Of a DNA stretch of 64,000 nt, positions 1 through 64,000 are shown in pieces. Below the pieces are notes generated by a model. That model did no database searches. It saw nothing but the letters and a program-made list of their open reading frames with translations, and was not told where the DNA came from. Numbering within the stretch: the first letter of the stretch is position 1; every line of letters begins with the position of its first letter. Source of the DNA: Thermococcus onnurineus NA1 (GTDB lineage: Archaea; Methanobacteriota_B; Thermococci; Thermococcales; Thermococcaceae); the NCBI RefSeq assembly GCF_000018365.1, contig NC_011529.1:1178001-1242000 (forward strand). Reading direction: 5' to 3'. A program made the position numbers and the translations under genes.

Positions 1-220
<220 letters not shown>

Positions 221-274
221 GGTTTTTCCTTGTCTCTTTATTTCTCGTCATTTGATGGTGAAAAATGAAAGGCT

Positions 275-1075
275 TTAACCTCCGACGCTTCCTGCGGTGA
301 ACGCTTCGGCATATGCCTTCACGACTTCCTCATCGCCCATTATCATGAGGACTCTGACGAGATCCATGCCCTTCACTTGGGCAAATTCCACGTAGAGGTA
401 CTGACTGTCTCTAACGAAAAAAGCTGAATACATGGGTTTTAGCACCTCTGTTTCTAAGATTCCCACATGCTCCTTTTCTTTGAAGCCGGCGGATTTGATT
501 TTCTTAAGGGTGGCCTCTACGATCTCTTCCGGCTTACAGGTACAGGTTCCGTTGAACCAAGTGGAAACGAACCGTCCTCCACCAGTGCTGTTGAACCAGT
601 AAGGGTTCTCCAAGAGCTCACCTGTCTCGATTTTCCAGCTTCCGTTGGATATCGGTATCGTGTAAACTGCTACTCTCACTGAACCCGCGGAGACAGCGGT
701 CTCTTTTCGTTTGTCCACCCTTTTCAAATCGCTCCAAGAGTTCCCGTCGTTTTTGACTCTCCACCGAAGGAATAGACCATAGCCAGCTTTCCCTTCCGCT
801 TCCAGCACTGCCTTTCCTGTAGCCTTGGTGATGTAGCACGGTGGGCTTATCCCCAGTTCCTCAGTCCAGTCTTCGATCACGTAAAAGCCCTTATCTCCAT
901 GGGGCCACGGGGTAAAGCTCTCCTCGTACTCTACAACTGACCCGTTTGGTAGATAACGGTGAACAGTTACCACAGGCATCGAGGGCCAGTAGGATACGTT
1001 CGAAGTTAGGAGGCAATTCTTTGAACCTTCATCCTGTTCTGTCTCTCGGATGGGCATTTTGGAATACAACACCAC
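275..1075 (-). CDS. Exported or membrane-anchored protein of unknown function
   Basis: I do not recognise the family. The 266 residues from the GTG at 1075 are rich in aromatic and beta-type sequence and carry a CTC motif (NGTCTCKPEE) plus two further cysteines, so disulfides outside the cell are plausible. The frame stays open upstream of the GTG to a stop inside the end of the preceding gene, and this extension reads LLILSIILLFLAVVLYS, a convincing signal or anchor helix, yet it has no ATG, GTG or TTG except the GTGs and TTG at its very end. The true start is therefore unclear. It follows the cysteine peptidase gene by about 50 bases on the same strand, so co-transcription is likely and a role with that secreted enzyme is possible. 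Base composition is A/T richer than the neighbours. Confidence 0.6.
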   Translation of the reverse strand: MVLYSKMPIRETEQDEGSKNCLLTSNVSYWPSMPVVTVHRYLPNGSVVEYEESFTPWPHGDKGFYVIEDWTEELGISPPCYITKATGKAVLEAEGKAGYGLFLRWRVKNDGNSWSDLKRVDKRKETAVSAGSVRVAVYTIPISNGSWKIETGELLENPYWFNSTGGGRFVSTWFNGTCTCKPEEIVEATLKKIKSAGFKEKEHVGILETEVLKPMYSAFFVRDSQYLYVEFAQVKGMDLVRVLMIMGDEEVVKAYAEAFTAGSVGG

Positions 1076-1125
1076 CGCAAGAAAAAGTAAAATAATGGAA
1101 AGTATGAGCAGTTTTTGTGATAGTT

Positions 1126-2382
1126 CTACCGTTCAACTGTATCACCCCCGGATAATGGTTCTGGCCCGCTTATGCATGTTGGGTATATTACGTATAAATC
1201 CGCGTTTTGCCAGTTCCCTACCAAAATCCAGTCCACGCTTAATGCCTCATAATTTCTTGCTCCCGTGTGGACTTGTAGGTATTCGTACCCGTTGCTGTAA
1301 ATTCGGTATCCTGTAAAGGACATTACATGAGGCCATGTTATCCATTTACCACTTTCCTCTAAATACGCCTGAAATGTTCTAAATAATCCTGGTCTGTTGT
1401 TGTCAACCTCATACTTCAATTTGCCAAACAACCAGGAGGGATCTGGATTCTCGTACCAATAAACTTGATATGAGCAATGTGGAGGATCAGCCAGTTCCCC
1501 TTCCCAGTAGCGGCGAATGGCGTCTTGGTAAAATGCTTCAAGACCAGGCCCAATGTCATCGGGGGCAGTGTTCCCATAGTAATCAGTGTGCATAAGGTCA
1601 TGGAGGATATCTATTATGGCCTCCCGATACCAGTCAGTACGATATTGAGGCTCGTAATAACCCACAACCATAGAACCTGCGATTGGAGCGCATCCGTCGT
1701 TATCTCCCCAGGGATCCGGGGCTGGCCCAAGGTTTGAATCTGTATCTGATGCTCCTCCTGGATCTGTATCGGTCCATGCTGGAACGCCGTAGATTATCTT
1801 CTCAGACGTTATTGTTGCCAGTGGAGTAATCGGGTATTTCGGTGTTGTAAGTACTATGGATTCTATTGATTTCCACTCTTTTTGGTTCTTGGTGGCCTCA
1901 ACTTCCAGTGAGAGAGTGTACCTGCTTGGCTTTTTGTACTCCCTCCCCTTTATGTCCATTAATTTGTCTCCTATTAGTAACCCATAGCTTAGCCCTCCAA
2001 GGTAGGCAAAGCGGTAGTTTTTCGCTCCTTTCCTCACTGCAAGTTCTTTCATCAAGTCGCTTGGGGTCTTTTCCCCAAAGCCCGCTTCGAGAATTGCCGG
2101 CGGCAAATTCCTGTTGGCTGATACTATGATGTAGCCGATGGTTTTTCCATTTTTGACAATTCTAAATTCGTAAGCTACTAATCTACCATCGGGGAAGTAG
2201 AGGGGGGTTGGGTTGGTTGGGATTGCTCGGTTGAATTCCGGGAACTTGTGGAGTTCCCTAAGTGCGAGTGCTTTGACTGTGGCTAAGGGCACTGCTTCGG
2301 GCTTGTCAAATGGGACTGCCGTCACGACCCCCCCTAACAAGAAAAGTCCGATGAGTAACACCACAGGGGCCTTCCAGTTCAT
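1126..2382 (-). CDS. Secreted papain-like cysteine peptidase with propeptide
   Basis: The 418-residue protein begins with a signal peptide (MNWKAPVVLLIGLFLLGG, then VVTAVP). Residues about 25-110 resemble the inhibitory propeptide seen in streptopain-type C10 and related peptidases (alternating strands ending GYIIVSANRNLPPAIL). The catalytic part starts near residue 200: DGCAPIAGSMVVGYY places a nucleophile Cys at about 231 in the GC-P-A-G context of C39/C10-like peptidases, and WPHVMSFTGY gives the general-base His at about 352. I infer extracellular peptide hydrolysis for a peptide-fermenting cell. Start: the ATG at 2382 follows AGGTGCAG; a GTG at 2391 is in frame but lies in the ribosome site. 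No similar gene flanks it, and the pair 275-2382 sits between the isomerase and nop5, suggesting an insertion. Confidence 0.7.
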   Translation of the reverse strand: MNWKAPVVLLIGLFLLGGVVTAVPFDKPEAVPLATVKALALRELHKFPEFNRAIPTNPTPLYFPDGRLVAYEFRIVKNGKTIGYIIVSANRNLPPAILEAGFGEKTPSDLMKELAVRKGAKNYRFAYLGGLSYGLLIGDKLMDIKGREYKKPSRYTLSLEVEATKNQKEWKSIESIVLTTPKYPITPLATITSEKIIYGVPAWTDTDPGGASDTDSNLGPAPDPWGDNDGCAPIAGSMVVGYYEPQYRTDWYREAIIDILHDLMHTDYYGNTAPDDIGPGLEAFYQDAIRRYWEGELADPPHCSYQVYWYENPDPSWLFGKLKYEVDNNRPGLFRTFQAYLEESGKWITWPHVMSFTGYRIYSNGYEYLQVHTGARNYEALSVDWILVGNWQNADLYVIYPTCISGPEPLSGGDTVER

Positions 2383-2680
2383 AATCTGCACCTCGAATAG
2401 GGGGTCGCGTTACAAAATATGCCGTTAGATTATTTAACTCTTTCTATCATCAGAAGTGAAAACTTGGCTAGAACTAAGTTATATTGGTATAAATCCCAAG
2501 TCGTTGCACATACATAAACCTATGCGATGCGGATCGATGACCCTTAAAACCCAAACTGATCTGGTTTATCGACTGCCGGCATGCCTCTATGGGGGGTTAA
2601 TACTGAACGAATACACGCAAGGGTTTAAAACGCCTAACCCTTTTATACTTCGGAGACAAAAAACTGAGAGGGTGATGATA
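2383..2680. promoter_or_regulatory. Divergent promoter region of the peptidase and nop5
   Basis: A 298-base gene-free stretch between divergent genes. For nop5 there are two TATA-like boxes, TTTAAAAC near 2623-2630 and TTTTATAC near 2641-2648; the first would give a transcript start near 2652 and a leader of about 29 bases holding the ribosome site GGGTGAT at 2670-2676. For the leftward peptidase gene an A/T box (AGTTAAATAATC when read leftward) lies near 2424-2436. An in-frame extension of nop5 back to 2456 crosses both boxes and is not used. No other structure was seen. Confidence 0.5.
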
Positions 2681-3943
2681 ATGAAAGCGTACCTTGCTGA
2701 GAACGTCAGGGGCATCTACGCCTTTGACGAGAGCGGTAATCTCATCGACCAGAAGGTCTTCTCGGGAAAGCCAGAAGTGAGCCTTGACAGGCTTTTAAAG
2801 GGCGAGTCGAGCGACGAGCTCCTTTCGTTCCTCAAAGAGCTTGAAAGCAGGGGCTACGACGAGTTCGTGGTCGAGGACTCGGAGCTGAGCAGGGCTTTAA
2901 AGGAGCTCGGATACAATGTTACTGCTGAGTTCCCGAACATAGCCGGTGAGAAACTTCGTTCAATCCCGGAAGAGTTTTTGGGCGAGAACTGGTTCGACGA
3001 GTACTTCAGCGTCGGTGTGGCCCTGACAAGGCTCCGCATACAGGAGCAGAGCGGTGCGAGAGATAAGATGATAATCCAGGCCATCGAGGCGCTTGATGAC
3101 ATTGACAAAGTCATCAATCTCCTAGTCTCCCGTCTCAGGGAGTGGTACAGCCTCCACTTCCCGGAGCTGGACGAGATTCTGCCCAAGCATCAGCAGTACG
3201 TTGCCTTCGTCAAGGCCATAGGACCGAGGGAAAACGTCACCGAGGAGAAGCTCAGGGAGCTTGGCCTTCCCGATGGAAAGATCGAAAAGATAGTCAAGGC
3301 CGCCGAGAGCTCCATGGGCGCCCCGCTCGGCAAGTTCGATAGCGACATAATCCAGAAGCTCGCCAGCGAGATAAGCGACCTCTACAAGCTGAGGGAGCAG
3401 ATAGAGGACTACCTCGAGACTGCCATGGACGAAGTAGCGCCAAACCTCAAGGCCCTCGTTGGTGCGAAGCTCGGTGCCAGGCTGCTCAGCCTCGCTGGAG
3501 GCCTCAAGGAGCTCGCCATGATGCCGGCATCGACCATACAGGTTCTCGGTGCCGAGAAGGCGCTCTTCAGGCACCTCAGAACCGGTGCCAAGCCGCCGAA
3601 GCACGGTGTCATATTCCAGTACCCAGCCATAAACCGCTCACCATGGTGGCAGAGGGGTAAGATAGCAAGGGCTCTCGCCGGCAAGCTCGCCATAGCTGCC
3701 AGGGTTGACTATTTCTCCGGTGAATATATCGCTGAAGAGCTCAAGCAGGAGCTGGAGCAGAGAATAAAGGAAATCAAGGAGAAGTACCCGAACCCGCCCA
3801 AGAGGAAGGCCAAGCCAGAGAAGAAAAAGAAGGAGAAGAAGTTCAAGAAGAAGGGCAAGGAGAAGTTCAGGGGCAGGGAAAAGAAGAAAGGAAAAGGCGA
3901 GGGTAAAAAGGGTGGAAAGAAGAAAAAGAAAGCCAAGAGGTGA
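2681..3943 (+). CDS. nop5: C/D box sRNP core protein Nop5 (Nop56/58 family)
   Basis: Nop5 scaffolds box C/D small ribonucleoproteins, bridging L7Ae bound to the guide RNA and fibrillarin, which 2'-O-methylates rRNA and tRNA. The 420 residues show the N-terminal fibrillarin-binding domain, a long coiled-coil region around 130-260, and the Nop domain with the hallmark ALVGAKLGARLLSLAGG, MMPASTIQVLGAEKALFRHL and PKHGVIFQYPAI. The C-terminus from about 385 is an extreme Lys/Arg tail of the kind found in hyperthermophile Nop5. Start: GGTGAT at 2671-2676 is four bases before the ATG at 2681; the ATG at 2675 is also in frame but overlaps the ribosome site. The stop overlaps the ribosome site of flpA, so the two are co-translated. 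Confidence 0.95.
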   Translation: MKAYLAENVRGIYAFDESGNLIDQKVFSGKPEVSLDRLLKGESSDELLSFLKELESRGYDEFVVEDSELSRALKELGYNVTAEFPNIAGEKLRSIPEEFLGENWFDEYFSVGVALTRLRIQEQSGARDKMIIQAIEALDDIDKVINLLVSRLREWYSLHFPELDEILPKHQQYVAFVKAIGPRENVTEEKLRELGLPDGKIEKIVKAAESSMGAPLGKFDSDIIQKLASEISDLYKLREQIEDYLETAMDEVAPNLKALVGAKLGARLLSLAGGLKELAMMPASTIQVLGAEKALFRHLRTGAKPPKHGVIFQYPAINRSPWWQRGKIARALAGKLAIAARVDYFSGEYIAEELKQELEQRIKEIKEKYPNPPKRKAKPEKKKKEKKFKKKGKEKFRGREKKKGKGEGKKGGKKKKKAKR

Positions 3944-3948
3944 TTTGA

Positions 3949-4629
3949 ATGAAGATTAAAAAGCACAAGTTCCCGGGCGTTTACGTCTTCATTGATGAGG
4001 ACGGGAGCGAGAAGATAGCCACCAAGAACCTCGTCCCCGGCCAGAAGGTCTACGGCGAGAGGCTGATCAAGTTTGAAGGCGAGGAGTACAGGGTCTGGAA
4101 CCCGAGGAGATCAAAGCTCGGCGCGGCCATACTCAATGGCCTCAAGCACTTCCCGATTAAGCCGGGCTCAACCGTGCTCTACCTCGGTGTGGCGAGCGGA
4201 ACTACTGCATCCCACGTCAGCGACATAGTCGGCTGGGAGGGCAAGGTCTTTGGAGTGGAGTTCTCGCCGCGCGTTCTCAGGGAGCTCGTTCCGATAGTCG
4301 AGGAGAGAAGAAACATAGTCCCGATACTTGGCGATGCAACGAAGCCAGAAGGTTATCGCGCGCTGGTTCCCAAGGTGGACGTCATCTTCGAGGACGTCGC
4401 CCAGCCTACGCAGGCGAAGATACTCATCGACAACGCAAAGGTCTTCCTCAAGAGTGGCGGCTACGGAATGATATCCGTCAAGAGCAGGAGCATTGACGTC
4501 ACCAAGGAACCGGAGCAGGTCTTCAAGGAGGTCGAGAAGGAGCTTGCAACCTACTTCGAGGTCGTCGAGAGGCTTTCGCTTGAGCCCTACGAGAAGGACC
4601 ACGCGCTCTTCGTGGTCAGGAAACCTTGA
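3949..4629 (+). CDS. flpA: Fibrillarin-like rRNA/tRNA 2'-O-methyltransferase
   Basis: The enzyme is the SAM-dependent methyltransferase of box C/D RNPs. The 226 residues match the archaeal family length. The small N-terminal beta domain (to about 60) is followed by the Rossmann fold: motif [19 protein letters not shown], the acidic residue ending the next strand (VFGVEFSPR), ILGDATKP, and [12 protein letters not shown], with the conserved late Lys in [10 protein letters not shown]. It begins six bases after nop5 and uses GGTGATTTGA that overlaps the nop5 stop, so it is the second gene of that operon. A T-rich end (CCTTTTTTG at about 4635) follows. The order nop5-flpA is conserved in Thermococcales. 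Confidence 0.95.
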
Positions 4630-4801
4630 GATTTCCTTTTTTGACAAAACTTTTCAACCTCTGTTCTCTGGAGGCAGGAGAGCCATACACTCAACTTTCT
4701 CGCCAATCGTCGAAAAAGCCTTTCACTTTCACCGAAAGACTTTTATAACTCCCGTCTCAACCTTAGGCGGAGTTACGTTCAACTTTTGTAGGTGATGCCC
4801 C

Positions 4802-5854
4802 ATGAGAAAGCTCCTGAAGCCCGTCAAGGACGTCGGTATCGTCGGCTACGGTGCCTACGTTCCAAAGTATAGAATCAAAGCCGAAGAGATAGGAAGAGTC
4901 TGGGGAGTTTCGAGCTTCCCGATCGAGGAGAAAGCCGTTCCAGGTCTTGACGAGGATGCACTCACAATTGGAATTGAGGCAGCGAGAAATGCCCTCAAAA
5001 GGGCTAGGATAGATCCAAAGCTCATCAGGGCGGTGTGGTTTGGAAGTGAGAGCAAGCCCTATGCGGTCAAGCCAACCGGAACTGTCATAGCCGAGGCAAT
5101 CGGTGCGACTCCTGACGTTAGCACCGCTGACTTCGAGTTCGCCTGTAAGGCTGGAACCGAGGCTCTCCAGACTGCCATCGGCTTCGTCGGCTCCGGTATG
5201 GCAGATTACGCTATGGCCATCGGCGCCGACACGGCCCAGGGAAGGCCCGGCGACCACCTCGAGTTCACCGCCGGCGCTGGAGGCGCCGCTTTCATAGTTG
5301 GCGAGAAGAGCAGCGAGACCGTTGCGTATTTTGAGGGAAGCTACTCCTACGTCACCGACACTCCGGACTTCTGGAGGCGCCAGCACGAGCACTATCCGAG
5401 GCACGGAAACAGGTTCACCGGAGAGCCGGCTTACTTCCACCACATAATCAACGCCGCCAAGACCCTGATGGAGGAGCTCGGTTTAACCGTTAACGACTTT
5501 GACTATGCTGTTTTCCACCAGCCAAACGTCAAATTCCCGCTTACCGTCGCGAAGATACTTGGAATTCCGAAGGAGAAAGTCCTCCCGGGACTGCTCACTG
5601 GAATAATCGGAAATACATACAGCGGCGCCACGATGGTCGGTGTTTCTGCCGTTCTCGACATCGCCAAGCCTGGCGACAGGATTCTGTGGGTATCCTTTGG
5701 TTCTGGAGCCGGAAGCGACGCCTTCAGCATCGTTGTACAGGACGCCATAGAAGAGAAGCGCGACCTCGCGCCGAAGACCATGGACTACGTGAACAGGAAG
5801 AAGTACATCGACTATGCCCTCTACGCAAAGGCGAGAAGGAAGTATATAATGTGA
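4802..5854 (+). CDS. Hydroxymethylglutaryl-CoA synthase
   Basis: Condenses acetyl-CoA with acetoacetyl-CoA to HMG-CoA, the second step toward mevalonate and hence the isoprenoid lipids of archaea. The 350 residues have the thiolase fold; the nucleophile Cys is at about 115 in [14 protein letters not shown], and the later [16 protein letters not shown] and [11 protein letters not shown] segments are typical of archaeal HMG-CoA synthases. It is shorter than the eukaryotic enzyme, as usual for archaea. Start: the ATG follows GGTGATGCCC. It leads a three-gene operon with a thiolase and a DUF35 protein; in archaea these three form one complex that passes acetoacetyl-CoA directly. A TATA box TTTTATAA at about 4741-4748 predicts a leader of roughly 30 bases. 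Confidence 0.95.
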
Positions 5855-5864
5855 GGTGGTTGAG

Positions 5865-7025
5865 ATGGAAAAGGCCGTCATAATCGGTGCCGGAATGACT
5901 CCCGTTGGGGAACACTGGAAGCTTGCCCTTCGCGATCTGGCCGTTGAGGCGATCCTCAAGGCCATGGAGGACGCTGGAATCGACAGTGTTGATTCCCTCT
6001 ACGTTGCAAATATGATTTCAGGACCGCTCGTCGAGCAGGAAAACCTTGGTGCGCTCATAGCCGACTGGGCTGGCCTGGGCAACATCCCAGCTGTTAAAAT
6101 CGAGGCAGCATGTGCCTCCGGCGGTGCTGCAGTACAGGAAGGAGTTAAGGCCGTTCTAAGCGGTCTCGAGGACGTAGTTGTCGTCGTCGGCGTTGAGAAG
6201 ATGACCGACGCTTGGCCAAGCGATACCACCAGATATCTCGCCTACGCCGCTGACGCCGAGTGGGAGCTCTTCCATGGGGCCAGCTTCGTCGCCCTTAACG
6301 CGCTCATCATGCGCTATTACATGAAGACTTACGGCTACACCGAGGAGGATCTGGCCTTATTCGCAGTTAATGCTCACGCCAACGGTGCTAAGAACCCTTA
6401 CGCAATGTTCAAGAAACCAATAAAGGTTGAGACTGTCCTCAAGAGTCCTTATGTGGCGGACCCGCTCAAGCTCTTTGACGCGTCCCCTGTCTGCGACGGT
6501 GCCGCGGCCCTGATAATCACCACGCCTGATAAAGCGAAGGAGCTAGGTGTTCCTAAGGAGAAGTGGGTCGAGGTTGCCGGAATAGGAAGGGCCATCGATA
6601 CCATAAATCTTGCCAACAGGGAGGATCTGCTCGACCTCAAAGCTGCAAGGGTAGCCGCCCAGAGGGCATACAAGATGGCGGGCGTCGAGCCAAAGGACAT
6701 AGACTTCTTCGAGGTTCACGATGCATTCACGGTTATGGCCGCTTTAAGCTTGGAAGCCCTCGGAGCCGCAGAGCGTGGTAAGGGTGCCCAGCTCGCAAAG
6801 GAGGGCCAGATAGCCATCGACGCAGATTATCCAATACAAACAATGGGTGGGCTAAAGGCCAGGGGACACCCAGTCGGAGCGACCGGCGTTTACCAGACGG
6901 TCGAAGCGGTTCTCCAGCTGCGCGGAGAAGCGCCGACTCAGGTGCCTGACGCCGAGATAGGCCTGACCCAGAACATAGGTGGAACAGGTTCGAACATAAC
7001 TGTTAACATCCTGAGGAGGGTCTGA
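5865..7025 (+). CDS. Acetyl-CoA C-acetyltransferase (thiolase)
   Basis: Forms acetoacetyl-CoA from two acetyl-CoA, feeding the adjacent HMG-CoA synthase. The 386 residues show the nucleophile Cys in IEAACASGGAAVQEG, the FEVHDAFTVM segment and the glycine-rich ARGHPVGATGVYQ with catalytic His, all of the SCP2-type archaeal thiolases. Start: the ATG at 5865 is preceded by AGGTGGT; a GTG at 5856 is in frame but lies within that site. Ten bases separate it from the synthase stop, and its stop is one base before the next start, so the three are one transcript. Family knowledge says archaeal thiolases of this type need the partner complex to pull the unfavourable condensation forward. Confidence 0.93.
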   Translation: MEKAVIIGAGMTPVGEHWKLALRDLAVEAILKAMEDAGIDSVDSLYVANMISGPLVEQENLGALIADWAGLGNIPAVKIEAACASGGAAVQEGVKAVLSGLEDVVVVVGVEKMTDAWPSDTTRYLAYAADAEWELFHGASFVALNALIMRYYMKTYGYTEEDLALFAVNAHANGAKNPYAMFKKPIKVETVLKSPYVADPLKLFDASPVCDGAAALIITTPDKAKELGVPKEKWVEVAGIGRAIDTINLANREDLLDLKAARVAAQRAYKMAGVEPKDIDFFEVHDAFTVMAALSLEALGAAERGKGAQLAKEGQIAIDADYPIQTMGGLKARGHPVGATGVYQTVEAVLQLRGEAPTQVPDAEIGLTQNIGGTGSNITVNILRRV

Positions 7026-7026
7026 A

Positions 7027-7431
7027 ATGGCGAGGCCAATGCAGGTTTCGAGGCACTGGAGGCACTTCCGTGAGAAGTACAGACTCATCGGCAGTAAGTG
7101 TGAGAACGGCCACGTTCACTTCCCGAAGAGGAGCATCTGTCCAGTCTGCGGCTCGAGGAACATCGAGGAGATTGAGCTCAGCGGCAAGGGTAAGGTCCTA
7201 AGCTGGACCATCGTTAGGAACCCGCCGAGCGGCTTCGAGTACTACAAACCCTATCCGCTCGCCCTTATCGAGCTCGAGGAGGGGATAACAGTTCTCGCCC
7301 AGCTGACAGACGTCGATCCCGAGGAGATTGACTTCGGCATGGAGGTCGAGGTCGTCACCAAGAAGATAAGGGAGTTCGAGGAGGACGGAATAATCCTCTA
7401 CGGCTACAAGTTCAGGCCGCCTATTAAGTGA
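7027..7431 (+). CDS. DUF35 OB-fold/zinc-ribbon protein of the thiolase-HMGS complex
   Basis: A 134-residue protein with an N-terminal rubredoxin-like zinc ribbon (the C of GSKCENGHVHFPKRSI and CPVCGSRNI) and an OB-fold (GKGKVLSWTIVRNPP onward). It has no catalytic signature. In the methanogen complex solved structurally, this family docks between thiolase and HMG-CoA synthase and shapes the shared CoA tunnel; the same role is inferred here from the strict gene order. The start lies one base after the thiolase stop with GGAGGGT at 7014-7020 as the ribosome site. The operon ends in a T-run (CCTTTTTTCACCATTTTT, about 7439-7456). Confidence 0.9.
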   Translation: MARPMQVSRHWRHFREKYRLIGSKCENGHVHFPKRSICPVCGSRNIEEIELSGKGKVLSWTIVRNPPSGFEYYKPYPLALIELEEGITVLAQLTDVDPEEIDFGMEVEVVTKKIREFEEDGIILYGYKFRPPIK

Positions 7432-7436
7432 GGAGC

Positions 7437-7458
7437 ACCTTTTTTCACCATTTTTCCT
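7437..7458 (+). terminator. T-rich end of the mevalonate operon
   Basis: Right after the DUF35 stop the coding strand carries two runs of five to six T separated by CACCA, the usual form of intrinsic transcription end in Thermococcales, and faces the convergent gene that ends at 7537. No hairpin is needed or seen. Confidence 0.5.
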
Positions 7459-7536
7459 AAACGATCCTTGACATTGATATATGGTGACATCATTATCCAG
7501 ACAAAGCCAACCAAACAAAAGAAATCGGGAACAGGA

Positions 7537-7830
7537 TCAACTCTTCTCAATCCTCATCTTATCCCCGCTCTCGAACTCCAGCTCAAGTTTGCCTTTCTCC
7601 ATCTTCACCTTCACACCATCAACAACGGCCTCTAGCTTTCCATCCTTGGCCTCGACGCCGAGCATCTCGGCTATCTCTCCAACGCTCCTCAGCGAGCCGT
7701 TCATCGTGGTTTCGAGCTTCTCCCCACCGCTCTCTATCGTAACCTTCAGCTTCCCCCTTCCTTCCCGTATAAAACTCTCCTCGTTCAAGTTTCTCACCCT
7801 CTCAGGGTTTGGCGGACGTATGCAGAGCAT
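7537..7830 (-). CDS. Small conserved protein of unknown function
   Basis: A 97-residue hydrophilic protein that I do not recognise. The N-terminus is basic (RPPNPERVRNLN), and the rest alternates charged and hydrophobic residues in a beta-like pattern (KLKVTIESGG, GKLEAVVDGVKVKMEKG, KLELEFESGDKMRIEK) around one helix (SVGEIAEMLGVEAKDG). This suggests a small beta-barrel or beta-sandwich. Start: the ATG at 7830 follows GGGTGGATTG. It lies 18 bases downstream of the GNAT gene on the same strand, so the two may be co-transcribed. It has no cysteines, signal peptide or membrane segment. Confidence 0.65.
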   Translation of the reverse strand: MLCIRPPNPERVRNLNEESFIREGRGKLKVTIESGGEKLETTMNGSLRSVGEIAEMLGVEAKDGKLEAVVDGVKVKMEKGKLELEFESGDKMRIEKS

Positions 7831-7848
7831 TCAATCCACCCAATAGTT

Positions 7849-8352
7849 TTAGCTCTCTCTCTTCCCTTTATCATCCTTTCGAATGTCCTTTACCATTCGA
7901 ACCCATATCCCGCTCTGCTCTACCCTTCTGAAGCCGCAGTCCTCGTAGAATTTCATGGCCTTCTCGTTCTTCTCGCCCACCCAGAGCTCTATCCTGTCGT
8001 TGTACCTGCTCAAGTATTCGAGGCACTTTTCCATCAGCTTGTGCCCGATTCCGTGCCCCTGAAAGCGCTTGTCAACGACGAACTCGTGGATAGCTCCAAC
8101 GGTCCTCCCCTCGTACTTGCTGTACCAGTCATTGTCACAGACGATAAAGCCGGCTATCTCGTCGCCGACTTTGGCAACAAAGAAGCCGTCCTTGGCTTTG
8201 TTCCAGCACCAGCGAAGGTAACGCTTGGCGTAACTCTCACCCTCACCACCGTACTCTCGCATACCCTCGTAGCCGCTCATGTATATCTCTATCAGCCTCT
8301 CAAGGGTCTCCTGATCGAGCTTTTGCAGCTTCTCTATCCTTACCTTACTCAT
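7849..8352 (-). CDS. GNAT-family N-acetyltransferase
   Basis: The 167 residues form one GNAT domain: the strand EIAGFIVCDN, the acetyl-CoA pyrophosphate loop VDKRFQGHGIGHKLMEKCLEY (R/Q-x-x-G-x-G/A pattern), and the final IELWVGEKNEKAMKFYEDCGF with the Tyr-containing helix. The substrate cannot be read from the sequence; RimI-like protein N-terminal acetylation or small-molecule acetylation are both possible. Start: ATG at 8352, with TTG at 8355 as an alternative. A TATA box (TTTTAAA read leftward, 8374-8380) is centred about 25 bases before the ATG, so the mRNA is probably leaderless, consistent with the lack of a ribosome site. Confidence 0.85.
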   Translation of the reverse strand: MSKVRIEKLQKLDQETLERLIEIYMSGYEGMREYGGEGESYAKRYLRWCWNKAKDGFFVAKVGDEIAGFIVCDNDWYSKYEGRTVGAIHEFVVDKRFQGHGIGHKLMEKCLEYLSRYNDRIELWVGEKNEKAMKFYEDCGFRRVEQSGIWVRMVKDIRKDDKGKRES

Positions 8353-8373
8353 CAATATAAGCTCATCGAGGGG

Positions 8374-8380
8374 TTTAAAA
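8374..8380. promoter_or_regulatory. TATA box possibly shared by two divergent genes
   Basis: The box TTTAAAA is the only clear TATA candidate in the 70-base gap. Read leftward it is centred 25 bases before the GNAT ATG (leaderless). Read rightward it would start RNA near 8403, leaving about 20 bases of leader with AAGGTGATT before the MBF1 ATG at 8423. Confidence 0.45.
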
Positions 8381-8422
8381 AGGATAGCTCCGAGCTTTAG
8401 GTGGAGTCAGAAGGTGATTGAA

Positions 8423-8956
8423 ATGGCGAAGGCTAAGCCGAAGTACTGCGAGATATGCGGCGCGCCCATAAGGGGTCCAGGTCACAGGATAAGGCTCGAA
8501 GGAGCCGAGGTTCTCGTCTGCGACCGCTGTTATGAGAAGTATGGAAGGAAAAAGGCAGGCTTCAGCATAATGCCCACGGGCAGGCAGCCAGTCAGGAGGA
8601 CCTACTCACGGCCAAAACCCAAGCCGGCTCCCAAGCCGAGGACGGAAAGACCTCTTTACACAGAGGAGATAGTCGAGGACTTCGCTGAGAGGGTTTACAG
8701 GGCCATACAGCGCTCGGGCAAGAGCTACGAGGAGCTTTCGCATGAAATTGGCCTTTCGATGAAGGACCTGCGCGCGATAGCCCACGGCTACCGTGAGCCC
8801 ACGATAAAGGAAGCGAAGAAGCTTGAGAAGTACTTCAAGATAACACTCATCGAGAGAGTTGAAGAAGAAGTTAAAGAGAAGGTCACAATTCCAAAGGACT
8901 ACGAACCGACACTTGGTGATATAGCCAACATCAAGATTCGGAAGAGGAAGAAGTGA
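8423..8956 (+). CDS. Multiprotein bridging factor 1 (archaeal MBF1)
   Basis: A 177-residue archaeal MBF1: an N-terminal zinc ribbon (CEICGAPI ... CDRCYEKYG), a Pro/Lys-rich linker (KPKPAPKPRTERP) and a C-terminal Cro/C1-type helix-turn-helix (YEELSHEIGLSMKDLRAIAHG ... EAKKLEKYFKI). In eukaryotes MBF1 bridges activators and TBP; archaeal MBF1 is ribosome-associated and its exact role is less clear. Start: the ATG at 8423 with AAGGTGATT upstream; a GTG at 8414 is in frame but within the ribosome site. It lies in the same neighbourhood as tbp (10.6 kb) but not in one operon. Confidence 0.93.
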   Translation: MAKAKPKYCEICGAPIRGPGHRIRLEGAEVLVCDRCYEKYGRKKAGFSIMPTGRQPVRRTYSRPKPKPAPKPRTERPLYTEEIVEDFAERVYRAIQRSGKSYEELSHEIGLSMKDLRAIAHGYREPTIKEAKKLEKYFKITLIERVEEEVKEKVTIPKDYEPTLGDIANIKIRKRKK

Positions 8957-8960
8957 GGAC

Positions 8961-9368
8961 TTAGAACTCCTCCAGATCTTCCTCCCTCTTCTTCTTGAGC
9001 TTCTCAGCCTTCGTTCTCTTCGGCGGGTGGAAGCCTTTGAGCTTCTCGAAGGTTCCCCACATACGAATTAACTCCTCCCAGACCTCTGTATCGGGGGGAA
9101 TAACCAGAATGTGAGCAGGTGGATGAATATCCATCAGCCTGCCTATCGCCTTAGCTGGAGGCAAATCTATCTGCGCTATCACGTGGGCCCTGAACTTTTT
9201 CCTCGGCTTCTCACCGCTTATCTTCTCAAACGCCCAATCAGAGAGTACGGGAGGTATTATCCTCGGATCCCCCCTTATCTTCATGCCGCCGTAGCGGACG
9301 AGGTCGGCCAGTGCTATGCTGGCCTTCTGAAAGTTGTCAGTCCTTACCAATACCATCGTGTTTCTCAT
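8961..9368 (-). CDS. DUF356-like conserved archaeal protein
   Basis: A 135-residue protein beginning MRNTMVLVRTDNFQKASIALADLVRYGG, which matches my memory of the archaeal DUF356 family (one copy per genome in methanogens and Thermococcales). The middle contains AHVIAQIDLPPAKAIGRLMDIHPPAHILVIP, and the tail is a Lys-rich helix. Function is unknown; the absence of catalytic motifs and the basic tail suggest a nucleic-acid or ribosome partner, but that is inference. Start: ATG with GGTGAG upstream. It converges on MBF1 with four bases between the stops. Confidence 0.7.
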   Translation of the reverse strand: MRNTMVLVRTDNFQKASIALADLVRYGGMKIRGDPRIIPPVLSDWAFEKISGEKPRKKFRAHVIAQIDLPPAKAIGRLMDIHPPAHILVIPPDTEVWEELIRMWGTFEKLKGFHPPKRTKAEKLKKKREEDLEEF

Positions 9369-9477
9369 ATTCTCACCAATTCGTCCTTGTTGTGAGCCTT
9401 TTTAAGCCTTCTCAATTTTTAGTTACCGAAGTTTTAAAAAATTCGAGTGAGGAAAAGTGCAGAAAACAACCGGAGGA

Positions 9478-10479
9478 ATGATGATGTTCCTGAAGAGGAG
9501 GCACCTGGAGATTCTCAGGGAGATGAAATAATCTAGATACTCAAACTGGCTGTCGAGACCGGCCAGATTCCAGAGGAATGGATGAAGCTCCTCAGGGAGA
9601 GGCAACTCGCCGACGAGAACAGTGTCAACGACCTCAGCAGAGAACTTCTCCAGATATACCGCGAGAGCCACCCGATAGTCTACCTCACACCCGAGATAGT
9701 CTCCTTCCTGAGAGGGATGCCCAAGATTGGAACACTCGACGAGCTGGTGAACTACAAGAACTCGAAGCTCTACGAGGACAACCTCGTCAATGCACTGCAG
9801 GCCACGAGACTGCTCCTGATTTCGCCGGCAACGGAGAGTGGTAGAGCCTTCACCACAACACCGGCTGACAAGCTCGCACTCAGGGCCGCAAGCATGATTC
9901 CCGTCTTCGCCGGGACTATAATCCTGAGGAAAGAAGATTTTGAAGCTCTCAAGGCCGGAAAGAGGAGTGAGGGCAGCGATGCCCAGGCTTCACCGATGAG
10001 AAAGGAATCACCGAATTCGGTAAGACCGTCATGGAGACCTACGAGGCCATGGGAAGGGTTGAGGAGAAGGTACTGCCCATTTACCTGCTTGCAGACGAGC
10101 TCAAAGTTCTCAAGGCGATAGCAGAGATAGAGAAGAAGCACGAGGCCAACCCAGAGATACTGCCCACCTACACCGAGATCGAGAAGCTTGCCAAGGTCGA
10201 TGATCTCGGAGCCATACTTCACCTGCTCGAATCAAAGGAACTCCTCGAGAGAAAGTTCATGAAGAACAAAGACACCTACTGGTTAACAGAGTGGGGCAGA
10301 GAAGCCAAGGAGTTCGGCGTTGTAGATACAAGAAGGACGAGATCGACGTCATTAAGAAGTACCTAAGCCTCAGCGATGAGGAGATAAAGAAAGTCCTAAC
10401 AATGCTGAGGGCACTTGGATTCCTCGGCGAGAATAGCCTCACAGAGGCTGGAAAGGTGCTTGTCGAGGCTTACCTATGA
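9478..10479 (+). pseudogene. Broken gene, probably DUF505 family
   Basis: A TATA-like TTTTAAAAAA (about 9431-9440) and GGAGG lead to an ATG at 9478/9484 reading MFLKRRHLEILREMK and then a TAA at 9529. Coding sense resumes in another frame from 9537 (ILKLAVETGQIPEEWMKLL ... up to KAGKR near 9963), shifts again near 10000-10030 to a frame reading METYEAMGRVEEKVLPIYLL ... LTEWGREAKEFG (to about 10320), and shifts once more to KDEIDVIKKYLSLSDEEI ... AGKVLVEAYL, stopping at 10479. The pieces are collinear and read as one helical, winged-helix-like protein with two or more frameshifts and a deletion after residue 16. The opening motif fits the archaeal DUF505 family of roughly twice this length; that family call is from memory. 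Confidence 0.7.
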
Positions 10480-10583
10480 ACCAGTATTCTTTTACTTTTA
10501 ACACTTGAACGACCTAAACCTTTAAAAACTCCTTGCGTTCATTTATAAAGGGTTTTTAAACCCACCATCTGGAGGTGTAAGCC

Positions 10584-11162
10584 TTGGTCGACATGAGCAA
10601 TGTAAAGCTCAGGATTGAGAATATTGTCGCTTCTGTGGACTTATTCACTCAACTCAACCTTGAGAAGGTCATCGAAATATGCCCCAATTCCAAGTACAAT
10701 CCCGAAGAGTTCCCTGGAATAATATGCCGCTTCGAGGAGCCGAAGGTGGCCCTGCTAATATTCAGCTCCGGCAAGCTCGTCGTCACCGGTGCCAAGAGCG
10801 TCGAGGACATCGAGAGGGCTGTCAACAAGCTCATCCAGATGCTCAAGCGTATAGGTGCCAAGTTCCAGCGCGCGCCGCAGATAGACATCCAGAACATGGT
10901 CTTCAGCGGCGATATAGGAATGGAGTTCAACCTCGATGCCGTTGCTCTGAGCCTGCCCAACTGTGAGTACGAGCCCGAGCAGTTCCCGGGCGTTATCTAC
11001 CGCGTTAAGGAGCCAAGAGCCGTTATACTGCTCTTCTCCTCAGGAAAGATAGTCTGCTCTGGAGCCAAGAGCGAGCACGACGCCTGGGAGGCTGTTAGGA
11101 AGCTCCTCAGGGAGCTTGAGAAGTACGGGCTCATCGAGGAAGACGAAGAGGAAGAATGGTAA
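10584..11162 (+). CDS. tbp: TATA-box-binding protein
   Basis: General transcription factor that bends the TATA box and recruits TFB and RNA polymerase. The 192 residues are two direct repeats of the TBP saddle: NIVASVDLF ... [30 protein letters not shown] and NMVFSGDIG ... [30 protein letters not shown], with the acidic tail EEDEEEEW common in Thermococcales. Start: GGAGGTG at 10571-10577 is six bases before the TTG at 10584, which gives [14 protein letters not shown], the same beginning as Pyrococcus TBP; the ATG at 10593 would be too far from the ribosome site. Several A/T boxes lie upstream (CTTTAAAAA near 10520, TTTATAAA near 10543), so autoregulation by TBP level is conceivable. Confidence 0.97.
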
Positions 11163-11175
11163 GCCCTTGGAGGAC

Positions 11176-11190
11176 GCGGGCCTTGCCCGC
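11176..11190 (+). other. Stem-loop around the HDAC-like gene start
   Basis: GCGGGC-CTT-GCCCGC is a perfect six-base-pair stem with a three-base loop, just after the tbp stop and at the likely TTG start of the next gene. It could mask initiation or mark an RNA end between tbp and the hydrolase. Confidence 0.4.
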
Positions 11191-12190
11191 CTATGAAGTT
11201 TTGTACTCTCCCATTTTCCGTGAACACAGGCCAAAAGAGTACCATCCCGAAAATCCGAGCAGACTTGAGTACGCAATCGAGGGACTTAAAGAGCACAACC
11301 TATGGATCAACGTGAGGGAGCCGGAGGACACGACCATAACCGAACTTCTTAAAGTTCACGGACGCGAACACGTTGAACTCATTAGAAAACTGAGCACAGG
11401 TTTTGACTACCTCGATCCCGATACCTACGTTTCCCCTGGAACCTGGGAGGCGGCTTTGAAGGCGTTAGGGGCTTCAAAAGAGGTCGCTCTATCCGCCATG
11501 GAGAAGAAAGGCCTTTATCTTGCCCTAGTTAGACCGCCCGGGCACCACGCAGGCAAAGACGGCAGGGCCTTCAACGCCCCTTCTTTAGGCTTCTGCATAT
11601 TCAACAACGCTGCATTCGCCGCATACACTCTGAAGGAACTCAAAGGAAAGGTCGTTATCGTAGACTTCGATGCCCACCACGGCAACGGCACTCAGGAGAT
11701 ATTCTGGAACGACCCGAACATAATCCACATAGACATTCACGAGCGCGACATCTATCCATGGAGCGGTTACGAGCACGACATCGGCGGCAGAGATGCAAAA
11801 GGAACAAAAATAAACATACCCATGCCGCATTACTCTACTGATGACGACTACATCTTCGCCTGGAGAGAGGTCGTACTGCCGATCCTTGAGGAAATCAAAC
11901 CGGAGGTCGTTTTAGTATCTGCAGGCTTTGATGGCTTTCGCGGCGAGTACCTCACGATGCTCAGACTAACGGAAAGGTTCTTCCGCTATGCGGGCTCAAC
12001 GCTGTCCAGGTACTCCCTCGCTGTAATCCTCGAGGGTGGCTACAACGTTGGGCTGAAGAAAGGTCTGCCTGCCTTCATAGAGAGCTATTTAAACGAGAAA
12101 GACGTCGAAGAAATCGCCCATCCAGGCTACGAAGCAATAAAAACTGTGGAGAGTGTGGTAGAAATACAGAGGGAGTGGTGGGGGATTTAA
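11183..12190 (+). CDS. Histone deacetylase/acetylpolyamine amidohydrolase-family protein
   Basis: A zinc hydrolase of the HDAC superfamily. Visible are YHPENPSRLEYAIEGL near the start, the RPPGHHAG motif with tandem His, GFCIFNNAAFAA, the metal site IVDFDAHHGNGTQEIF (Asp and His) and the second metal Asp in SAGFDGFRGEYLTML, then the EGGYN loop. It could deacetylate acetylated polyamines, which abound in these cells, or proteins. Start: the TTG at 11183 has GGAGG at 11169-11173 upstream and gives a normal-length 335-residue protein; an in-frame ATG at 11156 overlapping the tbp stop is the alternative (344 residues). The TTG sits in the loop of a perfect six-pair stem (11176-11190). Confidence 0.9.
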   Translation: MPAYEVLYSPIFREHRPKEYHPENPSRLEYAIEGLKEHNLWINVREPEDTTITELLKVHGREHVELIRKLSTGFDYLDPDTYVSPGTWEAALKALGASKEVALSAMEKKGLYLALVRPPGHHAGKDGRAFNAPSLGFCIFNNAAFAAYTLKELKGKVVIVDFDAHHGNGTQEIFWNDPNIIHIDIHERDIYPWSGYEHDIGGRDAKGTKINIPMPHYSTDDDYIFAWREVVLPILEEIKPEVVLVSAGFDGFRGEYLTMLRLTERFFRYAGSTLSRYSLAVILEGGYNVGLKKGLPAFIESYLNEKDVEEIAHPGYEAIKTVESVVEIQREWWGI

Positions 12191-12204
12191 GAAAAACAGG
12201 GGCA

Positions 12205-12813
12205 TCAAAGCCCCAGCATCTCTTTTGCCGCCTGGACTCCGAGGTCGAAGGCCTTCATGTTGACCTCAACGGCTTTCGGCGGGACGCTTACGCGAATGAC
12301 TTCCTTGACGTGCTCGGCGTCGAGCGGAAAGCCCGGTGTCTGGGTCAGTGCGCCGATGAGGACGACATTCGTGGTGATGACGTTGCCGGCCTTCATGGCG
12401 AGCTCTTCGGCGTCGAAAGCCATGAACTTGGCCTCAAAGTCCTCCTCGACGACCTTCTTTATCTCCTCGAGACTCGGGTACTTGGCGAGGCCCATGGAGA
12501 CCTGAACCGGCGGAATCGGCCTCGCGTTGGTGAAGACCAGGCCACCCTTCTTGAGGTAGTTGATGTAGCGGAGAGCCTCAACCGGCTCGAAGCTTAGGAT
12601 AACATCGGCCTTTCCTTCAGGAACCATTGCGCCATAAACGTCCTCGCCGAAGCGGACGTAAGCGATAACGCTACCGAAGCGCTGGCTCATGCCGTGAACC
12701 TCACCAACTCTCACTTTGTAGCCGGCGTGGAGGGCGGCCCAACCAAGAAGGTTGGCGGCAGTGAGGATACCCTGGCCGCCAACTCCAGTGATAACGATGT
12801 TGTACTCCCTCAT
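12205..12813 (-). CDS. iorB: Indolepyruvate ferredoxin oxidoreductase, beta subunit
   Basis: The small subunit (202 residues) of IOR, which oxidatively decarboxylates aryl pyruvates from Trp, Tyr and Phe to aryl-acetyl-CoA while reducing ferredoxin in the cytosol. The gamma-type domain shows the glycine-rich start [39 protein letters not shown], and [16 protein letters not shown]. Its ATG overlaps the iorA stop in ATGA, so the two are translationally coupled and made 1:1. It is the last gene of a leftward operon headed by an acyl-CoA synthetase subunit, and converges on the HDAC-like gene with 14 bases between stops. Confidence 0.95.
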
Positions 12814-14756
12814 AGCTCTCCCTCCCTGACCTTCTCAAAGGCATCGAACGGACAGACCTGCGCACATCCGCCACAGCCCCAGCACATGAGCGGATCGACC
12901 TTGGCCTTGCCGCTCTCAGCATCCCAGTAGATCGCAGGACAGCCGTAGGCGTTGATACATATCTTACAGCCGGTACACTTCTCCTCGTTGACCTGGTATA
13001 GCGGCCACTTGATTCCGGCCCTTCTGAGCTCGCCGATCCTGTGGAGGGCGCAGACCCTTCTCGAAACAACGACGCTCACACCCTCAACCTGGAGGGCCTT
13101 CTTGATGGTCTCGGTGGTGGCTTTTATGTCGTAGGGGTCAACGACCGCAACAAAGTCTGCACCGAGTGCCCTGGCGACCTCTTCGATCTTGATCTGCTTA
13201 CCCGGTCCGTGCGGGGTGTCGCCCGTTCCCGGGTTCGGCTGGTCGCCGGTCATTGCCGTGACGAGGTTGTCCACGACAACTATGACGACGTTGGAGCGGT
13301 TGTAGATGGCGTTCGCCAGAGCCGGAAGTCCCGTGTGGAAGAAGGTCGAGTCTCCAATGGTTGCCACGATGACCTTCTTCTCTTTGCCCTCCTTGTGCTC
13401 ATCCTCAGCGACAGAACCGTTGAGGGCTATGCTGAGACCGTGGGCAACTCCGATCGAACCGCCCATCGCGACGGTTGTATCGACGGCCTTGAGCGGCGGG
13501 AGAACACCGAGGGTGTAACAGCCGATGTCGCTCGGGAATATCGCCCTAGGCGTCGCGGCCTTCTTTATGGCGTAGAAGGTGTTCCTGTGAGGACAGGCAG
13601 GACAGAGGCTCGGCGGCCTCGGCGGGACCATCTCACTAACTTTCTTATACTTCTCGTCAAGCTCGGCGAAGTCTATGGGCGTCTCAAGGCCGAGGAACTT
13701 CGCTATGGCCTCGACGGCCCTCCTCGTGGTCATCTCGTAAATCCTCGGGACGAGATCCTTGCCGTGAATCGGGATGGTGAGGCCCTTGTCGTAGGCCCAG
13801 GTCTTGACCTGCTCCTCAACGACGGGCTCGAGTTCCTCAACGATGAGAACCTTCTCAAGGCCGTCAATGAACTTCTCGAGCAGGCCGTAGGGAACAGGGA
13901 AGGGCGTTCCAAGCTTGAGGATTTTGACGTCTTCGATGCCGAGCCAGGCAAGGGCTTCTTTAACGTAGGCGTAGCTCAGACCGGGAGCTATGATACCGAC
14001 CTTGGCGTCTTCCTTACCCTCTATCCAGTTGAATGGGCAGTTGTTAAGCTCCTCGCGGATCTTCTCGATCTTCTCTAGTATCTGCGGGTGGAAGCGTCTG
14101 GCGTTGGCTGGAACATCGACGAATCTGCTCGGATCCTTCTTAAACTCACCGAACTTCCTCTTACCGGTCTTTATTTCCTCTGGAAGCTCGCCGAGAACAA
14201 CATCTCCCCTCGCGTGGGAGCTTCTGGTGGTGGTTCTGAGGATAACGAAATGCTTAAACTTCTCGCTCAGCTCGAAGGCGTACTTCGTCATCTCCTTGGC
14301 TTCATGCGGTGAAATCGGCTCGAGAACCGGGACGTTGGCGAACTTAGCGTAAACACGGGTATCCTGCTCGTTCTGGCTGCTCCACATGCTTGGGTCATCC
14401 GCCACCATTATGACGAAGCCGCCCTCGACACCCATTCCGACGGCGCTCATGAAGGTGTCAGCAGCGACGTTCAAACCAACGTGCTTCATTGCCGTCATAG
14501 CCCTCAATCCAGCCCAGGCGGCGCTCAAAGCGGTCTCAAAGGCAACCTTCTCGTTGGTCGAGTACTCCATGTAAACACCGGCCTTTTTAGCAACCATGGC
14601 CATGGTGTCGGTAAGCTCTGAGCTTGGAGTTCCAGGATATGCCGCGAAAACCGCTATGTTGGCCTCAAGTGCTCCTCTGGCTATGGCCTGGTTACCGAGG
14701 AGGATAACCTTCTCCCCGGGCTTGTCCCACAACACTATGTCGGTAACCTTCGCCAT
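12810..14756 (-). CDS. iorA: Indolepyruvate ferredoxin oxidoreductase, alpha subunit
   Basis: The 648-residue catalytic subunit. N-terminal pyrimidine-binding domain includes [16 protein letters not shown] and [14 protein letters not shown]; the thiamine diphosphate site is seen as [19 protein letters not shown] followed by [21 protein letters not shown] precedes it. The C-terminus holds two ferredoxin-like iron-sulfur motifs, [16 protein letters not shown] and [16 protein letters not shown], that pass electrons to ferredoxin. The first motif has the wider last spacing usual for IorA. Start: ATG with GGTGATTTTGG upstream, 11 bases after the acyl-CoA synthetase gene. Together with that gene it turns aryl pyruvates into acids and ATP. 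Confidence 0.97.
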
Positions 14757-14767
14757 CCAAAATCACC

Positions 14768-16147
14768 TCATTTTTCTTCCTTCAAAATTCCAACGTCCTT
14801 CGCGAATTCGACAAGGGCATAAGCAGCAGAAGCAACATCTTCCGGCCTCTCGTAGCTTGGAATGCCTGCCTTTTCGAGAACCTCCTTGGCGGGCTCGCTT
14901 ATGTAGCCGGCCATAAACAGTCCAAGAACTGGCTTGCCGTTGTTGACCTCTTTAACCGCCCTGACGACGCCTTCAGCGTGCTCGGTTGGCGTCATTCCTG
15001 CGAAGGTTGGGACAACGCATATCGCTATAAGCATGTCAACGTTCGGGTCCTCGAGGAGGAGCTTCGCAGTTCTGTAGTAGTCCTCGCCTCTCGCGCTCGC
15101 TATCATGTCAACAGGGTTCTTCACCGCTGCCATCGGCGGGAGGAAAGAGCGGAGTCCCCCCATCGTCTTCTCCTCGAGGTTTGCAAGCTTGAGGCCGCGC
15201 TTATCAATTTCATCCGCAGTGAGGACTCCTGGCCCACCAGCGTTGGTCATTATCGCGACGCGCTTACCCTTCGGCAATGGCTGGGTGAAAGCCCTCGCCA
15301 TGCTTAGCATGTCATCTATAGTATCAGCCACGATGATGCCGCTCTGCTTGAATGCGGCTTCATATATCTTGTATGAACCTGCAAGAGAACCCGTGTGACT
15401 TGAGGCTGCCCTGGCTCCACTCTCGCTCTTTCCGGCCTTGAGGACTATGACCGGCTTCTTCTTGGTGACGCGCTTTGCGACCTCCATGAACTTCCTTCCG
15501 TCCTTGATGCCCTCAATGTAGAGTGCTATGGCCTTGCTCTCCGGGTCGTTCGCCAAATACTCCATGAACTCGGCGAAGTCAACATCAGCCATGTTGCCTA
15601 TGCTGACGAACTTGGAGAACCCTATGCCCTCCTTGATGGTCTTGTAGATGATTCCAGCTCCCAGAGCTCCGCTCTGGCTGATGAAGGCGATGTCCCCCTT
15701 CTTGGCGTTGGCTACGAAGGTGGCGTTCATGTCGTTGTGAGTGTTCATTATGCCGACGCAGTTCGGTCCGACGATCCTCATGCCGTATCTGTGGGCTATC
15801 TCGACGAGCTCGCGCTCCTCCCTCTTGCCATCCTCGCCAACCTCGCCGAAGCCCGCTGTTATGAGGATTATCCCCTTGACGCCCTTTTCGCCGCAGTCGA
15901 TTATCGTCTGCTTTACGAACCTCTTCGGGACGACGACAACCGCGAGCTCAACCTCATCTGGGATGTCCTTGACGTTTTTGTAGGCTTTGACGCCCTGAAC
16001 GACCTCATCCTTGACGTTAACCGGGTAAACCTTGCCGTCCTTGTAATCTTTGAGGTTCTTGAAGACCTCGTAGCCCAGCTTGAGGGGGTCATTAGAAGCT
16101 CCAATAACAGCTATGGCCTTGGGTTTAAAGAAGTAATCAAACGTCAT
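14768..16147 (-). CDS. ADP-forming acyl-CoA synthetase, alpha subunit
   Basis: Converts acyl-CoA, ADP and phosphate to acid, CoA and ATP, the main substrate-level phosphorylation step of peptide fermentation in Thermococcales. The 459 residues show the CoA-binding Rossmann domain (IAVIGASNDPLKLGYEVFKN), the VGPNCVGIMN segment, and the phospho-His motif ASSHTGSLAGS near residue 255 in the ligase domain. Only the alpha subunit is here; the beta (ATP-grasp) subunit must lie elsewhere. Being first in the operon with iorAB suggests a preference for aryl-acetyl-CoA, as known for one isozyme of the family; this is inference. Start: ATG at 16147 behind GGTGAT; a GTG at 16150 is in frame. TATA box CTTATATA (read leftward) lies near 16176-16183. 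Confidence 0.92.
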   Translation of the reverse strand: MTFDYFFKPKAIAVIGASNDPLKLGYEVFKNLKDYKDGKVYPVNVKDEVVQGVKAYKNVKDIPDEVELAVVVVPKRFVKQTIIDCGEKGVKGIILITAGFGEVGEDGKREERELVEIAHRYGMRIVGPNCVGIMNTHNDMNATFVANAKKGDIAFISQSGALGAGIIYKTIKEGIGFSKFVSIGNMADVDFAEFMEYLANDPESKAIALYIEGIKDGRKFMEVAKRVTKKKPVIVLKAGKSESGARAASSHTGSLAGSYKIYEAAFKQSGIIVADTIDDMLSMARAFTQPLPKGKRVAIMTNAGGPGVLTADEIDKRGLKLANLEEKTMGGLRSFLPPMAAVKNPVDMIASARGEDYYRTAKLLLEDPNVDMLIAICVVPTFAGMTPTEHAEGVVRAVKEVNNGKPVLGLFMAGYISEPAKEVLEKAGIPSYERPEDVASAAYALVEFAKDVGILKEEK

Positions 16148-16333
16148 CACATCACCGAGCTAGACTCGGCGGAATTCTATATAAGCTTTCCTAAAAAGGA
16201 CAGTGAGGCAGATATGGGCATGGAAGAGAATAAATAAAGCTCCGATGGGCTAAAAAGACCATCATTGCCCACTTCCAGAGAAGTCGAAAGATTTAAGTAA
16301 GTTCTGGTTATTATATCCGTCGGAGGTGATGAC

Positions 16334-17008
16334 ATGGTGAAGGTGAGGTTTTTGGGCCACGCTGCTTTCGAGATCGTCGGAAGCAAAAGGATTCTGATAG
16401 ATCCCTTCCTGACCGGCAATCCTGCAGCTGCCGCAAAGCCTGAAGAGCTCGAAGCAGACCTGATTTTAATAACCCACGCCCACGGTGACCACATTGGTGA
16501 CGCCGTAGAGATAGCCAAAAGAACTGGTGCCAAGATAGTCGCCATGTACGACATAGCCAATTACCTTGTCGAGAACAACCCTGGTATAACAACTATCGGA
16601 ATGAACTATGGTCCGACCGAGGTTGATGGGGTCAAGATAGTCCAGGTTCCAGCCTGGCACTCCAGCAGCGATGGTAAGTACAGCATCGGAAACGCCTGCG
16701 GCTACGTAATCGAGCTCGATGGAGTCAAGATATATCACGCCGGCGACACCTTCGTGTTCAAGGACATGGAACTCCTCAACGAACTCTACGGGCCGATTGA
16801 CCTGGCTTTACTCCCGATAGGTGGTCACTTCACGATGGGACCGAAGGAGGCCGCAAAGGCTGTGGAGCTTCTTAAGCCGAGGAAAGTCGTTCCGATGCAC
16901 TACAACACCTGGCCACCGATCGCCGCGGACCCGGAAGAGTTCAAGAAGCTCGTCGGGGACAAGGCGGAGGTCATCATCCTCAAACCGGGCGAGATCCTGG
17001 AACTTTGA
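16334..17008 (+). CDS. Metallo-beta-lactamase-fold hydrolase (UPF0173)
   Basis: A 224-residue metal-dependent hydrolase. The di-metal site is seen as THAHGDHIGDAVE, with further ligands in VPAWHSS, YHAGDTFVFKDM and VVPMHYNTWP. This matches the UPF0173 family, found widely in archaea and bacteria and of unknown substrate; esterase or phosphodiesterase activity is possible but unproven. Start: ATG at 16334 after GGAGGTGATGAC, a near-perfect ribosome site. A TATA-like GATTTAAGTAAG at about 16288 serves it. It is transcribed away from the acyl-CoA synthetase operon, and ends 45 bases before the next gene on the same strand. Confidence 0.9.
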   Translation: MVKVRFLGHAAFEIVGSKRILIDPFLTGNPAAAAKPEELEADLILITHAHGDHIGDAVEIAKRTGAKIVAMYDIANYLVENNPGITTIGMNYGPTEVDGVKIVQVPAWHSSSDGKYSIGNACGYVIELDGVKIYHAGDTFVFKDMELLNELYGPIDLALLPIGGHFTMGPKEAAKAVELLKPRKVVPMHYNTWPPIAADPEEFKKLVGDKAEVIILKPGEILEL

Positions 17009-17053
17009 AAAACCTTTTAAGGAGCTTTCCCCACTCTTTTTTCAGGTGATAAA

Positions 17054-18052
17054 ATGGTTAAAAGGGCCATTGCCTTGGTGCTCATCCTGTTCATGGTTTC
17101 ATCCCTCACACTGCCCCTCTCCGCCGCTCAAGAGGAGACCCCAAAATACGACCTGATAATCGTGAGGAATGATGATCTGATAGATTACATCGTGGCGTGG
17201 CCCTACGCCAAAATGCTCGGTGTCCCTATTCTGCCTGTCGATCCGAAGGAACTCGATCCTGGAACGCTGGCCCAGCTCCAGTCCTACGCTCAGTTCGGCT
17301 GGAGCCATGTACTTATCATAGGAGACTCTCAGGCCGTAAGCAACGAGGTTCAGGACGAACTGCTGAACATAGGCTTTGTGGTCGAAAGGATAGGTGGGGC
17401 CGTTAGAACAGAAACCGCCGCAAAGCTGGCCCTCCATTTCTACCCCAACGGCGCGGAGACCGTTGTTGTCGCAAGCTCCAGTGATTACGGTTCGGCTCTG
17501 GCGGCAGCAAGATGGGCAATGAACTATGGCGATCCTCTGCTCCTCACACAGGAGGACGCTCTGTCAGACTCAACGGCCAACGCAATACAGAAACTCAACC
17601 CAGATCTTGTCATCCTGATCGGTGCAGGAATGTCAAAGGATGTCCAGAAGAAGATAGAGTCCCTGGGCTACGAGACCTACTGGGTGAAGGAGAACATAGA
17701 GATAACCGTGCCCAAACCTGAAGAAGGAACTAACTGGGTCATGGTCATCGCTGCGGTGATGTTGTCTCTGGCAGTCGCAGTGCCGGTTTCGCTCTACTAC
17801 GCCAAGAAGCGCTGGGCGGCAAACAAGGTGCCTATCGAGGTTCTCACCGAGAAAGAGCGTATAGTTGTCAGGGCAATCCTTGAGAGGGGCGGGATTGTCA
17901 AGCAGGAAGAGCTTCCGGAGCTTACCGGCTACTCAAGGCCAACGATAAGCAGAATCATCCAGGAACTCGAGAAGAAGGAGCTCGTCACAAGAGAAAAGGT
18001 CGGGAAGACGTTCATCGTCAAGCTAACGAAAGAGATAGTAATCAGAGACTAA
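17054..18052 (+). CDS. Membrane-spanning regulator: extracellular CW-binding-like domain plus cytosolic winged helix
   Basis: The 332 residues begin with a signal peptide (ALVLILFMVSSLTLPLSAA), continue with about 190 residues resembling putative cell-wall-binding repeats of the CW_binding_2 type (SHVLIIGDSQAVS, GAETVVVASSSDYGSALAA, DLVILIGAGMSKDVQKKIE), cross the membrane at about 229-251 (VMVIAAVMLSLAVAVPVSLYY), and end in a cytosolic winged helix-turn-helix (LTEKERIVVRAILERGG ... GYSRPTISRIIQELEKKELV). The layout is that of a one-component receptor that senses something at the envelope and acts on DNA, or a precursor from which the DNA-binding part is cut. The target genes are unknown. Start: ATG after CAGGTGATAAA. 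Confidence 0.8.
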   Translation: MVKRAIALVLILFMVSSLTLPLSAAQEETPKYDLIIVRNDDLIDYIVAWPYAKMLGVPILPVDPKELDPGTLAQLQSYAQFGWSHVLIIGDSQAVSNEVQDELLNIGFVVERIGGAVRTETAAKLALHFYPNGAETVVVASSSDYGSALAAARWAMNYGDPLLLTQEDALSDSTANAIQKLNPDLVILIGAGMSKDVQKKIESLGYETYWVKENIEITVPKPEEGTNWVMVIAAVMLSLAVAVPVSLYYAKKRWAANKVPIEVLTEKERIVVRAILERGGIVKQEELPELTGYSRPTISRIIQELEKKELVTREKVGKTFIVKLTKEIVIRD

Positions 18053-18125
18053 CGGTCAGCAAGCCCGAACCGCTCATCACGGTTCAGACCCTTAATCTTT
18101 TCTTCATCCCAGAAAAAGGGAAGAA

Positions 18126-18272
18126 TCAGGCCTTTCTGAAGAGATGGCCGTGCGCTTTGTTGATGTGCCTCACATAGTCCTTGCTCTTGCGGAAGACCAT
18201 CCCGCACCTGGGGCAGCGGAAGTAGAGCTCTCCGTCCCTGTCCTTGAACTTGATGGCCTTCAACACCGCCAT
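18126..18272 (-). CDS. Single C2H2 zinc-finger protein, 48 residues
   Basis: A short gene with the ribosome site GGTGGAGGAG directly before its ATG. The product reads [20 protein letters not shown], then [20 protein letters not shown], then HGHLFRKA: one C2H2 finger with Cys pair C-P-R-C and a His pair (H-I-N-K-A-H) plus a basic tail. Similar one-finger proteins occur in Thermococcales and some archaeal viruses and are taken to bind DNA or RNA; the target is unknown. A TATA-like CTTAAAAATT read leftward lies near 18302-18312. It converges with the membrane regulator gene. Confidence 0.85.
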
Positions 18273-18320
18273 CTCCTCCACCCCCGTCGCTGGTAGGAGA
18301 TTGAATTTTTAAGCTTTATG

Positions 18321-19142
18321 TCAGATCCATATCCTGTTGCCCTTCACCTTGAGGTAGCCCAGCGTTTGGAGCTCCTTCAGGAAGTCTTCTATCGCTTCTT
18401 CATCAAAGTATATGTTTAGTCTCTCGTGCTTCCCCTCGACCACTATGGGTTCTCTCTCAAGGAGGGTGTCAATGAGCTCGTTCTTCCTTCTGTGCTTTTC
18501 AGCGAGATCGAGGATGACGTCAGTCAGGACGGAGCGGGCTATACCGCCGAACATCGCCTCAACGATGCTCTCCTCAGTTGCATAGTCCTCAGCTATCTCG
18601 AGTGCAGCCTCAACGAGCTCCCTGTCAACTTCCATGACCTCAACGTAGTAGTGCTTCTCAAGTGTGAACTCTGTCACCATGCTCGTCTCGAAGCGCTCCT
18701 CGAGCTCCTCGAGGTACTCGTCAACCTCCTCTATCGGAAAGCGCAGCTCGACCCTCAGGCCATCCAGCAGAGGTTTCTCCATGAGGACGAGCCTCCCATC
18801 CTCCTCAACGACCGCACCGGTCTCGATGAGTGATGTGACTATGAGCAGCTTACCCAGGTCAGACTCGTCAAAGAGCTCCTCAAGGGCCTTCCCCTGGTTG
18901 ACCTCCCAGTTGGCCATGATGTCGTCAAAGGCAGCCCTCAGCTCCTCGAGGCTCTCTTCAAGGGGCTCTATACCCTCCGCCTTCTCAACGAGCTCGGCAT
19001 AGGTGCCGCTTATGACGATGTAGTGTGCTATCTCGGGCGAAACCTCTTCCTTGGTCCTGTTCATTATCCCAGCCCTGCTCAGCTCCCTCGAGAGGGCGTT
19101 CATATCGTCTTTGCTAAGAACCTCGAACCTCAACCGTCTCAC
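18321..19142 (-). CDS. Conserved acidic helical protein of unknown function
   Basis: A 273-residue, strongly acidic protein that I do not recognise. It reads as helical throughout (LVEKAEGIEPLEESLEELRA, EEVDEYLEELEERFE), with a final small domain ending FLKELQTLGYLKVKGNRIWI that resembles a winged helix or a wing-like beta hairpin. It has no Cys, signal or membrane segment. The start is a GTG at 19142 with only GGT before it and an A/T box (GTTAATAACC, near 19163-19172 read leftward), so the message may be nearly leaderless. It follows a four-gene leftward cluster but has its own promoter-like sequence, so it may be separate. Confidence 0.65.
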   Translation of the reverse strand: MRRLRFEVLSKDDMNALSRELSRAGIMNRTKEEVSPEIAHYIVISGTYAELVEKAEGIEPLEESLEELRAAFDDIMANWEVNQGKALEELFDESDLGKLLIVTSLIETGAVVEEDGRLVLMEKPLLDGLRVELRFPIEEVDEYLEELEERFETSMVTEFTLEKHYYVEVMEVDRELVEAALEIAEDYATEESIVEAMFGGIARSVLTDVILDLAEKHRRKNELIDTLLEREPIVVEGKHERLNIYFDEEAIEDFLKELQTLGYLKVKGNRIWI

Positions 19143-19176
19143 CGATTAAAGAGAAAGAAGGAAAGGTTATTAACCT

Positions 19177-19818
19177 TTAGGCCTCGGCAAGGGCCGAGAG
19201 GAGCGCCTTCAGGGGCTTGTTGTGGAGGGACGAGAGAACTTCCTTAAGTTCTCCCTCCATACCCTTCTGATAGGAGGTGTAGAGGTACAGCGCGTAGGCC
19301 ATGAGCTTCGGGTCGCCCTCGTTCATCCTCTCGACGGCTTCCGCCAGGATAGGATTGGTTAGAAGCTCATCGGCGAGGCTCCTCAAGGCTTCCCTGTCCC
19401 CTTCCTCAATGGCCTTCCTAAGCGGACGGTAGAAGAGGGACAAAACAAGTCTGGCGAGCCTCTCCCTCTCCTCTAGCTCATCCATTGGTGTCTTTGGCTC
19501 CTCCCGCTTGCTCCACAGCAGGTATATGAGCGGGAAAACTATGGCCGTTAAAGCAACAAAGAGATACGGCAGGAGCGGGATATTGATCTCTCCGGGGAGG
19601 CGGTTCCTGATGCTCATGAGGGCGAGGAATCCCACAAGCATCCAGACGCCCATGAGCAGGAGATAGTAGATTGAGTAGTCTTTTCTCCGGAACGCCCTGT
19701 ACTTGGACGGTGCGCCTATCTCATCAAGGTAGCGAAGTCTGTTCTCCACGAGTTCTATCTCAGCCTCGAGGCGCTTTATACGCTTATCAAGTTCCTCCAG
19801 AACTTTCTCATTTTCCAT
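19177..19818 (-). CDS. Coiled-coil, two-helix membrane protein of unknown function
   Basis: The 213 residues start with a coiled coil (ELDKRIKRLEAEIELVENRL, about 8-30), then two membrane helices (IYYLLLMGVWMLVGFLALM at about 50-68 and YLFVALTAIVFPLIYLLW at about 85-102) and a cytosolic helical tail of about 100 residues (LARLVLSLFYRPLRKAIEEG ... ELKEVLSSLHNKPL). No family is recognised. Its ATG overlaps the TAA of the creatininase-family gene (TAATG), so the two are coupled. A structural or adaptor role for the neighbouring lipid and sugar enzymes can be guessed only from position. Confidence 0.65.
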   Translation of the reverse strand: MENEKVLEELDKRIKRLEAEIELVENRLRYLDEIGAPSKYRAFRRKDYSIYYLLLMGVWMLVGFLALMSIRNRLPGEINIPLLPYLFVALTAIVFPLIYLLWSKREEPKTPMDELEERERLARLVLSLFYRPLRKAIEEGDREALRSLADELLTNPILAEAVERMNEGDPKLMAYALYLYTSYQKGMEGELKEVLSSLHNKPLKALLSALAEA

Positions 19819-20534
19819 TAATCCTCACCCAGCAGAAGGCGAGCTATCTTCTCGCTGATTACACCCAGTATTGCCTCGCCGTTCTCCCTTGTCGCAGATC
19901 CGGGATCGTCGTTGACTCCATCCGGAAACAGTTCCCTCCCTATGTCCTTCCTGATGACCCTAACCCTGCTCGTCCTTTTCTCGCCGACTGCTTTGTCCAT
20001 CTTCACGAGTTCCGGCCTTATGGCGAGCATCACCGACGTTTCGTCCTGGCCTGCATGGCCCTGGCTGGAGCATATGCTGAGTATGTCCTCCCTGAAGTCG
20101 ATCCACCAGTTTATGAGCCATATCTCGGCGTTCGGATAGCTCTCCGCAACTTCCTCGGCCGCCTCAATGAGAGGGTAAACGTTGCCCCCATGGCCGTTCA
20201 TGAGGACTACCCTCTTGAAGCCCTCCTCGACGAACTCCGAGATGACCTCCCTAACGTAGGCTTTGAAGGCATCGGCTCTAACGTCGATGGTCCCGGGATA
20301 AACGTTCAGGACGAATGTATGGCCGTACCATATCGGCGGCGCTATTAGAACGTCCTTCCCCGCGTTTCTCACTCTCTCCTCCACGCGCCTGCAGAGCTCT
20401 AGAGGGGCAAAAACGTCAGTACCAAGAGGCAGGTGCCTGCCGTGGGCTTCCACACTCCCAACGGGAATAAGAACCGTATCTATTGATTTCTTAGCTTCCT
20501 CAAAATCAGGCCAGGTGAGTTCTTCCATCCTCAT
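19818..20534 (-). CDS. Creatininase-family metal amidohydrolase
   Basis: A 238-residue protein of the creatininase/ArfB fold. Metal-binding signatures are IPVGSVEAHGRHLPLGTD (Glu, His, Asp) and VVLMNGHGGNVYPLIEA, with the late GHAGQDETSVMLA supplying Glu. Members include creatinine amidohydrolase and the formamide hydrolase of archaeal flavin and F420 synthesis; with neither pathway evident here, the substrate is open. Start: the ATG at 20534 follows AGGGGATAATT and lies 10 bases after the GT4 gene stop; an in-frame extension to 20570 runs through that gene. It is the third member of the UbiA-GT4-creatininase-membrane protein run, suggesting action on a modified lipid or sugar amide. Confidence 0.85.
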   Translation of the reverse strand: MRMEELTWPDFEEAKKSIDTVLIPVGSVEAHGRHLPLGTDVFAPLELCRRVEERVRNAGKDVLIAPPIWYGHTFVLNVYPGTIDVRADAFKAYVREVISEFVEEGFKRVVLMNGHGGNVYPLIEAAEEVAESYPNAEIWLINWWIDFREDILSICSSQGHAGQDETSVMLAIRPELVKMDKAVGEKRTSRVRVIRKDIGRELFPDGVNDDPGSATRENGEAILGVISEKIARLLLGED

Positions 20535-20544
20535 AATTATCCCC

Positions 20545-21687
20545 TTACCCCATAAGGAGTGCATCCTCATAAGCCTTTTCTATCTCTGCAGCGACCTTTT
20601 TCCACGAGTAACGCTCCTCCACAGCTTTCCTTCCGTTGCTTCCGAACCACTTCGCGAGTTCCTCGTCGTTGAGGAGCTTTTGAATTGCATCCCTAAGCGA
20701 AAGCTCGTTGCCTGGTGGAACGAGGAGTCCACTTCTACTCTCCTTAATTATCTCGGGGATTCCCCCAACGTCCGTCGCGACAACGGGGATGCCCGACGCC
20801 ATCGCTTCGAGAATTACTATACCGAAAGCCTCCGCCGTAATGGATGGAAGGACAAAGACATCCGCCATGCCGAAGAGCTTCGGAAGGAGAGAGCTCTCCA
20901 CATAGCCAAGGAAGCGCACCCTGTCCTCCATCTTCAGGAACTTAGCCTGCGCCTTCAGGAAGGGAAGCATCTCACCCGAGCCAACCAAGATGAGTGTCGC
21001 GTCCTCTATCTTCGAGAAGGCATTGATGAGAACTTGAGGTCCCTTGCGGTAGCTCATCCTGCTGACATACAGGACAACCTTTCCCTCAATACCGAGTTCT
21101 GACTTGAGGCGGTCTCTTTCCTTATTACTCAAGGGTTTGAAGATCTCATCGTCTACCCCGTTCGGGATGACCCTCACAGGAACATCCGTGAAGTGGTTGA
21201 TGAACGCCTCTGCAGCCTTGCTGACAGCTATTATTTCGTGGGGATAGCGGAGATATCTGCTAAAGAGAGGGATAGTCAGTCCGAGAGCTTCCCAGAGCCG
21301 CGATTCGTAGGAGAAAGATATGCTGTGGGTTGTCAGCAGGGTCGCCTTCCCGAGGGTTCTACCGGCTTTAACAGCCTTGAGCGCAAGGGGTGTAAAGGCG
21401 TGGTGGGAGTGCACGACATCGTAATCCTCCAAAAATTCACCCAGCCCTTCACTCGATGCGAGGGAGTAGCTCATGTTGATCCCAAGTATAGGGCTTACCC
21501 TCCCCGGAACCTTAACGAGTTCGATGCCAAGGCTTTCGAGTTCCTCCTCCTTCCCGGTCTCGAGATCGTTGGTAACAATGGCCACTTCATGACCGCGCTC
21601 TCCGAGGTGAATTGCAAGGTGGTGCATGTGGCTGGCGACGCCGCCGACCTTGGGGTAGTACCAGTCACTGACGAGGGCGATCTTCAT
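20545..21687 (-). CDS. GT4-family glycosyltransferase (GT-B fold)
   Basis: A 380-residue retaining glycosyltransferase, inferred to transfer a hexose from a nucleotide sugar to a membrane lipid or glycan. The N-domain begins MKIALVSDWYYPKVGGVASH with the glycine-rich acceptor loop and DVVHSHHAFTPLALKA; the C-domain shows VLYVSRMSYRKGPQVLINAF and the donor-binding E-x7-E motif EAFGIVILEAMASGIPVVAT. The pattern is that of PimA-like mannosyltransferases. The ATG directly follows the UbiA stop (TGAATG) with GGTGGTG upstream, so it is translationally coupled to the prenyltransferase, pointing to a lipid acceptor made next door. Confidence 0.9.
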   Translation of the reverse strand: MKIALVSDWYYPKVGGVASHMHHLAIHLGERGHEVAIVTNDLETGKEEELESLGIELVKVPGRVSPILGINMSYSLASSEGLGEFLEDYDVVHSHHAFTPLALKAVKAGRTLGKATLLTTHSISFSYESRLWEALGLTIPLFSRYLRYPHEIIAVSKAAEAFINHFTDVPVRVIPNGVDDEIFKPLSNKERDRLKSELGIEGKVVLYVSRMSYRKGPQVLINAFSKIEDATLILVGSGEMLPFLKAQAKFLKMEDRVRFLGYVESSLLPKLFGMADVFVLPSITAEAFGIVILEAMASGIPVVATDVGGIPEIIKESRSGLLVPPGNELSLRDAIQKLLNDEELAKWFGSNGRKAVEERYSWKKVAAEIEKAYEDALLMG

Positions 21688-22476
21688 TCACACCACCGTC
21701 CCGAGCAGGTGTGTGATGAGCAAAGCGACCACTCCAGCATCCATGAGCCTGTAGTTGTCCTTGAACCCGTAAACGGCCACTCCCAGTGCCCCGAGGGCGA
21801 AGTTGAAGGAAGCGAGCAGGAGCACCAGTGAAAGGGCCGAGAAGACCACCACGAGGGTCTCTGAGGCTTCCCTGCCGAGGACTATTGGCGTGGTTTTCAA
21901 GCCTGCCCTGAGGTCGCTCTCGTAGTCCTCAAGGTGGTTTCTCAGCTCCAAGGCAAAGGAGTAAAGGAGCACCGCGACGGCTATGGTTATCTCCCCCCGC
22001 GTGAGGATACCATCGAAGTAAGCCCCGTAGAGGAAGGGCAGCACCCCGAAGAATATTCCGTGGGAGAGCACGTCGATTATCGGACGGGCCTTGAGCCTCG
22101 GTGGGGCTGAGTAAACCGTTGCAAGGGCAACCATTGTAACGTATATCCAGAACTCGCCTCTGCCAAGGGTGCTGGCGAGGAAAATTCCCACGAGGATAAT
22201 CAATGTGGAGGATATGACTCCAGCACGGAAGCTCAGCTCACCGCTGGCTACCGGGTTCTTATCCCACTTGGCCGGGTTGAGGGAATCGGTATCGGCATCG
22301 AAACAGTTGTTTATCGCGAAGGCATATGCAACATACAGGATAAGCGAGACAACCAGTATGAACGCATCATAAACATCGGGATTACTGGAAAAACTCATCG
22401 CCAGGCCAAGGAGGCCAATGCCAATGAACGCTCTTCCATCGAGGATTCTGGTGTTTTTGAAGGCTGCCTTGAGCAC
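21688..22476 (-). CDS. UbiA-family membrane prenyltransferase
   Basis: A 262-residue integral membrane enzyme with seven to nine hydrophobic helices. The two Asp-rich motifs of the superfamily are clear: NNCFDADTDSLNPAKWDKNP and RNHLEDYESDLRAGLKTTP, plus YSAPPRLKARPIID. Members attach prenyl chains to aromatic or glyceryl-phosphate acceptors; archaeal copies include geranylgeranylglyceryl phosphate synthase, but this sequence could be another acceptor class. Start: GTG at 22476 after GGAGGTGATTAACCC. It heads the leftward run UbiA-GT4-creatininase-membrane protein, which I read as a small pathway for a glycosylated or modified isoprenoid lipid. Confidence 0.88.
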   Translation of the reverse strand: MLKAAFKNTRILDGRAFIGIGLLGLAMSFSSNPDVYDAFILVVSLILYVAYAFAINNCFDADTDSLNPAKWDKNPVASGELSFRAGVISSTLIILVGIFLASTLGRGEFWIYVTMVALATVYSAPPRLKARPIIDVLSHGIFFGVLPFLYGAYFDGILTRGEITIAVAVLLYSFALELRNHLEDYESDLRAGLKTTPIVLGREASETLVVVFSALSLVLLLASFNFALGALGVAVYGFKDNYRLMDAGVVALLITHLLGTVV

Positions 22477-22518
22477 GGGTTAATCACCTCCAAAAAGGTA
22501 TTGAAGTAAGGAGAAGGG

Positions 22519-23367
22519 TCAGACCTTCTCCAGAAGCTCCCTCACGTACTTTGGCATCTGAAAGAGGGTTTCGTGCCTCTCAGGGTCGTAGTAGTAGAGC
22601 TTAAGCTCCTTAGCGCGCTGAAGGTCAACCTTTCTGAAGTTAATATCTCCCTTGACTCCGACGAGGAAGCTCCATGGAGATGCGTAGCCTATGACAGGGA
22701 AACTGAAGTAGTGGACTTCGTCGAAGACCTTCCCCATATCCCTGTAGGCGTCGAGCAGCTCGTTGGTGAATAGGTACACGCTGCCCGCCTGGGTGATATA
22801 CAGACCGTTATCGTTGAGCTTCTCGTATGCGTTTCTGAAGAATCCCTCGCTGAAGAGCATCTTTGCCGGTCCAACAGGGTCCGTTGAGTCAACGATGATG
22901 ACGTCAAACTTCTCGTCCGTGTTTTTGAGGTACTCAACGCCGTCGCTGACTATCAATTCCGCCCTCGGATCCTCGAAGGCGCCCCTCGCGACGTTCATGT
23001 AGATCCTGGAGACCTCTATGACCATCTCGTCTATCTCGACCATGATGGCCTTTTCTACAGTTTTGTGCCTCAGCACTTCCCTCAGCGTTCCTCCGTCGCC
23101 GCCACCTATGATGAGCACCCTTCTCGGATTAGGGTGAGCGAGCATGACGGGGTGGACGAGGGGCTCGTGGTAGCTTTCCTCACCCATCTCGACGAGCTGA
23201 ACCGTCCCGTCAAGGACAAGGAGTTTGCCGAAACCTTCGGTTTCGTAGAGCTCAAGCCTCTGATACTTAGTCTGGGTCTCAAAGAGCCTCTCCTTAACCC
23301 TGAAGCCCACTCCGTAGCCCCTTGGATACCACTCGATGAATGCATTCTCCTGCTCGTTAAATCCCAT
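22519..23367 (-). CDS. speE: Aminopropyltransferase (spermidine synthase family)
   Basis: Transfers aminopropyl from decarboxylated SAM to a polyamine acceptor. In Thermococcus the close homologue prefers agmatine, making N1-aminopropylagmatine. The 282 residues show the N-terminal beta domain ([17 protein letters not shown]), the SAM-binding [19 protein letters not shown], the acidic [12 protein letters not shown], and the gatekeeping loop [18 protein letters not shown]. Start: ATG at 23367 after AGAGGTGGAACTT; a GTG at 23376 is in frame within the ribosome site. It lies directly downstream of the arginine decarboxylase gene, so agmatine supply and use are adjacent. Confidence 0.93.
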
Positions 23368-23418
23368 AAGTTCCACCTCTAAAAGCTGAAGAAGGGAAAG
23401 GGCTTAAAAACTAAACCC

Positions 23419-23892
23419 TCAGTAGGGGAACATTACGACAGCGGCTATGGCCGCAGCCGGCTTGTCCCTGACGGTTATTTCGGCCGAGGCGACCTTGAAC
23501 TCCTTCAGCTTCCAGCCCCTGACACGAAAGCCCTCCTCGACCATCTTCCTGACCATTTCCTCGGCCTCTTCCTTGGTGCAGTATCCGGCGTACTCGTAGA
23601 TTAGTCCGCCTGCATTGCCCTCACTGATGCCAATGCCAAGAGCGGCGCTGATGGTCATCCCGGGCTCGTCGCTCTCGATGTGCGCATAGACTGTCGGCAG
23701 GAGCATTCCTATTGGGACGTCGTGGACTTGGTCGATCCACTCGATGTGAGCGGGTATGACGCTACTCAGCTTAACGAGGTTGACATTGCCTATGCCCAAC
23801 TTGAGGAGGGCGTTATCGAAAGCGTTAAGTTTAGTCCCACCTTCTGCGGTGGCGGCACCTATAAAGGCTCTTTTCGGGGTCGTCCAGCTCAT
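23419..23892 (-). CDS. pdaD: Pyruvoyl-dependent arginine decarboxylase
   Basis: Makes agmatine from arginine, the first step of thermococcal polyamine synthesis. The 157-residue proenzyme cleaves itself at a serine pair, visible as NLVKLSSVIPAHIEW, leaving a pyruvoyl group on the larger chain. The PTVYAHIESDEPGMTISAAL and GLIYEYAGYCTKEEAEE segments with the active-site Glu also match. Start: the ATG at 23892 follows GGAGGAAGTTGGG; the frame extends upstream to 23940 but without a ribosome site. The same-strand aminopropyltransferase starts 52 bases downstream. Confidence 0.95.
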   Translation of the reverse strand: MSWTTPKRAFIGAATAEGGTKLNAFDNALLKLGIGNVNLVKLSSVIPAHIEWIDQVHDVPIGMLLPTVYAHIESDEPGMTISAALGIGISEGNAGGLIYEYAGYCTKEEAEEMVRKMVEEGFRVRGWKLKEFKVASAEITVRDKPAAAIAAVVMFPY

Positions 23893-24056
23893 CCCAACTT
23901 CCTCCTTTCCTTTCTCACGGATTAGACGGTTATACATCAAAGCAAGGATTCGCTCACTCGCTACTCTGTAGGGGACTTAAAAACGTTTCGCTATATTGGA
24001 AAGAACGTCAAAAAATCTTTCTCTTGGGAAAACATTGAGGGACAAGATTTGGGGCA

Positions 24057-25205
24057 TCAATCGACTGTTTCCTGTGGTTTTGCTAGGTAGTGATTCACCA
24101 CTCTGCCCAGAGTGGCAGAGGTGAATATTCCAAGGACGCTTGCTAGAGAGGCCATGGCATACATGTGTTCGCTTAAAACGCCCGAGACGTAACCGATTTC
24201 ACCTACAAGAAGGCCAAGGACCCCGAAGCTCGCTATTCCAGCGCCCCTGACAATGGACGTTGGAACATCCTTGTGTCTAACTACGGCTGCCGATAGGATA
24301 AGCCTGGCGACGTAGACCACAGCGAAAAACTCCAGTACAAGGAGGGAAAGCTCTGTCTCAAAGTTCAGACCACGCCAGGCAAAGAATATTGGGGCAAAGA
24401 TACCGTAAGTGACGCCGCTGACTATGGTGGTAAGCCTGTCGTATTGTTTGGTTCCAACGAGGTCGCTGTGCATCATGAGGCCTGCCAAGAACCCACCTAT
24501 GCTGAAGTGCATACCAATCTCTTCGCTAATGAACGCTAGTGATGTTGAAAACACCATGAACAGTCCAAATACGGCCTCGTCACTCTTAAGCCTCCTCAGG
24601 AACCTTATGATGTACACTTTCTGCTTTATGCCTATGATGTAGTTGATGTACATAATGCCTCCAATAAAGACCGCATCCTTGAGGATACTGGTCACAATGG
24701 GAGTATAGTTCCCGGGGTTTTCATGTATTCTAACCATTATATAGACTATGAAGAGACTCATGACTTCACTTATGACCGCGTATGAGAGGGCAACGTGAAG
24801 GAAATCCTCACCAAAGAAGCGCTTGAGACGGAGCACTATTGGAGCGGACGCTATTGACAGTATCGCCGCTACAATGATGTTGTCCGAACTTATCATCCAG
24901 TTCGTGAAGGGCAGGGTCACCACAAACATTGCAATATAAGTGAGCACATAGAGGGGAAGGGTTATTCTGCCGGCGTAGTGGAGCTCCTCCGGCGTCACTT
25001 CAAGGCCAGCCGAAATCATCAGGAAAAAGAGACCAAGCTCGGCCATCAGAAGCATCTGATCTCTCGGCATCTCCAGCAGAATGGCGCTGAGTATCATACC
25101 CGCGGTTATTTCACCGAGGAAGCCAGGATAGCCCAGTCTCTCGAAGCCTTCAGCTAGAAGCCTCGCAAAGGCTATGATTACAAAGACGTACCCTATGATT
25201 TCCAT
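24057..25205 (-). CDS. CPA2-family cation/proton antiporter (Kef/NapA type)
   Basis: A 382-residue membrane protein with about 12 hydrophobic segments in the CPA2 pattern (LGYPGFLGEITAGMILSAILL, ELGLFFLMISAGLEVTPEEL, FSIGGFLAGLMMHSDL). It should exchange Na+ or K+ for protons. No TrkA nucleotide-binding domain follows, so gating is not of the KefC type. The usual paired acidic residues of the ion site are not obvious; in their place stands IASAPIVLRLKRFFGEDFLH, and ALSYAVISEVMSLF carries a Glu. Start: ATG at 25205, with a TATA-like CATTATTAACC read leftward centred about 27 bases upstream, so probably leaderless. Confidence 0.85.
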   Translation of the reverse strand: MEIIGYVFVIIAFARLLAEGFERLGYPGFLGEITAGMILSAILLEMPRDQMLLMAELGLFFLMISAGLEVTPEELHYAGRITLPLYVLTYIAMFVVTLPFTNWMISSDNIIVAAILSIASAPIVLRLKRFFGEDFLHVALSYAVISEVMSLFIVYIMVRIHENPGNYTPIVTSILKDAVFIGGIMYINYIIGIKQKVYIIRFLRRLKSDEAVFGLFMVFSTSLAFISEEIGMHFSIGGFLAGLMMHSDLVGTKQYDRLTTIVSGVTYGIFAPIFFAWRGLNFETELSLLVLEFFAVVYVARLILSAAVVRHKDVPTSIVRGAGIASFGVLGLLVGEIGYVSGVLSEHMYAMASLASVLGIFTSATLGRVVNHYLAKPQETVD

Positions 25206-25253
25206 GTTGGTTTCTTATGATGACAGGGGTTAATAATGTTTCTGATGGGCAAG

Positions 25254-25261
25254 GCTTTTAT
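25254..25261 (+). promoter_or_regulatory. TATA box of a leaderless message
   Basis: CTTTTATC is centred about 26 bases before the ATG at 25284, which has no ribosome site; transcription would start at or next to that ATG. This spacing decides between the ATGs at 25269 and 25284. Confidence 0.5.
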
Positions 25262-25283
25262 CAATTAAATGAGAGCTCCAATT

Positions 25284-25691
25284 ATGCGGCACTACGAGAT
25301 AGTTCGAATAAAGGAGAGAGGAAAGGTTGAGATACCCCTCGATTACGCCTACGAGCTCGGTCTTGTAGAAGGTGCCTACTTCCTCCTGGAGATTGACACG
25401 GATCTCAATGAGGTGCACATAGAAAGGATAGCCCTACCAGGGAAGAAGCTTGTGGAAGTTGAACTTATTGTAGATGACAAGCCAGGCGTTCTGGCGAAGA
25501 TAAGCGGCCTCTTCGGGAAGCACGGAGCAAACATACTCTTCAGCGAGTCCGAGGAGCTTGAAGGCATAGAGCTGGCTGGGATAGTTGCGGTCATAGACGT
25601 GAGCGGGATGAGTGGCACGCTGGAAGAACTGAGAGGAGAACTTGAGGCGCTGAAAGAAGTTAAGGAAGTAGTTCTACGCCCCCTGGAGTAA
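25284..25691 (+). CDS. AbrB-like plus ACT domain protein
   Basis: A 135-residue fusion. Residues 1-55 look like a SpoVT/AbrB DNA-binding strand-helix unit (RIKERGKVEIPLDYAYELGL, EGAYFLLEIDTDLNEVHIERI). Residues 60-135 are an ACT ligand-binding domain (VEVELIVDDKPGVLAKISGLF, GANILFSESEELEG, LKEVKEVVLRPL). ACT domains usually bind amino acids, so an amino-acid-responsive regulator is the best guess. Start: the ATG at 25284 fits a leaderless message from the TATA at 25254; ATG 25269 is the alternative. Its end overlaps the convergent antiporter gene by 18 bases. Confidence 0.8.
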   Translation: MRHYEIVRIKERGKVEIPLDYAYELGLVEGAYFLLEIDTDLNEVHIERIALPGKKLVEVELIVDDKPGVLAKISGLFGKHGANILFSESEELEGIELAGIVAVIDVSGMSGTLEELRGELEALKEVKEVVLRPLE

Positions 25692-27176
25692 GACCGATGC
25701 CAGAATTGCCAGTATAAAAACCGCCGTGAGGACGTTCACTTCCTCCCCTATTTCCCCGAAGCCGACGTGAGCTCTCTTCTTGAAGATATCCGCTGCCTTC
25801 AGGAGGAAGAACAGAACCATGGCCAGGACTACATATATGATGTCCTTTGGATCAAAGACGGCTCCTAAATACAGCCCAGAGCCTAAGGTGATGAAGGCGA
25901 GGAAGATGGAAGAAAACTTCCAGACAGCCTTAATGTCCTCAGAGGTGCCCCTTAGCAGGTAGTAGTTGAGCTTTGTGAAGGAAATCAGCGTGCCGACGCT
26001 TCCGGCGTAGAGGACATACTTCCATGCCCCATCGAGGCCAGAAGAGATCAAACCCTTCGCGTAGGAGCCTATGAAGGGAGAAACGCCGCCTATGGCCAGA
26101 CTGAGCATGACCACGGAAAGCGCCATGATTGGCACGTTCCTGTAGCCGAACTTCCCCAGCTCCCGAGTTTTTCTTCCTAGAGCACCAACGCTCAGGAAAA
26201 GGCCACCCTTGAAGAGTGAATGAGCGAGCGCATAGTATGCCGCCCCGAGGAAGTTGAGACTCGCTATCCCGAGAAGCACATAGCCCATCTGGGAAACTGT
26301 GTGGTAAGCGAGCAGCCTCTTCGCGTCCCTTTGTAAGAGCGCCATAGTTATGCCAAAGAAAATGGACACGACTGCCGTACCCATGGCGAGGGTCCTTAAG
26401 GTCCCTCCTACAGGAAGGGCTAAGAACATGAGAATCAAGCCGTAGGCAGGAGCTTTAACCACCGCCCCCGAGAGAACCGCGCTGACCGGAGTGGGAGCAC
26501 TCGAATGGGCATCCGGAAGCCATGAGTGGAGCGGAAAGATGCCTGCCTTCAGGAGCAGCGAGGCGAAGGCTATCCCAACGGCCGCGTTCAACTCTTTTGA
26601 GGGGACAGCGTTCTCGGATATAAGGATCAGGTTTAGATAGCCCGTCTCCATGTATATCAGCCCTATAGCGAAGACGAAGAAGTATGAAGCCAGAAGCGAG
26701 AGCATGAGGTACTTGAAGGCAGCTCTCCTGGAGTTCGGCTCGCCCGAGAAGGTTATGAGCGCGAAGGCCGAGACAGATGCAATCTCCATGTAGATGTAGA
26801 AGTTAAAGAGGTCTCCCGCTATGAACGCTCCCAGAAGGCCGGCGTGGAGAAGCAGTAGCAAAGCTAAAGCCTTGGGTGTTTTCTTGTCCCTGAAGTCGAA
26901 GTAGGATATTGAGTAAAGTGCCACAAAGGCAAAGAGTATGAGCTCCCCTACGATGAACGGCAGGTTCAGTTCGCTTATTCCCACCTCTATGCCGCTTATC
27001 CGGTTCCAGCCGCCAACTATCTCTCCCTTCGGGATGCCCATGAAGAGAACCGTGGCAGGGAGGATGGCACCGAGCAGGAAGGAAACCTGTATTATATGCC
27101 TTTTCACCCTCAGCGTGTCCAACAGGACGATGAAGAAGGCAAAGAGGAGCGGAAACGCCACCACAAGCGAAATCAC
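25674..27176 (-). CDS. mnhD: Mrp/Mbh antiporter subunit D (MbhH-like)
   Basis: A 500-residue ND5/ND4-type proton or sodium channel subunit with about 14 membrane helices. Family signatures: FNFYIYMEIASVSAFALI with the conserved Glu, SRRAAFKYLMLSLLASYF with Lys, and HSWLPDAHSSAPTPVSAVLSG. It is the largest and last gene of an eight-gene operon whose order equals that of the antiporter half (A-H) of the membrane-bound hydrogenase, but no hydrogenase genes follow. Start: GTG at 27176 overlapping the previous stop (GTGA). It should act with the other subunits as a Na+/H+ exchanger, or dock to a redox module coded elsewhere. Confidence 0.92.
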   Translation of the reverse strand: MISLVVAFPLLFAFFIVLLDTLRVKRHIIQVSFLLGAILPATVLFMGIPKGEIVGGWNRISGIEVGISELNLPFIVGELILFAFVALYSISYFDFRDKKTPKALALLLLLHAGLLGAFIAGDLFNFYIYMEIASVSAFALITFSGEPNSRRAAFKYLMLSLLASYFFVFAIGLIYMETGYLNLILISENAVPSKELNAAVGIAFASLLLKAGIFPLHSWLPDAHSSAPTPVSAVLSGAVVKAPAYGLILMFLALPVGGTLRTLAMGTAVVSIFFGITMALLQRDAKRLLAYHTVSQMGYVLLGIASLNFLGAAYYALAHSLFKGGLFLSVGALGRKTRELGKFGYRNVPIMALSVVMLSLAIGGVSPFIGSYAKGLISSGLDGAWKYVLYAGSVGTLISFTKLNYYLLRGTSEDIKAVWKFSSIFLAFITLGSGLYLGAVFDPKDIIYVVLAMVLFFLLKAADIFKKRAHVGFGEIGEEVNVLTAVFILAILASVLLQGA

Positions 27177-27463
27177 TGCCCATCCCTCCGCATGCGCATT
27201 ATAATCGCCAAGGCCAGGGAAGTTATCGCGACATCAACTACAAGGGTGGTGAGCATAAGCGTCGCTGGGAGCGGATCAACAGGGTCCGTGGGCATTATGG
27301 GAACGTCCTTTCCCGGCGAATATGCCAGTCCCACGAAGAAGAGAACCAGACCAAGGGAGACGACGTTAATGGAGAGCACTAGCTTTATCGGCTCCTTTTT
27401 GGCCATCAGGCCGTAGGTCCCGATGAGCATGATTACTACTCCAGCCTGTTCCGGGCTAATCAC
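27173..27463 (-). CDS. mnhC: Mrp/Mbh antiporter subunit C (MbhG-like)
   Basis: A 96-residue NuoK-like subunit with three helices (QAGVVIMLIGTYGLMAKK, LVLSINVVSLGLVLFFVGLAY, TLMLTTLVVDVAITSLALAI). NuoK-type features are the Asn in LSINVVSLG and the Asp in VVDVAITS. Start: the GTG at 27463 is about seven bases from GAGGTGG, better than the TTG at 27469 that touches it. The start lies inside the end of the subunit B gene and the stop overlaps subunit D, so translation is coupled throughout. Confidence 0.9.
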   Translation of the reverse strand: MISPEQAGVVIMLIGTYGLMAKKEPIKLVLSINVVSLGLVLFFVGLAYSPGKDVPIMPTDPVDPLPATLMLTTLVVDVAITSLALAIIMRMRRDGQ

Positions 27464-27857
27464 TTTCAACCCACCTCAGCAGGATGTAGAATACGAACGT
27501 GAACGCCGCACCGACCTCAAGGCCGACGATGACGTTGAACGGAAGGATTATCCCGCCCTCCGTGGGCAGGAAGTTGGCATAGAACGCCCCAAACGCAAGT
27601 CCAGTTATTCCCAAGAGTACGAGCATCGCCCCGGCGGAGCTCTCTATGAGGCTTGCCCAGTTGAATTTGAACTTCTTCCTGACTTTTTTGTAGCCGTGGG
27701 AAGTGATAAGAAGTATTACCGCCACCGCGAGGATTACACCACCCTGGAAGCCTCCTCCCGGGCTGAGATGGCCGTAGAGCATGAGGTAAGCCGCATAGGT
27801 TACGAGGAAGGGGCTGACGAGCTTCGTGGTCGTCCTCACGACGATGCTCATCTTCAC
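27456..27857 (-). CDS. mnhB: Mrp/Mbh antiporter subunit B (MbhF-like)
   Basis: A 133-residue membrane subunit with four helices. The family marker LMLYGHLSPGGGFQGGVILA is clear, along with TSHGYKKVRKKFKFNWASLIES. MnhB/MbhF proteins help form the Na+ path at the membrane end of the complex. Start: GTG at 27857, eight bases after GGAGGG and overlapping the stop of the small subunit upstream (GTGA); the ATG at 27851 is the alternative. Confidence 0.92.
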   Translation of the reverse strand: MKMSIVVRTTTKLVSPFLVTYAAYLMLYGHLSPGGGFQGGVILAVAVILLITSHGYKKVRKKFKFNWASLIESSAGAMLVLLGITGLAFGAFYANFLPTEGGIILPFNVIVGLEVGAAFTFVFYILLRWVESD

Positions 27858-28096
27858 TTCTTCTTCCCTCCAATGAGCAAGTAAAAGCCAATGACGGCGG
27901 TGAAGAGCAGACTCGCCTCTCCGAGGCTGTCATAGGCCCTCCAGCCAGCTAAGATGGCCGAGACCAGGTTGGGTATCCCTATTTCATCCCAGTTCTCAAC
28001 GTAGTAGGCATAACTTCCGCCAAAGGAGTGGGAGTAGTCCAGGCTAAGGAGGACGACGGCCAGTGCGAGAGTTATCAGGAGAGCGACCTTCCTCAC
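27854..28096 (-). CDS. MbhE-like small antiporter subunit
   Basis: An 80-residue protein with two membrane helices (VALLITLALAVVLLSLDY and EASLLFTAVIGFYLLIGG) separated by an outward loop. Position and the phrase GWRAYDSLGEASLLFTAVIGF match the MbhE subunit of membrane-bound hydrogenase, which corresponds to a piece of the large MnhA protein of bacterial Mrp systems. Start: GTG at 28096 overlapping the previous TGA as GTGA. Confidence 0.85.
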   Translation of the reverse strand: MRKVALLITLALAVVLLSLDYSHSFGGSYAYYVENWDEIGIPNLVSAILAGWRAYDSLGEASLLFTAVIGFYLLIGGKKK

Positions 28097-28323
28097 CTCG
28101 TCACCTCCTCTATCGTAAAGAGGAATATCCCTATGACTATCGCGCCGACAACTATGGCTGAGAGGGCAACGTCGGGGGCTCTGAGCTCGAATAAAGCCAA
28201 GATGAAGAGCAGGCTGAGGAGGGAGTACTTAACAACTGCACTAACCAAGTTCTTTTCCTCAACAACGGCCACCGCGAGTATTATCATGGCCACAAAGACG
28301 ACATCAAGGATTGTCCCAAGCAT
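28093..28323 (-). CDS. MbhD-like (DUF4040) antiporter subunit
   Basis: A 76-residue three-helix protein. The sequence VKYSLLSLLFILALFELRAPDVALSAIVVGA with its conserved Pro-Asp is the hallmark of the DUF4040 segment of MnhA and of MbhD. Start: ATG at 28323, inside the end of the subunit G gene (20-base overlap). It is smaller than the ND5-like MnhA of bacterial Mrp, whose N-terminal channel part has no counterpart in this operon. Confidence 0.88.
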   Translation of the reverse strand: MLGTILDVVFVAMIILAVAVVEEKNLVSAVVKYSLLSLLFILALFELRAPDVALSAIVVGAIVIGIFLFTIEEVTR

Positions 28324-28618
28324 ACATGTCCACCACTACTTTGGGCTTTACACCGTACTTATAGGCCCCACGCGCTATGGCATGGGAGACCATGGGGTTT
28401 ATCATCGCTATCAGGAAGGCCAGCACAAGAAACTTCAGTCTCACCAGGGCCGGAGCGTCCATCATGAGGACGAGCGCTAAGATTATGCTCATCGCGCCAC
28501 CAGTATCGCACTTCGTTGCCGCGTGGAGGCGGGTGTAAACGTCGGGAAAGCGAAGTATACCCAAAGCGCCAAAGAGCATAACCGCCCCACCGAACAAAAG
28601 GAGTATCGTCTCAATCAT
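28304..28618 (-). CDS. mnhG: Mrp/Mbh antiporter subunit G (MbhC-like)
   Basis: A 104-residue membrane subunit with three helices and the family segment LGILRFPDVYTRLHAATKCDTGGAMS (shown here in part as FPDVYTRLHAATKCDTGG). The Arg-Leu-His-Ala-x-x-K run is diagnostic of MnhG. Start: ATG at 28618 behind GGAGAGGAGG, overlapping the end of subunit F by eight bases. Confidence 0.92.
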   Translation of the reverse strand: MIETILLLFGGAVMLFGALGILRFPDVYTRLHAATKCDTGGAMSIILALVLMMDAPALVRLKFLVLAFLIAMINPMVSHAIARGAYKYGVKPKVVVDMYAWDNP

Positions 28619-28883
28619 GAACGGCCCTCCTCTCCAGATATTTGGCCAGAATTAACCCCCCAACGGCGTTCACCATGAGCAGGACTATGGCGAGGTCTAT
28701 TAGATAGTACTCCTTCCGGATGACCGATACAATGGCTATTATCATCACAACCTTCGTCGTTATCGTGTTGAGCCCCACTATCCTGTCAGGCAGGGTCGGT
28801 CCTCTAACCACGCGGTAGGTTATCAATATCGCCGTGAAGACCAGCAGGTAGAAGGTACTCACCAGAAGACTTTCTTGAGCCAT
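28611..28883 (-). CDS. mnhF: Mrp/Mbh antiporter subunit F (MbhB-like)
   Basis: A 90-residue three-helix subunit with the diagnostic YRVVRGPTLPDRIVGLNTI and IDLAIVLLMVNAVGGLILAK. Start: ATG at 28883 with GAGGA just before it, within the last codons of subunit E. The spacing of the whole operon is so tight that all eight genes must be translated from one message. Confidence 0.92.
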   Translation of the reverse strand: MAQESLLVSTFYLLVFTAILITYRVVRGPTLPDRIVGLNTITTKVVMIIAIVSVIRKEYYLIDLAIVLLMVNAVGGLILAKYLERRAVHD

Positions 28884-29464
28884 TCCTCGATATCCCCCTT
28901 TATCTTCTCTCCGGCCTTCTCACGGTTGAGCGTTTCGAGGTCTATCCAGTGGACGTAGAGGTAAGTTTCCCCGAGCTTCTTGCTGACGTCAAGGGTTAGA
29001 GTTCCCGGCGTCAGGGTTATGGAGTTCGCCAAGATAGTAACGCCCGTGTCGGAGTGCAGATCAGTCTTTATCTTGACTATGCCCGGATGGATGTCTAAGA
29101 AGATCACGTTTTTAGCCACCTTGAGGTTGCTTTCTATGAGCCTGAAGGCCATTATGATGAGATACTGAGGAAGGTAGAGAAAGGTGAAATAGAGAAGTTT
29201 CTCCAAAACGTGGCCGGTCCGCCTTATGTCCTCGGTCAGCATGTCCCTCATGAACGAGGCAATTATCAGGGTAACCGTTGCACCCAGAAAGAGATTCCTC
29301 GGCTCGAGGTTAGCAGAGATGACCACCCAGAATGCCAGCAGGGGAGCCCAGGTGAGGATTATCCGCTCCCAGACCGGGAGCTTCGACGCCTCAAACCTCT
29401 CATGGAGAACCCTTTCTCGGAGGTTCTCGAGCCTCTCTTTGAGGTAGAAGGGGATGCGGCTCAT
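28859..29464 (-). CDS. mnhE: Mrp/Mbh antiporter subunit E (MbhA-like)
   Basis: A 201-residue protein: an N-terminal cytosolic stretch, two to three helices (IILTWAPLLAFWVVISANLE, LFLGATVTLIIASFM, FTFLYLPQYLIIMAFRLIES) and a C-terminal beta domain with the MnhE marker ANSITLTPGTLTLDV. It is the first gene of the operon. Start: ATG at 29464; a TATA-like ATTATAAC read leftward at about 29487-29494 is centred 26 bases upstream, so the long message is probably leaderless at its 5' end. An in-frame extension to 29554 passes through this promoter and is rejected. Confidence 0.92.
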   Translation of the reverse strand: MSRIPFYLKERLENLRERVLHERFEASKLPVWERIILTWAPLLAFWVVISANLEPRNLFLGATVTLIIASFMRDMLTEDIRRTGHVLEKLLYFTFLYLPQYLIIMAFRLIESNLKVAKNVIFLDIHPGIVKIKTDLHSDTGVTILANSITLTPGTLTLDVSKKLGETYLYVHWIDLETLNREKAGEKIKGDIEEWLKKVFW

Positions 29465-29660
29465 GTTGTAATCTATAGCACGGGAAGTTATAATGTTTTT
29501 GTAGATGCAAAGAGAATGCCCAGAAATGTGAAATCCGTTCGGAGAACTCCCCAAAAATAGGGAATTTTTACGCTCAGAGCCCTTCTTGACCGGCCATGAG
29601 AGGGTTCCGTCATGGAAAGGTTTAAATCTCGAGCGGTTTTAGAGGAATTTGGTGATGCTC

Positions 29661-30065
29661 ATGATTGAGGTCGGTGAATACAAGGTCAAGGAGGGCCTTT
29701 ACTACACGAAGGACCACGAGTGGGTCCAGGTTCTTGAGGACGGTACTGTTCTCGTCGGAATAAGCGACTACGCCCAGAAGGAGCTCGGTGACCTTGCCTA
29801 CGTCGAGCTTCCTGAGGTCGGTAAAGAGGTCAGCAAGGGCGATGTTCTCTGTGAACTCGAGAGCGTCAAGGCCGTTTCTGAGGTCTACGCTCCGGTCAGT
29901 GGCGAGATTGTCGAGGTTAACGAGGAGCTTGAGGACAGCCCCGAAGTTCTTAACGAGGATCCCTACGAGAACTGGATAGCCAAGCTCAAGCCGAGCAACC
30001 TCGACGAGGAGCTCAAGGAGCTCATGGACGCCGAGGCTTACGCGGAGTATCTCAAGTCCCTTTGA
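29661..30065 (+). CDS. gcvH: Glycine cleavage system H protein
   Basis: A 134-residue lipoyl carrier that shuttles the aminomethyl group between the P and T proteins of glycine cleavage. The lipoylated Lys is at about residue 70 in CELESVKAVSEVYAPVSGEI, in the usual H-protein context. The start YYTKDHEWVQV is typical. Start: GGTGAT at 29651-29656 precedes the ATG at 29661; the ATG at 29655 overlaps the site. No P or T gene is nearby, so it stands alone and may also take part in lipoate transfer. Confidence 0.95.
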   Translation: MIEVGEYKVKEGLYYTKDHEWVQVLEDGTVLVGISDYAQKELGDLAYVELPEVGKEVSKGDVLCELESVKAVSEVYAPVSGEIVEVNEELEDSPEVLNEDPYENWIAKLKPSNLDEELKELMDAEAYAEYLKSL

Positions 30066-30142
30066 TTGCACTCAACTTTTCTCTCCCTTTCGCTTCGGAA
30101 CGCTTAAGTATCTTACAGCCCTATTCCCTTCGGTGGTTCCCC

Positions 30143-30481
30143 ATGAAGGTTCTGAAGGAATGGGACGTTAAGGTTAGACTCGTGAAGACGAAACGCGGTG
30201 CTGTTCTTCACATGATAGAGCTCGAGCCTGGGCATTTCTACCTCGAACAGAACCCGCTGAAGGACTCCAAGTACGGCGTTGCCTACCGGAAGATTAAGGA
30301 GAACTTCCCCGAGTTCTACATGTTCTGGGAGATAAAGAACAACCGCTACACGGGCAAGCTCCTCGCTGGAGCGTTCTTGGAGAAGAAAGAAATAGACGAG
30401 TTCGTTACACTCCTGACAAAGAGTGAGGACTTCAAGAAGTTCGAGGAGATACTGGAGGAAATCGAGGAGATGGAGGAGTGA
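30143..30481 (+). CDS. Conserved Thermococcales protein of unknown function
   Basis: A 112-residue soluble protein: a beta-rich front (WDVKVRLVKTKRGAVLHMIE, GHFYLEQNPLKDSKYGVAYR), FYMFWEIKNNRYTGKLLAGA, and a helical acidic end (FKKFEEILEEIEEMEE). I do not recognise the family and see no catalytic or metal motif. Start: ATG at 30143 after CGGTGGTTCCCC, with an A/T box CTTAAGTATC at about 30103. It begins 77 bases after gcvH and may share its message, but has its own promoter-like box. Confidence 0.7.
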   Translation: MKVLKEWDVKVRLVKTKRGAVLHMIELEPGHFYLEQNPLKDSKYGVAYRKIKENFPEFYMFWEIKNNRYTGKLLAGAFLEKKEIDEFVTLLTKSEDFKKFEEILEEIEEMEE

Positions 30482-30758
30482 GCTCAGCCTTCGGTTTTCA
30501 TCATCTTTTCGCTGCACGAATCGCAGTTTCAGATACCCTAGAGGTCTTCATCGCTCATTTCATCCTCTTTTCAAGGGGTTAAAAGGCTGACGGCTCGGCC
30601 AGTATGCCCTTCATCATGGCATGCCCGATTCAGCCACTCCGGAGCTCGTCATCGCCAGAGTTTCATTCGCCAGGGAATTGATAAAGGTGCCGCAACTTCT
30701 ATGGCAGAAGCATGAGATAGTAGTCGTAAGAGGAAAGTTGAGAAGAACAGAAAAGAGC

Positions 30759-33076
<2,318 letters not shown>

Positions 33077-33147
33077 AATGAACACCTCCGTACACGTGGT
33101 CAAACTTGGGCATCTAAAGGTTTGCAATATAAAGTGTTTATAAATAT

Positions 33148-33164
33148 GTTGTCAACCAAAGGTT
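33148..33164. promoter_or_regulatory. SurR-like operator GTTn3AACn5GTT
   Basis: GTT-GTC-AAC-CAAAG-GTT is an exact match to the extended site known for the sulfur-response regulator SurR of Thermococcales. It lies between nfnS (leftward) and a small membrane protein gene (rightward), immediately upstream of the nfnS TATA box, a position typical for activation in the absence of sulfur. Confidence 0.65.
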
Positions 33165-33241
33165 TAGTTATCGGAAGGATCCTCGGGTGCGTAGGGAAAA
33201 GATTAAAAAACGTTCTGCAAAGAGAGGTTAGGAGGACAACT

Positions 33242-33454
33242 ATGGTACGGCTCGTTTATTACCTCTCAACCCTGCTGACGGCTGTGGCCCTCTTCTGGCC
33301 GGTCATATACGGCAACGTCCCGGCGCTGAGAGTACTTCCAGGAAACCCCCTGGTTCAGGCCATCGCAGGGCTCGTGATATTTGGGGGATTGGCCTATCTG
33401 ACCTTTGAGGAAGAGAGCCCGAAGAACAATGAAGAAGGACTCACAGCTTTCTAA
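33242..33454 (+). CDS. Small membrane protein, two helices
   Basis: A 70-residue protein with two membrane helices (VYYLSTLLTAVALFWPVIYG and PLVQAIAGLVIFGGLAYLTF) and an acidic tail (EEESPKNNEEG). No family recognised. Start: ATG at 33242 after GGAGGACAACT; a TATA-like GATTAAAAAAC lies at about 33201-33211. It is divergent from nfnS and shares the gap holding the GTT-AAC operator, so it may be co-regulated. Its end overlaps the convergent trmI gene by 14 bases. Confidence 0.7.
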   Translation: MVRLVYYLSTLLTAVALFWPVIYGNVPALRVLPGNPLVQAIAGLVIFGGLAYLTFEEESPKNNEEGLTAF

Positions 33455-34202
33455 GGAATGTTATGTATCCCGTGTGTGCCAGCATCGTTGTTTTTGGTCT
33501 CATGCACTCCTTCTTGACCTCGTGCTCCCTGACAAGGACCTCTACAACCCTCGGTTTGTAGAAGTGATCCCTGTACTCCTGAAGGGCCTGGAAGAAGCGA
33601 TGAACCTGGTTCATGCACGGCGTGTAGGCGACAAAGTAACCCCCGGGCCTGAGGACTTCAACGGCATGCGGGAGAACATTCTCGGGCTGTGGAAGGTCAA
33701 GGACAATGTGGTCGGCGTAGTCCTCATCGATGCCCTCGTAAATGTTCTTGAGCTTTATCGTGACCCTGTCAGAGAAACCGGCCAGCTCAACGTTCTTCTG
33801 AGCTATCCTGGCGAAGTCTTCCCTTACCTCATAGCTGATAACCTTGCCGGCCGGGCCGACGATGTTCGCTAGGAAAATCGTCAGCGCTCCACTGCCAACG
33901 CCGGCCTCTATAACCGTATCTCCCGGTGAGATTCCAGCGTAGGCTATGATTATTCCCGCGTCCTTGGGATGCACTATCTGGGGCCCTCGTTTCATTTTGG
34001 CTATTATGTCGTTGATGTCTGGCTTCAGTATCTTGAACTCCTCACCCTTGTGGCTGGTCAGGGTGTCTCCATAGCTCTTATTGAGAAGCTCCCCAAGGTT
34101 GATTATACCCAAATCCGTGTGGAACTCCCTATTCGAGACCGTTACGAGGTACCTCTTCCCCCTCCTATCTATCAGCAGTACCTTATCCCCCTCCCGAATC
34201 AA
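33441..34202 (-). CDS. trmI: tRNA (adenine-N1)-methyltransferase, TrmI family
   Basis: Makes m1A in the T loop; the archaeal enzyme modifies both A57 and A58 of tRNA and stabilises it at high temperature. The 253 residues equal the length of the Pyrococcus enzyme. An N-terminal beta domain (REGDKVLLIDRRGKRYLVTV) precedes the SAM fold: GDTVIEAGVGSGALTIFLANI (motif I), ISYEVREDFARIAQKNVELA, DHIVLDLPQPENVLPHAVEV. Start: the TTG at 34202 has GGTGAGG about five bases upstream and gives the usual family beginning; the GTG at 34211 is the alternative. The start lies inside the DUF257 gene end, so the two are coupled. Confidence 0.92.
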   Translation of the reverse strand: MIREGDKVLLIDRRGKRYLVTVSNREFHTDLGIINLGELLNKSYGDTLTSHKGEEFKILKPDINDIIAKMKRGPQIVHPKDAGIIIAYAGISPGDTVIEAGVGSGALTIFLANIVGPAGKVISYEVREDFARIAQKNVELAGFSDRVTIKLKNIYEGIDEDYADHIVLDLPQPENVLPHAVEVLRPGGYFVAYTPCMNQVHRFFQALQEYRDHFYKPRVVEVLVREHEVKKECMRPKTTMLAHTGYITFLRKL

Positions 34203-34821
34203 ATGCCTCACCGCCCTTCTTTACTATCAGGCCATCTTTTGATATGTAGAAAACCATCGAGGCCATCTCCTCGAGCATCGCTACGTGCTCCCTGCTTAAA
34301 ATGTCGACGTTGATGAAATGGATTCCAACCCACTCCTCCAGAGGGATGGTGCTGATGCTCGTGAGTATTGCTTTCACAGCCTCATCTCCCCCAAAGTGGA
34401 CGTAGAGGGCAATCCCAAAGGTTACGAAGTACTCCGGCTTGGTGGGGAAGTGCGTCATCTTGTTAATGACCGTGTGGTAGTTCTTCAGGAAGCTGTGAGA
34501 GTCATAGACGGGCACAACTTCTTCTATCACCTCGCCGTAACTGGCTGAGCCCGGACCGATCTTGACAATCTTAATTTCCTTGATGAGCTCGATTATCTTT
34601 GAGTATCCCTTACCGGACACCTTACGGGTGTATTTCCGGAACATAAGATCACCAATGCCAAAGAAGTCACCTATAACAACCCCACCCCTCTCAACAAGTG
34701 CCGGAATCAGGAAACTCCACGAGAACTCCTCTACAGGATATGTTGATGGATACTCCACAAGAATAATGTCTCCTCTGTTGGCCTTACCAAAGAGATATTT
34801 CTCAAAGACGGAAGTGTCCAT
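34183..34821 (-). CDS. DUF257-like Thermococcales protein
   Basis: A 212-residue protein of the kind found as several copies in Pyrococcus and Thermococcus genomes (DUF257). It has a RecA/KaiC-like flavour without an obvious Walker A: GDIILVEYPSTYPVEEFSWS, RGGVVIGDFFGIGDLMFRKY, KIVKIGPGSASYGEV, and EWVGIHFINVDIL. The order of strands suggests a degenerate nucleotide-binding fold. Function is unknown. Start: ATG at 34821 with GGTGAGCCCT upstream. It overlaps the trmI start by about 20 bases, so the pair forms an operon. Confidence 0.75.
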   Translation of the reverse strand: MDTSVFEKYLFGKANRGDIILVEYPSTYPVEEFSWSFLIPALVERGGVVIGDFFGIGDLMFRKYTRKVSGKGYSKIIELIKEIKIVKIGPGSASYGEVIEEVVPVYDSHSFLKNYHTVINKMTHFPTKPEYFVTFGIALYVHFGGDEAVKAILTSISTIPLEEWVGIHFINVDILSREHVAMLEEMASMVFYISKDGLIVKKGGEAFDSGGG

Positions 34822-34878
34822 AGGGCTCACCAAAAGGGTTTTTAACCGCTCCTCTTTTAAACCTTTTAGGTGGAAGGG

Positions 34879-35223
34879 ATGAGAAAGTTCGTAGTGTGGC
34901 CCAACGAGCTCGATGCAAGGCTTAGCAGGCGATACGGGCGGACCATTGGAAAGGAATTTGCCGTTGATGGGCCAACGATTCAGGAAATCGTTGATGCAGT
35001 CGAAAGCCTCGGGATGAAAGTTGTCGAATTGGATGAGAACAAGCTGAATCCAAGGTTAGCCGGCCTCGACGAGGAGTACAGAAGGCGTGGCATGGTCAGG
35101 ATAGAGAGCAAGCACCCCAAGGGCAAGAGCCTGAAGATGATAGGTCAGAAGATCAGGGAAATCAGAAAAACCCGGGCTAAGGCCAAAGACAAGAAGTCCA
35201 AATCCAAGAGGAAAAAGAGGTAA
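34879..35223 (+). CDS. srp19: Signal recognition particle 19 kDa protein
   Basis: A 114-residue SRP19 that binds helices 6 and 8 of 7S RNA and prepares SRP54 binding. Signatures: FVVWPNELDARLSRRYGRTI near the start, EFAVDGPTIQEIVDAVESLG, and RGMVRIESKHPKGKSLKMIG. The C-terminus is a Lys/Arg tail (KDKKSKSKRKKR) longer than in many archaeal homologues, suited to RNA contact. Start: ATG at 34879 behind GGTGGAAGGG. It is convergent with the next small gene, the two stops being directly adjacent. Confidence 0.95.
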   Translation: MRKFVVWPNELDARLSRRYGRTIGKEFAVDGPTIQEIVDAVESLGMKVVELDENKLNPRLAGLDEEYRRRGMVRIESKHPKGKSLKMIGQKIREIRKTRAKAKDKKSKSKRKKR

Positions 35224-35469
35224 TCACTCCTCCTCTTCCATTTCTACGACTATTGCAGTGGTAGTATCGATGACGCCGTCGATGTTGTGTATGTCGTGGA
35301 GTATCCTTCTGGTCAGCTCGCCGAGGTCTTTGGCCTCTATATGAACTATGGCATCATAGGGGCCCGTAACTGCGTCGGCCTTGGTAACTCCAGGAATCTG
35401 CTTGAGGGCCTCTATGACGCTCTCGACTTTTCCAATCTCAACTGTCAATAAAACGTACGACCTAACCAT
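35224..35469 (-). CDS. Stand-alone Lrp/AsnC ligand-binding (RAM) domain
   Basis: The 81 residues are only the ACT-like effector and oligomerisation domain of Lrp/AsnC regulators (SYVLLTVEIGKVESVIEALK, ADAVTGPYDAIVHIEAKDLG, IDGVIDTTTAIVVEMEEEE), without the helix-turn-helix. Such proteins can bind amino acids and form mixed rings with full-length Lrp proteins, which would tune them; here that is inference. Start: ATG at 35469 with CGGTGGTGAAAA upstream. Confidence 0.85.
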   Translation of the reverse strand: MVRSYVLLTVEIGKVESVIEALKQIPGVTKADAVTGPYDAIVHIEAKDLGELTRRILHDIHNIDGVIDTTTAIVVEMEEEE

Positions 35470-35607
35470 TTTTCACCACCGCGGAAAGACTTTACGTTTT
35501 TATTTAGCCGACCATCTCATTTAAGCTTTTCGTAGGGGCCGAGTGATAGGCTCTCCCGCTAAAACCAAAAACCTATAAAGCGCCCCGCCGATTTTTTCTG
35601 GTTGACC

Positions 35608-37788
35608 ATGAGGGTTGAAGAGCTTCCCGTTGACGAGAGGATAAAAAGGATCATCCTGGAAAGGGGCATAGAGGAGCTCTATCCTCCCCAGGCGGAAGCC
35701 CTGAGGAGTGGAGTGCTGGAAGGGAAAAACCTAGTCCTGGCCATTCCAACGGCCAGCGGAAAGACCCTCGTTTCCGAGATAGTGATGGTTAACAAACTCC
35801 TGCGTGAGGGGGGCAAAGCAGTCTATCTCGTTCCCCTTAAGGCCCTGGCCGAGGAGAAGTACCGTGAATTTAAGGAGTGGGAAGTCCTCGGTCTCCGCGT
35901 TGCCGCCACAACCGGCGATTACGACTCCACAGATGAGTGGCTCGGGAGGTATGACATAATCGTCGCGACTGCCGAAAAGTTTGATTCGCTTTTGAGGCAC
36001 GGCTCGAGCTGGATTAAAGACGTTAAGCTCGTCGTGGCGGATGAAGTCCATCTCATCGGTTCTTACGACAGGGGAGCGACGCTTGAGATGATTCTAAGCC
36101 ATATGCTTGGCAGGGCTCAGATTCTGGCCCTGAGCGCCACCGTCGGAAACGCTGAAGAACTGGCCGAATGGCTCAACGCCGAGCTCGTCGTGAGCAACTG
36201 GCGGCCGGTCCAGCTCAGAAAGGGCGTTTTTGCACAGGGTGAGCTCTTCTGGGAGGACGGAAAGATAGATAGGTATCCAGCCAACTGGGACTCGTTGGCT
36301 ATTGACGCCGTCAAAAGAGGTAAGCAGGCCCTCATTTTCGTCAACACAAGGCGTTCCGCTGAGAAGGAAGCTGTGAGCCTGGCCCCAAAGATAGCGAGGC
36401 TTCTGACTAAGCCGGAACAAAGAGGGCTCAAAGAGCTTGCAGATTCCCTTGAGAGCAATCCCACCAACGAGAAGCTCAAGAAGGCTTTGAGGGGTGGTGT
36501 AGCCTTTCACCACGCCGGCTTGAGCAGAACTGAAAGGACGATGATAGAAGATGCCTTCCGTGAAGGTCTGATTAAGGTAATTACGGCAACTCCGACGCTC
36601 TCCGCAGGATTAAACCTTCCAGCTTTCCGCGTTATCATAAGAGACACTAAGCGCTACTCCAACTTCGGCTGGGTTGACATCCCAGTTCTCGAGATACAGC
36701 AGATGATGGGGCGCGCGGGAAGGCCAAAGTACGACAAGGTTGGAGAGGCTATAATCGTTGCGAGAACCGAGGATCCAAAGAAGCTGATGGACAGATACGT
36801 CTTCGGAAAGCCTGAAAAGCTGTTCTCCATGCTCGCCAATGAGTCCGCCTTCAGAGGACAAATTCTAGCCCTAATAACAAACTTCGGAGTGGAAAACTTC
36901 CGAGAACTCATAAACTTCCTAGAAAAGACCTTCTACTTCTACCAGAGAAGCGACACCTCCCATCTAGAGTGGAAGGCCAAGGAGATAGTCTACTTCCTCA
37001 TTGAGAACGAGTTCATAGACATGGACATTGAGGATCGCTTCATAGCCCTTCCCTTCGGCAGGAGGACTTCCCAGCTCTACATAGACCCGCTCACTGCCAA
37101 GAAGTTCAAGGACGCCTTCCCGAAGCTCGAAAAGAACCCCAATCCCTTCGGAATCTTCCAGCTCATAGCTTCAACACCCGATATGGGCACGCTGAACGCA
37201 CGCAGGAAGGAAATGGAGGACTATCTTGACCTGGCCTACGAGATGGAAGAGAAGCTCTACGTCAACATCCCCTACTGGGAGGACTACAGGTTCCAGAGCT
37301 TTCTCAATGAGGTCAAGACGGCCAAGATTCTCCTTGACTGGATAAACGAGGTGCCTGAGACGAGAATCTATGATACATACAACATCGACCCCGGCGACCT
37401 TTACAGAATCCTTGAGCTCGCTGACTGGCTGATGTACTCGCTCATCGAGCTCTACAAGCTGTTCGAGCCGAAGAAAGACGTTCTGGACTACCTCCGTGAC
37501 CTGCATCTAAGGCTCAAGCACGGCGTCAGGGAGGAACTTCTTGAACTGGTCAGACTGCCCAACATCGGAAGGAAGAGAGCGAGGGCGCTTTACAACGCGG
37601 GCTTTAGAACAACGGAGGACATCATGAGAGCCAAAGTGAGCGAGCTCCTGGCAGTTGAGGGCATAGGTTTGAAAGTCGTAGAGGGATTGTTCATGCACTT
37701 TGGCGTCGAGCTCCCAAAAGCCTCAAAGAAAAGCACAGAAGAGAACAGAAAGAGGAGAAAGGGAACCCTGGATGACTTCCTGAAGTGA
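35608..37788 (+). CDS. hel308: Hel308 DNA repair helicase
   Basis: A 3'-5' superfamily 2 helicase that acts on stalled forks and recombination intermediates. The 726 residues show the Q-motif region LYPPQAEALRSG, Walker A PTASGKT at 47-53, DEVH (VVADEVHLIGS), LSATVGNAEEL, the second RecA domain AFHHAGLSRTERTMIEDAFR and QMMGRAGRPKYDK, a winged helix, the ratchet domain and a C-terminal helix-hairpin-helix (LVRLPNIGRKRARALYNAGF). The last nine residues, KGTLDDFLK, look like an archaeal PCNA-binding peptide. Start: ATG at 35608; a TATA-like CCTATAAAG lies near 35570. Confidence 0.97.
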   Translation: MRVEELPVDERIKRIILERGIEELYPPQAEALRSGVLEGKNLVLAIPTASGKTLVSEIVMVNKLLREGGKAVYLVPLKALAEEKYREFKEWEVLGLRVAATTGDYDSTDEWLGRYDIIVATAEKFDSLLRHGSSWIKDVKLVVADEVHLIGSYDRGATLEMILSHMLGRAQILALSATVGNAEELAEWLNAELVVSNWRPVQLRKGVFAQGELFWEDGKIDRYPANWDSLAIDAVKRGKQALIFVNTRRSAEKEAVSLAPKIARLLTKPEQRGLKELADSLESNPTNEKLKKALRGGVAFHHAGLSRTERTMIEDAFREGLIKVITATPTLSAGLNLPAFRVIIRDTKRYSNFGWVDIPVLEIQQMMGRAGRPKYDKVGEAIIVARTEDPKKLMDRYVFGKPEKLFSMLANESAFRGQILALITNFGVENFRELINFLEKTFYFYQRSDTSHLEWKAKEIVYFLIENEFIDMDIEDRFIALPFGRRTSQLYIDPLTAKKFKDAFPKLEKNPNPFGIFQLIASTPDMGTLNARRKEMEDYLDLAYEMEEKLYVNIPYWEDYRFQSFLNEVKTAKILLDWINEVPETRIYDTYNIDPGDLYRILELADWLMYSLIELYKLFEPKKDVLDYLRDLHLRLKHGVREELLELVRLPNIGRKRARALYNAGFRTTEDIMRAKVSELLAVEGIGLKVVEGLFMHFGVELPKASKKSTEENRKRRKGTLDDFLK

Positions 37789-37835
37789 GCGGATTAAATT
37801 TTTAAATCCAGGCCTTTTACTTTGGCGTGGGCACT

Positions 37836-38393
37836 ATGATAATCATCGTGACAGGAATGCCAGGTTCAGGAAAAAGCAAGATCGTTAAAGAGTTCGAGAA
37901 GAGAGGTGTCCCGAGCGTTTCTATGGGCGACGTCGTAAGGGAAGAGACTGCCAAGCGTGGCCTCGAGCTCACAAAGGAGAACGTTGCCAAGGTGAGCATT
38001 CGCCTGAGGCAGGAACTGGGCCAGAATGCCGTGGCAAAGCTCGCCGTTGAGAAGGTCAGAGAACTGCTCAGAAAGAATAAAGTAGTTGTAATCGACGGCG
38101 TCCGCTCTCTTGACGAGGTAGGAACCTTCAGGAGCGCTTTTCCTGGTGAGGAGATCATCATCGTCGCTGTCCATACACCGCCACATATGCGCTTCGAGCG
38201 GCTCAAAGCCAGGGGAAGACACGACGACCCGCAGAGCTGGGAGGACTTTGAAGAGCGCGATTGGAAGGAGCTCAAGTTCGGCATCGGAAACGTCATAGCA
38301 ATGGCCGACTACATGATAGTCAACGACTGCCCGAAGGAAGAATACGAAAGAAGAGTTCAGGAGCTCGTTGAGAAGATTTTAGCCGAGCATTGA
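37836..38393 (+). CDS. P-loop kinase-like protein (UPF0200)
   Basis: A 185-residue single-domain nucleotide-binding protein related to adenylate and dephospho-CoA kinases. Walker A is VTGMPGSGKSKIVKEF at 5-20; then SMGDVVREETAKRG; RKNKVVVIDGVRSLDEV; and a lid-like RFERLKARGRHDDPQSW with many basic residues. The true substrate of this archaeal family is not known to me. Start: ATG at 37836; the GTG at 37827 is possible, and a TATA-like TTTTTAAAT near 37799 would put the transcript start next to either, so the message is almost leaderless. Its end overlaps the convergent ZIP gene by 15 bases. Confidence 0.85.
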   Translation: MIIIVTGMPGSGKSKIVKEFEKRGVPSVSMGDVVREETAKRGLELTKENVAKVSIRLRQELGQNAVAKLAVEKVRELLRKNKVVVIDGVRSLDEVGTFRSAFPGEEIIIVAVHTPPHMRFERLKARGRHDDPQSWEDFEERDWKELKFGIGNVIAMADYMIVNDCPKEEYERRVQELVEKILAEH

Positions 38394-39188
38394 GTCGAGG
38401 AAGAGCATCACGTAGAATCCAACGAAGAAGCCCAGAGTTACAAGCGTCTCGTTTTCTTCTCTCCTATATATCTCAGGAATCATCTCCTTCACAGTTACGT
38501 AGAGCATGGCCCCTCCTGCCAACCCAAGGCCGTAGGGCAGAGACCAAGCAAAGGCCGTGAAAAAGATCGCTCCGAGGATTACCATCGCCATCTCAGCCAA
38601 CCCGCTCAGAACACCGATCATAATCGGTTGGAGGCGCTTTTTCTGAATGACGGCTAGAGGGAGCGAGACGACAGTCCCTTCAGGGAAGTCCTGGATGCCT
38701 ATAGCGATGGCCGTAACTAGGCCAACCTCAAGGTTGTAAACTAGAGAAGTACCAACGGCTAATCCCTCTGGCAGGTTGTGGATTATGAGGGCGAGAACGA
38801 GGAGCCAGACCTTCCGGAGCCTATCTTTCAAATCGCTTGGGCCTTCGTAGCCCTTGACCATGTGCTCGTGGGGGATGAGGCGGTCTATCACGGAGATCAC
38901 GAGAATGCCAAGGGCTATTCCAATTCCAGCCGGCCCAAAGCCCCCGGTGCTTTCTATAGCAGGGAGAATTAAGCTGGTGAAGCTCGCGACTATCATAACT
39001 CCAGCCGCAAAGCTCAGGCTGAAGTCAACTCCCCTTTCAGGGATGTTCTTGGCGAATATTGCCACCATCGCGCCGAGAGAGGTCATGATAGCCACAAAAA
39101 GGCCCGCATAGAAGGAGACCCACAGGATGCTGCCCCCGGAGATCTCGAGCATCCATTCGGCGAGGTTCGAGATGAAGTTGTCTAACAC
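38379..39188 (-). CDS. ZIP-family divalent metal transporter
   Basis: A 269-residue membrane protein with eight predicted helices. The metal path is seen in helices 4 and 5: IHNLPEGLAVGTSLVYN and GIQDFPEGTVVSLPLAV; a His-containing loop (RLIPHEHMVKGYEGPSDLKD) fits the variable cytosolic metal-binding loop. It should import zinc or iron. Start: GTG at 39188 with GGGTGG eight bases upstream. No metal-sensor operator was recognised in the short divergent gap to the next gene. Confidence 0.9.
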   Translation of the reverse strand: MLDNFISNLAEWMLEISGGSILWVSFYAGLFVAIMTSLGAMVAIFAKNIPERGVDFSLSFAAGVMIVASFTSLILPAIESTGGFGPAGIGIALGILVISVIDRLIPHEHMVKGYEGPSDLKDRLRKVWLLVLALIIHNLPEGLAVGTSLVYNLEVGLVTAIAIGIQDFPEGTVVSLPLAVIQKKRLQPIMIGVLSGLAEMAMVILGAIFFTAFAWSLPYGLGLAGGAMLYVTVKEMIPEIYRREENETLVTLGFFVGFYVMLFLDSMLG

Positions 39189-39258
39189 TGTTAGGCCACC
39201 CTAATTAATAGGGGGGTTGCCTTTATAAGCTTTGGGTCGAGTGGGTGACGGTGGGAAT

Positions 39259-39666
39259 ATGTTCGAGGAAGTTGAAGTTGAGGCTTACGTTTATCCGACG
39301 GAGGATATAGAGAAGGTCAAGAGGGCGATGCTGAATCTGATTCCGGATTTGGAGTTCGAGGCATTCGACAGAGGAGACTACATCATCTTGACCGGAAAAA
39401 CCAGGAGCAAGAAAGCCCTTCAGAGGCTCTACGAGCTTTTCCGCGGCCAGGCAATACTCGACACGGCGCGCTCTTTCCTTGAGGAGGGCTACTTCGGCGA
39501 GGAGATAATCATAAAGGTCAACAAACAGGCAGCTTACGCTGGAGTGGTGAACTTCAACGAGGAATCCCCGCTAGGCCCGATAACAATAATCATCCGTACC
39601 AAAGATCCGCAGAGGCTCATGAAGTGGCTCGCACCGAGGACAAAAGATGGAGTACCTATAGAATAA
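39259..39666 (+). CDS. UPF0201 conserved archaeal protein
   Basis: A 135-residue protein with alternating strands and helices ([80 protein letters not shown]), which matches the archaeal UPF0201 family. The fold resembles ribosomal protein L5-like RNA-binding domains, so an RNA role is likely, but function is not established. Start: ATG at 39259 after CGGTGGGAAT; upstream in-frame GTG codons lack a ribosome site. Confidence 0.85.
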
Positions 39667-39676
39667 AAAGAAAGGC

Positions 39677-40954
39677 TCACCCCATCTTCTTCCTTCCCCA
39701 GCTTATTTTTGCCGTCATAACCTTCTCCGTTGAGAATATCCACGCGGTAACGTAGAGCGTCAGTCCGGCCATTAAGGCAAGATACCCCACGCTAAGAAAT
39801 ACTGAACCGTAGTCACCAAGGAGGATGTAGCGGTAGTCCACTATCGGGTGTGTGAACGGAATCGCCAGCAGGACATACTTGATGGCCACTGGCAGGTCGC
39901 TGATGTCAGTGTACATAAGGAGGAACGCAGGAAAGGCAAGGGGCATTATCACTGCGCTCACCACCGTTGTGGCGCTCTGCACGTCTTCCGCGAAGATTGC
40001 GAGTATCATCGCCAAGCTGAGGGAGAATATTATGGTCAGGAAGACGACGAGGGCGAAGAGGAGCATCCCCATCGGCGTCACGCTGAGACCAATGTCTTCG
40101 AGGGTTATGCCCGTCGCCCCCAGACCGAAGGAGCCGAGGTAGCTGCGCATTCCTATCATGTAGGCTATCGCCGCCATCAGACCCATGACGGCGGTTCCAA
40201 AGATCTTGGCACCTACTATCTTTGTTCTGGCAACGGGAAGGGTCAGGAGCGTCTCAAGGGTTTTGTTCTCCTTTTCGGCCGCCATCGCCCCGGCAGCCAT
40301 CTGGGCGGTGACCATCACCATAAGGAAGACTATCATAGGTATTGAGAAGGCCTGTGAGGCTATGACGTTCGAGACTATGCTCGGCTGGATGTCAACTATC
40401 TTACCCCTGATGACAGATTTGCTCTCTGTCTCTATCGGCCGAAGTATCGCGTCTGGATTTCCAGCCCCGAGCTGCTCAATCTTTATCCGGGCTATCCCAT
40501 CGCTTAGAACTCCGATAACGGCGTTTATCCTGCCCTCACTGACGCTCTCCTTTATACCCGCACCGATTGTCGTGAAGATACCGTAAATTTGAACTGTAGC
40601 TTTCTCGTTTTCTTCAAGCCTCGTCGAAAAGTCTGGAGGGATCACTACAAGAACGTTCTGCTTCTCCAGAACTGCCTTCTGAAGGGCTTCATCCAGGGAT
40701 GTTGCGTTGATGACCGCGACAGTTATGTTTGGAGTTACCTCAAGGGCCTTTATCAGAACTTCACCGTACCCTCCCTCGTCGAAGTCCACTATGGCGACCT
40801 TCGTCTCGCCCTGTGCCTGCTCCAGCCCAAGGGTTATTACCTTGCCCATGACCGGGAACAGGATGAGAGGTATAACCACAAGACCGAAGATAAGCTTCCT
40901 GTCCCTGAAGAGGTTCCTGAGTTCTTTCTTCGCCATCACCCAGAAGTCGCTCAT
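39677..40954 (-). CDS. ABC-2 type export permease (NatB-like)
   Basis: A 425-residue permease with a first helix (LIFGLVVIPLILFPVMGKV), a large outward domain of about 150 residues (VAIVDFDEGGYGEVLIKALE ... RGKIVDIQPSIVSNVIASQA), then five to six helices with the family phrase AAEKENKTLETLLTLPVARTKIVGAK. This is the architecture of NatB/YhgE-type exporters that move sodium, peptides or lipophilic toxins out. It is the last gene of the leftward operon started at 43360, and its ATG overlaps the ATPase stop by four bases. Confidence 0.9.
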   Translation of the reverse strand: MSDFWVMAKKELRNLFRDRKLIFGLVVIPLILFPVMGKVITLGLEQAQGETKVAIVDFDEGGYGEVLIKALEVTPNITVAVINATSLDEALQKAVLEKQNVLVVIPPDFSTRLEENEKATVQIYGIFTTIGAGIKESVSEGRINAVIGVLSDGIARIKIEQLGAGNPDAILRPIETESKSVIRGKIVDIQPSIVSNVIASQAFSIPMIVFLMVMVTAQMAAGAMAAEKENKTLETLLTLPVARTKIVGAKIFGTAVMGLMAAIAYMIGMRSYLGSFGLGATGITLEDIGLSVTPMGMLLFALVVFLTIIFSLSLAMILAIFAEDVQSATTVVSAVIMPLAFPAFLLMYTDISDLPVAIKYVLLAIPFTHPIVDYRYILLGDYGSVFLSVGYLALMAGLTLYVTAWIFSTEKVMTAKISWGRKKMG

Positions 40955-41709
40955 GAGCCCTCACCCCCAACGGGTTCATTGATTTCCGCCCCCACAGCCC
41001 TCATGAAGACCTCTTCGAGGTTCTCAGCGCCGTACTTCTCCTTGAGCTCGGCCGGAGTGCCCATGTCGACTATTCTGCCCTCATTGATGAGAGCAACCCT
41101 GTTGCAGAGGTACTCGACTTCGAGCATGTTGTGACTCGAGATAAGAAACGTAACGCCCTCGTTCCTCGCGAACTCCCTGATGGTCTTCCTTATGGTGTAA
41201 GCGTTGACTATATCGAGGCCGCTTGCGGGTTCGTCAAGAATTGCCAGCTTGGGCTTCACCATCAGAGCCCTCGCTATGAGGAGCTTCCTCGTCATTCCTT
41301 TGGAATACGTCGAAACTTTGTCATAGAGCCTGTCCCCCAAGTCGCTCAGCTTAACACCGAGCTCCAGCATCTCCTCAAAGTTCCTCCCGCCCTTGGCGTA
41401 GAGCCTCGCCATGAACTCGAGATATTCGTAACCCGTGAGGTTCTTGTAGGCGCCAGCTTCCTCCGGCAGGTAGCTTATGAACTCTCTGACCTTTGAGGCA
41501 TCCTTGACAACGTCGTAGCCCGCTATGCTCGCCTTTCCAGCCGTTGGTCTGAGAAGCGTTGAGAGTATCTTTAACGTAGTACTCTTTCCCGCACCGTTAG
41601 GCCCGATGAGACCGAAGATTTCACCCTCCTGAATCTCGAAGCTTATTCCCTTGAGGGCCTTCACTTTTCCGTAGTCTTTCTCAAGGCCCTTAACTTCTAC
41701 CATGACCAT
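40951..41709 (-). CDS. ABC transporter ATP-binding protein (NatA-like)
   Basis: A 252-residue ATPase: Walker A GLIGPNGAGKSTTLKIL, Q-loop region EFISYLPEEAGAYKNLTGYE, signature STYSKGMTRKLLIARALM (YSKGM in place of LSGGQ, as in NatA), Walker B KLAILDEPASGLD, and the switch His in LISSHNMLEV. It powers the permease coded next. Start: ATG at 41709, six bases after GGAGGG; it overlaps the end of the small membrane protein gene by 20 bases. The frame is open to 41808, but that part lies in the neighbour. Confidence 0.93.
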   Translation of the reverse strand: MVMVEVKGLEKDYGKVKALKGISFEIQEGEIFGLIGPNGAGKSTTLKILSTLLRPTAGKASIAGYDVVKDASKVREFISYLPEEAGAYKNLTGYEYLEFMARLYAKGGRNFEEMLELGVKLSDLGDRLYDKVSTYSKGMTRKLLIARALMVKPKLAILDEPASGLDIVNAYTIRKTIREFARNEGVTFLISSHNMLEVEYLCNRVALINEGRIVDMGTPAELKEKYGAENLEEVFMRAVGAEINEPVGGEGS

Positions 41710-41872
41710 TGGCAACCCTCCGGTTGTACTCAAGGAGTGCAACCACCCCAATGCCAAAGAGCAGGGCGAGCCATCCGACCCGCTCAAACCCTGAAAAGCC
41801 ACCGGCAAATCCCGTTACCAAGGCCCCGATGATGAGAAGCCAAGCAACTTTCCGGTATCTACTCCTAAACAT
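41690..41872 (-). CDS. Small two-helix membrane protein
   Basis: A 60-residue protein, [20 protein letters not shown] onward, with two helices ([19 protein letters not shown] and [18 protein letters not shown]) and a basic tail. No family recognised. Start: the ATG at 41872 is preceded by GGTGGTGAT that lies within the end of the XRE gene, and it overlaps that gene by eight bases; a longer frame to 41917 has no ribosome site. Its place between repressor and ABC genes makes it a candidate accessory subunit of the exporter. Confidence 0.65.
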
Positions 41873-42071
41873 CACTATCACCACCGTAGATGAAAATGTC
41901 CTCAATGAGAACTCCAAAAAAGCGCGCTATCTTGAAAGCCAGCTTAAGCGACGGATCATACTTACCCTTTTCTATCGCTATTATCGTCTGCCTTGTGACG
42001 CCGAGGGCTTTGGCCAGCTCTTCCTGGGTCAGTCCCCTGGCTTCCCTAAGTTCACGGACGCGGTTCTTCAT
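41865..42071 (-). CDS. XRE-family helix-turn-helix regulator
   Basis: A 68-residue Cro/C1-type DNA-binding protein with nothing but the helix-turn-helix fold: [56 protein letters not shown]. Such short proteins bind palindromes as dimers. It sits in the middle of the operon, and two tandem palindromes overlap the operon promoter at 43372-43403, so autorepression is the natural reading. Start: ATG at 42071 after GAGGGAATGACTT. The signal relieving repression could be sensed by the DUF2178 membrane proteins coded upstream. Confidence 0.92.
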
Positions 42072-42082
42072 AAGTCATTCCC

Positions 42083-42382
42083 TCACATCTTTCTTGAATA
42101 GTATGCTCTGAAGGCGAGGTTTCCGAAGAATATCGTAGCGAAGATTAAGCTTGAAAGGTTGGTGCACCGTTCGTCCCTGAGAACCAGCCACGAGTAGTAC
42201 AGCGAGAGAACCGTTACGAGAAGTACCAACTCCAGCGTTCTCATGGCAGCGAGCTTGGAAATCTCAAGGCCCCTTTCGTCTATGGGAACGCCCGTGTTTT
42301 CCACTATTGTCCGCATCATGAAGTATCCAAGAAATCCTCCCCCGATGAGTGCCACCAAGGATACCAAGGCGAGCTCGTTCAT
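42083..42382 (-). CDS. DUF2178-like membrane protein (third copy)
   Basis: A 99-residue protein with helices at about 5-22 (LVSLVALIGGGFLGYFM), 50-70 (TLELVLLVTVLSLYYSWLVL) and 78-92. Between helices one and two lies the family-type cytosolic motif VPIDERGLEISKLAAMRT (D-E-R followed by a helix), seen in variant form in the two genes upstream. Start: ATG directly after the previous stop (TGAATG) with GGTGATG. Function of the family is unknown. Confidence 0.75.
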   Translation of the reverse strand: MNELALVSLVALIGGGFLGYFMMRTIVENTGVPIDERGLEISKLAAMRTLELVLLVTVLSLYYSWLVLRDERCTNLSSLIFATIFFGNLAFRAYYSRKM

Positions 42383-42751
42383 TCACATCACCATCTCATA
42401 GCGTACCTTTAGAATCATTGCAGTCAGGATCCCGACCATTAGGGGAAGCATAAGCCACTTCACGAACACGGCGGCCGTTTCGTAATCGTGCCCGGCGAGC
42501 CAGATGATCTCGTAGCCGAGAACAACAAGGCCGAGGAGCAGGCCGTGGTAGAAGCTCTTCATAGTTATCAGTCTCGTCCTCTCATCCTCCACCGGCCCAA
42601 CCTTTGCCTCGTAGGCCTTCATCAGGAGCCACGTTCCTGCTATCGTCAGCGTGAAGAAGAACCAGCTCAGGTAGGTGTTCGTCCTTGAGTAGTAGTTCAT
42701 CAGGAAAATCGTGACGAATAAGAAAACGAAGTGGATGGCCCTAAAGCCCAT
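42383..42751 (-). CDS. DUF2178-like membrane protein (second copy)
   Basis: A 122-residue protein with four helices in two pairs (IHFVFLFVTIFLMNYY, LSWFFFTLTIAGTWLLM, then GLLLGLVVLGYEIIWLAG and LMLPLMVGILTAMIL). The linker VGPVEDERTRLITMKSFYHG carries the D-E-R motif. Start: ATG right after the previous stop (TGAATG) with AAGGTGATG. Coupled translation with both neighbours suggests the three proteins form one complex. Confidence 0.75.
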   Translation of the reverse strand: MGFRAIHFVFLFVTIFLMNYYSRTNTYLSWFFFTLTIAGTWLLMKAYEAKVGPVEDERTRLITMKSFYHGLLLGLVVLGYEIIWLAGHDYETAAVFVKWLMLPLMVGILTAMILKVRYEMVM

Positions 42752-43360
42752 TCACATCACCTTCCTGTAGTAGAGCTGGCCAGCGAGGTAAGCAAATACC
42801 CAAGTCGCGAGGAGGAAGTAAAGAGGCGTCTCATTTAACTCCCAAAGGCCGAAGATGTCTCCGATGAGCACTACCGCGAGGAGCGTTATCATGGCATCGC
42901 TCACAAGGGCCTTGCTCCTCAGCTCTATCAGCTCCTCCCTCTCGTCCGTTATCGGTTCTTCAGCCTGGATTTCCTTCGAGTGCCTGCGGGCAAATGTAAT
43001 CCAGAGGGCCACGCCGAGAAGGAAGACCACGAGAAGGAATGGCCTGGACGTGCTTAACTTCATCGCCGTGGCCATTATTCCTGAGAGGAAGCCAAAGAGA
43101 ACACTCAGAGTTAGGAGCTGGGGCAGGAAACCTCTCCTCAATATCAAATCCTCTCGGGTTACCGCCGTTAGCAGAAAACCTCCAAAGAAGGCCACGCCAA
43201 AGGTGAAGATTCCAACGAAAAGCGGAAACCAGCTCTCCGGAAGCTCGTAGCTCACCATCATCGTCCCGCCACTTTCCACGTAAAGCCAGACGAAGTAGAG
43301 AGTATAGGTGAGTGCAAACATCAGGAATAGGCCGGCAACGTTCCTCTTCCACTTCTCCAT
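42752..43360 (-). CDS. DUF2178-like membrane protein (first copy, long)
   Basis: A 202-residue protein with about six helices: two before a loop (LFLMFALTYTLYFVWLYVES, FPLFVGIFTFGVAFFGGFLL), two in the middle (LLTLSVLFGFLSGIMATAMK, PFLLVVFLLGVALWITFA), then EPITDEREELIELRSKALVS with the D-E-R motif, and two at the end. The last 80 residues are the DUF2178-like unit; the front is an extension. It is the first gene of a seven-gene leftward operon. Start: ATG at 43360 after GGTGGGAGC. The promoter and tandem palindromes lie 12-54 bases upstream. Confidence 0.75.
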   Translation of the reverse strand: MEKWKRNVAGLFLMFALTYTLYFVWLYVESGGTMMVSYELPESWFPLFVGIFTFGVAFFGGFLLTAVTREDLILRRGFLPQLLTLSVLFGFLSGIMATAMKLSTSRPFLLVVFLLGVALWITFARRHSKEIQAEEPITDEREELIELRSKALVSDAMITLLAVVLIGDIFGLWELNETPLYFLLATWVFAYLAGQLYYRKVM

Positions 43361-43371
43361 GCTCCCACCAT

Positions 43372-43403
43372 GTAAAGTTTCCTTTACGTAAAGCTTCCTT
43401 TAC
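43372..43403. promoter_or_regulatory. Two tandem perfect 16-bp palindromic operators
   Basis: GTAAAG-TTTC-CTTTAC (43372-43387) is followed without a gap by GTAAAG-CTTC-CTTTAC (43388-43403); the junction makes the palindrome TTTACGTAAA. For the leftward operon the TATA box CTTATAAG lies at 43407-43414, so transcription should start near 43385, inside the repeats: a repressor position. The XRE protein of the operon is the likely binder. Confidence 0.75.
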
Positions 43404-43459
43404 ATCCTTATAAGCTTTGCCCCAAAGTTTTTAAATCTGCCATGACAACTCAAAACCGC

Positions 43460-43547
43460 GCGGGGGTAGCCGAGCCTGGTCAAAGGCGCGGGATTTAGGG
43501 TCCCGTCCCGCAGGGGTTCCGGGGTTCAAATCCCCGCCCCCGCACCA
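43460..43547 (+). tRNA. tRNA-Leu (anticodon TAG)
   Basis: An 88-base type II tRNA with encoded CCA. Acceptor GCGGGGG pairs with CCCCCGC; the anticodon arm is CGGGA-TTTAGGG-TCCCG, giving TAG; a long variable arm follows, and the T arm is CGGGG-TTCAAAT-CCCCG. Discriminator base A. No intron. A TATA-like TTTTTAAAT at about 43429 is upstream. Confidence 0.97.
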
Positions 43548-44003
43548 AAACAGCCCTTTGCTGGCGCAAAGCGCTGGCGGAAAGAGTGTGTGCTTTTTTG
43601 AAGTGCCAAATTTTCAAGGGGTTTACTCTCTAAATGGCGGTTTTACAGTGTTTGCTCCCCTCGAGGCATCCTTCGGGTGCCAGAACAAAAAGCAAACTGC
43701 TTGAAAGGCTCTTCTTGAAGTTAAACCCGCTTTTAGTGGAGGTTTAGAGAGTGCACGCCAATGCTCCTAGCGTTTTATAGGAAGGGCGCTCTTTGATTAA
43801 ACTTTGCTATGCAAAGTTTATTTGCCCGCGCGAAGTTTGATCAAGGTTCGCATGTCACTCTTAAAGTGGCTGTTCTTAGGTGGGTCTACTTTCCAAAGGC
43901 TCCTCCACAGTGTTTCACTGCAAATATCAAACTGCACAAGCAAATCCGTTGCCCAAACTTGTCCACTAAACGTTATAAATATATCCATTTTATTTCGCAG
44001 CCA
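43548..44003. repeat. Gene-free hairpin-rich stretch with a copy of the tRNA-linked repeat
   Basis: No convincing gene. The stretch holds a perfect ten-pair stem TAAACTTTGC-TAT-GCAAAGTTTA (43798-43820), a TTCG-loop hairpin near 43668, and at 43832-43850 the sequence GAAGTTTGATCAAGGTTCG, identical to one after tRNA-Arg at 62260-62278. Beyond it, GGCTCCTCCACAGTGTTTC (about 43899) has a diverged match near 62730. The last part holds the TATA box (TTATAAATATA, about 43973) of the radical SAM gene. Confidence 0.6.
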
Positions 44004-44014
44004 GGTGATCTAAG

Positions 44015-45142
44015 TTGGAGAACGACGCTCATAAGTTCGACCTTGATGGTGCATTCGTTCTAATCCCCAAGAAGCCCGATTTGAAATATCTCTACATAGA
44101 GATAACCAACCGCTGCAACCTCCGCTGTGAGATGTGCTTCAAGCAGTACTGGGAGGACGACGAAGGCGACATGGACTGGGATCTCTTCATCAAGATACTC
44201 GATGATGCAGAGGAGCTTCCAGAGCTGGAGATGATTTACTTTGGTGGCATAGGCGAGCCAACTGTTCACCCCCGCTTCATGGACATGGTCAGGGAAGTGA
44301 AGAGACGTGGCTTTGCCCTCGGCATAAGCACCAACGGATTCCTCCTTACGGACAAGCGAATAGAGGAGCTTGTGAAGCTTGGGGTTGACTTAATATACTT
44401 CTCGATCGATTCCGTACCGACACAGCCAGTCGACATTGGACATATAAAGCCAGACTACACCGGATCCCGCATCAGGAAGATTCAGGAGGTCAAGAAAAAG
44501 CTGGGAAGGGACGTTCCCCACATAGGCGTTGAGGTCGTGGCGACAAAGGAGAACTACAAGGAGCTACCCGAGATAGCGCACTACGTTGGCTCTTTGGGTG
44601 TTGACACACTACTCATCTCAAACATCATTCCAATAAACAAGGAGCATGCTGATATGATAGTCTACGATGGTAGCGTGGACATGAAACCAATAGTTGACAA
44701 ACTCCAAGCCATCTACCATGGCTATCTACAGAAGATAGCTGAGTTCTCCCTGAGAACAGAACGGCACTGTGAGTTCATTGATAAGAAAGTGGCCGTAGTA
44801 AGGTGGGATGGGGAAGTAGCTCCCTGCTACCGCTTCTTGCACACATATCCTGAGGTCGTCTTCGGCAGAGAAAAAATAGTCACCGCTTACTCCTTTGGCA
44901 ATGTTCGGGAGAAGAGCCTAGCGGACATTTGGACGAGTAGGGAGTACAGTTGGTTCAGATTCGTCGTTAAGAACTCCCTCTATCCAAGCTGCACTGACTG
45001 TCCGCTCAATGAGTCCTGCTCATTTGTCCAGGATACAAACTCCGACTGTTGGGGCAACAGCCCGAGCTGCGCGGACTGTCTATGGTCCAGGCGCATAGTC
45101 ATCTGCCCGATACCCGAAAAGGGTATGAAGGGCTTTTGGTAG
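44015..45142 (+). CDS. cmo: Radical SAM maturase of tungsten oxidoreductase
   Basis: A 375-residue radical SAM protein. The SAM cluster motif is ITNRCNLRCEMCFKQY (C-x3-C-x2-C), followed by the glycine-rich GGIGEPTVHP. The C-terminus is a Cys-rich SPASM-like region (PSCTDCPLNESC, then DCWGN and SCADCLWSRR) for extra iron-sulfur clusters. Homologues next to aor have long been noted in Pyrococcus (cmo) and are taken to modify the tungstopterin cofactor or the enzyme. Start: TTG at 44015, four bases after GGTGATC; no ATG is suitably placed. TATA box TTATAAATATA near 43973. aor follows after 209 bases. Confidence 0.88.
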   Translation: MENDAHKFDLDGAFVLIPKKPDLKYLYIEITNRCNLRCEMCFKQYWEDDEGDMDWDLFIKILDDAEELPELEMIYFGGIGEPTVHPRFMDMVREVKRRGFALGISTNGFLLTDKRIEELVKLGVDLIYFSIDSVPTQPVDIGHIKPDYTGSRIRKIQEVKKKLGRDVPHIGVEVVATKENYKELPEIAHYVGSLGVDTLLISNIIPINKEHADMIVYDGSVDMKPIVDKLQAIYHGYLQKIAEFSLRTERHCEFIDKKVAVVRWDGEVAPCYRFLHTYPEVVFGREKIVTAYSFGNVREKSLADIWTSREYSWFRFVVKNSLYPSCTDCPLNESCSFVQDTNSDCWGNSPSCADCLWSRRIVICPIPEKGMKGFW

Positions 45143-45220
45143 CTTGACTATTTTTAATTTTCTTCGGAGCCAATGTGTGGTTTTCCAACTTAGTTGTTCG
45201 GAAATGGTCTCAACTTTTTT

Positions 45221-45247
45221 TGTTAAACAATTTTTTCTGTTAAACAA
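45221..45247 (+). promoter_or_regulatory. Direct repeat TGTTAAACAA upstream of aor
   Basis: TGTTAAACAA occurs at 45221-45230 and again at 45238-45247, each preceded by a run of T. The near-palindromic units are 17 bases apart, about 105 bases before the aor start, and are candidates for a regulator site. The first T-run could also end the cmo transcript. Confidence 0.4.
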
Positions 45248-45351
45248 ATCCACTTGCTTGATATATTTGTGTTTCCCCATTTTGCTTTCGTCAAGTTTAT
45301 TAGCACTAGTGTACAAAAATGTTTCTGACAACAACTGGGGGGCATTGAAGT

Positions 45352-47169
45352 ATGTTTGCATACTGGGGAAGAATTTTGAGGGTTAACCTAAGCACAGGCA
45401 AAATCAGTGAAGAGAAGTTCGACGAAAAGTTTGCCCAGAAGTGGCTTGGAACCAGAGGATTTGGTATCTACTACCTCCTGAAGGAGATAGACCCAACGGT
45501 TGACCCATTCAGCCCTGAAAACAAAATAATATACGCCACCGGCCCGTTGACTGGAACCACTGCCCCAACTGGCGGCAGATACATGGTTATAACCAAGAGC
45601 CCACTGACTGGCTATATAGCCATGGCCAACTCCGGTGGCTTCTTCGGAGCCGAGCTGAAGTTCGCTGGCTGGGACGCTATAATAGTCGAGGGCAAGGCTG
45701 ATCACCCGGTTTACATATACATAAACGACGACCAGGTTGAAATCAGGGATGCAAGCCACCTCTGGGGCAAGCTCGTGAGCGAGACCGAAGAGAAACTCAG
45801 GGAAGAAGTCGGCGACAAGAGGGTTCGCATCGCCTCAATAGGCCCGGCAGGTGAGAACCTCGTCCGCTTCGCTGCGGTAATGAACGACGAGCACAGGGCA
45901 GCCGGAAGAGGTGGCGTTGGAGCCGTCATGGGAAGCAAGAACCTCAAGGCGATAGTCGTTCGCGGCCACAAGAGGGTTGAGATCGCCGACAGGGCCAAGT
46001 TCACCAGCGTAGTGAAGGAGAAGATCGACAAGCTGAGGAACGATCCTGTTGCTGGCGGTGGACTGCCCAAGTATGGTACCGCAGTTCTTGTCAATATAAT
46101 CAACCAGAATGGCCTCTACCCGACCAGGAACTTCCAGGACAGCCAGTTTGAGTACGCCGAAGAGCAGAGCGGTGAGGCCATGACCGCCAAATACCTCATC
46201 AGGAATAAGCCCTGTTACGCCTGTCCGATCGGCTGTGGAAGGGTCAACAAGCTTCCAACCGTAGGAGTCACCGAAGGTCCCGAATACGAGAGCATCTGGG
46301 CGCTCGGAGCGCACCTCGGAATAAACGACCTGGCAAGCATTATAGAGGCTAACCACATGATAGACGAGCTCGGTATGGACACCATTTCAACCGGTGGAAC
46401 CCTCGCCACTGCCATGGAGCTCTTCGAGAAGGGCCTAATCAAGCCTGAGGATCTCGGCGAGGAGGCTCCGCCCTTCAGGTGGGGCAACACCGAGGTTCTG
46501 CACTACTACATCGAGAAGATAGCCAGGAGAGAGGGCTTCGGTGACAAGCTCGCCGAGGGTGGCTACAGGCTTGCCGAGATGTACAACGGCACCGAGTACT
46601 TCATGGGCGTCAAGAAGCAGGAGCTTCCGGCCTACGACCCGAGGGGTGCAGAGGGCCATGGCCTTGGTTACGCTACCAACAACCGTGGCGGCGGCCACAT
46701 TAAGCAGTACATGATAAGTCCGGAGATACTTGGCTACCCATACAAGATGGATCCACACGACATTAGCGACGAGAAGGTTAAGATGGTCATAATCTTCCAG
46801 GATCTTACCGCGTTGATAGACGCCGCGGGTCTGTGTGTATTCACAACCTTCGGACTTGGTGCGGACGACTACCGCGACATGCTTAATGCAGCTCTCGGAT
46901 GGGACCTCACTACCGAGGAGTACCTCAAGATCGGAGAGCGCATCTGGAACGCAGAGAGGCTCTTCAACCTCAAGGCTGGCCTCGATCCACTCAAGGAGGA
47001 CACCCTGCCCAAGAGGCTCCTCGAGGAGCCCGTCAAGCAGGGTCCGAATAAGGGAAGGGTCGTCAGGCTCAAGGAGATGCTTCCGAGGTACTATGCACTC
47101 CGCGGCTGGACCGAGGATGGAAGAATTCCCGAGGAGAAGCTCGAGGAGCTCGGCCTGAACGAGTTCTGA
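45352..47169 (+). CDS. aor: Tungsten-dependent aldehyde:ferredoxin oxidoreductase
   Basis: Oxidises aldehydes from peptide fermentation to acids with ferredoxin as acceptor; cytosolic. The 605 residues align end to end with Pyrococcus furiosus AOR as I remember it: N-terminal pterin-binding domain (GPLTGTTAPTGGRYMVITKS, GGFFGAELKFAGWDAIIVEG, AAGRGGVGAVMGSKNLKA), [4Fe-4S] ligands Cys288, Cys291 and Cys295 in NKPCYACPIGCGR and Cys495 in AAGLCVFTTF, and DPRGAEGHGLGYATNNRGG. Start: ATG at 45352 with GGGGGG nearby; an A/T box AGTTTATTAG lies near 45294. It follows the radical SAM maturase, and ends with a T-rich run. Confidence 0.97.
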   Translation: MFAYWGRILRVNLSTGKISEEKFDEKFAQKWLGTRGFGIYYLLKEIDPTVDPFSPENKIIYATGPLTGTTAPTGGRYMVITKSPLTGYIAMANSGGFFGAELKFAGWDAIIVEGKADHPVYIYINDDQVEIRDASHLWGKLVSETEEKLREEVGDKRVRIASIGPAGENLVRFAAVMNDEHRAAGRGGVGAVMGSKNLKAIVVRGHKRVEIADRAKFTSVVKEKIDKLRNDPVAGGGLPKYGTAVLVNIINQNGLYPTRNFQDSQFEYAEEQSGEAMTAKYLIRNKPCYACPIGCGRVNKLPTVGVTEGPEYESIWALGAHLGINDLASIIEANHMIDELGMDTISTGGTLATAMELFEKGLIKPEDLGEEAPPFRWGNTEVLHYYIEKIARREGFGDKLAEGGYRLAEMYNGTEYFMGVKKQELPAYDPRGAEGHGLGYATNNRGGGHIKQYMISPEILGYPYKMDPHDISDEKVKMVIIFQDLTALIDAAGLCVFTTFGLGADDYRDMLNAALGWDLTTEEYLKIGERIWNAERLFNLKAGLDPLKEDTLPKRLLEEPVKQGPNKGRVVRLKEMLPRYYALRGWTEDGRIPEEKLEELGLNEF

Positions 47170-47479
47170 ATTCTCTTGTCTTTTCTTTAATATATTGTTG
47201 TTTCTCCAATATTCTGAGGTTCCTACAGGGGCCCGTGCACATCGTGCTACATTGTCCCCTGTTGGGGATTATATGTTAGTTTTCGCCCAATATAACTCAC
47301 AATCTGTTGTGTTTTAAGTTTACGTAAAATAACTAAAATCGCCCAGTTATACCGACCATATGTAATAATACGCTTTAAAATCGAAAGATTTATACGGTAG
47401 ATGTCCAGAGAAGTGCCTCGATGACGGGTAGAGTACCCGGATGGTTCAATGCGCTAAAATCCAACAAGGGGGTATATGA
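47170..47479 (+). promoter_or_regulatory. Intergenic control region of the subtilisin gene
   Basis: A 310-base gap. The first 25 bases are T-rich and should end aor transcription. It contains the palindrome TTTACGTAAA (47319-47328), also present at the tandem operators at 43383. Two similar boxes CGCCCAATATAAC (about 47285) and CGCCCAGTTATAC (about 47341) lie 56 bases apart. The TATA box ATTTATAC (about 47387-47394) predicts an RNA start near 47418 and a leader of about 60 bases containing a perfect stem, CGGGTA-GAG-TACCCG (47425-47439). Confidence 0.5.
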
Positions 47480-49450
47480 ATGAAAGGTTGGAAAGCAGCT
47501 GTGGTTGCACTCTTTCTTGTTGGTCTAATTGCCGGGACTGCAGCAGCTGTGCCAACAAAGCCAATCGCAGTGAGCCCGGTACAGGAAAAGAACTATGGAC
47601 TCTTGACTCCGGGACTCTTCAAGAAGATCCAGGGTATGAACTGGAACCAAGATATTAGCACCGTCATAATGTTCAACAGCCCAGCTGACCGCGATAGGGC
47701 AGTGCAGATTCTCGAGATAATGGGCGCTGAGATTAAGTACAGCTACAAGATTATACCCGCGGTTGCAGTTAAAATAAAGGTCAAGGATCTCCTTCTCGTT
47801 GCGGGAATGATCGACTCAGGCTTCTTTGGAAACAGCAGGCTGTCCGGTGTGAGGTTTATCCAGGAGGACTACAAGGTTCAGGCCGCTGACTCAACGTCAG
47901 TTGCTCAGATTCAGGCCGATGCCGTATGGAATCTCGGTTACGATGGCACTGGAATAGTCGTTGCGGTTATCGATACCGGTATCGACGCCAACCACCCTGA
48001 CCTCCAGGGTAAAGTCATCGCTTGGTACGATGCCGTGAACGGAAAGACCACCCCGTACGATGACAACGGTCATGGAACCCACGTTGCTGGTATTGTCGCA
48101 GGAACAGGTGCCGCGAGCAACGGCCAGTACATCGGTGTCGCTCCGGGCGCCAAGCTCGTCGGCGTCAAGGTTCTTGCCGCCGACGGTTCTGGAAGCATAT
48201 CAGACATTATAGCCGGTGTTGACTGGGTAGTCCAGAACAAGGACGCTTATGGAATTAAGGTCATCAACCTCTCCCTCGGTTCAAGTCAGAGCTCCGATGG
48301 TACTGATTCACTCAGCCAGGCGGTCAACGCCGCTTGGGATGCGGGCCTTGTTGTCTGTGTCGCAGCTGGAAACAGCGGTCCTAACACCTACACCGTCGGT
48401 TCTCCAGCTGCTGCCAGTAAGGTCATAACCGTGGGTGCCGTTGATAGCACCGACACTATAGCTAGCTTCTCAAGCAGGGGTCCGACCGCCGACGGCAGGC
48501 TTAAGCCGGAGGTTGTCGCTCCGGGTGTTGACATCATTGCCCCGAGGGCCGCCGGAACCAGCATGGGAACCCCGATTGACACCTACTACACCAAGGCCTC
48601 CGGAACCAGCATGGCCACCCCGCACGTCGCTGGAGTTGCCGCCTTGCTCCTCCAGGCTCACCCGGACTGGACCAACAGCAAGATCAAGACTGCCCTCATT
48701 GAGACCGCCGACATAGTGGCCCCAGCTGAAATAGCCGATATCGCATACGGTGCAGGTAGGGTCAATGTCTACAAGGCCATCAACTACGACAACTACGCCA
48801 AGCTTGTCTTCACCGGCTCCGTCGCGGATAAGGGAAGCGTCAGTCACACCTTCGACATAAGCGGCGCGACTTTCGTCACCGCTACCCTTTACTGGGACAA
48901 CAGCGCCAGTGACATTGACCTCTATCTCTACGACCCGAACGGCAACCAGGTCGACTACTCCTACACCTCCTACTACGGATTCGAGAAGGTTGGTTATTAC
49001 AACCCGACCGCTGGAACCTGGACGGTTAAGGTTGTCAGCTACAGCGGTGCCGCCAACTACCAGGTCGACGTCGTCAGTGATGGAACTCTCAGCCAGTCTA
49101 CCGGAACCACTCCGACGCCCACTCCTACCCCAACTCCCACCACCGACAGCCAGACCTTCACTGGCTATGTCCACGACTGGTACGACAAGAGCGACAGCTT
49201 CACCATGACCGTCAACAGCGGAGCTACCAAGATAGCCGGTGACCTCACCTTCGACACTTCACTCCACGACCTTGACCTCTATCTCTACGATCCGAACGGC
49301 AACCTCGTCGACCGCTCCGAGACCTCCACCAGCTACGAGCACGTCGAGTACCTTAACCCGGCTCCTGGAACATGGAAGTTCATAGTCTACGCCTACAACA
49401 CCTACGGCTGGGCCAGCTACCAGCTTGACGTCGTTGTCTACTACGGTTGA
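47480..49450 (+). CDS. Secreted subtilisin-like protease with two jelly-roll domains
   Basis: An exported serine protease of 656 residues that closely follows the Thermococcus kodakarensis Tk-SP type. Order: signal peptide ([20 protein letters not shown]), propeptide to about 135, subtilase domain with catalytic Asp165 (VIDTGID), His198 (GHGTHVAG) and Ser377 ([11 protein letters not shown]), the oxyanion Asn in AAGNSGPNT, a beta-jelly-roll domain with calcium-type [15 protein letters not shown], a Thr-Pro linker ([12 protein letters not shown]), and a second jelly roll with the same [10 protein letters not shown] motif. The jelly rolls are known to stabilise this class with Ca2+. Start: ATG at 47480 after GGGGGTATATGA. 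It ends in a T-rich run and is followed by a membrane toroid protein. Confidence 0.95.
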
Positions 49451-49478
49451 TTTTTAAGCCTCTTTTCTCTTTTCATTT
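49451..49478 (+). terminator. T-rich end of the subtilisin gene
   Basis: TTTTTAAGCCTCTTTTCTCTTTTC-like T-runs directly follow the stop, the usual end signal in this genome; the next gene still lies only 40 bases on, so read-through is possible. Confidence 0.4.
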
Positions 49479-49490
49479 GAGGTGATAGCC

Positions 49491-51251
49491 ATGAGAAAAG
49501 TTCTCGCAGCAGTGTTCTTTGTTATGATCATCTTATCATCTGTTCCTCTCGCAAACGCTAAAATCGAGCCCTACGTATACAAGCCGACCGTCCCTGACAC
49601 GGCCTTTTCAGTTCTTGCCCTCTATGAAACTGGTGACTATGCGAAGGTTCTCGAGGGCTGCGAGTGGCTGATGATGCTCAGGACACCTTTTGACTCATGG
49701 GGGTTCGCATACGGCGAAGACCACGAAGCCAAGTACACCGCGATGGCGATACTCGCGCTCATAAGGGGCGAGAGGATAGCTAGTGGAAGGTACAACACCA
49801 CCATAAACAGCGCCGCTTATTGGCTCATCTACAAGCAGAATCCAGACGGCTCCTGGCAGGACTATACCGACACTGCCCTCGCACTTATTGCCCTCAGGGA
49901 GTTCCTCAATAGCGGCTATCTCAACGAGAAGCTCCCAGGGTTTAGGAAGCAGGTTCAGGAGGCAATAGACAGGGCCCAGGGTTGGCTTATGGCCGCACAG
50001 CCGAAGAACGACGTCGAGAGAGTATTCGGCTATATGGCTCTAGGGAAAAAGGAAGATCTGAAGAAGATGGAAGTTGACGGTGAACTGGCAGCATACCGAG
50101 CATTTGCACTCGCCTATATGGGTGAGAGGATTGAGTTGACTGAGGACTTTCAGAGCACGGTAGCAATAGCAATGGCCCTCTACGCTACCGGTAGTGAAAA
50201 ATACCGCGAGGAACTCCTCAAGAAAGAACACTTCGGCTTCTGGGGAGTTCTTCACTATCGTGTCCTCGACCTGTTGAGCGCTTCGAAGATAAGTGGTTTT
50301 GAGGACTTAAAGCCGATAGCCTGCCCTTATATTGACAAGATAACACCCAACGACGACTGGGAGAAGGTGATTCTCGCCGACTACTATATAGCCTGTGGCA
50401 AGAAGCCCGAACTCCCTACCAACTACTCGGCTCTGCTCCCATGGCAGATCGCTGAAGTAGCGAGAGTTAAGGCCCTGCTCAGCGAGGATTATGAAGATGC
50501 CGTCAGCTACCTCCTCAAGATATCTAAGGATGGCATCTGGAAGGACTTCTACAACACGGAATACGTCGTCTGGGTGCTCAAGAATCTTGGTGTGAACTAT
50601 GACTATGCTAGGTCTCTAGAATATCTCCAGGAGAACCTCACTTGGATGCTCGAGACGAAAGATTCCAAAACAGGCAACCCGATTTACTACAACACGCCCA
50701 CCTACTACTTCGCCTACGCGGCCATCGTCTTCAAGGAGTTTGGCCTCGAAAGGCCCCTTAACGAGAGCCTCAGCATCCTCGCAGAAAGACAGTATCCTAA
50801 CGGCGGCTGGCCATACACTCAGGGTTCGGTGGTAGGGCTGACGTCCACGACCAGGGTTCTGTGGGCCCTTCAGGAGGCAGGGCTTACGGACACCCCAATG
50901 TACGAGAAGGGAGTTCAGTTCCTCAGGACCATACTCTACGTTGACATACCAGAGCCCGAGGAAAGCGGGAATGCAGTAAAGCTGGCCAATGCGACGTTCC
51001 TTCTCGTGAGAAATGGACTTTACATCGGTAACTCTACGAACAGCGCAGATGTTAGCAGCTTGGACGGCTACGTGGTCATTTATCCCTCTCAGAGTCCACT
51101 GATGATTAATGCCTATGAGGTAAATGGCTTCATCGCCAGCGAACCGGCACCAAGTAAAAGGATGGCATACATCTACATAATAGCAGGAGCAGTTCTAATA
51201 ACACTTGCCGTTGTGGTGTCAAGGTCCTGGAAGAAACGAAATAAAAGGTGA
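49491..51251 (+). CDS. Exported membrane-anchored alpha-toroid protein
   Basis: The 586 residues carry a signal peptide (VLAAVFFVMIILSSVPLANA), a large helical domain built of paired-helix repeats of the alpha/alpha-toroid (terpene-cyclase/prenyltransferase-like) fold, and a C-terminal membrane anchor (MAYIYIIAGAVLITLAVVV) with a basic cytosolic tail. Repeat signatures resemble QW motifs: YKQNPDGSWQDYTDTALALI and ERQYPNGGWPYTQGSVVG with TSTTRVLWALQEAG. No catalytic Asp motif of cyclases is seen, so it may bind peptides or polymers at the cell surface, as related pectate-lyase-like and complement-like toroids do. Start: ATG at 49491 after GAGGTGATAGCC. It lies just after the subtilisin gene, which suggests a shared extracellular task. 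Confidence 0.75.
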   Translation: MRKVLAAVFFVMIILSSVPLANAKIEPYVYKPTVPDTAFSVLALYETGDYAKVLEGCEWLMMLRTPFDSWGFAYGEDHEAKYTAMAILALIRGERIASGRYNTTINSAAYWLIYKQNPDGSWQDYTDTALALIALREFLNSGYLNEKLPGFRKQVQEAIDRAQGWLMAAQPKNDVERVFGYMALGKKEDLKKMEVDGELAAYRAFALAYMGERIELTEDFQSTVAIAMALYATGSEKYREELLKKEHFGFWGVLHYRVLDLLSASKISGFEDLKPIACPYIDKITPNDDWEKVILADYYIACGKKPELPTNYSALLPWQIAEVARVKALLSEDYEDAVSYLLKISKDGIWKDFYNTEYVVWVLKNLGVNYDYARSLEYLQENLTWMLETKDSKTGNPIYYNTPTYYFAYAAIVFKEFGLERPLNESLSILAERQYPNGGWPYTQGSVVGLTSTTRVLWALQEAGLTDTPMYEKGVQFLRTILYVDIPEPEESGNAVKLANATFLLVRNGLYIGNSTNSADVSSLDGYVVIYPSQSPLMINAYEVNGFIASEPAPSKRMAYIYIIAGAVLITLAVVVSRSWKKRNKR

Positions 51252-51252
51252 T

Positions 51253-51924
51253 CTAAAGGCCTTTCCTCATTTTTCCTACCCTGAATCTCACGAACTCTTT
51301 CAGAAACTCTTCGTCAAAGTATGTTTTTCTTCCATCAAGATATGCCTCGTATATTCTAATCGCATCACCATCGCCGAGATCTTTCAGCGTTTTAAGGACG
51401 TCATCCTTCTTCAGGTCAGAGCCATGGATAAATGCCAGTAGCCGAGCCGTTTCTCCAGCAAGGATGTGGAGCATCTTCCTGTTTCCAGAAAATCGCTCAA
51501 GGTTCTCCAGAATTCCATCTAACCGGGCAGAAAGTATTTCCCTGAAGTTATACTCGGGGAGAGACTCTACAACATCCTCGCCTAGAACTACTACATGGTT
51601 CTCGCGAAAGTCCCGGTGATATATCGTCAGGAACTTGTAGGGATAACCAAGGTTCAGCGGGTCACGGAGGTTGGAATAATATTCCCATGCAATATCAACT
51701 TCAACTGACCTGAGAGAGGATGAGCACTCTTCGAGAACGGGCCTTATCTTTGAGAGAATCCCCTCTGGATCAGCGCCATCTTCAAGAACCGCGAAGAAGT
51801 CAACGTCGCTCGTTCCGGGAATGAAGTCGCCCCTAACCAGCGAGCCAAAGAGAATTAAAGAGTGGAGGCCGGGAACCCGGCCGAGCTTTTGCCTCACGCA
51901 TTCTATGAGGCCTTCAACCTTCAT
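51253..51924 (-). CDS. Nucleotidyltransferase-fold protein
   Basis: A 223-residue protein with a Pol-beta-type nucleotidyltransferase domain: LILFGSLVRGDFIPGTSDVD supplies the G-S and D-x-D metal motif, and SVEVDIAWEYY a third acidic residue. The back half is helical, like the HEPN or substrate-binding domains that follow such folds. The substrate may be a small molecule, RNA or protein. Its ATG overlaps the bpsA stop (ATGA), so it is coupled to branched-polyamine synthesis; no link is known to me. It converges on the toroid gene with one base between stops. Confidence 0.82.
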   Translation of the reverse strand: MKVEGLIECVRQKLGRVPGLHSLILFGSLVRGDFIPGTSDVDFFAVLEDGADPEGILSKIRPVLEECSSSLRSVEVDIAWEYYSNLRDPLNLGYPYKFLTIYHRDFRENHVVVLGEDVVESLPEYNFREILSARLDGILENLERFSGNRKMLHILAGETARLLAFIHGSDLKKDDVLKTLKDLGDGDAIRIYEAYLDGRKTYFDEEFLKEFVRFRVGKMRKGL

Positions 51925-52973
51925 GTGGTCGAGGCTTCCTCGTCGTTGTAGATGTCCCAGTTCTCTATTTTTTCCTCGTAGCCCTTTGAGCCTTCCAGGG
52001 TCTGAATCCTGAACATGTAGCTCTTGTACCAGTTGTAGGACGGCTTGACCTTAATCGGAAGGAGCTTCCAGGCCCTGGTCTCCTCCTCGTAGCCCCAGTT
52101 GACGTACTCGTTGAAGTTCCTGATGATGTCCGTTATGACGACGTTGAACTCGTTGAGGAGAACCCTCTGTATATCGCGCCACTTGTCGAGAGAGCTCTCG
52201 CGTCTGGTTATGCCGAAGTAGCCAGCGCAACCAGGGCCCTTGAGGGTGGCGATTCCCCTGCCGACGAAGGCCCTTATGGCATCAACAGTCTCAGGAGGAT
52301 CGGTGATGAAGGTGTCGAACTTGTGGAGGGCATAGTCGGGAAGCGGCTCCCTGAGGTCAAAGGTGAACATCTCGATGTTGCTGAAGCCTATCTCGTCCGC
52401 GACCTTCTCGATGAACTTAACAAGCCTCTCGTCGATGTCGAGGACGGCTATCCTTTTCGGAAGGCCGCTGAGCATCAGGGCAACGCTGGTGAGGTCGTCA
52501 TCACCCAGGACAAAGACCTCCTTGTTCTCAAGGTCGCCCCTCGTGTGCATCAGGGCAATCCTTGCCACGGTGGTCTCTGGCGTAACGTAGGCCTGATCGA
52601 AGTCATGGAGCGGCTGGGGCCTGTCCTTGACGATCTCCTTGAACTGCTCGAGCAGATCGCTGAAGGCGTCGAGCTCGACGGTCTTGCCCTCGCAGTGGGA
52701 GCAGGTGTAGTCCTTTCTCGACCCGATTCCATACTTCTCCACCAGCTCCTTTCCCTTGGCGGTGAGCCTCACGCCGTTCTCCTCGAAAGCGATGTAGCCG
52801 AGCTCGTGGAGGGCCGTTATCACCGCGACGACCAGCGGAAGAGGCTCCTCACTGAGGTCAACTATGCGCCAGACATCGCTGCTCGCGAGAACCGCGCTCA
52901 GAACGTTCTCAATGGTCCTATCATAAACGGGGATGCTCGTCTTCTCCTTAACCCTCTCAACTATCTCCCTCAT
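51921..52973 (-). CDS. bpsA: Branched-chain polyamine synthase
   Basis: Adds two aminopropyl groups to the inner nitrogen of spermidine to give N4-bis(aminopropyl)spermidine, a branched polyamine that protects nucleic acids at high temperature. The 350 residues show an N-terminal winged-helix-like domain (to about 85), a zinc-like pair in YTCSHCEGKTVEL, then the aminopropyltransferase fold: VFVLGDDDLTSVALMLSGL, RIAVLDIDERLVKFIE, and FITDPPETVDAIRAFVGRG. Start: ATG at 52973, six bases after GGAGGTG. The nucleotidyltransferase gene follows with a four-base overlap. Confidence 0.93.
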   Translation of the reverse strand: MREIVERVKEKTSIPVYDRTIENVLSAVLASSDVWRIVDLSEEPLPLVVAVITALHELGYIAFEENGVRLTAKGKELVEKYGIGSRKDYTCSHCEGKTVELDAFSDLLEQFKEIVKDRPQPLHDFDQAYVTPETTVARIALMHTRGDLENKEVFVLGDDDLTSVALMLSGLPKRIAVLDIDERLVKFIEKVADEIGFSNIEMFTFDLREPLPDYALHKFDTFITDPPETVDAIRAFVGRGIATLKGPGCAGYFGITRRESSLDKWRDIQRVLLNEFNVVITDIIRNFNEYVNWGYEEETRAWKLLPIKVKPSYNWYKSYMFRIQTLEGSKGYEEKIENWDIYNDEEASTT

Positions 52974-53083
52974 TTCAAGCACCTCCAGAAGGATTTTGGT
53001 TCGTGAACGGGGTTAAGGTGAGGCGCTTTTAAATGTTTTCCACAGTGGTAAAGTTAATAAGTCTCCCAACTTTTGCTTCTCTG

Positions 53084-53824
53084 ATGCTGAGGATTGCTGG
53101 AGATGACTTTATCAAGCGCTATCGTCTCGAATACAACCGCGAGGCCCTTGAGCATGTTAGGCCTTACATCGGCGAGAGGGCTTACTCCCGTCTCAGAGCC
53201 CTCCTGGAGTACCGCCTAACAGGTAAAGACTTCGACCGCTCACCCGTTGGTGAAAAAATAGTCCTGGCTTTCTCTGCCGGCTCTGACAGTACCTCAACCC
53301 TCAAAATCCTCCGCTGGGCTGGCTTCGAGGTTGTACCAGTTACGGCAAAGCTCCCCCAGATGAACGAAGGGGTTATCGAGAAGGCCAAAAGCTACGGCGC
53401 GGTTTTTGTTGATATTCCTGGTTATATTGAGGCGATGACTGAGCAGATGAACAAGGGTGCTCCGATCTGTGGCCGCTGCCATTCGATGGTCATAAAGGCC
53501 GTTGAGGACTACGCGAGAGAGATAGGTGCCAAAATCGTAGCCAGCGGTGACTTGCTGAGCTCTGGCCTTATTTCCATCTACAAGAACGGAGATCTGATAA
53601 CGCTTAACTTCCCGGCCTTTCTGGCCCTTGATAAAGCTGAGATAATCGAGCTGATTGGCGGCAAGTACGATCTCAAGTTTGGCTGCCCTCTCCTATGGGA
53701 AACCTTCAGAAAAGCCCCAAGTGTGAAGCGCTTCTCGATTCAAAGGGTTCTCCGTGAGCTCAGAGCCAGGGCAATAACCCCAAAAATAGCAGAGGCATTG
53801 ATATTCGATATCCTATCCCGTTGA
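53084..53824 (+). CDS. PP-loop ATP pyrophosphatase-family protein
   Basis: A 246-residue N-type ATP pyrophosphatase. The PP-loop is VLAFSAGSDSTSTLKILRW (S-x-G-x-D-S); a CGRCH motif (GAPICGRCHSMVIKAVEDYA) and GCPLLWETF add cysteines, and VASGDLLSSGLISIY follows. The family activates a substrate by adenylation; tRNA thiolation enzymes use the same fold with Cys, so tRNA sulfur modification is a fair guess. Start: the ATG at 53084; an A/T box GTTAATAAG is centred 27 bases before it, implying a leaderless message. The in-frame ATG at 53033 precedes the promoter. Confidence 0.82.
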   Translation: MLRIAGDDFIKRYRLEYNREALEHVRPYIGERAYSRLRALLEYRLTGKDFDRSPVGEKIVLAFSAGSDSTSTLKILRWAGFEVVPVTAKLPQMNEGVIEKAKSYGAVFVDIPGYIEAMTEQMNKGAPICGRCHSMVIKAVEDYAREIGAKIVASGDLLSSGLISIYKNGDLITLNFPAFLALDKAEIIELIGGKYDLKFGCPLLWETFRKAPSVKRFSIQRVLRELRARAITPKIAEALIFDILSR

Positions 53825-53887
53825 TTACCCATTTCTGACCCAAAAGGTTTAAATTTGTTATCTTGAACTTCGCTTAGGTGGTGAATT

Positions 53888-54418
53888 ATGGTAACCAAGG
53901 AAGAGGTAATGGAGAAGGTTAAAGCGGTAGTTGATGAGAAGTACGTTAAAGGGCTTGAAATCGGTGAGGATGGTTCTGTAACAATTACCCTCTCAAAAGA
54001 CACTCCGGACATCGACAACGTTCTCATAAGGCTCAACACTGAGCTCCAGAAGATCGAAGGAATTGGCACAATCACGATAAACCGTGAGAGGGACAAGCAG
54101 GTCGATGACAACGCCGAAGTAACAAGAGAAATGATACTCGAGAAGCTCAAGGAAGTCATCGACCCAGAAATTGGCGTTGATGTTGTCAATTTGGGCCTTA
54201 TATACGAGCTGAACATCAGGCCAGACAAGACAGTTTACGTCAAGATGACGATGACCACCCCTGGCTGCCCGCTGACGATGTGGATTCTCAGGGCTGTCGA
54301 GGATAAGATACTCGAGATTCCGGGCGTTAAAGACGCCGAAATCGAGCTCACCTTCGATCCACCGTGGACGCCGGACAGGATAAGCGATGAGTACAAAAAG
54401 AAACTCGGACTTTATTGA
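53888..54418 (+). CDS. DUF59/MIP18-family protein with duplicated front half
   Basis: A 176-residue protein. Residues about 80-176 form a DUF59 domain (EMILEKLKEVIDPEIGVDVV, NLGLIYELNIRPDKTVYVKM, TMTTPGCPLTMWILRAVEDK) with the conserved Cys of iron-sulfur assembly factors such as SufT and MIP18. Residues 1-75 have a similar length and pattern (EEVMEKVKAVVDEKYVKGLE, DGSVTITLSKDTPDIDNVLI) without that Cys and may be a decayed duplicate. Role: iron-sulfur cluster delivery, by inference; the ferredoxin gene 131 bases on is a plausible client. Start: ATG after GGTGGTGAATT. Confidence 0.88.
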   Translation: MVTKEEVMEKVKAVVDEKYVKGLEIGEDGSVTITLSKDTPDIDNVLIRLNTELQKIEGIGTITINRERDKQVDDNAEVTREMILEKLKEVIDPEIGVDVVNLGLIYELNIRPDKTVYVKMTMTTPGCPLTMWILRAVEDKILEIPGVKDAEIELTFDPPWTPDRISDEYKKKLGLY

Positions 54419-54543
54419 CCCATCCTGTCCCTCTCTGTTCATGAGAGTCCAATTTTTCTCCTTCTTCCACGAATTTTCGTCGTTTGGAGTCTTTTTCCTC
54501 GACGAAAAGTTTATATTCGCCGAAGTTCATCTAAAAGCGGTGA

Positions 54544-54753
<210 letters not shown>

Positions 54754-54937
54754 AGCCTCTCCTTTTTCATTCTCACTATTCGTCGTTTTCCTTCCCATTG
54801 CCCTTCAGTTTTTGGTACTCCTTTAAAATCTACAAGTTCTCAACAGTACCCTAACAACATAATAAAGGAATAAAAACAGCCCATCAGGCTCCCGTCAGCC
54901 ACGGGATCCATTGGGGCGGCCAATCCAATCTTCTCTG

Positions 54938-56110
54938 TCAGTCGAGTCCCAGCCCGAACCTCTCCGCTTGCTCAAGCACGTACTCCCTTATCTCCGTCGC
55001 CTTTGGAAGTTCTGCCACTATTTCACCGTTTTCAATGAGCGGCTTTAAGAGCGGCTCGACTTTCGCCCCACAGACTGGACATCTTTCCAGCTTTTTATCT
55101 GCTGGAACCCTGTGGTAATGGCCGTTCTCACAGCGGTATATCTGCTTCCTTCCGCTGAGCTTGCCACGCTTGGTGAAAGGCTTTCCTTCGATCTCGACTA
55201 TGTCAAGGGAGAAGTCTATAGGTTTCGCACTGGCTATGGACGAGCCAACGCCAAAAGCATCTGCGATGTCCACTATCTCCCTTATGCTCTCCTCGTTTAG
55301 GCCTCCACTGACGAAGATTTTAACGTGCTCGTAACCCCTTAGGTCGAGCTCCCAGCGGACCTCTTCGATTATCCTCCTGAAGTTGCCCCTCCTCGAGCCG
55401 GGCGTGTCGAGCCTCACCGCGGTCAGGCGTTCTCCTAAGGCTTCAGCTGCCATCAGAGCCTCAACCTTCTCGTCGCAGATGGTGTCAACCAGCGCTGTCC
55501 TTGGCACCTCCGGCTCGACGACCTCGTCGAAGTACTTCCAGGCCTTCACCTGGTCACCTACGGTAAGAATCAGCGCGTGAGGCATCGTTCCAACGGGCTT
55601 TTCACCTATCATCTCTGCCCCGAGAACGCCGCTCACCCCGTCGCAGCCGCCTATGAATGCCGAGCGGTCAATCATTGGGGCTATGGCAGGATGCATGTGC
55701 CTTATGCCAAAGGAATAGACTGGCTTGAAGTTCGCGGCGATCTTGACCCTCAATGCCGCGGTGGCTATACCGCTCGCCTGACTGAGCATTCCGAGTAAGG
55801 CAGTCTCGTAGATGCCGAATTCCTCGTAGTATCCTTCAATCTGAAGAACAGGCTCATAGGGGTGGAATATCGTCCCCTCTGGCATGGCGTAGACGTTCAC
55901 CGGCAGACCTTCGAGGAGCTTGGCAACTTCTTCGATTCCAGCCAGAACTCCCCACTTCCAGCCCTTTGGAAGTCCCGTCGTGGTTACGTCGGCGAAAACC
56001 TTCTTGTGGATGCCCTTTTTCTCAAGGATTTTCTTTGTCCTAATGAAGTAAACGTCAGTGGTCCTTCCGGCTTTTATATCTTCCTCGTGGGCGATATAGA
56101 AATCCCTCAT
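54938..56110 (-). CDS. Nicotinate phosphoribosyltransferase
   Basis: Joins nicotinate and PRPP to nicotinate mononucleotide for NAD synthesis. The 390 residues show DFYIAHEEDIKAGRTTDVYF near the start, FKPVYSFGIRHMHPAIAPMI (catalytic His region), TAVRLDTPGSRRGNFRRIIE, IFVSGGLNEESIREIV and the phosphate loop AFGVGSSIASAKP. Near the C-terminus, YRCENGHYHRVPADKKLERC plus PVCGAKVEPLL forms a zinc ribbon, a common addition in archaeal homologues. Start: ATG at 56110 after TTAGGTGAGGAAA; GTG 56119 is within the site. Confidence 0.92.
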   Translation of the reverse strand: MRDFYIAHEEDIKAGRTTDVYFIRTKKILEKKGIHKKVFADVTTTGLPKGWKWGVLAGIEEVAKLLEGLPVNVYAMPEGTIFHPYEPVLQIEGYYEEFGIYETALLGMLSQASGIATAALRVKIAANFKPVYSFGIRHMHPAIAPMIDRSAFIGGCDGVSGVLGAEMIGEKPVGTMPHALILTVGDQVKAWKYFDEVVEPEVPRTALVDTICDEKVEALMAAEALGERLTAVRLDTPGSRRGNFRRIIEEVRWELDLRGYEHVKIFVSGGLNEESIREIVDIADAFGVGSSIASAKPIDFSLDIVEIEGKPFTKRGKLSGRKQIYRCENGHYHRVPADKKLERCPVCGAKVEPLLKPLIENGEIVAELPKATEIREYVLEQAERFGLGLD

Positions 56111-56413
56111 TTTCCTCACCTAAAACAACTTTACCCCCCTCGATTTAAGGCTTTCCTCAGTTGAAAGGTCTAAGTAGTACCAAAACTGACCCCGTGGGTA
56201 GGTGAAATCATGGTCTGCACAATATACAACACCAAGTGATGCTCGACGGAGAAGGTCGCTCACTGGATGGCGGGGGCGATAAAGGACGTAACGTGAGGTA
56301 AAGTGGCCTGGGTCACCGAAAAACCCAATGTTGACGACCACAATCTGGTGATTATATAGGAACTGTCCTTTCACGCACTCGACGAGTGATTATCCCTAGG
56401 GACGGCGGCTTCC
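56111..56413. other. Gene-poor gap, possibly decayed sequence
   Basis: About 300 bases without a supported gene. A leftward frame of 84 codons (56120-56374, GTG start) has ordinary amino-acid composition (VSDLLRRASLGVVYCADHDF) but no ribosome site and matches no family I know. The other strand shows short broken frames such as MVCTIYNTK ending in TGA. I cannot tell a lost gene from chance. The left end holds the nicotinate enzyme promoter region. Confidence 0.35.
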
Positions 56414-57316
56414 TCAACTTAGTTTGAACGGTATCTCTGCCTCCCCACCTTTCTCGATTTTGTGAAGTTCCCGCCTGTAAGCCTCCAACGGTCGATCTTC
56501 AACCTTCAGGTAGCCCGCGAAGGTCTTTGGTATCTCCTCGAGCTCGTCGAAGAACCTCGGATAGTTCTTATCCCTGATGATATGGTGGTCGAGTATTATC
56601 TCCGCTCCTGTTTCGCGGATTATCTCGTTGAGGTTTTTAATGCCAGCCTGCCAGCTTCCCTCAGCGCGCTTACCGAGGTATGTCGGTGGTCCCCCAGTTA
56701 TGAGCAAATCTGGAACCTTCTCGATTATCCACTCTACAGATTTTCTGTTGAGCATCTGAATATCGCTCGCGTGGATTACTCTCTTAGAGCCGTCATCAAT
56801 GAGCGTCATCACAACGAAGCCGAGCCTGGAACCTTCGCTTCCATGGGGAACGGCTGGAGAGAACTCCAACTCAACGCCGCCGAGGTCAAAAGATTTGCCG
56901 TCCGCGAACTCAATCTTCCCCGCTATCGGTTCGGTGTTTTTGAGGAAGGCCCAAGCGCGCTTCCTCTGGCTGAAGTTTATGTTTTCCCGGGGGTGCTTTA
57001 TGAAGAGGGGCTTTCCCTCGTATATCTCCCTCGCGTAGCTCTCGCTTGAACTCTCGTACAGACCTTCGAAGAACGGTGTGTGGTGGTCGTAATGATAGTG
57101 GGAAATAACGACAACCTCACTCCTCCGCGCGTAGCCCTGAAGCTTCCGTCTCATCTTCTGGAGTACCTCCATCTCGGCCTTAGCCGGTGGAAGGCCGTAG
57201 CGCTTCGGCCCGAGGGCGACACCGGGGTCGATGAGGATTTTTATTCCAGAGGCCTCTACGAAGGTGGCTAAGCTCCTCACGCCGAGGCTCTCCGACGCGA
57301 GTGGGATGACGCGCAT
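56414..57316 (-). CDS. Metallo-beta-lactamase-fold hydrolase (UPF0282)
   Basis: A 300-residue metal hydrolase: IKILIDPGVALGPKRYGLPP near the start, the metal site VVISHYHYDHHTPFFEG, RVIHASDIQMLN, LLITGGPPTYLG and ILDHHIIRDKNYPRFFDEL with a second His pair. This matches the archaeal UPF0282 family, whose reaction is unknown. Start: ATG at 57316 after TTAGGTGATGGA. It is divergent from the truncated cas6. It is distinct from the UPF0173 enzyme at 16334. Confidence 0.9.
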   Translation of the reverse strand: MRVIPLASESLGVRSLATFVEASGIKILIDPGVALGPKRYGLPPAKAEMEVLQKMRRKLQGYARRSEVVVISHYHYDHHTPFFEGLYESSSESYAREIYEGKPLFIKHPRENINFSQRKRAWAFLKNTEPIAGKIEFADGKSFDLGGVELEFSPAVPHGSEGSRLGFVVMTLIDDGSKRVIHASDIQMLNRKSVEWIIEKVPDLLITGGPPTYLGKRAEGSWQAGIKNLNEIIRETGAEIILDHHIIRDKNYPRFFDELEEIPKTFAGYLKVEDRPLEAYRRELHKIEKGGEAEIPFKLS

Positions 57317-57367
57317 TCCATCACCTAACAAAATGGAGGGCCAAACCTTAATAAGCCCTACCCATTA

Positions 57368-57697
57368 GTGAGGTTGACCGATGATGAGTGGGATCTCTAC
57401 CCGAACGAGGAGGCATTCTTCGATAAGCTCCGCAAGGTCATGCTGATGCGCTACTCTGCGATCATGGGTTCCATGCCTGAGGATAGGGATTTCAGCATAG
57501 ATGTTATCAAGTTCAAGCCCGTCCGGATACTCGTTAAGGACACATACTATCGTGGCTCTCTGATGATATTCCGCTATCGCGGCTCCCTCGAGATAGCTCG
57601 CTTCGGCTATGAGAACGGCTTTGGAGAAAAAACCAGATATGGCTTTGGTATGGTCAAAGTGATTGACGAAGAACTAAGACGAGAAGACCAAGAGTAG
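57368..57697 (+). pseudogene. C-terminal half of CRISPR endoribonuclease Cas6
   Basis: The 109 codons match the second half of Pyrococcus Cas6 as I remember it: WDLYPNEEAFFDKLRKVMLM with RYSAIMG corresponds to the segment starting its second ferredoxin-like fold, and FGYENGFGEKTRYGFGMVKV is the diagnostic glycine-rich C-terminal loop. The first fold with the catalytic His, about 140 residues, is absent, and no repeat array or other cas gene is in the window. The frame starts at a GTG (or TTG at 57374) without a ribosome site, though an A/T box CTTAATAAG lies at 57348-57356. Its end overlaps the convergent mraY-like gene by 44 bases. It is either a remnant or a re-used RNA-binding half. Confidence 0.8.
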
Positions 57698-58562
57698 CCT
57701 CTACCAGCCAGACTATCGCGACAAGCTTCGGCTCGTTCACTCTTATTTTTCTCATTATCGTCCCCAAAAAGCTCGGATAAGGTGGTGCTTGGAGCGTCCC
57801 GTCCGGGAGGACTTTAGTTTTTCCGTGTCTTCTCACCCCAAAGCGTACACTTGTTGCCTTTATGATGAAGTCCAAAAAGTGTGGAATCAGGAGTATTGCA
57901 GTATAAACCTCGACTTTTCCAATAATCCCTATTAATCCTATAAGTGCCCCCATGCTGAGCGTTCCCGTGTCGCCGGGAAAGACTTTCGCTGGATACTTGT
58001 TCCAACGCAGGAAGCCGAGAGCCGCGCCGAGACCAGTAAGTGCAAGCAGTTGAGCATTTCCGTCTGTTATCAGTGCTAGGAAAAGAAGTGCTATGGTGGA
58101 GGTGCCGATCTCGAGTCCGTTGAATCCAGCAAGCATATTCACCAAGTTGGCTGAACCTGTTACAAAGAGCACGGCAAAGATGGGATAGAGTACCCCGAGA
58201 TTCAGGTCAAAGCCGAAGATATCGATATGGGATGAAACTCCTATGACGGCAACTGGGATTGATACGAAAAGTGAGAGAATGACCTTGTGAAGCTGCCTCA
58301 GATTGGTTAGATCATCAACAACGCCGATAATTCCGAAAAGGAGAAACACCGTTGTCGCCAGGGAAATCTTCTCGGTTAAAAACGGCGAAAGTGCAACTGG
58401 CAGGGCCAGGATAAGAGCGATCCCCCCCATCTCCGGCACTTCTGGCTGGTCAAGCTTGTGGATGTCCCTCCCGACAATGCCGGCTCTTCTCATCCTTTCC
58501 GCGATGTATGGCGTCATGATGAGTGTCAGAGTTAAACCTATAAGAGGAGCAACGACTATCAT
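57654..58562 (-). CDS. MraY/WecA-family phospho-sugar polyprenyl transferase
   Basis: A 302-residue membrane enzyme with about ten helices, transferring a sugar-1-phosphate (GlcNAc type) to dolichyl phosphate, the first step of lipid-linked glycan assembly. Marks: KLDQPEVPEMGGIALILALP, FGIIGVVDDLTNLRQLHKVI with the Mg2+ Asp pair, ANLVNMLAGFNGLEIGTSTI, and FPGDTGTLSMGALIGLIG. Start: ATG at 58562, six bases after AGGGGTG. It is divergent from the HAD-GT2 gene, 55 bases apart, and both act on lipid-linked sugars. Confidence 0.9.
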   Translation of the reverse strand: MIVVAPLIGLTLTLIMTPYIAERMRRAGIVGRDIHKLDQPEVPEMGGIALILALPVALSPFLTEKISLATTVFLLFGIIGVVDDLTNLRQLHKVILSLFVSIPVAVIGVSSHIDIFGFDLNLGVLYPIFAVLFVTGSANLVNMLAGFNGLEIGTSTIALLFLALITDGNAQLLALTGLGAALGFLRWNKYPAKVFPGDTGTLSMGALIGLIGIIGKVEVYTAILLIPHFLDFIIKATSVRFGVRRHGKTKVLPDGTLQAPPYPSFLGTIMRKIRVNEPKLVAIVWLVEATLGLLVLVLRQSL

Positions 58563-58617
58563 ATTAGACACCCCTCGGTGTTACAACGGCCCAAAAATAA
58601 ACCCTTCGGTGAAGACC

Positions 58618-59940
58618 ATGGATATAAGGCTCGTTGTCTTTGACCTCGACGGAACCCTCATCGGGGCACCAAAGCCTTTTGCCCAAGTCAAGGAGGAGCT
58701 TAAATCAAGGCTGCTGGAGATGGGAATCCCCCAGGATATCATTGGTGATCTCACTCCAATGTGCGAAAATCTCCATCGGATAGCGAAGGAAACGGGGAGA
58801 AGCTTTGAGGAGCTATACTCGATAATGGTCGGGCTCGAGGTGGGACGAATAGCGGAGAGCTTTCTCTTCGATGGCGTTCTCGACGTTCTGGAGTTCCTAA
58901 AGGCAAGGGGCATCCCAATGGCGATAATGACAAGGAGTTCCCGCGAGGCAACGATGAAGGCCCTCGAGATGAACGGTATTAAGGACTACTTCTCGTTGAT
59001 ATCCACCCGGGACGATGTTCCGGCCAGGGAAGTCAAGCCGAACGCTGGTCAGCTTGAAAGGATAATTACAGCCTTTGGGGTCGAGCCGAGCAAGGTTCTC
59101 GTCGTTGGAGATCACGGCTACGATATAATTCCCGCCCGGGAGCTAGGTGCGCTGAGCGTCATGATCACTGACCACACCGCTGGGAGGATGAGTTTTAGCG
59201 TTGAGGCGAAGCCGAACTTCGAGATTGAAACGATTAAAGGCCTCCTTCCGCTGTTGGAGAACCTATTGAGTACATACGTGGTCGTTCCTGCCTACAACGA
59301 GGAGAGAACCATTGGGACAGTTCTTGACGATCTCCTGCGCTACTTCCGGGCTGAAGAGATAATCGTCGTCAACGATGGCAGCAGGGACAAAACAGCCGAG
59401 GTAGCACGCTCCAGAGGCGTTCACGTCCTTACCCACCTTGTCAACCGAGGCCTCGGTGGGGCCCTTGGGACTGGCATTGCCTATGCCCTCAGGAAGAATG
59501 CGAGACTTATACTCACCTTTGATGCCGATGGTCAACACCTAGTGAGTGATGCCCTTCGTGTTATGAAGCCAGTCGCTGAGGGCAAAGCCGACTTTGCAGT
59601 TGGTTCGAGGCTCAAGGGCGACACGAGCGAGATGCCCTTCGTCAAGCGCTTTGGTAACTTCGTCCTTGATGCTATAACAGCGGTCTTCGCGCGGAAGTAC
59701 GTCAGCGACAGCCAGAGTGGACTGAGATGCTTCAGTCAGGAGTGTGCGTCAAAAATAACGATAACCTGCGACCGCTATGCAGTTTCGAGCGAGATAATCA
59801 TAGAGGCCTCGAGGAACGGTTGCAGGATTGTGGAAGTTCCCATTAAAGCAGTTTATACGGAGTACTCCATGAAGAAGGGCACAAACATCCTGGAGGGGGT
59901 TAAGATAGCCCTTAATCTGCTGTTCGATAAACTGAGGTGA
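58618..59940 (+). CDS. HAD phosphatase fused to GT2 glycosyltransferase
   Basis: A 440-residue fusion. Residues 1-215 are a HAD phosphatase (VVFDLDGTLIGAPKPFAQVK, IMTRSSREATMKALEMNG, VLVVGDHGYDIIPARELGAL). Residues 220-440 are a DPM1-like GT2 enzyme (TYVVVPAYNEERTIGTVLDD, IIVVNDGSRDKTAEVARSRG, LTFDADGQHLVSDALRVMKP, SDSQSGLRCFSQE) that should make dolichyl-phosphate hexose. The HAD part could dephosphorylate a sugar phosphate or the lipid carrier in the same route. Start: ATG at 58618 after CGGTGAAGACC; the frame open to 58303 crosses the divergent gene. The DUF2304 gene follows immediately. Confidence 0.88.
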   Translation: MDIRLVVFDLDGTLIGAPKPFAQVKEELKSRLLEMGIPQDIIGDLTPMCENLHRIAKETGRSFEELYSIMVGLEVGRIAESFLFDGVLDVLEFLKARGIPMAIMTRSSREATMKALEMNGIKDYFSLISTRDDVPAREVKPNAGQLERIITAFGVEPSKVLVVGDHGYDIIPARELGALSVMITDHTAGRMSFSVEAKPNFEIETIKGLLPLLENLLSTYVVVPAYNEERTIGTVLDDLLRYFRAEEIIVVNDGSRDKTAEVARSRGVHVLTHLVNRGLGGALGTGIAYALRKNARLILTFDADGQHLVSDALRVMKPVAEGKADFAVGSRLKGDTSEMPFVKRFGNFVLDAITAVFARKYVSDSQSGLRCFSQECASKITITCDRYAVSSEIIIEASRNGCRIVEVPIKAVYTEYSMKKGTNILEGVKIALNLLFDKLR

Positions 59941-59945
59941 TGGGT

Positions 59946-60311
59946 ATGTATGCGGTTCAGTACATAACTATAGTTATTGTTCTCGCATTGATGGTCTATG
60001 TGCTTGGAAGGTATGGGCGCAAGGAATTTGAGTGGGGAGACTTCCTGTTCTGGGAAGCACTCCTGCTTGGCCTCCTAATAGTCGCAATATTTCCTTTGGA
60101 GATAGCCAACGAAATAAAGCACATTCTTGGTCTTGGTAGAGGTCTCGATGCCCTCTTCGTTATAAGTATTGGCCTTGCATACATACTGATGTTCAGGGTT
60201 TATCTCGCTGTCGACAAAACCGAGCGCGAGATAACCGAGCTAACAAGGAAAATCGCCATGGAGCTGGAGGAGATAAACAAGCGACTGGAAAAAATAGAGA
60301 AGAACCTTTAA
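59946..60311 (+). CDS. DUF2304 membrane protein
   Basis: A 121-residue protein with three helices (YITIVIVLALMVYVLGRYG, LFWEALLLGLLIVAIFPLEI, ALFVISIGLAYILMFRVYLA) and a cytosolic coiled coil (EITELTRKIAMELEEINKRL). DUF2304 proteins commonly sit beside GT2 genes, as here, and are taken to be partners of dolichyl-phosphate sugar transfer. Start: ATG at 59946 with GAGGTGAT across the previous stop; the ATG at 59940 overlapping TGA is the alternative. The stop overlaps the convergent deaminase gene by four bases. Confidence 0.85.
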   Translation: MYAVQYITIVIVLALMVYVLGRYGRKEFEWGDFLFWEALLLGLLIVAIFPLEIANEIKHILGLGRGLDALFVISIGLAYILMFRVYLAVDKTEREITELTRKIAMELEEINKRLEKIEKNL

Positions 60312-60847
60312 TCCTCCACAAACTCTCCGAAGAGCTCCTCCAGGAAGAGCTTCACCCTCTCTTTCGGGAGTCTGAACTGCCTTATCTTCACTATTCCTTT
60401 CTCCTGTGCTTCCCTGAGGAGTACTTCAGTTGCCTCGTTGGGGTACATTTCCTCGTATACTATCTCCTTTATGCCTGCGTTGATGACTAACTTGAAGCAG
60501 GTGTCGCAGGGGAAGTGGGTGACGTAGAGAGTTGCCCCCTCGAGGCTTATGCCCTTTCTGGCTGCCATGGCTATGACGTTCTGCTCCGCGTGAACCGCCC
60601 TGTGGCAGTGGCCGTCCACTATGAGGCAGCCTACATCAATACAGTGCTCCATTCCCCTCGGCGCACCGTTGTAGCCTGTTGCAAGTATGTACCCGTCCTT
60701 GACGGCAACGGCGCCAACGCGGAGCCTTGGACAGGTTGCTCTAAGGCTCACAAGTTTCGCTATCAGCATAAAGTACTCGTCCTTGGTTGGCCTGATGCGC
60801 TTTATGCGCGCTGCCTTTTCCCGGTCTAGGAAGATTTCAACGCTCAT
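60308..60847 (-). CDS. Deoxycytidylate (dCMP) deaminase
   Basis: A 179-residue zinc deaminase of the CDD fold making dUMP from dCMP, supplying dTMP synthesis. Zinc ligands and the catalytic Glu: CHRAVHAEQNVIAMAARKG and YVTHFPCDTCFKLVINAGIK; LRVGAVAVKDGYILATGYNG and PRGMEHC add substrate contacts. Start: ATG at 60847, four bases after GTGAT; the ATG at 60853, overlapping the stop of the M48 gene, is the alternative. It trails the BlaI-M48 pair and is coupled to it only by position. Confidence 0.9.
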   Translation of the reverse strand: MSVEIFLDREKAARIKRIRPTKDEYFMLIAKLVSLRATCPRLRVGAVAVKDGYILATGYNGAPRGMEHCIDVGCLIVDGHCHRAVHAEQNVIAMAARKGISLEGATLYVTHFPCDTCFKLVINAGIKEIVYEEMYPNEATEVLLREAQEKGIVKIRQFRLPKERVKLFLEELFGEFVED

Positions 60848-60852
60848 AGCCA

Positions 60853-61635
60853 TCACTGCATGCGCCTGTTGAACAGGTTACTACCATTTATTTCAACCAA
60901 GATTCTGAATATTCTCTCATCATAACTTGGATGGGTCTCTATTATGGCTGTTTTCTGCTTCCTCTCTATTGCCGGCTCAATGCTCGGCAGCGAGCTCAGC
61001 CTGACTCCTATCCTGAGATCCTCGTAGTATTTAAGCTCCTCAAGGGCGCGCTTCAGGCTCATAGGGACGTCTAAGAGTCTGAGTGCGGTTTCGTCCGCCT
61101 GGAATTCCCTGTTCTTCAGGAAGCTAGCGCGGGTAACCTCGTAGAGTCCGTATAGTCCGAGTGCTGCTATTGTGACAGTGGGGCTGTGGGCTAGGAAAAT
61201 CAGCACCGCTGTGAACACAATCATAAGGTACCTGCCGTAGGCTATAATGGGAAACATCTTTGTGTCGCCATTCTTTATGTGGCCGAGTTCATGGGCGGCA
61301 ACGGCTAGTATTTCGTCTTGGTCAAGAACCTCGAAAAGTCCGAGGGAAAGGACCACCGTGTTCTTAAATGAGTATGCGTTTGGGATGTAGTCGTCAAGGA
61401 TGTAAACCCTTGGCATTGAGAGGCCTGCCTTCTTTGCCATTCTGGCTATGCCGTCGTAGAGCCAGGGGATCTCACTTCTTTCAAGGGGGATATAGTTACC
61501 CTTGATGTCGTGGGTGGAGACCCAGAGATAGAATGCGAAGATGAGGCCAAATGCCGTCAGTGATATCTTGAGGCCCAGTTCTTTTAGGGCCACTACTGCC
61601 AGCAGGACCTCTAGGGTTATTATGATGAAGAGCAT
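60853..61635 (-). CDS. HtpX/M48-type membrane metallopeptidase
   Basis: A 260-residue zinc peptidase anchored by N-terminal helices (LFIIITLEVLLAVVALKEL, ISLTAFGLIFAFYLW) and a mid helix pair (LMIVFTAVLIFLAHSPTVTI). Catalytic HELGH is in EILAVAAHELGHIKNGDTKM; the third ligand is probably the Glu of LKNREFQADETALRLL. M48 enzymes cut misfolded or signalling membrane proteins. It starts six bases after the stop of a BlaI-type repressor, an arrangement reminiscent of bacterial BlaI-BlaR1, where the membrane peptidase (M56) removes the repressor. Confidence 0.9.
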   Translation of the reverse strand: MLFIIITLEVLLAVVALKELGLKISLTAFGLIFAFYLWVSTHDIKGNYIPLERSEIPWLYDGIARMAKKAGLSMPRVYILDDYIPNAYSFKNTVVLSLGLFEVLDQDEILAVAAHELGHIKNGDTKMFPIIAYGRYLMIVFTAVLIFLAHSPTVTIAALGLYGLYEVTRASFLKNREFQADETALRLLDVPMSLKRALEELKYYEDLRIGVRLSSLPSIEPAIERKQKTAIIETHPSYDERIFRILVEINGSNLFNRRMQ

Positions 61636-61641
61636 CTTTCA

Positions 61642-62007
61642 TCACTTCTTAATTTTGGAGAGGTATGCGTAGGTCGCTTCCCTGAAGTTTGTCATGAGGG
61701 CGTCGAGGATACTCTTCACTACTTTTTCCTCGAACTCCTCCCTTGTGGTGGTTATTGAGTAGACGTATCTCATACCACCCCTTCCCTTCTCAACGCTTCT
61801 TTTGAGCAGACCGCGCTCGCAGAGGCGGTTCATGAGAATGCTTATAGTGGAGCGCCTTATGTCTGGATGCTTCTCCTTCATGTATTCGTAGACCTGGCCG
61901 GCGGTGGCCACCTTAACCCTCCACATGTGTTCCATTATCTCTGCTTCGAGGGGTGGGAGAACCGCCTTTATACCTTCTTCGGTGAGCTTGAACTCGTGGG
62001 GCTCCAT
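61642..62007 (-). CDS. BlaI/MecI-family winged-helix repressor
   Basis: A 121-residue repressor: winged helix LEAEIMEHMWRVKVATAGQV, YEYMKEKHPDIRRSTISILM, NRLCERGLLKRSVEKGRGGM, RYVYSITTTREEF, and a C-terminal helical dimerisation region (VVKSILDALMTNFREATYAY). This matches the BlaI/MecI/CopY family. Start: ATG at 62007 after AGGTGATACCC. Upstream, three copies of GTGCTT (62053, 62075 and 62085) may be operators. Its direct partner is the M48 peptidase gene. Confidence 0.88.
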   Translation of the reverse strand: MEPHEFKLTEEGIKAVLPPLEAEIMEHMWRVKVATAGQVYEYMKEKHPDIRRSTISILMNRLCERGLLKRSVEKGRGGMRYVYSITTTREEFEEKVVKSILDALMTNFREATYAYLSKIKK

Positions 62008-62052
62008 GGGTATCACCTTTTTTCTTCCTTACCTTACTTTATTTTATTTAGG

Positions 62053-62090
62053 GTGCTTTAGCTAAAAAGTTTTTGTGCTTTTTGGTGCTT
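62053..62090. promoter_or_regulatory. GTGCTT triplet upstream of the BlaI-like gene
   Basis: GTGCTT starts at 62053, 62075 and 62085, in the 80-odd bases between the repressor start and tRNA-Arg. Spacings of 22 and 10 bases are close to two and one helical turns, so a dimeric repressor could contact one face of DNA. Confidence 0.35.
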
Positions 62091-62161
62091 CCATGTACTT
62101 TTAAGTTCAGTCAATTCTGGAATTAGGTTTTTAAATCTACCTCCCGAGTAGTTATGGGCAT

Positions 62162-62239
62162 GGGCCGGTGGCTTAGCCTGGATAGAGCGTCGGCCTCCGG
62201 AGCCGAAGGTCGCGGGTTCGAATCCCGCCCGGCCCGCCA
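62162..62239 (+). tRNA. tRNA-Arg (anticodon CCG)
   Basis: A 78-base tRNA with encoded CCA. Acceptor GGGCCGG pairs with CCGGCCC; anticodon arm TCGGC-CTCCGGA-GCCGA gives CCG; T arm GCGGG-TTCGAAT-CCCGC; discriminator G. No intron. A TATA-like TTTTTAAAT lies at about 62128. Confidence 0.97.
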
Positions 62240-62853
62240 AAAACAAACTTCACCTTCGTGAAGTTTGATCAAGGTTCGTGGTTCTCTTGGAAATATCAAT
62301 ATTGCAGTAAGGATTCCTTTTTTACAAGCCGTGTAGGAATTGAATTCTCCCATTAATGCCTCCCTCAAGGAGTTTCTTTCCTTGACGCCCTTTGGGCGCC
62401 GTTAAAAGCAGACCCATATCAAAACCAGTTTGAAAGCGAAAGCACGGGGAGCGAAGCGCGTGAAAAGCACGTATGAACTTTGATGAAACTTTTCACCAGA
62501 AAAGTTTTCTCCTGTGGGGCTTTGCCCCACTACGGGGGTTTGAGAGTACAGGAAGCTTTTGGAAAAAGCTTCACCAAAAGTTCGTAGCTCTCCACTTAGA
62601 GGGTTGAAGTGAACTAGTTTCAAACTTCCAACGTCCTCCGTTAGGAGAGAACGCTCTAAGACCACCCTTTAAAAGGGGTTTACATTCTTTGACGCCCGGA
62701 GGGCGTCTTCTTAAAAGTAGACTCCTCCAAGGAAGCCACCAACAGTGTTCTCACTGAAAACCGCAGTTTAACGCTGAAACTGCCAAAAGATTGGCCTCTT
62801 TAAGAAAGAGCTACGAACTTGATCAAACTTCGCGCAGGCGAAGTTTGTAGAAC
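62240..62853. repeat. Hairpin-rich gene-free block between tRNA-Arg and tRNA-Val
   Basis: About 610 bases with no believable gene but many stems: CTTCAC-CTTC-GTGAAG at its left end, GACGCCC-TTT-GGGCGCC and GACGCCC-GGA-GGGCGTC (near 62391 and 62690, each followed by TTAAAAG-AGAC), GGGGC-TTT-GCCCC, GAAGCTTTT-GG-AAAAAGCTTC (about 62551), and AACTTCGC-GCAG-GCGAAGTT (about 62826-62845). The 19-base sequence GAAGTTTGATCAAGGTTCG stands at 62260-62278, and a near-copy in the reverse orientation at 62814-62831; AAGTTCGTAGCTCT occurs near 62579 (+) and near 62809 (reverse). The block is a mosaic of one repeated element. Confidence 0.75.
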
Positions 62854-62931
62854 TGGTGGGCCCGCGGGGCTTTGAACCCCGGACCTCCGCCGTGTGAGGG
62901 CGGCGTCATAACCAGGCTAGACCACGGGCCC
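62854..62931 (-). tRNA. tRNA-Val (anticodon CAC)
   Basis: A 78-base tRNA with encoded CCA on the minus strand. Acceptor GGGCCCG pairs with CGGGCCC; anticodon arm CCGCC-CTCACAC-GGCGG gives CAC; T arm loop TTCAAAG in a GGGG/CCCC stem; discriminator A. No intron. Confidence 0.97.
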
Positions 62932-62973
62932 GTCCCGGGAATAGTGGAAGGGAACGAAAATATAAAGCTTTCG

Positions 62974-63768
62974 CTAGACCTCGTCGAGTATCTTCCTCGG
63001 TGCACCGGCGAAGGTCACTAAGTATTCCGCCTCAACAATGTGCAGTCTCCCCGGAACGACCATAACGTGCGGCTGTCTGCCGAAGTCCTCGTTGAGCATG
63101 TCCCTAACGTAGCCAGCTTTGAGCGTCGGATTGAGCGAGCCCGCACGCGCAAGAACGACTACCAGCGTATCAGGCGTGAAAACACCTTCCCCCTTCATCT
63201 CCTCGACCTGGAGGAGAATCTCCATAGCCTCGTTAGCTGTCATGTAGCGATTCTGATCAGCCTTTATGTCAAGGAAGAGCATCGTGTGAAGCCCCCGCTC
63301 TTTGTTCTCTCTTATCACGTCGTAGTGACTCGTTGGAAACCAGTTTTTCTCTGGGTAAGCTACGGTTGCGCTCTTGCCGAACTTGTATACCTGAAGGCCG
63401 GTTATTGCTATGGCGGAATAGATGCTTGGCGCGTGGATGACGTAACTCTCGATTCCCATCTCCTTCGCCCTTATGCGGAGGTCGGAGTGAGTGGTTGCCA
63501 CCATAGGGTCACCCGCGGTTAGAAAGGCGACGTCCTTGCCCTTCGCCTCGCTAAGAACGATTCTCTCAAATTGGAGCTCGACCTCTTCCCTGCTGAGCCT
63601 CCTGATGGGCTTCCCTATGAGCTCCTCAATCTTATCAAGCGTCGTCCCGGCCAAAAGCGAGGTGTAGAACTCGGCAAAGACGAGGTCGCATTTTCTGGCC
63701 GTCTCCAGGCCCTTGAGCGTGATGTCTTTTTCGTCGTAGAGTCCCAACCCAATGAAGTATATCGCCAT
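62974..63768 (-). CDS. dphB: Diphthine synthase
   Basis: Methylates the modified His of elongation factor 2 on the way to diphthamide. The 264 residues equal the archaeal family length and show the tetrapyrrole-methylase-like fold: MAIYFIGLGLYDEKDITLKG, VFAEFYTSLLAGTTLDKIEE, VAFLTAGDPMVATTHSDLRI (SAM loop), VIHAPSIYSAIAITGLQVYK, and VVLARAGSLNPTLKAGYVRD. Start: ATG at 63768 after CGGTGGGGAAA; the frame open to 63819 has no ribosome site. Confidence 0.95.
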   Translation of the reverse strand: MAIYFIGLGLYDEKDITLKGLETARKCDLVFAEFYTSLLAGTTLDKIEELIGKPIRRLSREEVELQFERIVLSEAKGKDVAFLTAGDPMVATTHSDLRIRAKEMGIESYVIHAPSIYSAIAITGLQVYKFGKSATVAYPEKNWFPTSHYDVIRENKERGLHTMLFLDIKADQNRYMTANEAMEILLQVEEMKGEGVFTPDTLVVVLARAGSLNPTLKAGYVRDMLNEDFGRQPHVMVVPGRLHIVEAEYLVTFAGAPRKILDEV

Positions 63769-63972
63769 TTTCCCCACCGACCGAGCGTAGGAGGGGGGGT
63801 TTTTAAGCTTGACCGCCAATGTGGGAAACTCTGAAACTTCATTTAATCTCTCAATTACTGATTAAACCTGGATCCAACTTAAAATGACCCTTTTAACGCG
63901 AGTTCACTTTGTTTTGGATGTCCACACGACGTCAGGTTGGAGAGAACTCGCATAAATATTACTGTTCGGTGA

Positions 63973-64000
63973 ATGAACCCATCAACAAGCAAGCCAAATA
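63973..64000 (+). CDS. Possible start of a gene cut by the window edge
   Basis: An ATG at 63973 with GGTGA directly before it opens a frame MNPSTSKPN that runs off the window. An A/T box CATAAATATT lies near 63953. Only nine codons are visible, so no product can be named. Confidence 0.3.

Follow-up and report, generated by a model that had tools for sequence, protein, structure and literature searches.

Regulators that carry a DNA-binding domain and a membrane helix in one chain, the ToxR type among them with a single pass, form a class that has already been counted in Archaea, where Demey et al. (2023) listed 1,384 transmembrane regulators (TTRs) that are widespread and enriched in Thermococci (PMC10269533). 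In the ToxR family proper, a cytosolic OmpR-type winged helix (wHTH) is N-terminal and a periplasmic domain C-terminal. ArnR and ArnR1 of Sulfolobus acidocaldarius, archaeal membrane-bound one-component HTH regulators of surface features whose targets are archaellum and pilus genes, have been studied biochemically and possess an N-terminal HTH, a HAMP/sensor part and two C-terminal TM helices (PMC6396743). Archaeal sensing of the cell's own envelope has been little explored, ArnR being the membrane-bound case with biochemistry. A separate body of work concerns the CWB2 repeat of Clostridioides difficile surface proteins, a repeat required in three copies for anchoring to PSII (PMC4973711).

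The protein described here, from Thermococcus onnurineus NA1, likewise unites a DNA-binding domain and a membrane region in one chain, so that as a class, the archaeal membrane one-component regulator, it is not new. It differs from ToxR in having a C-terminal wHTH of the MarR/DUF7343 kind and an N-terminal outer domain behind a signal peptide, the reversal of topology that the first-pass annotation had pointed out. ArnR is also arranged in reverse and has no outer CWB2 domain, whereas our protein has one mid-chain TM helix and a C-terminal wHTH. What sets it apart from known TTRs is a CWB2 outer domain, deep archaeal conservation, and a predicted operator with target genes. The earlier claim of novelty is accordingly too strong: archaeal transmembrane one-component regulators are known (ArnR/ArnR1 and the census of Demey et al.), but our literature search found no paper on a CWB2 outer domain in a transmembrane regulator, nor a regulon for one; a search on DUF7343 likewise found no paper. 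New here are the gene linkage to a nucleotide-sugar dehydrogenase (NSD) and DUF354, the co-loss of regulator and DUF354, and a shared promoter site.

Architecture and conservation of the regulator

The gene is a complete ORF with an ATG start, 45 bp past the stop codon of the upstream hydrolase gene (Table 1; positions refer to the window, that is, the whole 64,000-nt stretch of DNA analysed). Pfam assigns CW_binding_2 (PF04122) with E = 2.3e-15 and 57.3 bits against a curated cut-off of 24.9; the best stretch covers residues 112-191, a further one lies N-terminal of it, and the PILL-like motifs PILP (58-61) and PLLL (161-164) are present. The C-terminal part scores above the curated cut-offs for DUF7343 (PF24034; residues 264-324, E = 1.1e-10, 41.7 bits against 27.6), MarR_2 (3.8e-7, 30.6 bits against 27) and MarR (8.7e-6, 26.0 bits against 24.6). 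Among PDB sequences, C. difficile Cwp6 (5j72, 3.8e-17) matches best.

Table 1. Features of the regulator gene and its upstream neighbour (window positions)
Feature	Position	Strand	Evidence
Predicted CWB2-TM-wHTH transmembrane transcription regulator (332 aa)	17054..18052	+	Pfam, ortholog alignment, AlphaFold2, Foldseek
Signal peptide, aa 1-25 (MVKRAIALVLILFMVSSLTLPLSAA)	17054..17128	+	Hydropathy 5-23
First CWB2-type repeat of outer domain, aa 32-111 (PILP, RNDDxIDY)	17147..17386	+	Pfam, PDB sequence match, AlphaFold2, Foldseek
Second CWB2 repeat of outer domain, aa 112-211 (RIGGxxRxxTA, PLLL)	17387..17686	+	Pfam CW_binding_2 112-191
Single membrane helix, aa 228-247, then positive YYAKKRW	17735..17794	+	Hydropathy, AlphaFold2
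Cytosolic winged helix, aa 264-326, DUF7343/MarR-like	17843..18031	+	Pfam, AlphaFold2, Foldseek
Recognition helix YSRPTISRIIQELEKK, aa 293-308	17930..17977	+	Conservation
BRE/TATA-like promoter GAAAAACCTTTTAAG of the regulator gene (own promoter)	17007..17021	+	Kept in most Thermococcaceae orthologs
UPF0173-type metal-dependent hydrolase (MBL fold), upstream neighbour	16334..17008	+	NF001911 E=4e-87

Hydropathy reveals two segments, 5-23 (the signal, with an MVKRA n-region and a SAAQ end) and 229-247 (the membrane helix). The YYAKKRW stretch that follows the latter has a net charge of +3, as does the winged helix, and the ectodomain one of -15; because an acidic ectodomain is set against a basic inner part, the positive-inside rule predicts an N-out/C-in chain. 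In an AlphaFold2 model built from a 6-sequence alignment (mean pLDDT 75, the folded domains mostly 80-96), residues 34-211 form two Rossmann-like alpha/beta domains, 228-254 a helix and 266-324 a winged helix. By Foldseek, the outer part resembles the CWB2 modules of C. difficile Cwp6, Cwp8 and SlpA (PDB 5j72, 5j6q and 7acz; E = 1e-8 for 5j72), with which it shares the fold and the motifs RxxGxxRxxTA and PILL-like P[ILV][LV][LV], and the inner part resembles MarR-type regulators. Two differences from these relatives are plain: there are two alpha/beta repeats per chain (32-211), not three, and a membrane helix and wHTH follow them; and unlike MarR, the protein is membrane-tethered and its cytosolic part lacks the flanking MarR dimerisation helices. 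The annotation's description of one chain with signal peptide, CW_binding_2-like outer domain, single helix and C-terminal winged helix is thus borne out by Pfam, hydropathy, AlphaFold2 and Foldseek, including the structure prediction it had proposed as a check, with the refinement that the outer domain comprises two CWB2-type repeats.

The annotation had also suggested looking for the same layout in other Thermococcales. It is found well beyond them: full-length orthologs occur in most of 94 Thermococcaceae genomes, in all six genera, and in the four other families of the Thermococci phylum (here equal to one class), and sampling across the archaeal domain recovered full-length relatives in many further families. 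At 20 non-Thermococci loci, the encoded chains comprise a signal segment, a pair of outer repeats, a single membrane helix and a wHTH. Because the layout is kept full-length in Thermococcaceae, in all Thermococci families and in other archaeal phyla, it is not a chance assembly. In family f20 (L122:4981, L123:6079, L124:4968), the regulator carries a VAQQGSERRPAEPKVAGSSPAGPA-like N-terminal extension that resembles a translated tRNA gene, and the true start is probably further in.

Mean pairwise identity among Thermococcaceae regulators is 87% for the wHTH and 96% for the recognition helix, compared with 75% and 64% for the two outer repeats, 75% for the juxtamembrane segment and 53% for the TM helix. 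The linker and signal are least conserved; the signal peptide, at 39%, is poorly kept in sequence but retains its property. Across 36 archaeal sequences, the invariant residues include D40, G90, A94, R112, R118, T121, A126 and P161 in the outer domain and E268, Q284 and L305 in the wHTH; R38 of the first repeat and S294, P296 and R300 of the recognition helix are each kept in 35. The suspicion that the C-terminal domain might lack DNA-binding residues fails because no other part of the protein is as well conserved as the wHTH. Judged by sequence comparison, the CWB2-TM-wHTH layout is an ancient archaeal family with a near-invariant recognition helix, new here, and the proposed role as a direct envelope-to-DNA receptor is well supported by the domains, the topology predicted from sequence and this deep conservation.

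Neighbouring genes and a shared promoter element

Within Thermococcaceae, the regulator gene is flanked by the MBL-fold hydrolase gene and a C2H2 zinc-finger gene, a neighbourhood that says little. The hydrolase-regulator synteny holds in genera g1, g4, g5 and g6, is re-arranged in g2 and is absent in g3. The small zinc-finger protein (18126-18275, minus strand) lies beside the regulator in most Thermococcaceae, even in the re-arranged g2. Either neighbour was considered as a partner and rejected, as neither is conserved beyond Thermococcaceae, whereas the glycan genes turn up again in other phyla. Just past the regulator stop codon, at 18053-18111 on the minus strand, there is a possible C/D box small RNA (snoPyro_CD, 25.9 bits, E = 0.017, below the gathering threshold of 45), the C/D-type motifs of which are conserved in this position in most Thermococcaceae genera.

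Outside the family, the neighbourhood is more telling. In the phylum of genome G177, NSD lies directly downstream of the regulator on the same strand in 14 of 18 testable genomes from 7 families (G338, G177, G398, G197, G115, G157, G269, G304, G372, G321, G399, G400, G235 and G402), and the same adjacency is seen in G136, a member of another phylum. NSD belongs to the UDP-ManNAc/UDP-glucose dehydrogenase family (TIGR03026, UDPG_MGDP_dh domains); searched genomes contain from 1 to about 5 clear PF03721 genes. The regulator belongs to a lipid-linked glycan operon in a third phylum (families f15, f33 and f49) and also in f63, which lies outside that phylum; its companions there are DUF354, a PF00953 GlcNAc-1-P-transferase-like gene and GT4, to which f15, f33 and f49 add a GT2 that is AglJ/PpgS-like where tested. 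DUF354 is a predicted glycosyltransferase-like family with poorly kept catalytic residues (PMC4520260). In T. onnurineus, NSD (UDP-ManNAc dehydrogenase NF040825, 813 bits against a cut-off of 750) and DUF354 are divergent neighbours, and this divergent pair, which recurs in Thermococcaceae, does not adjoin the regulator gene.

Regulator and DUF354 tend to be lost together. Of 74 good Thermococcaceae genomes, 65 have the two genes and 8 have neither; the regulator alone is absent in one (G076), and DUF354 alone in none (Fisher 6e-10, a figure inflated by genome relatedness). A single-gene MBL tree places the losses in at least four separate events, with a best estimate of 5-6. In G076, where the regulator is apparently absent, NSD and DUF354 are kept and the promoter element described below is nearly intact. 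The zinc-finger gene shares this loss profile because it disappears from the locus alongside the regulator. In regulator-less Thermococcus (L087-L092), both genes are gone as one block after the MBL gene.

NSD promoters of Thermococcaceae and of another phylum have GAAANNGTTT in common, placed just upstream of the TFB/TBP box, and a second block keeps a fixed distance from it. In the G177 phylum, the regulator-NSD gap contains two conserved blocks separated by a fixed 60-bp unconserved spacer. Block A (GGAANNGTTnGAAANNGTT) consists of two GGAANNGTT-like 9-mers 10 bp apart; block B is a partly palindromic TGAAANNGTTTCA followed directly by GGAAAGSTTAAAATA (BRE/TATA). Counting from block A, BRE follows at 87 bp in 12 of the 13 sequences, which represent several families, and at 88 bp in the thirteenth; A2 and B1 are 63 bp apart, near six helical turns. 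A pattern for the promoter-proximal B half gave exactly one perfect match per genome in 17 of 23 genomes, always at NSD, the 13 sequences from which it was derived being among these 17; in four of the 17, the regulator gene is away from NSD. The backward control gave few matches, in a handful of genomes. Because RNAalifold found no consensus pairs in the element and Rfam had no match there, it is more likely to act as DNA than as RNA, and an RNA gene or riboswitch was rejected.

In Thermococcaceae, GAAACCGTTTTCTGGAAAAGGCTTTTAT is found in NSD promoters; DUF354 promoters have GAAAGCGTTnTAAACGTT exactly 76 bp (77 in T. onnurineus) before the BRE GGAAA, together with AACCGTTTTTGGGAAACCCTTATA. The DNA between the blocks drifts: column identity there is 65%, whereas the blocks themselves reach 89% and 95%. 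Among the loci examined, the pattern AAANCGTTTTNNGGRAAA is confined to the NSD/DUF354 promoter, at 28 loci, and it has no match within the 64-kb window. The regulator's own Thermococcaceae promoter was rejected as an operator: only its BRE/TATA box and a ribosome-binding stretch are conserved. No recognisable element occurs in genus g3, where regulator, NSD and DUF354 are all present. When Thermococcus loci were scored with a matrix from the G177-phylum element, the T. onnurineus locus reached 12.3 bits, compared with 3 random matches of at least 12 in 4 Mb, and the G076 locus reached 19.5 bits, a score attained by no random match. The lower scores of many other Thermococcus loci reflect a spacer 1 bp shorter and a drifting left half of block B, so that the cross-phylum scoring is supportive, not decisive. 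In f33 and f49 (L109, L113, L158), TGAAATCGTATGAAA overlaps the regulator start codon, a possible half-site for self-regulation.

A candidate surface-glycan receptor and its alternatives

Our best reading, which we consider reasonably probable, is that the protein is a surface-glycan-sensing transmembrane regulator that acts on glycan-precursor genes, NSD and DUF354, through the promoter element. It draws on domains, sequence-based topology, conservation, neighbourhoods, co-loss and the conserved promoter element, all computed here. The outer CWB2 pair would face the surface layer and most likely bind a surface or lipid-linked glycan; this ligand is proposed by analogy, because anchoring in C. 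difficile needs three CWB2 repeats and the regulator has two. The membrane helix would pass the state of the outer domain to the MarR-like winged helix, most likely dimeric at the cytosolic face, and the wHTH dimer would most likely bind GAAANNGTTT(C) sites directly upstream of BRE/TATA at the UDP-N-acetyl-mannosamine-type dehydrogenase gene and the glycosyltransferase-like DUF354 gene. About 76-87 bp separate the second block from the box downstream of it, and since the A2-B1 distance approximates six helical turns, two dimers would therefore share one face of the DNA. Archaeal activators usually bind upstream of BRE. Because the B site is so placed, activation would be favoured over repression. 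The outcome would be feedback between surface glycan and the supply of acidic sugar precursor.

The evidence from which this is assembled could be divided differently, with the NSD/DUF354 element belonging to another regulator and the transmembrane protein controlling other genes, for example in envelope stress or those of secreted CWB2 proteins. We regard this as unlikely, though not negligibly so. It would account for the position of the Thermococcaceae gene, not near NSD/DUF354 but in a conserved block of MBL hydrolase and zinc finger, for the four G177-phylum genomes in which NSD has the element but no adjacent regulator gene, as another trans-acting factor would allow, for G076 with its genes and element and no detectable regulator, and for genus g3 with the converse. 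It fits less well with a regulator whose neighbours in separate phyla come from the same two gene families, with the independence of the four or more co-losses, and with a near-palindromic site of the kind expected for a wHTH.

Winged helices can also serve in protein contacts. A protein- or membrane-tethered scaffold that mainly anchors or organises the surface layer would make use of such contacts, the CWB2 repeats being anchors in Clostridia (PMC4973711), and T. onnurineus itself encodes secreted CWB2 proteins devoid of a wHTH; yet conservation peaks in the recognition helix and wing, with conserved S/T/R residues typical of DNA contact, and a conserved DNA element lies beside the linked genes, which makes a scaffold very improbable indeed. 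Release of the wHTH by proteolysis once the outer domain senses the envelope state, as in site-2-protease pathways, would be permitted by the single pass and short linker. It too is very improbable, given that no protease gene is consistently linked to the regulator in the loci read and that the conserved juxtamembrane segment of Thermococcaceae accords with a tethered coupling element.

Returning to the glycan-sensing regulator, a wider form of the proposal holds that tethered receptors throughout Archaea read surface glycan and set NSD and DUF354 expression through a bipartite operator of fixed geometry conserved across phyla. This we put forward tentatively, as falling a little short of an even chance. 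If true, it would amount to a one-protein feedback loop linking the archaeal cell surface to its biosynthesis. The family would gain a likely ligand class (surface glycan), candidate target genes (UDP-ManNAc dehydrogenase and DUF354) and a concrete DNA site, and the fixed spacing of an element whose spacer drifts would be informative about the way a membrane-tethered factor contacts DNA.

Related arrangements at other loci

Several loci resemble parts of the regulator. In four genomes (G157:C10:15834-17360, G115:C21:14823-16240, G269:C152:1097-3170 and G372:C56:3394-5536), a CWB2-only protein adjoins a separate TM-wHTH protein, as if the one-chain receptor also occurred in a split, two-protein form. 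The T. onnurineus genome encodes, at L072:2505-4786 (about C1:1004504-1006785), a secreted CWB2 protein that has no wHTH and is followed directly by a GT4-like glycosyltransferase gene, and two further secreted CWB2 proteins of this kind are encoded elsewhere (L003, L071). Two pairs stand in tandem at L070:1489-5996 (C1:527488-531995) of the same genome; in each, a secreted coiled-coil protein is followed by a protein with signal peptide, TM helix and wHTH (TrmB/DUF7343), and they look like ligand-receptor or co-component pairs.
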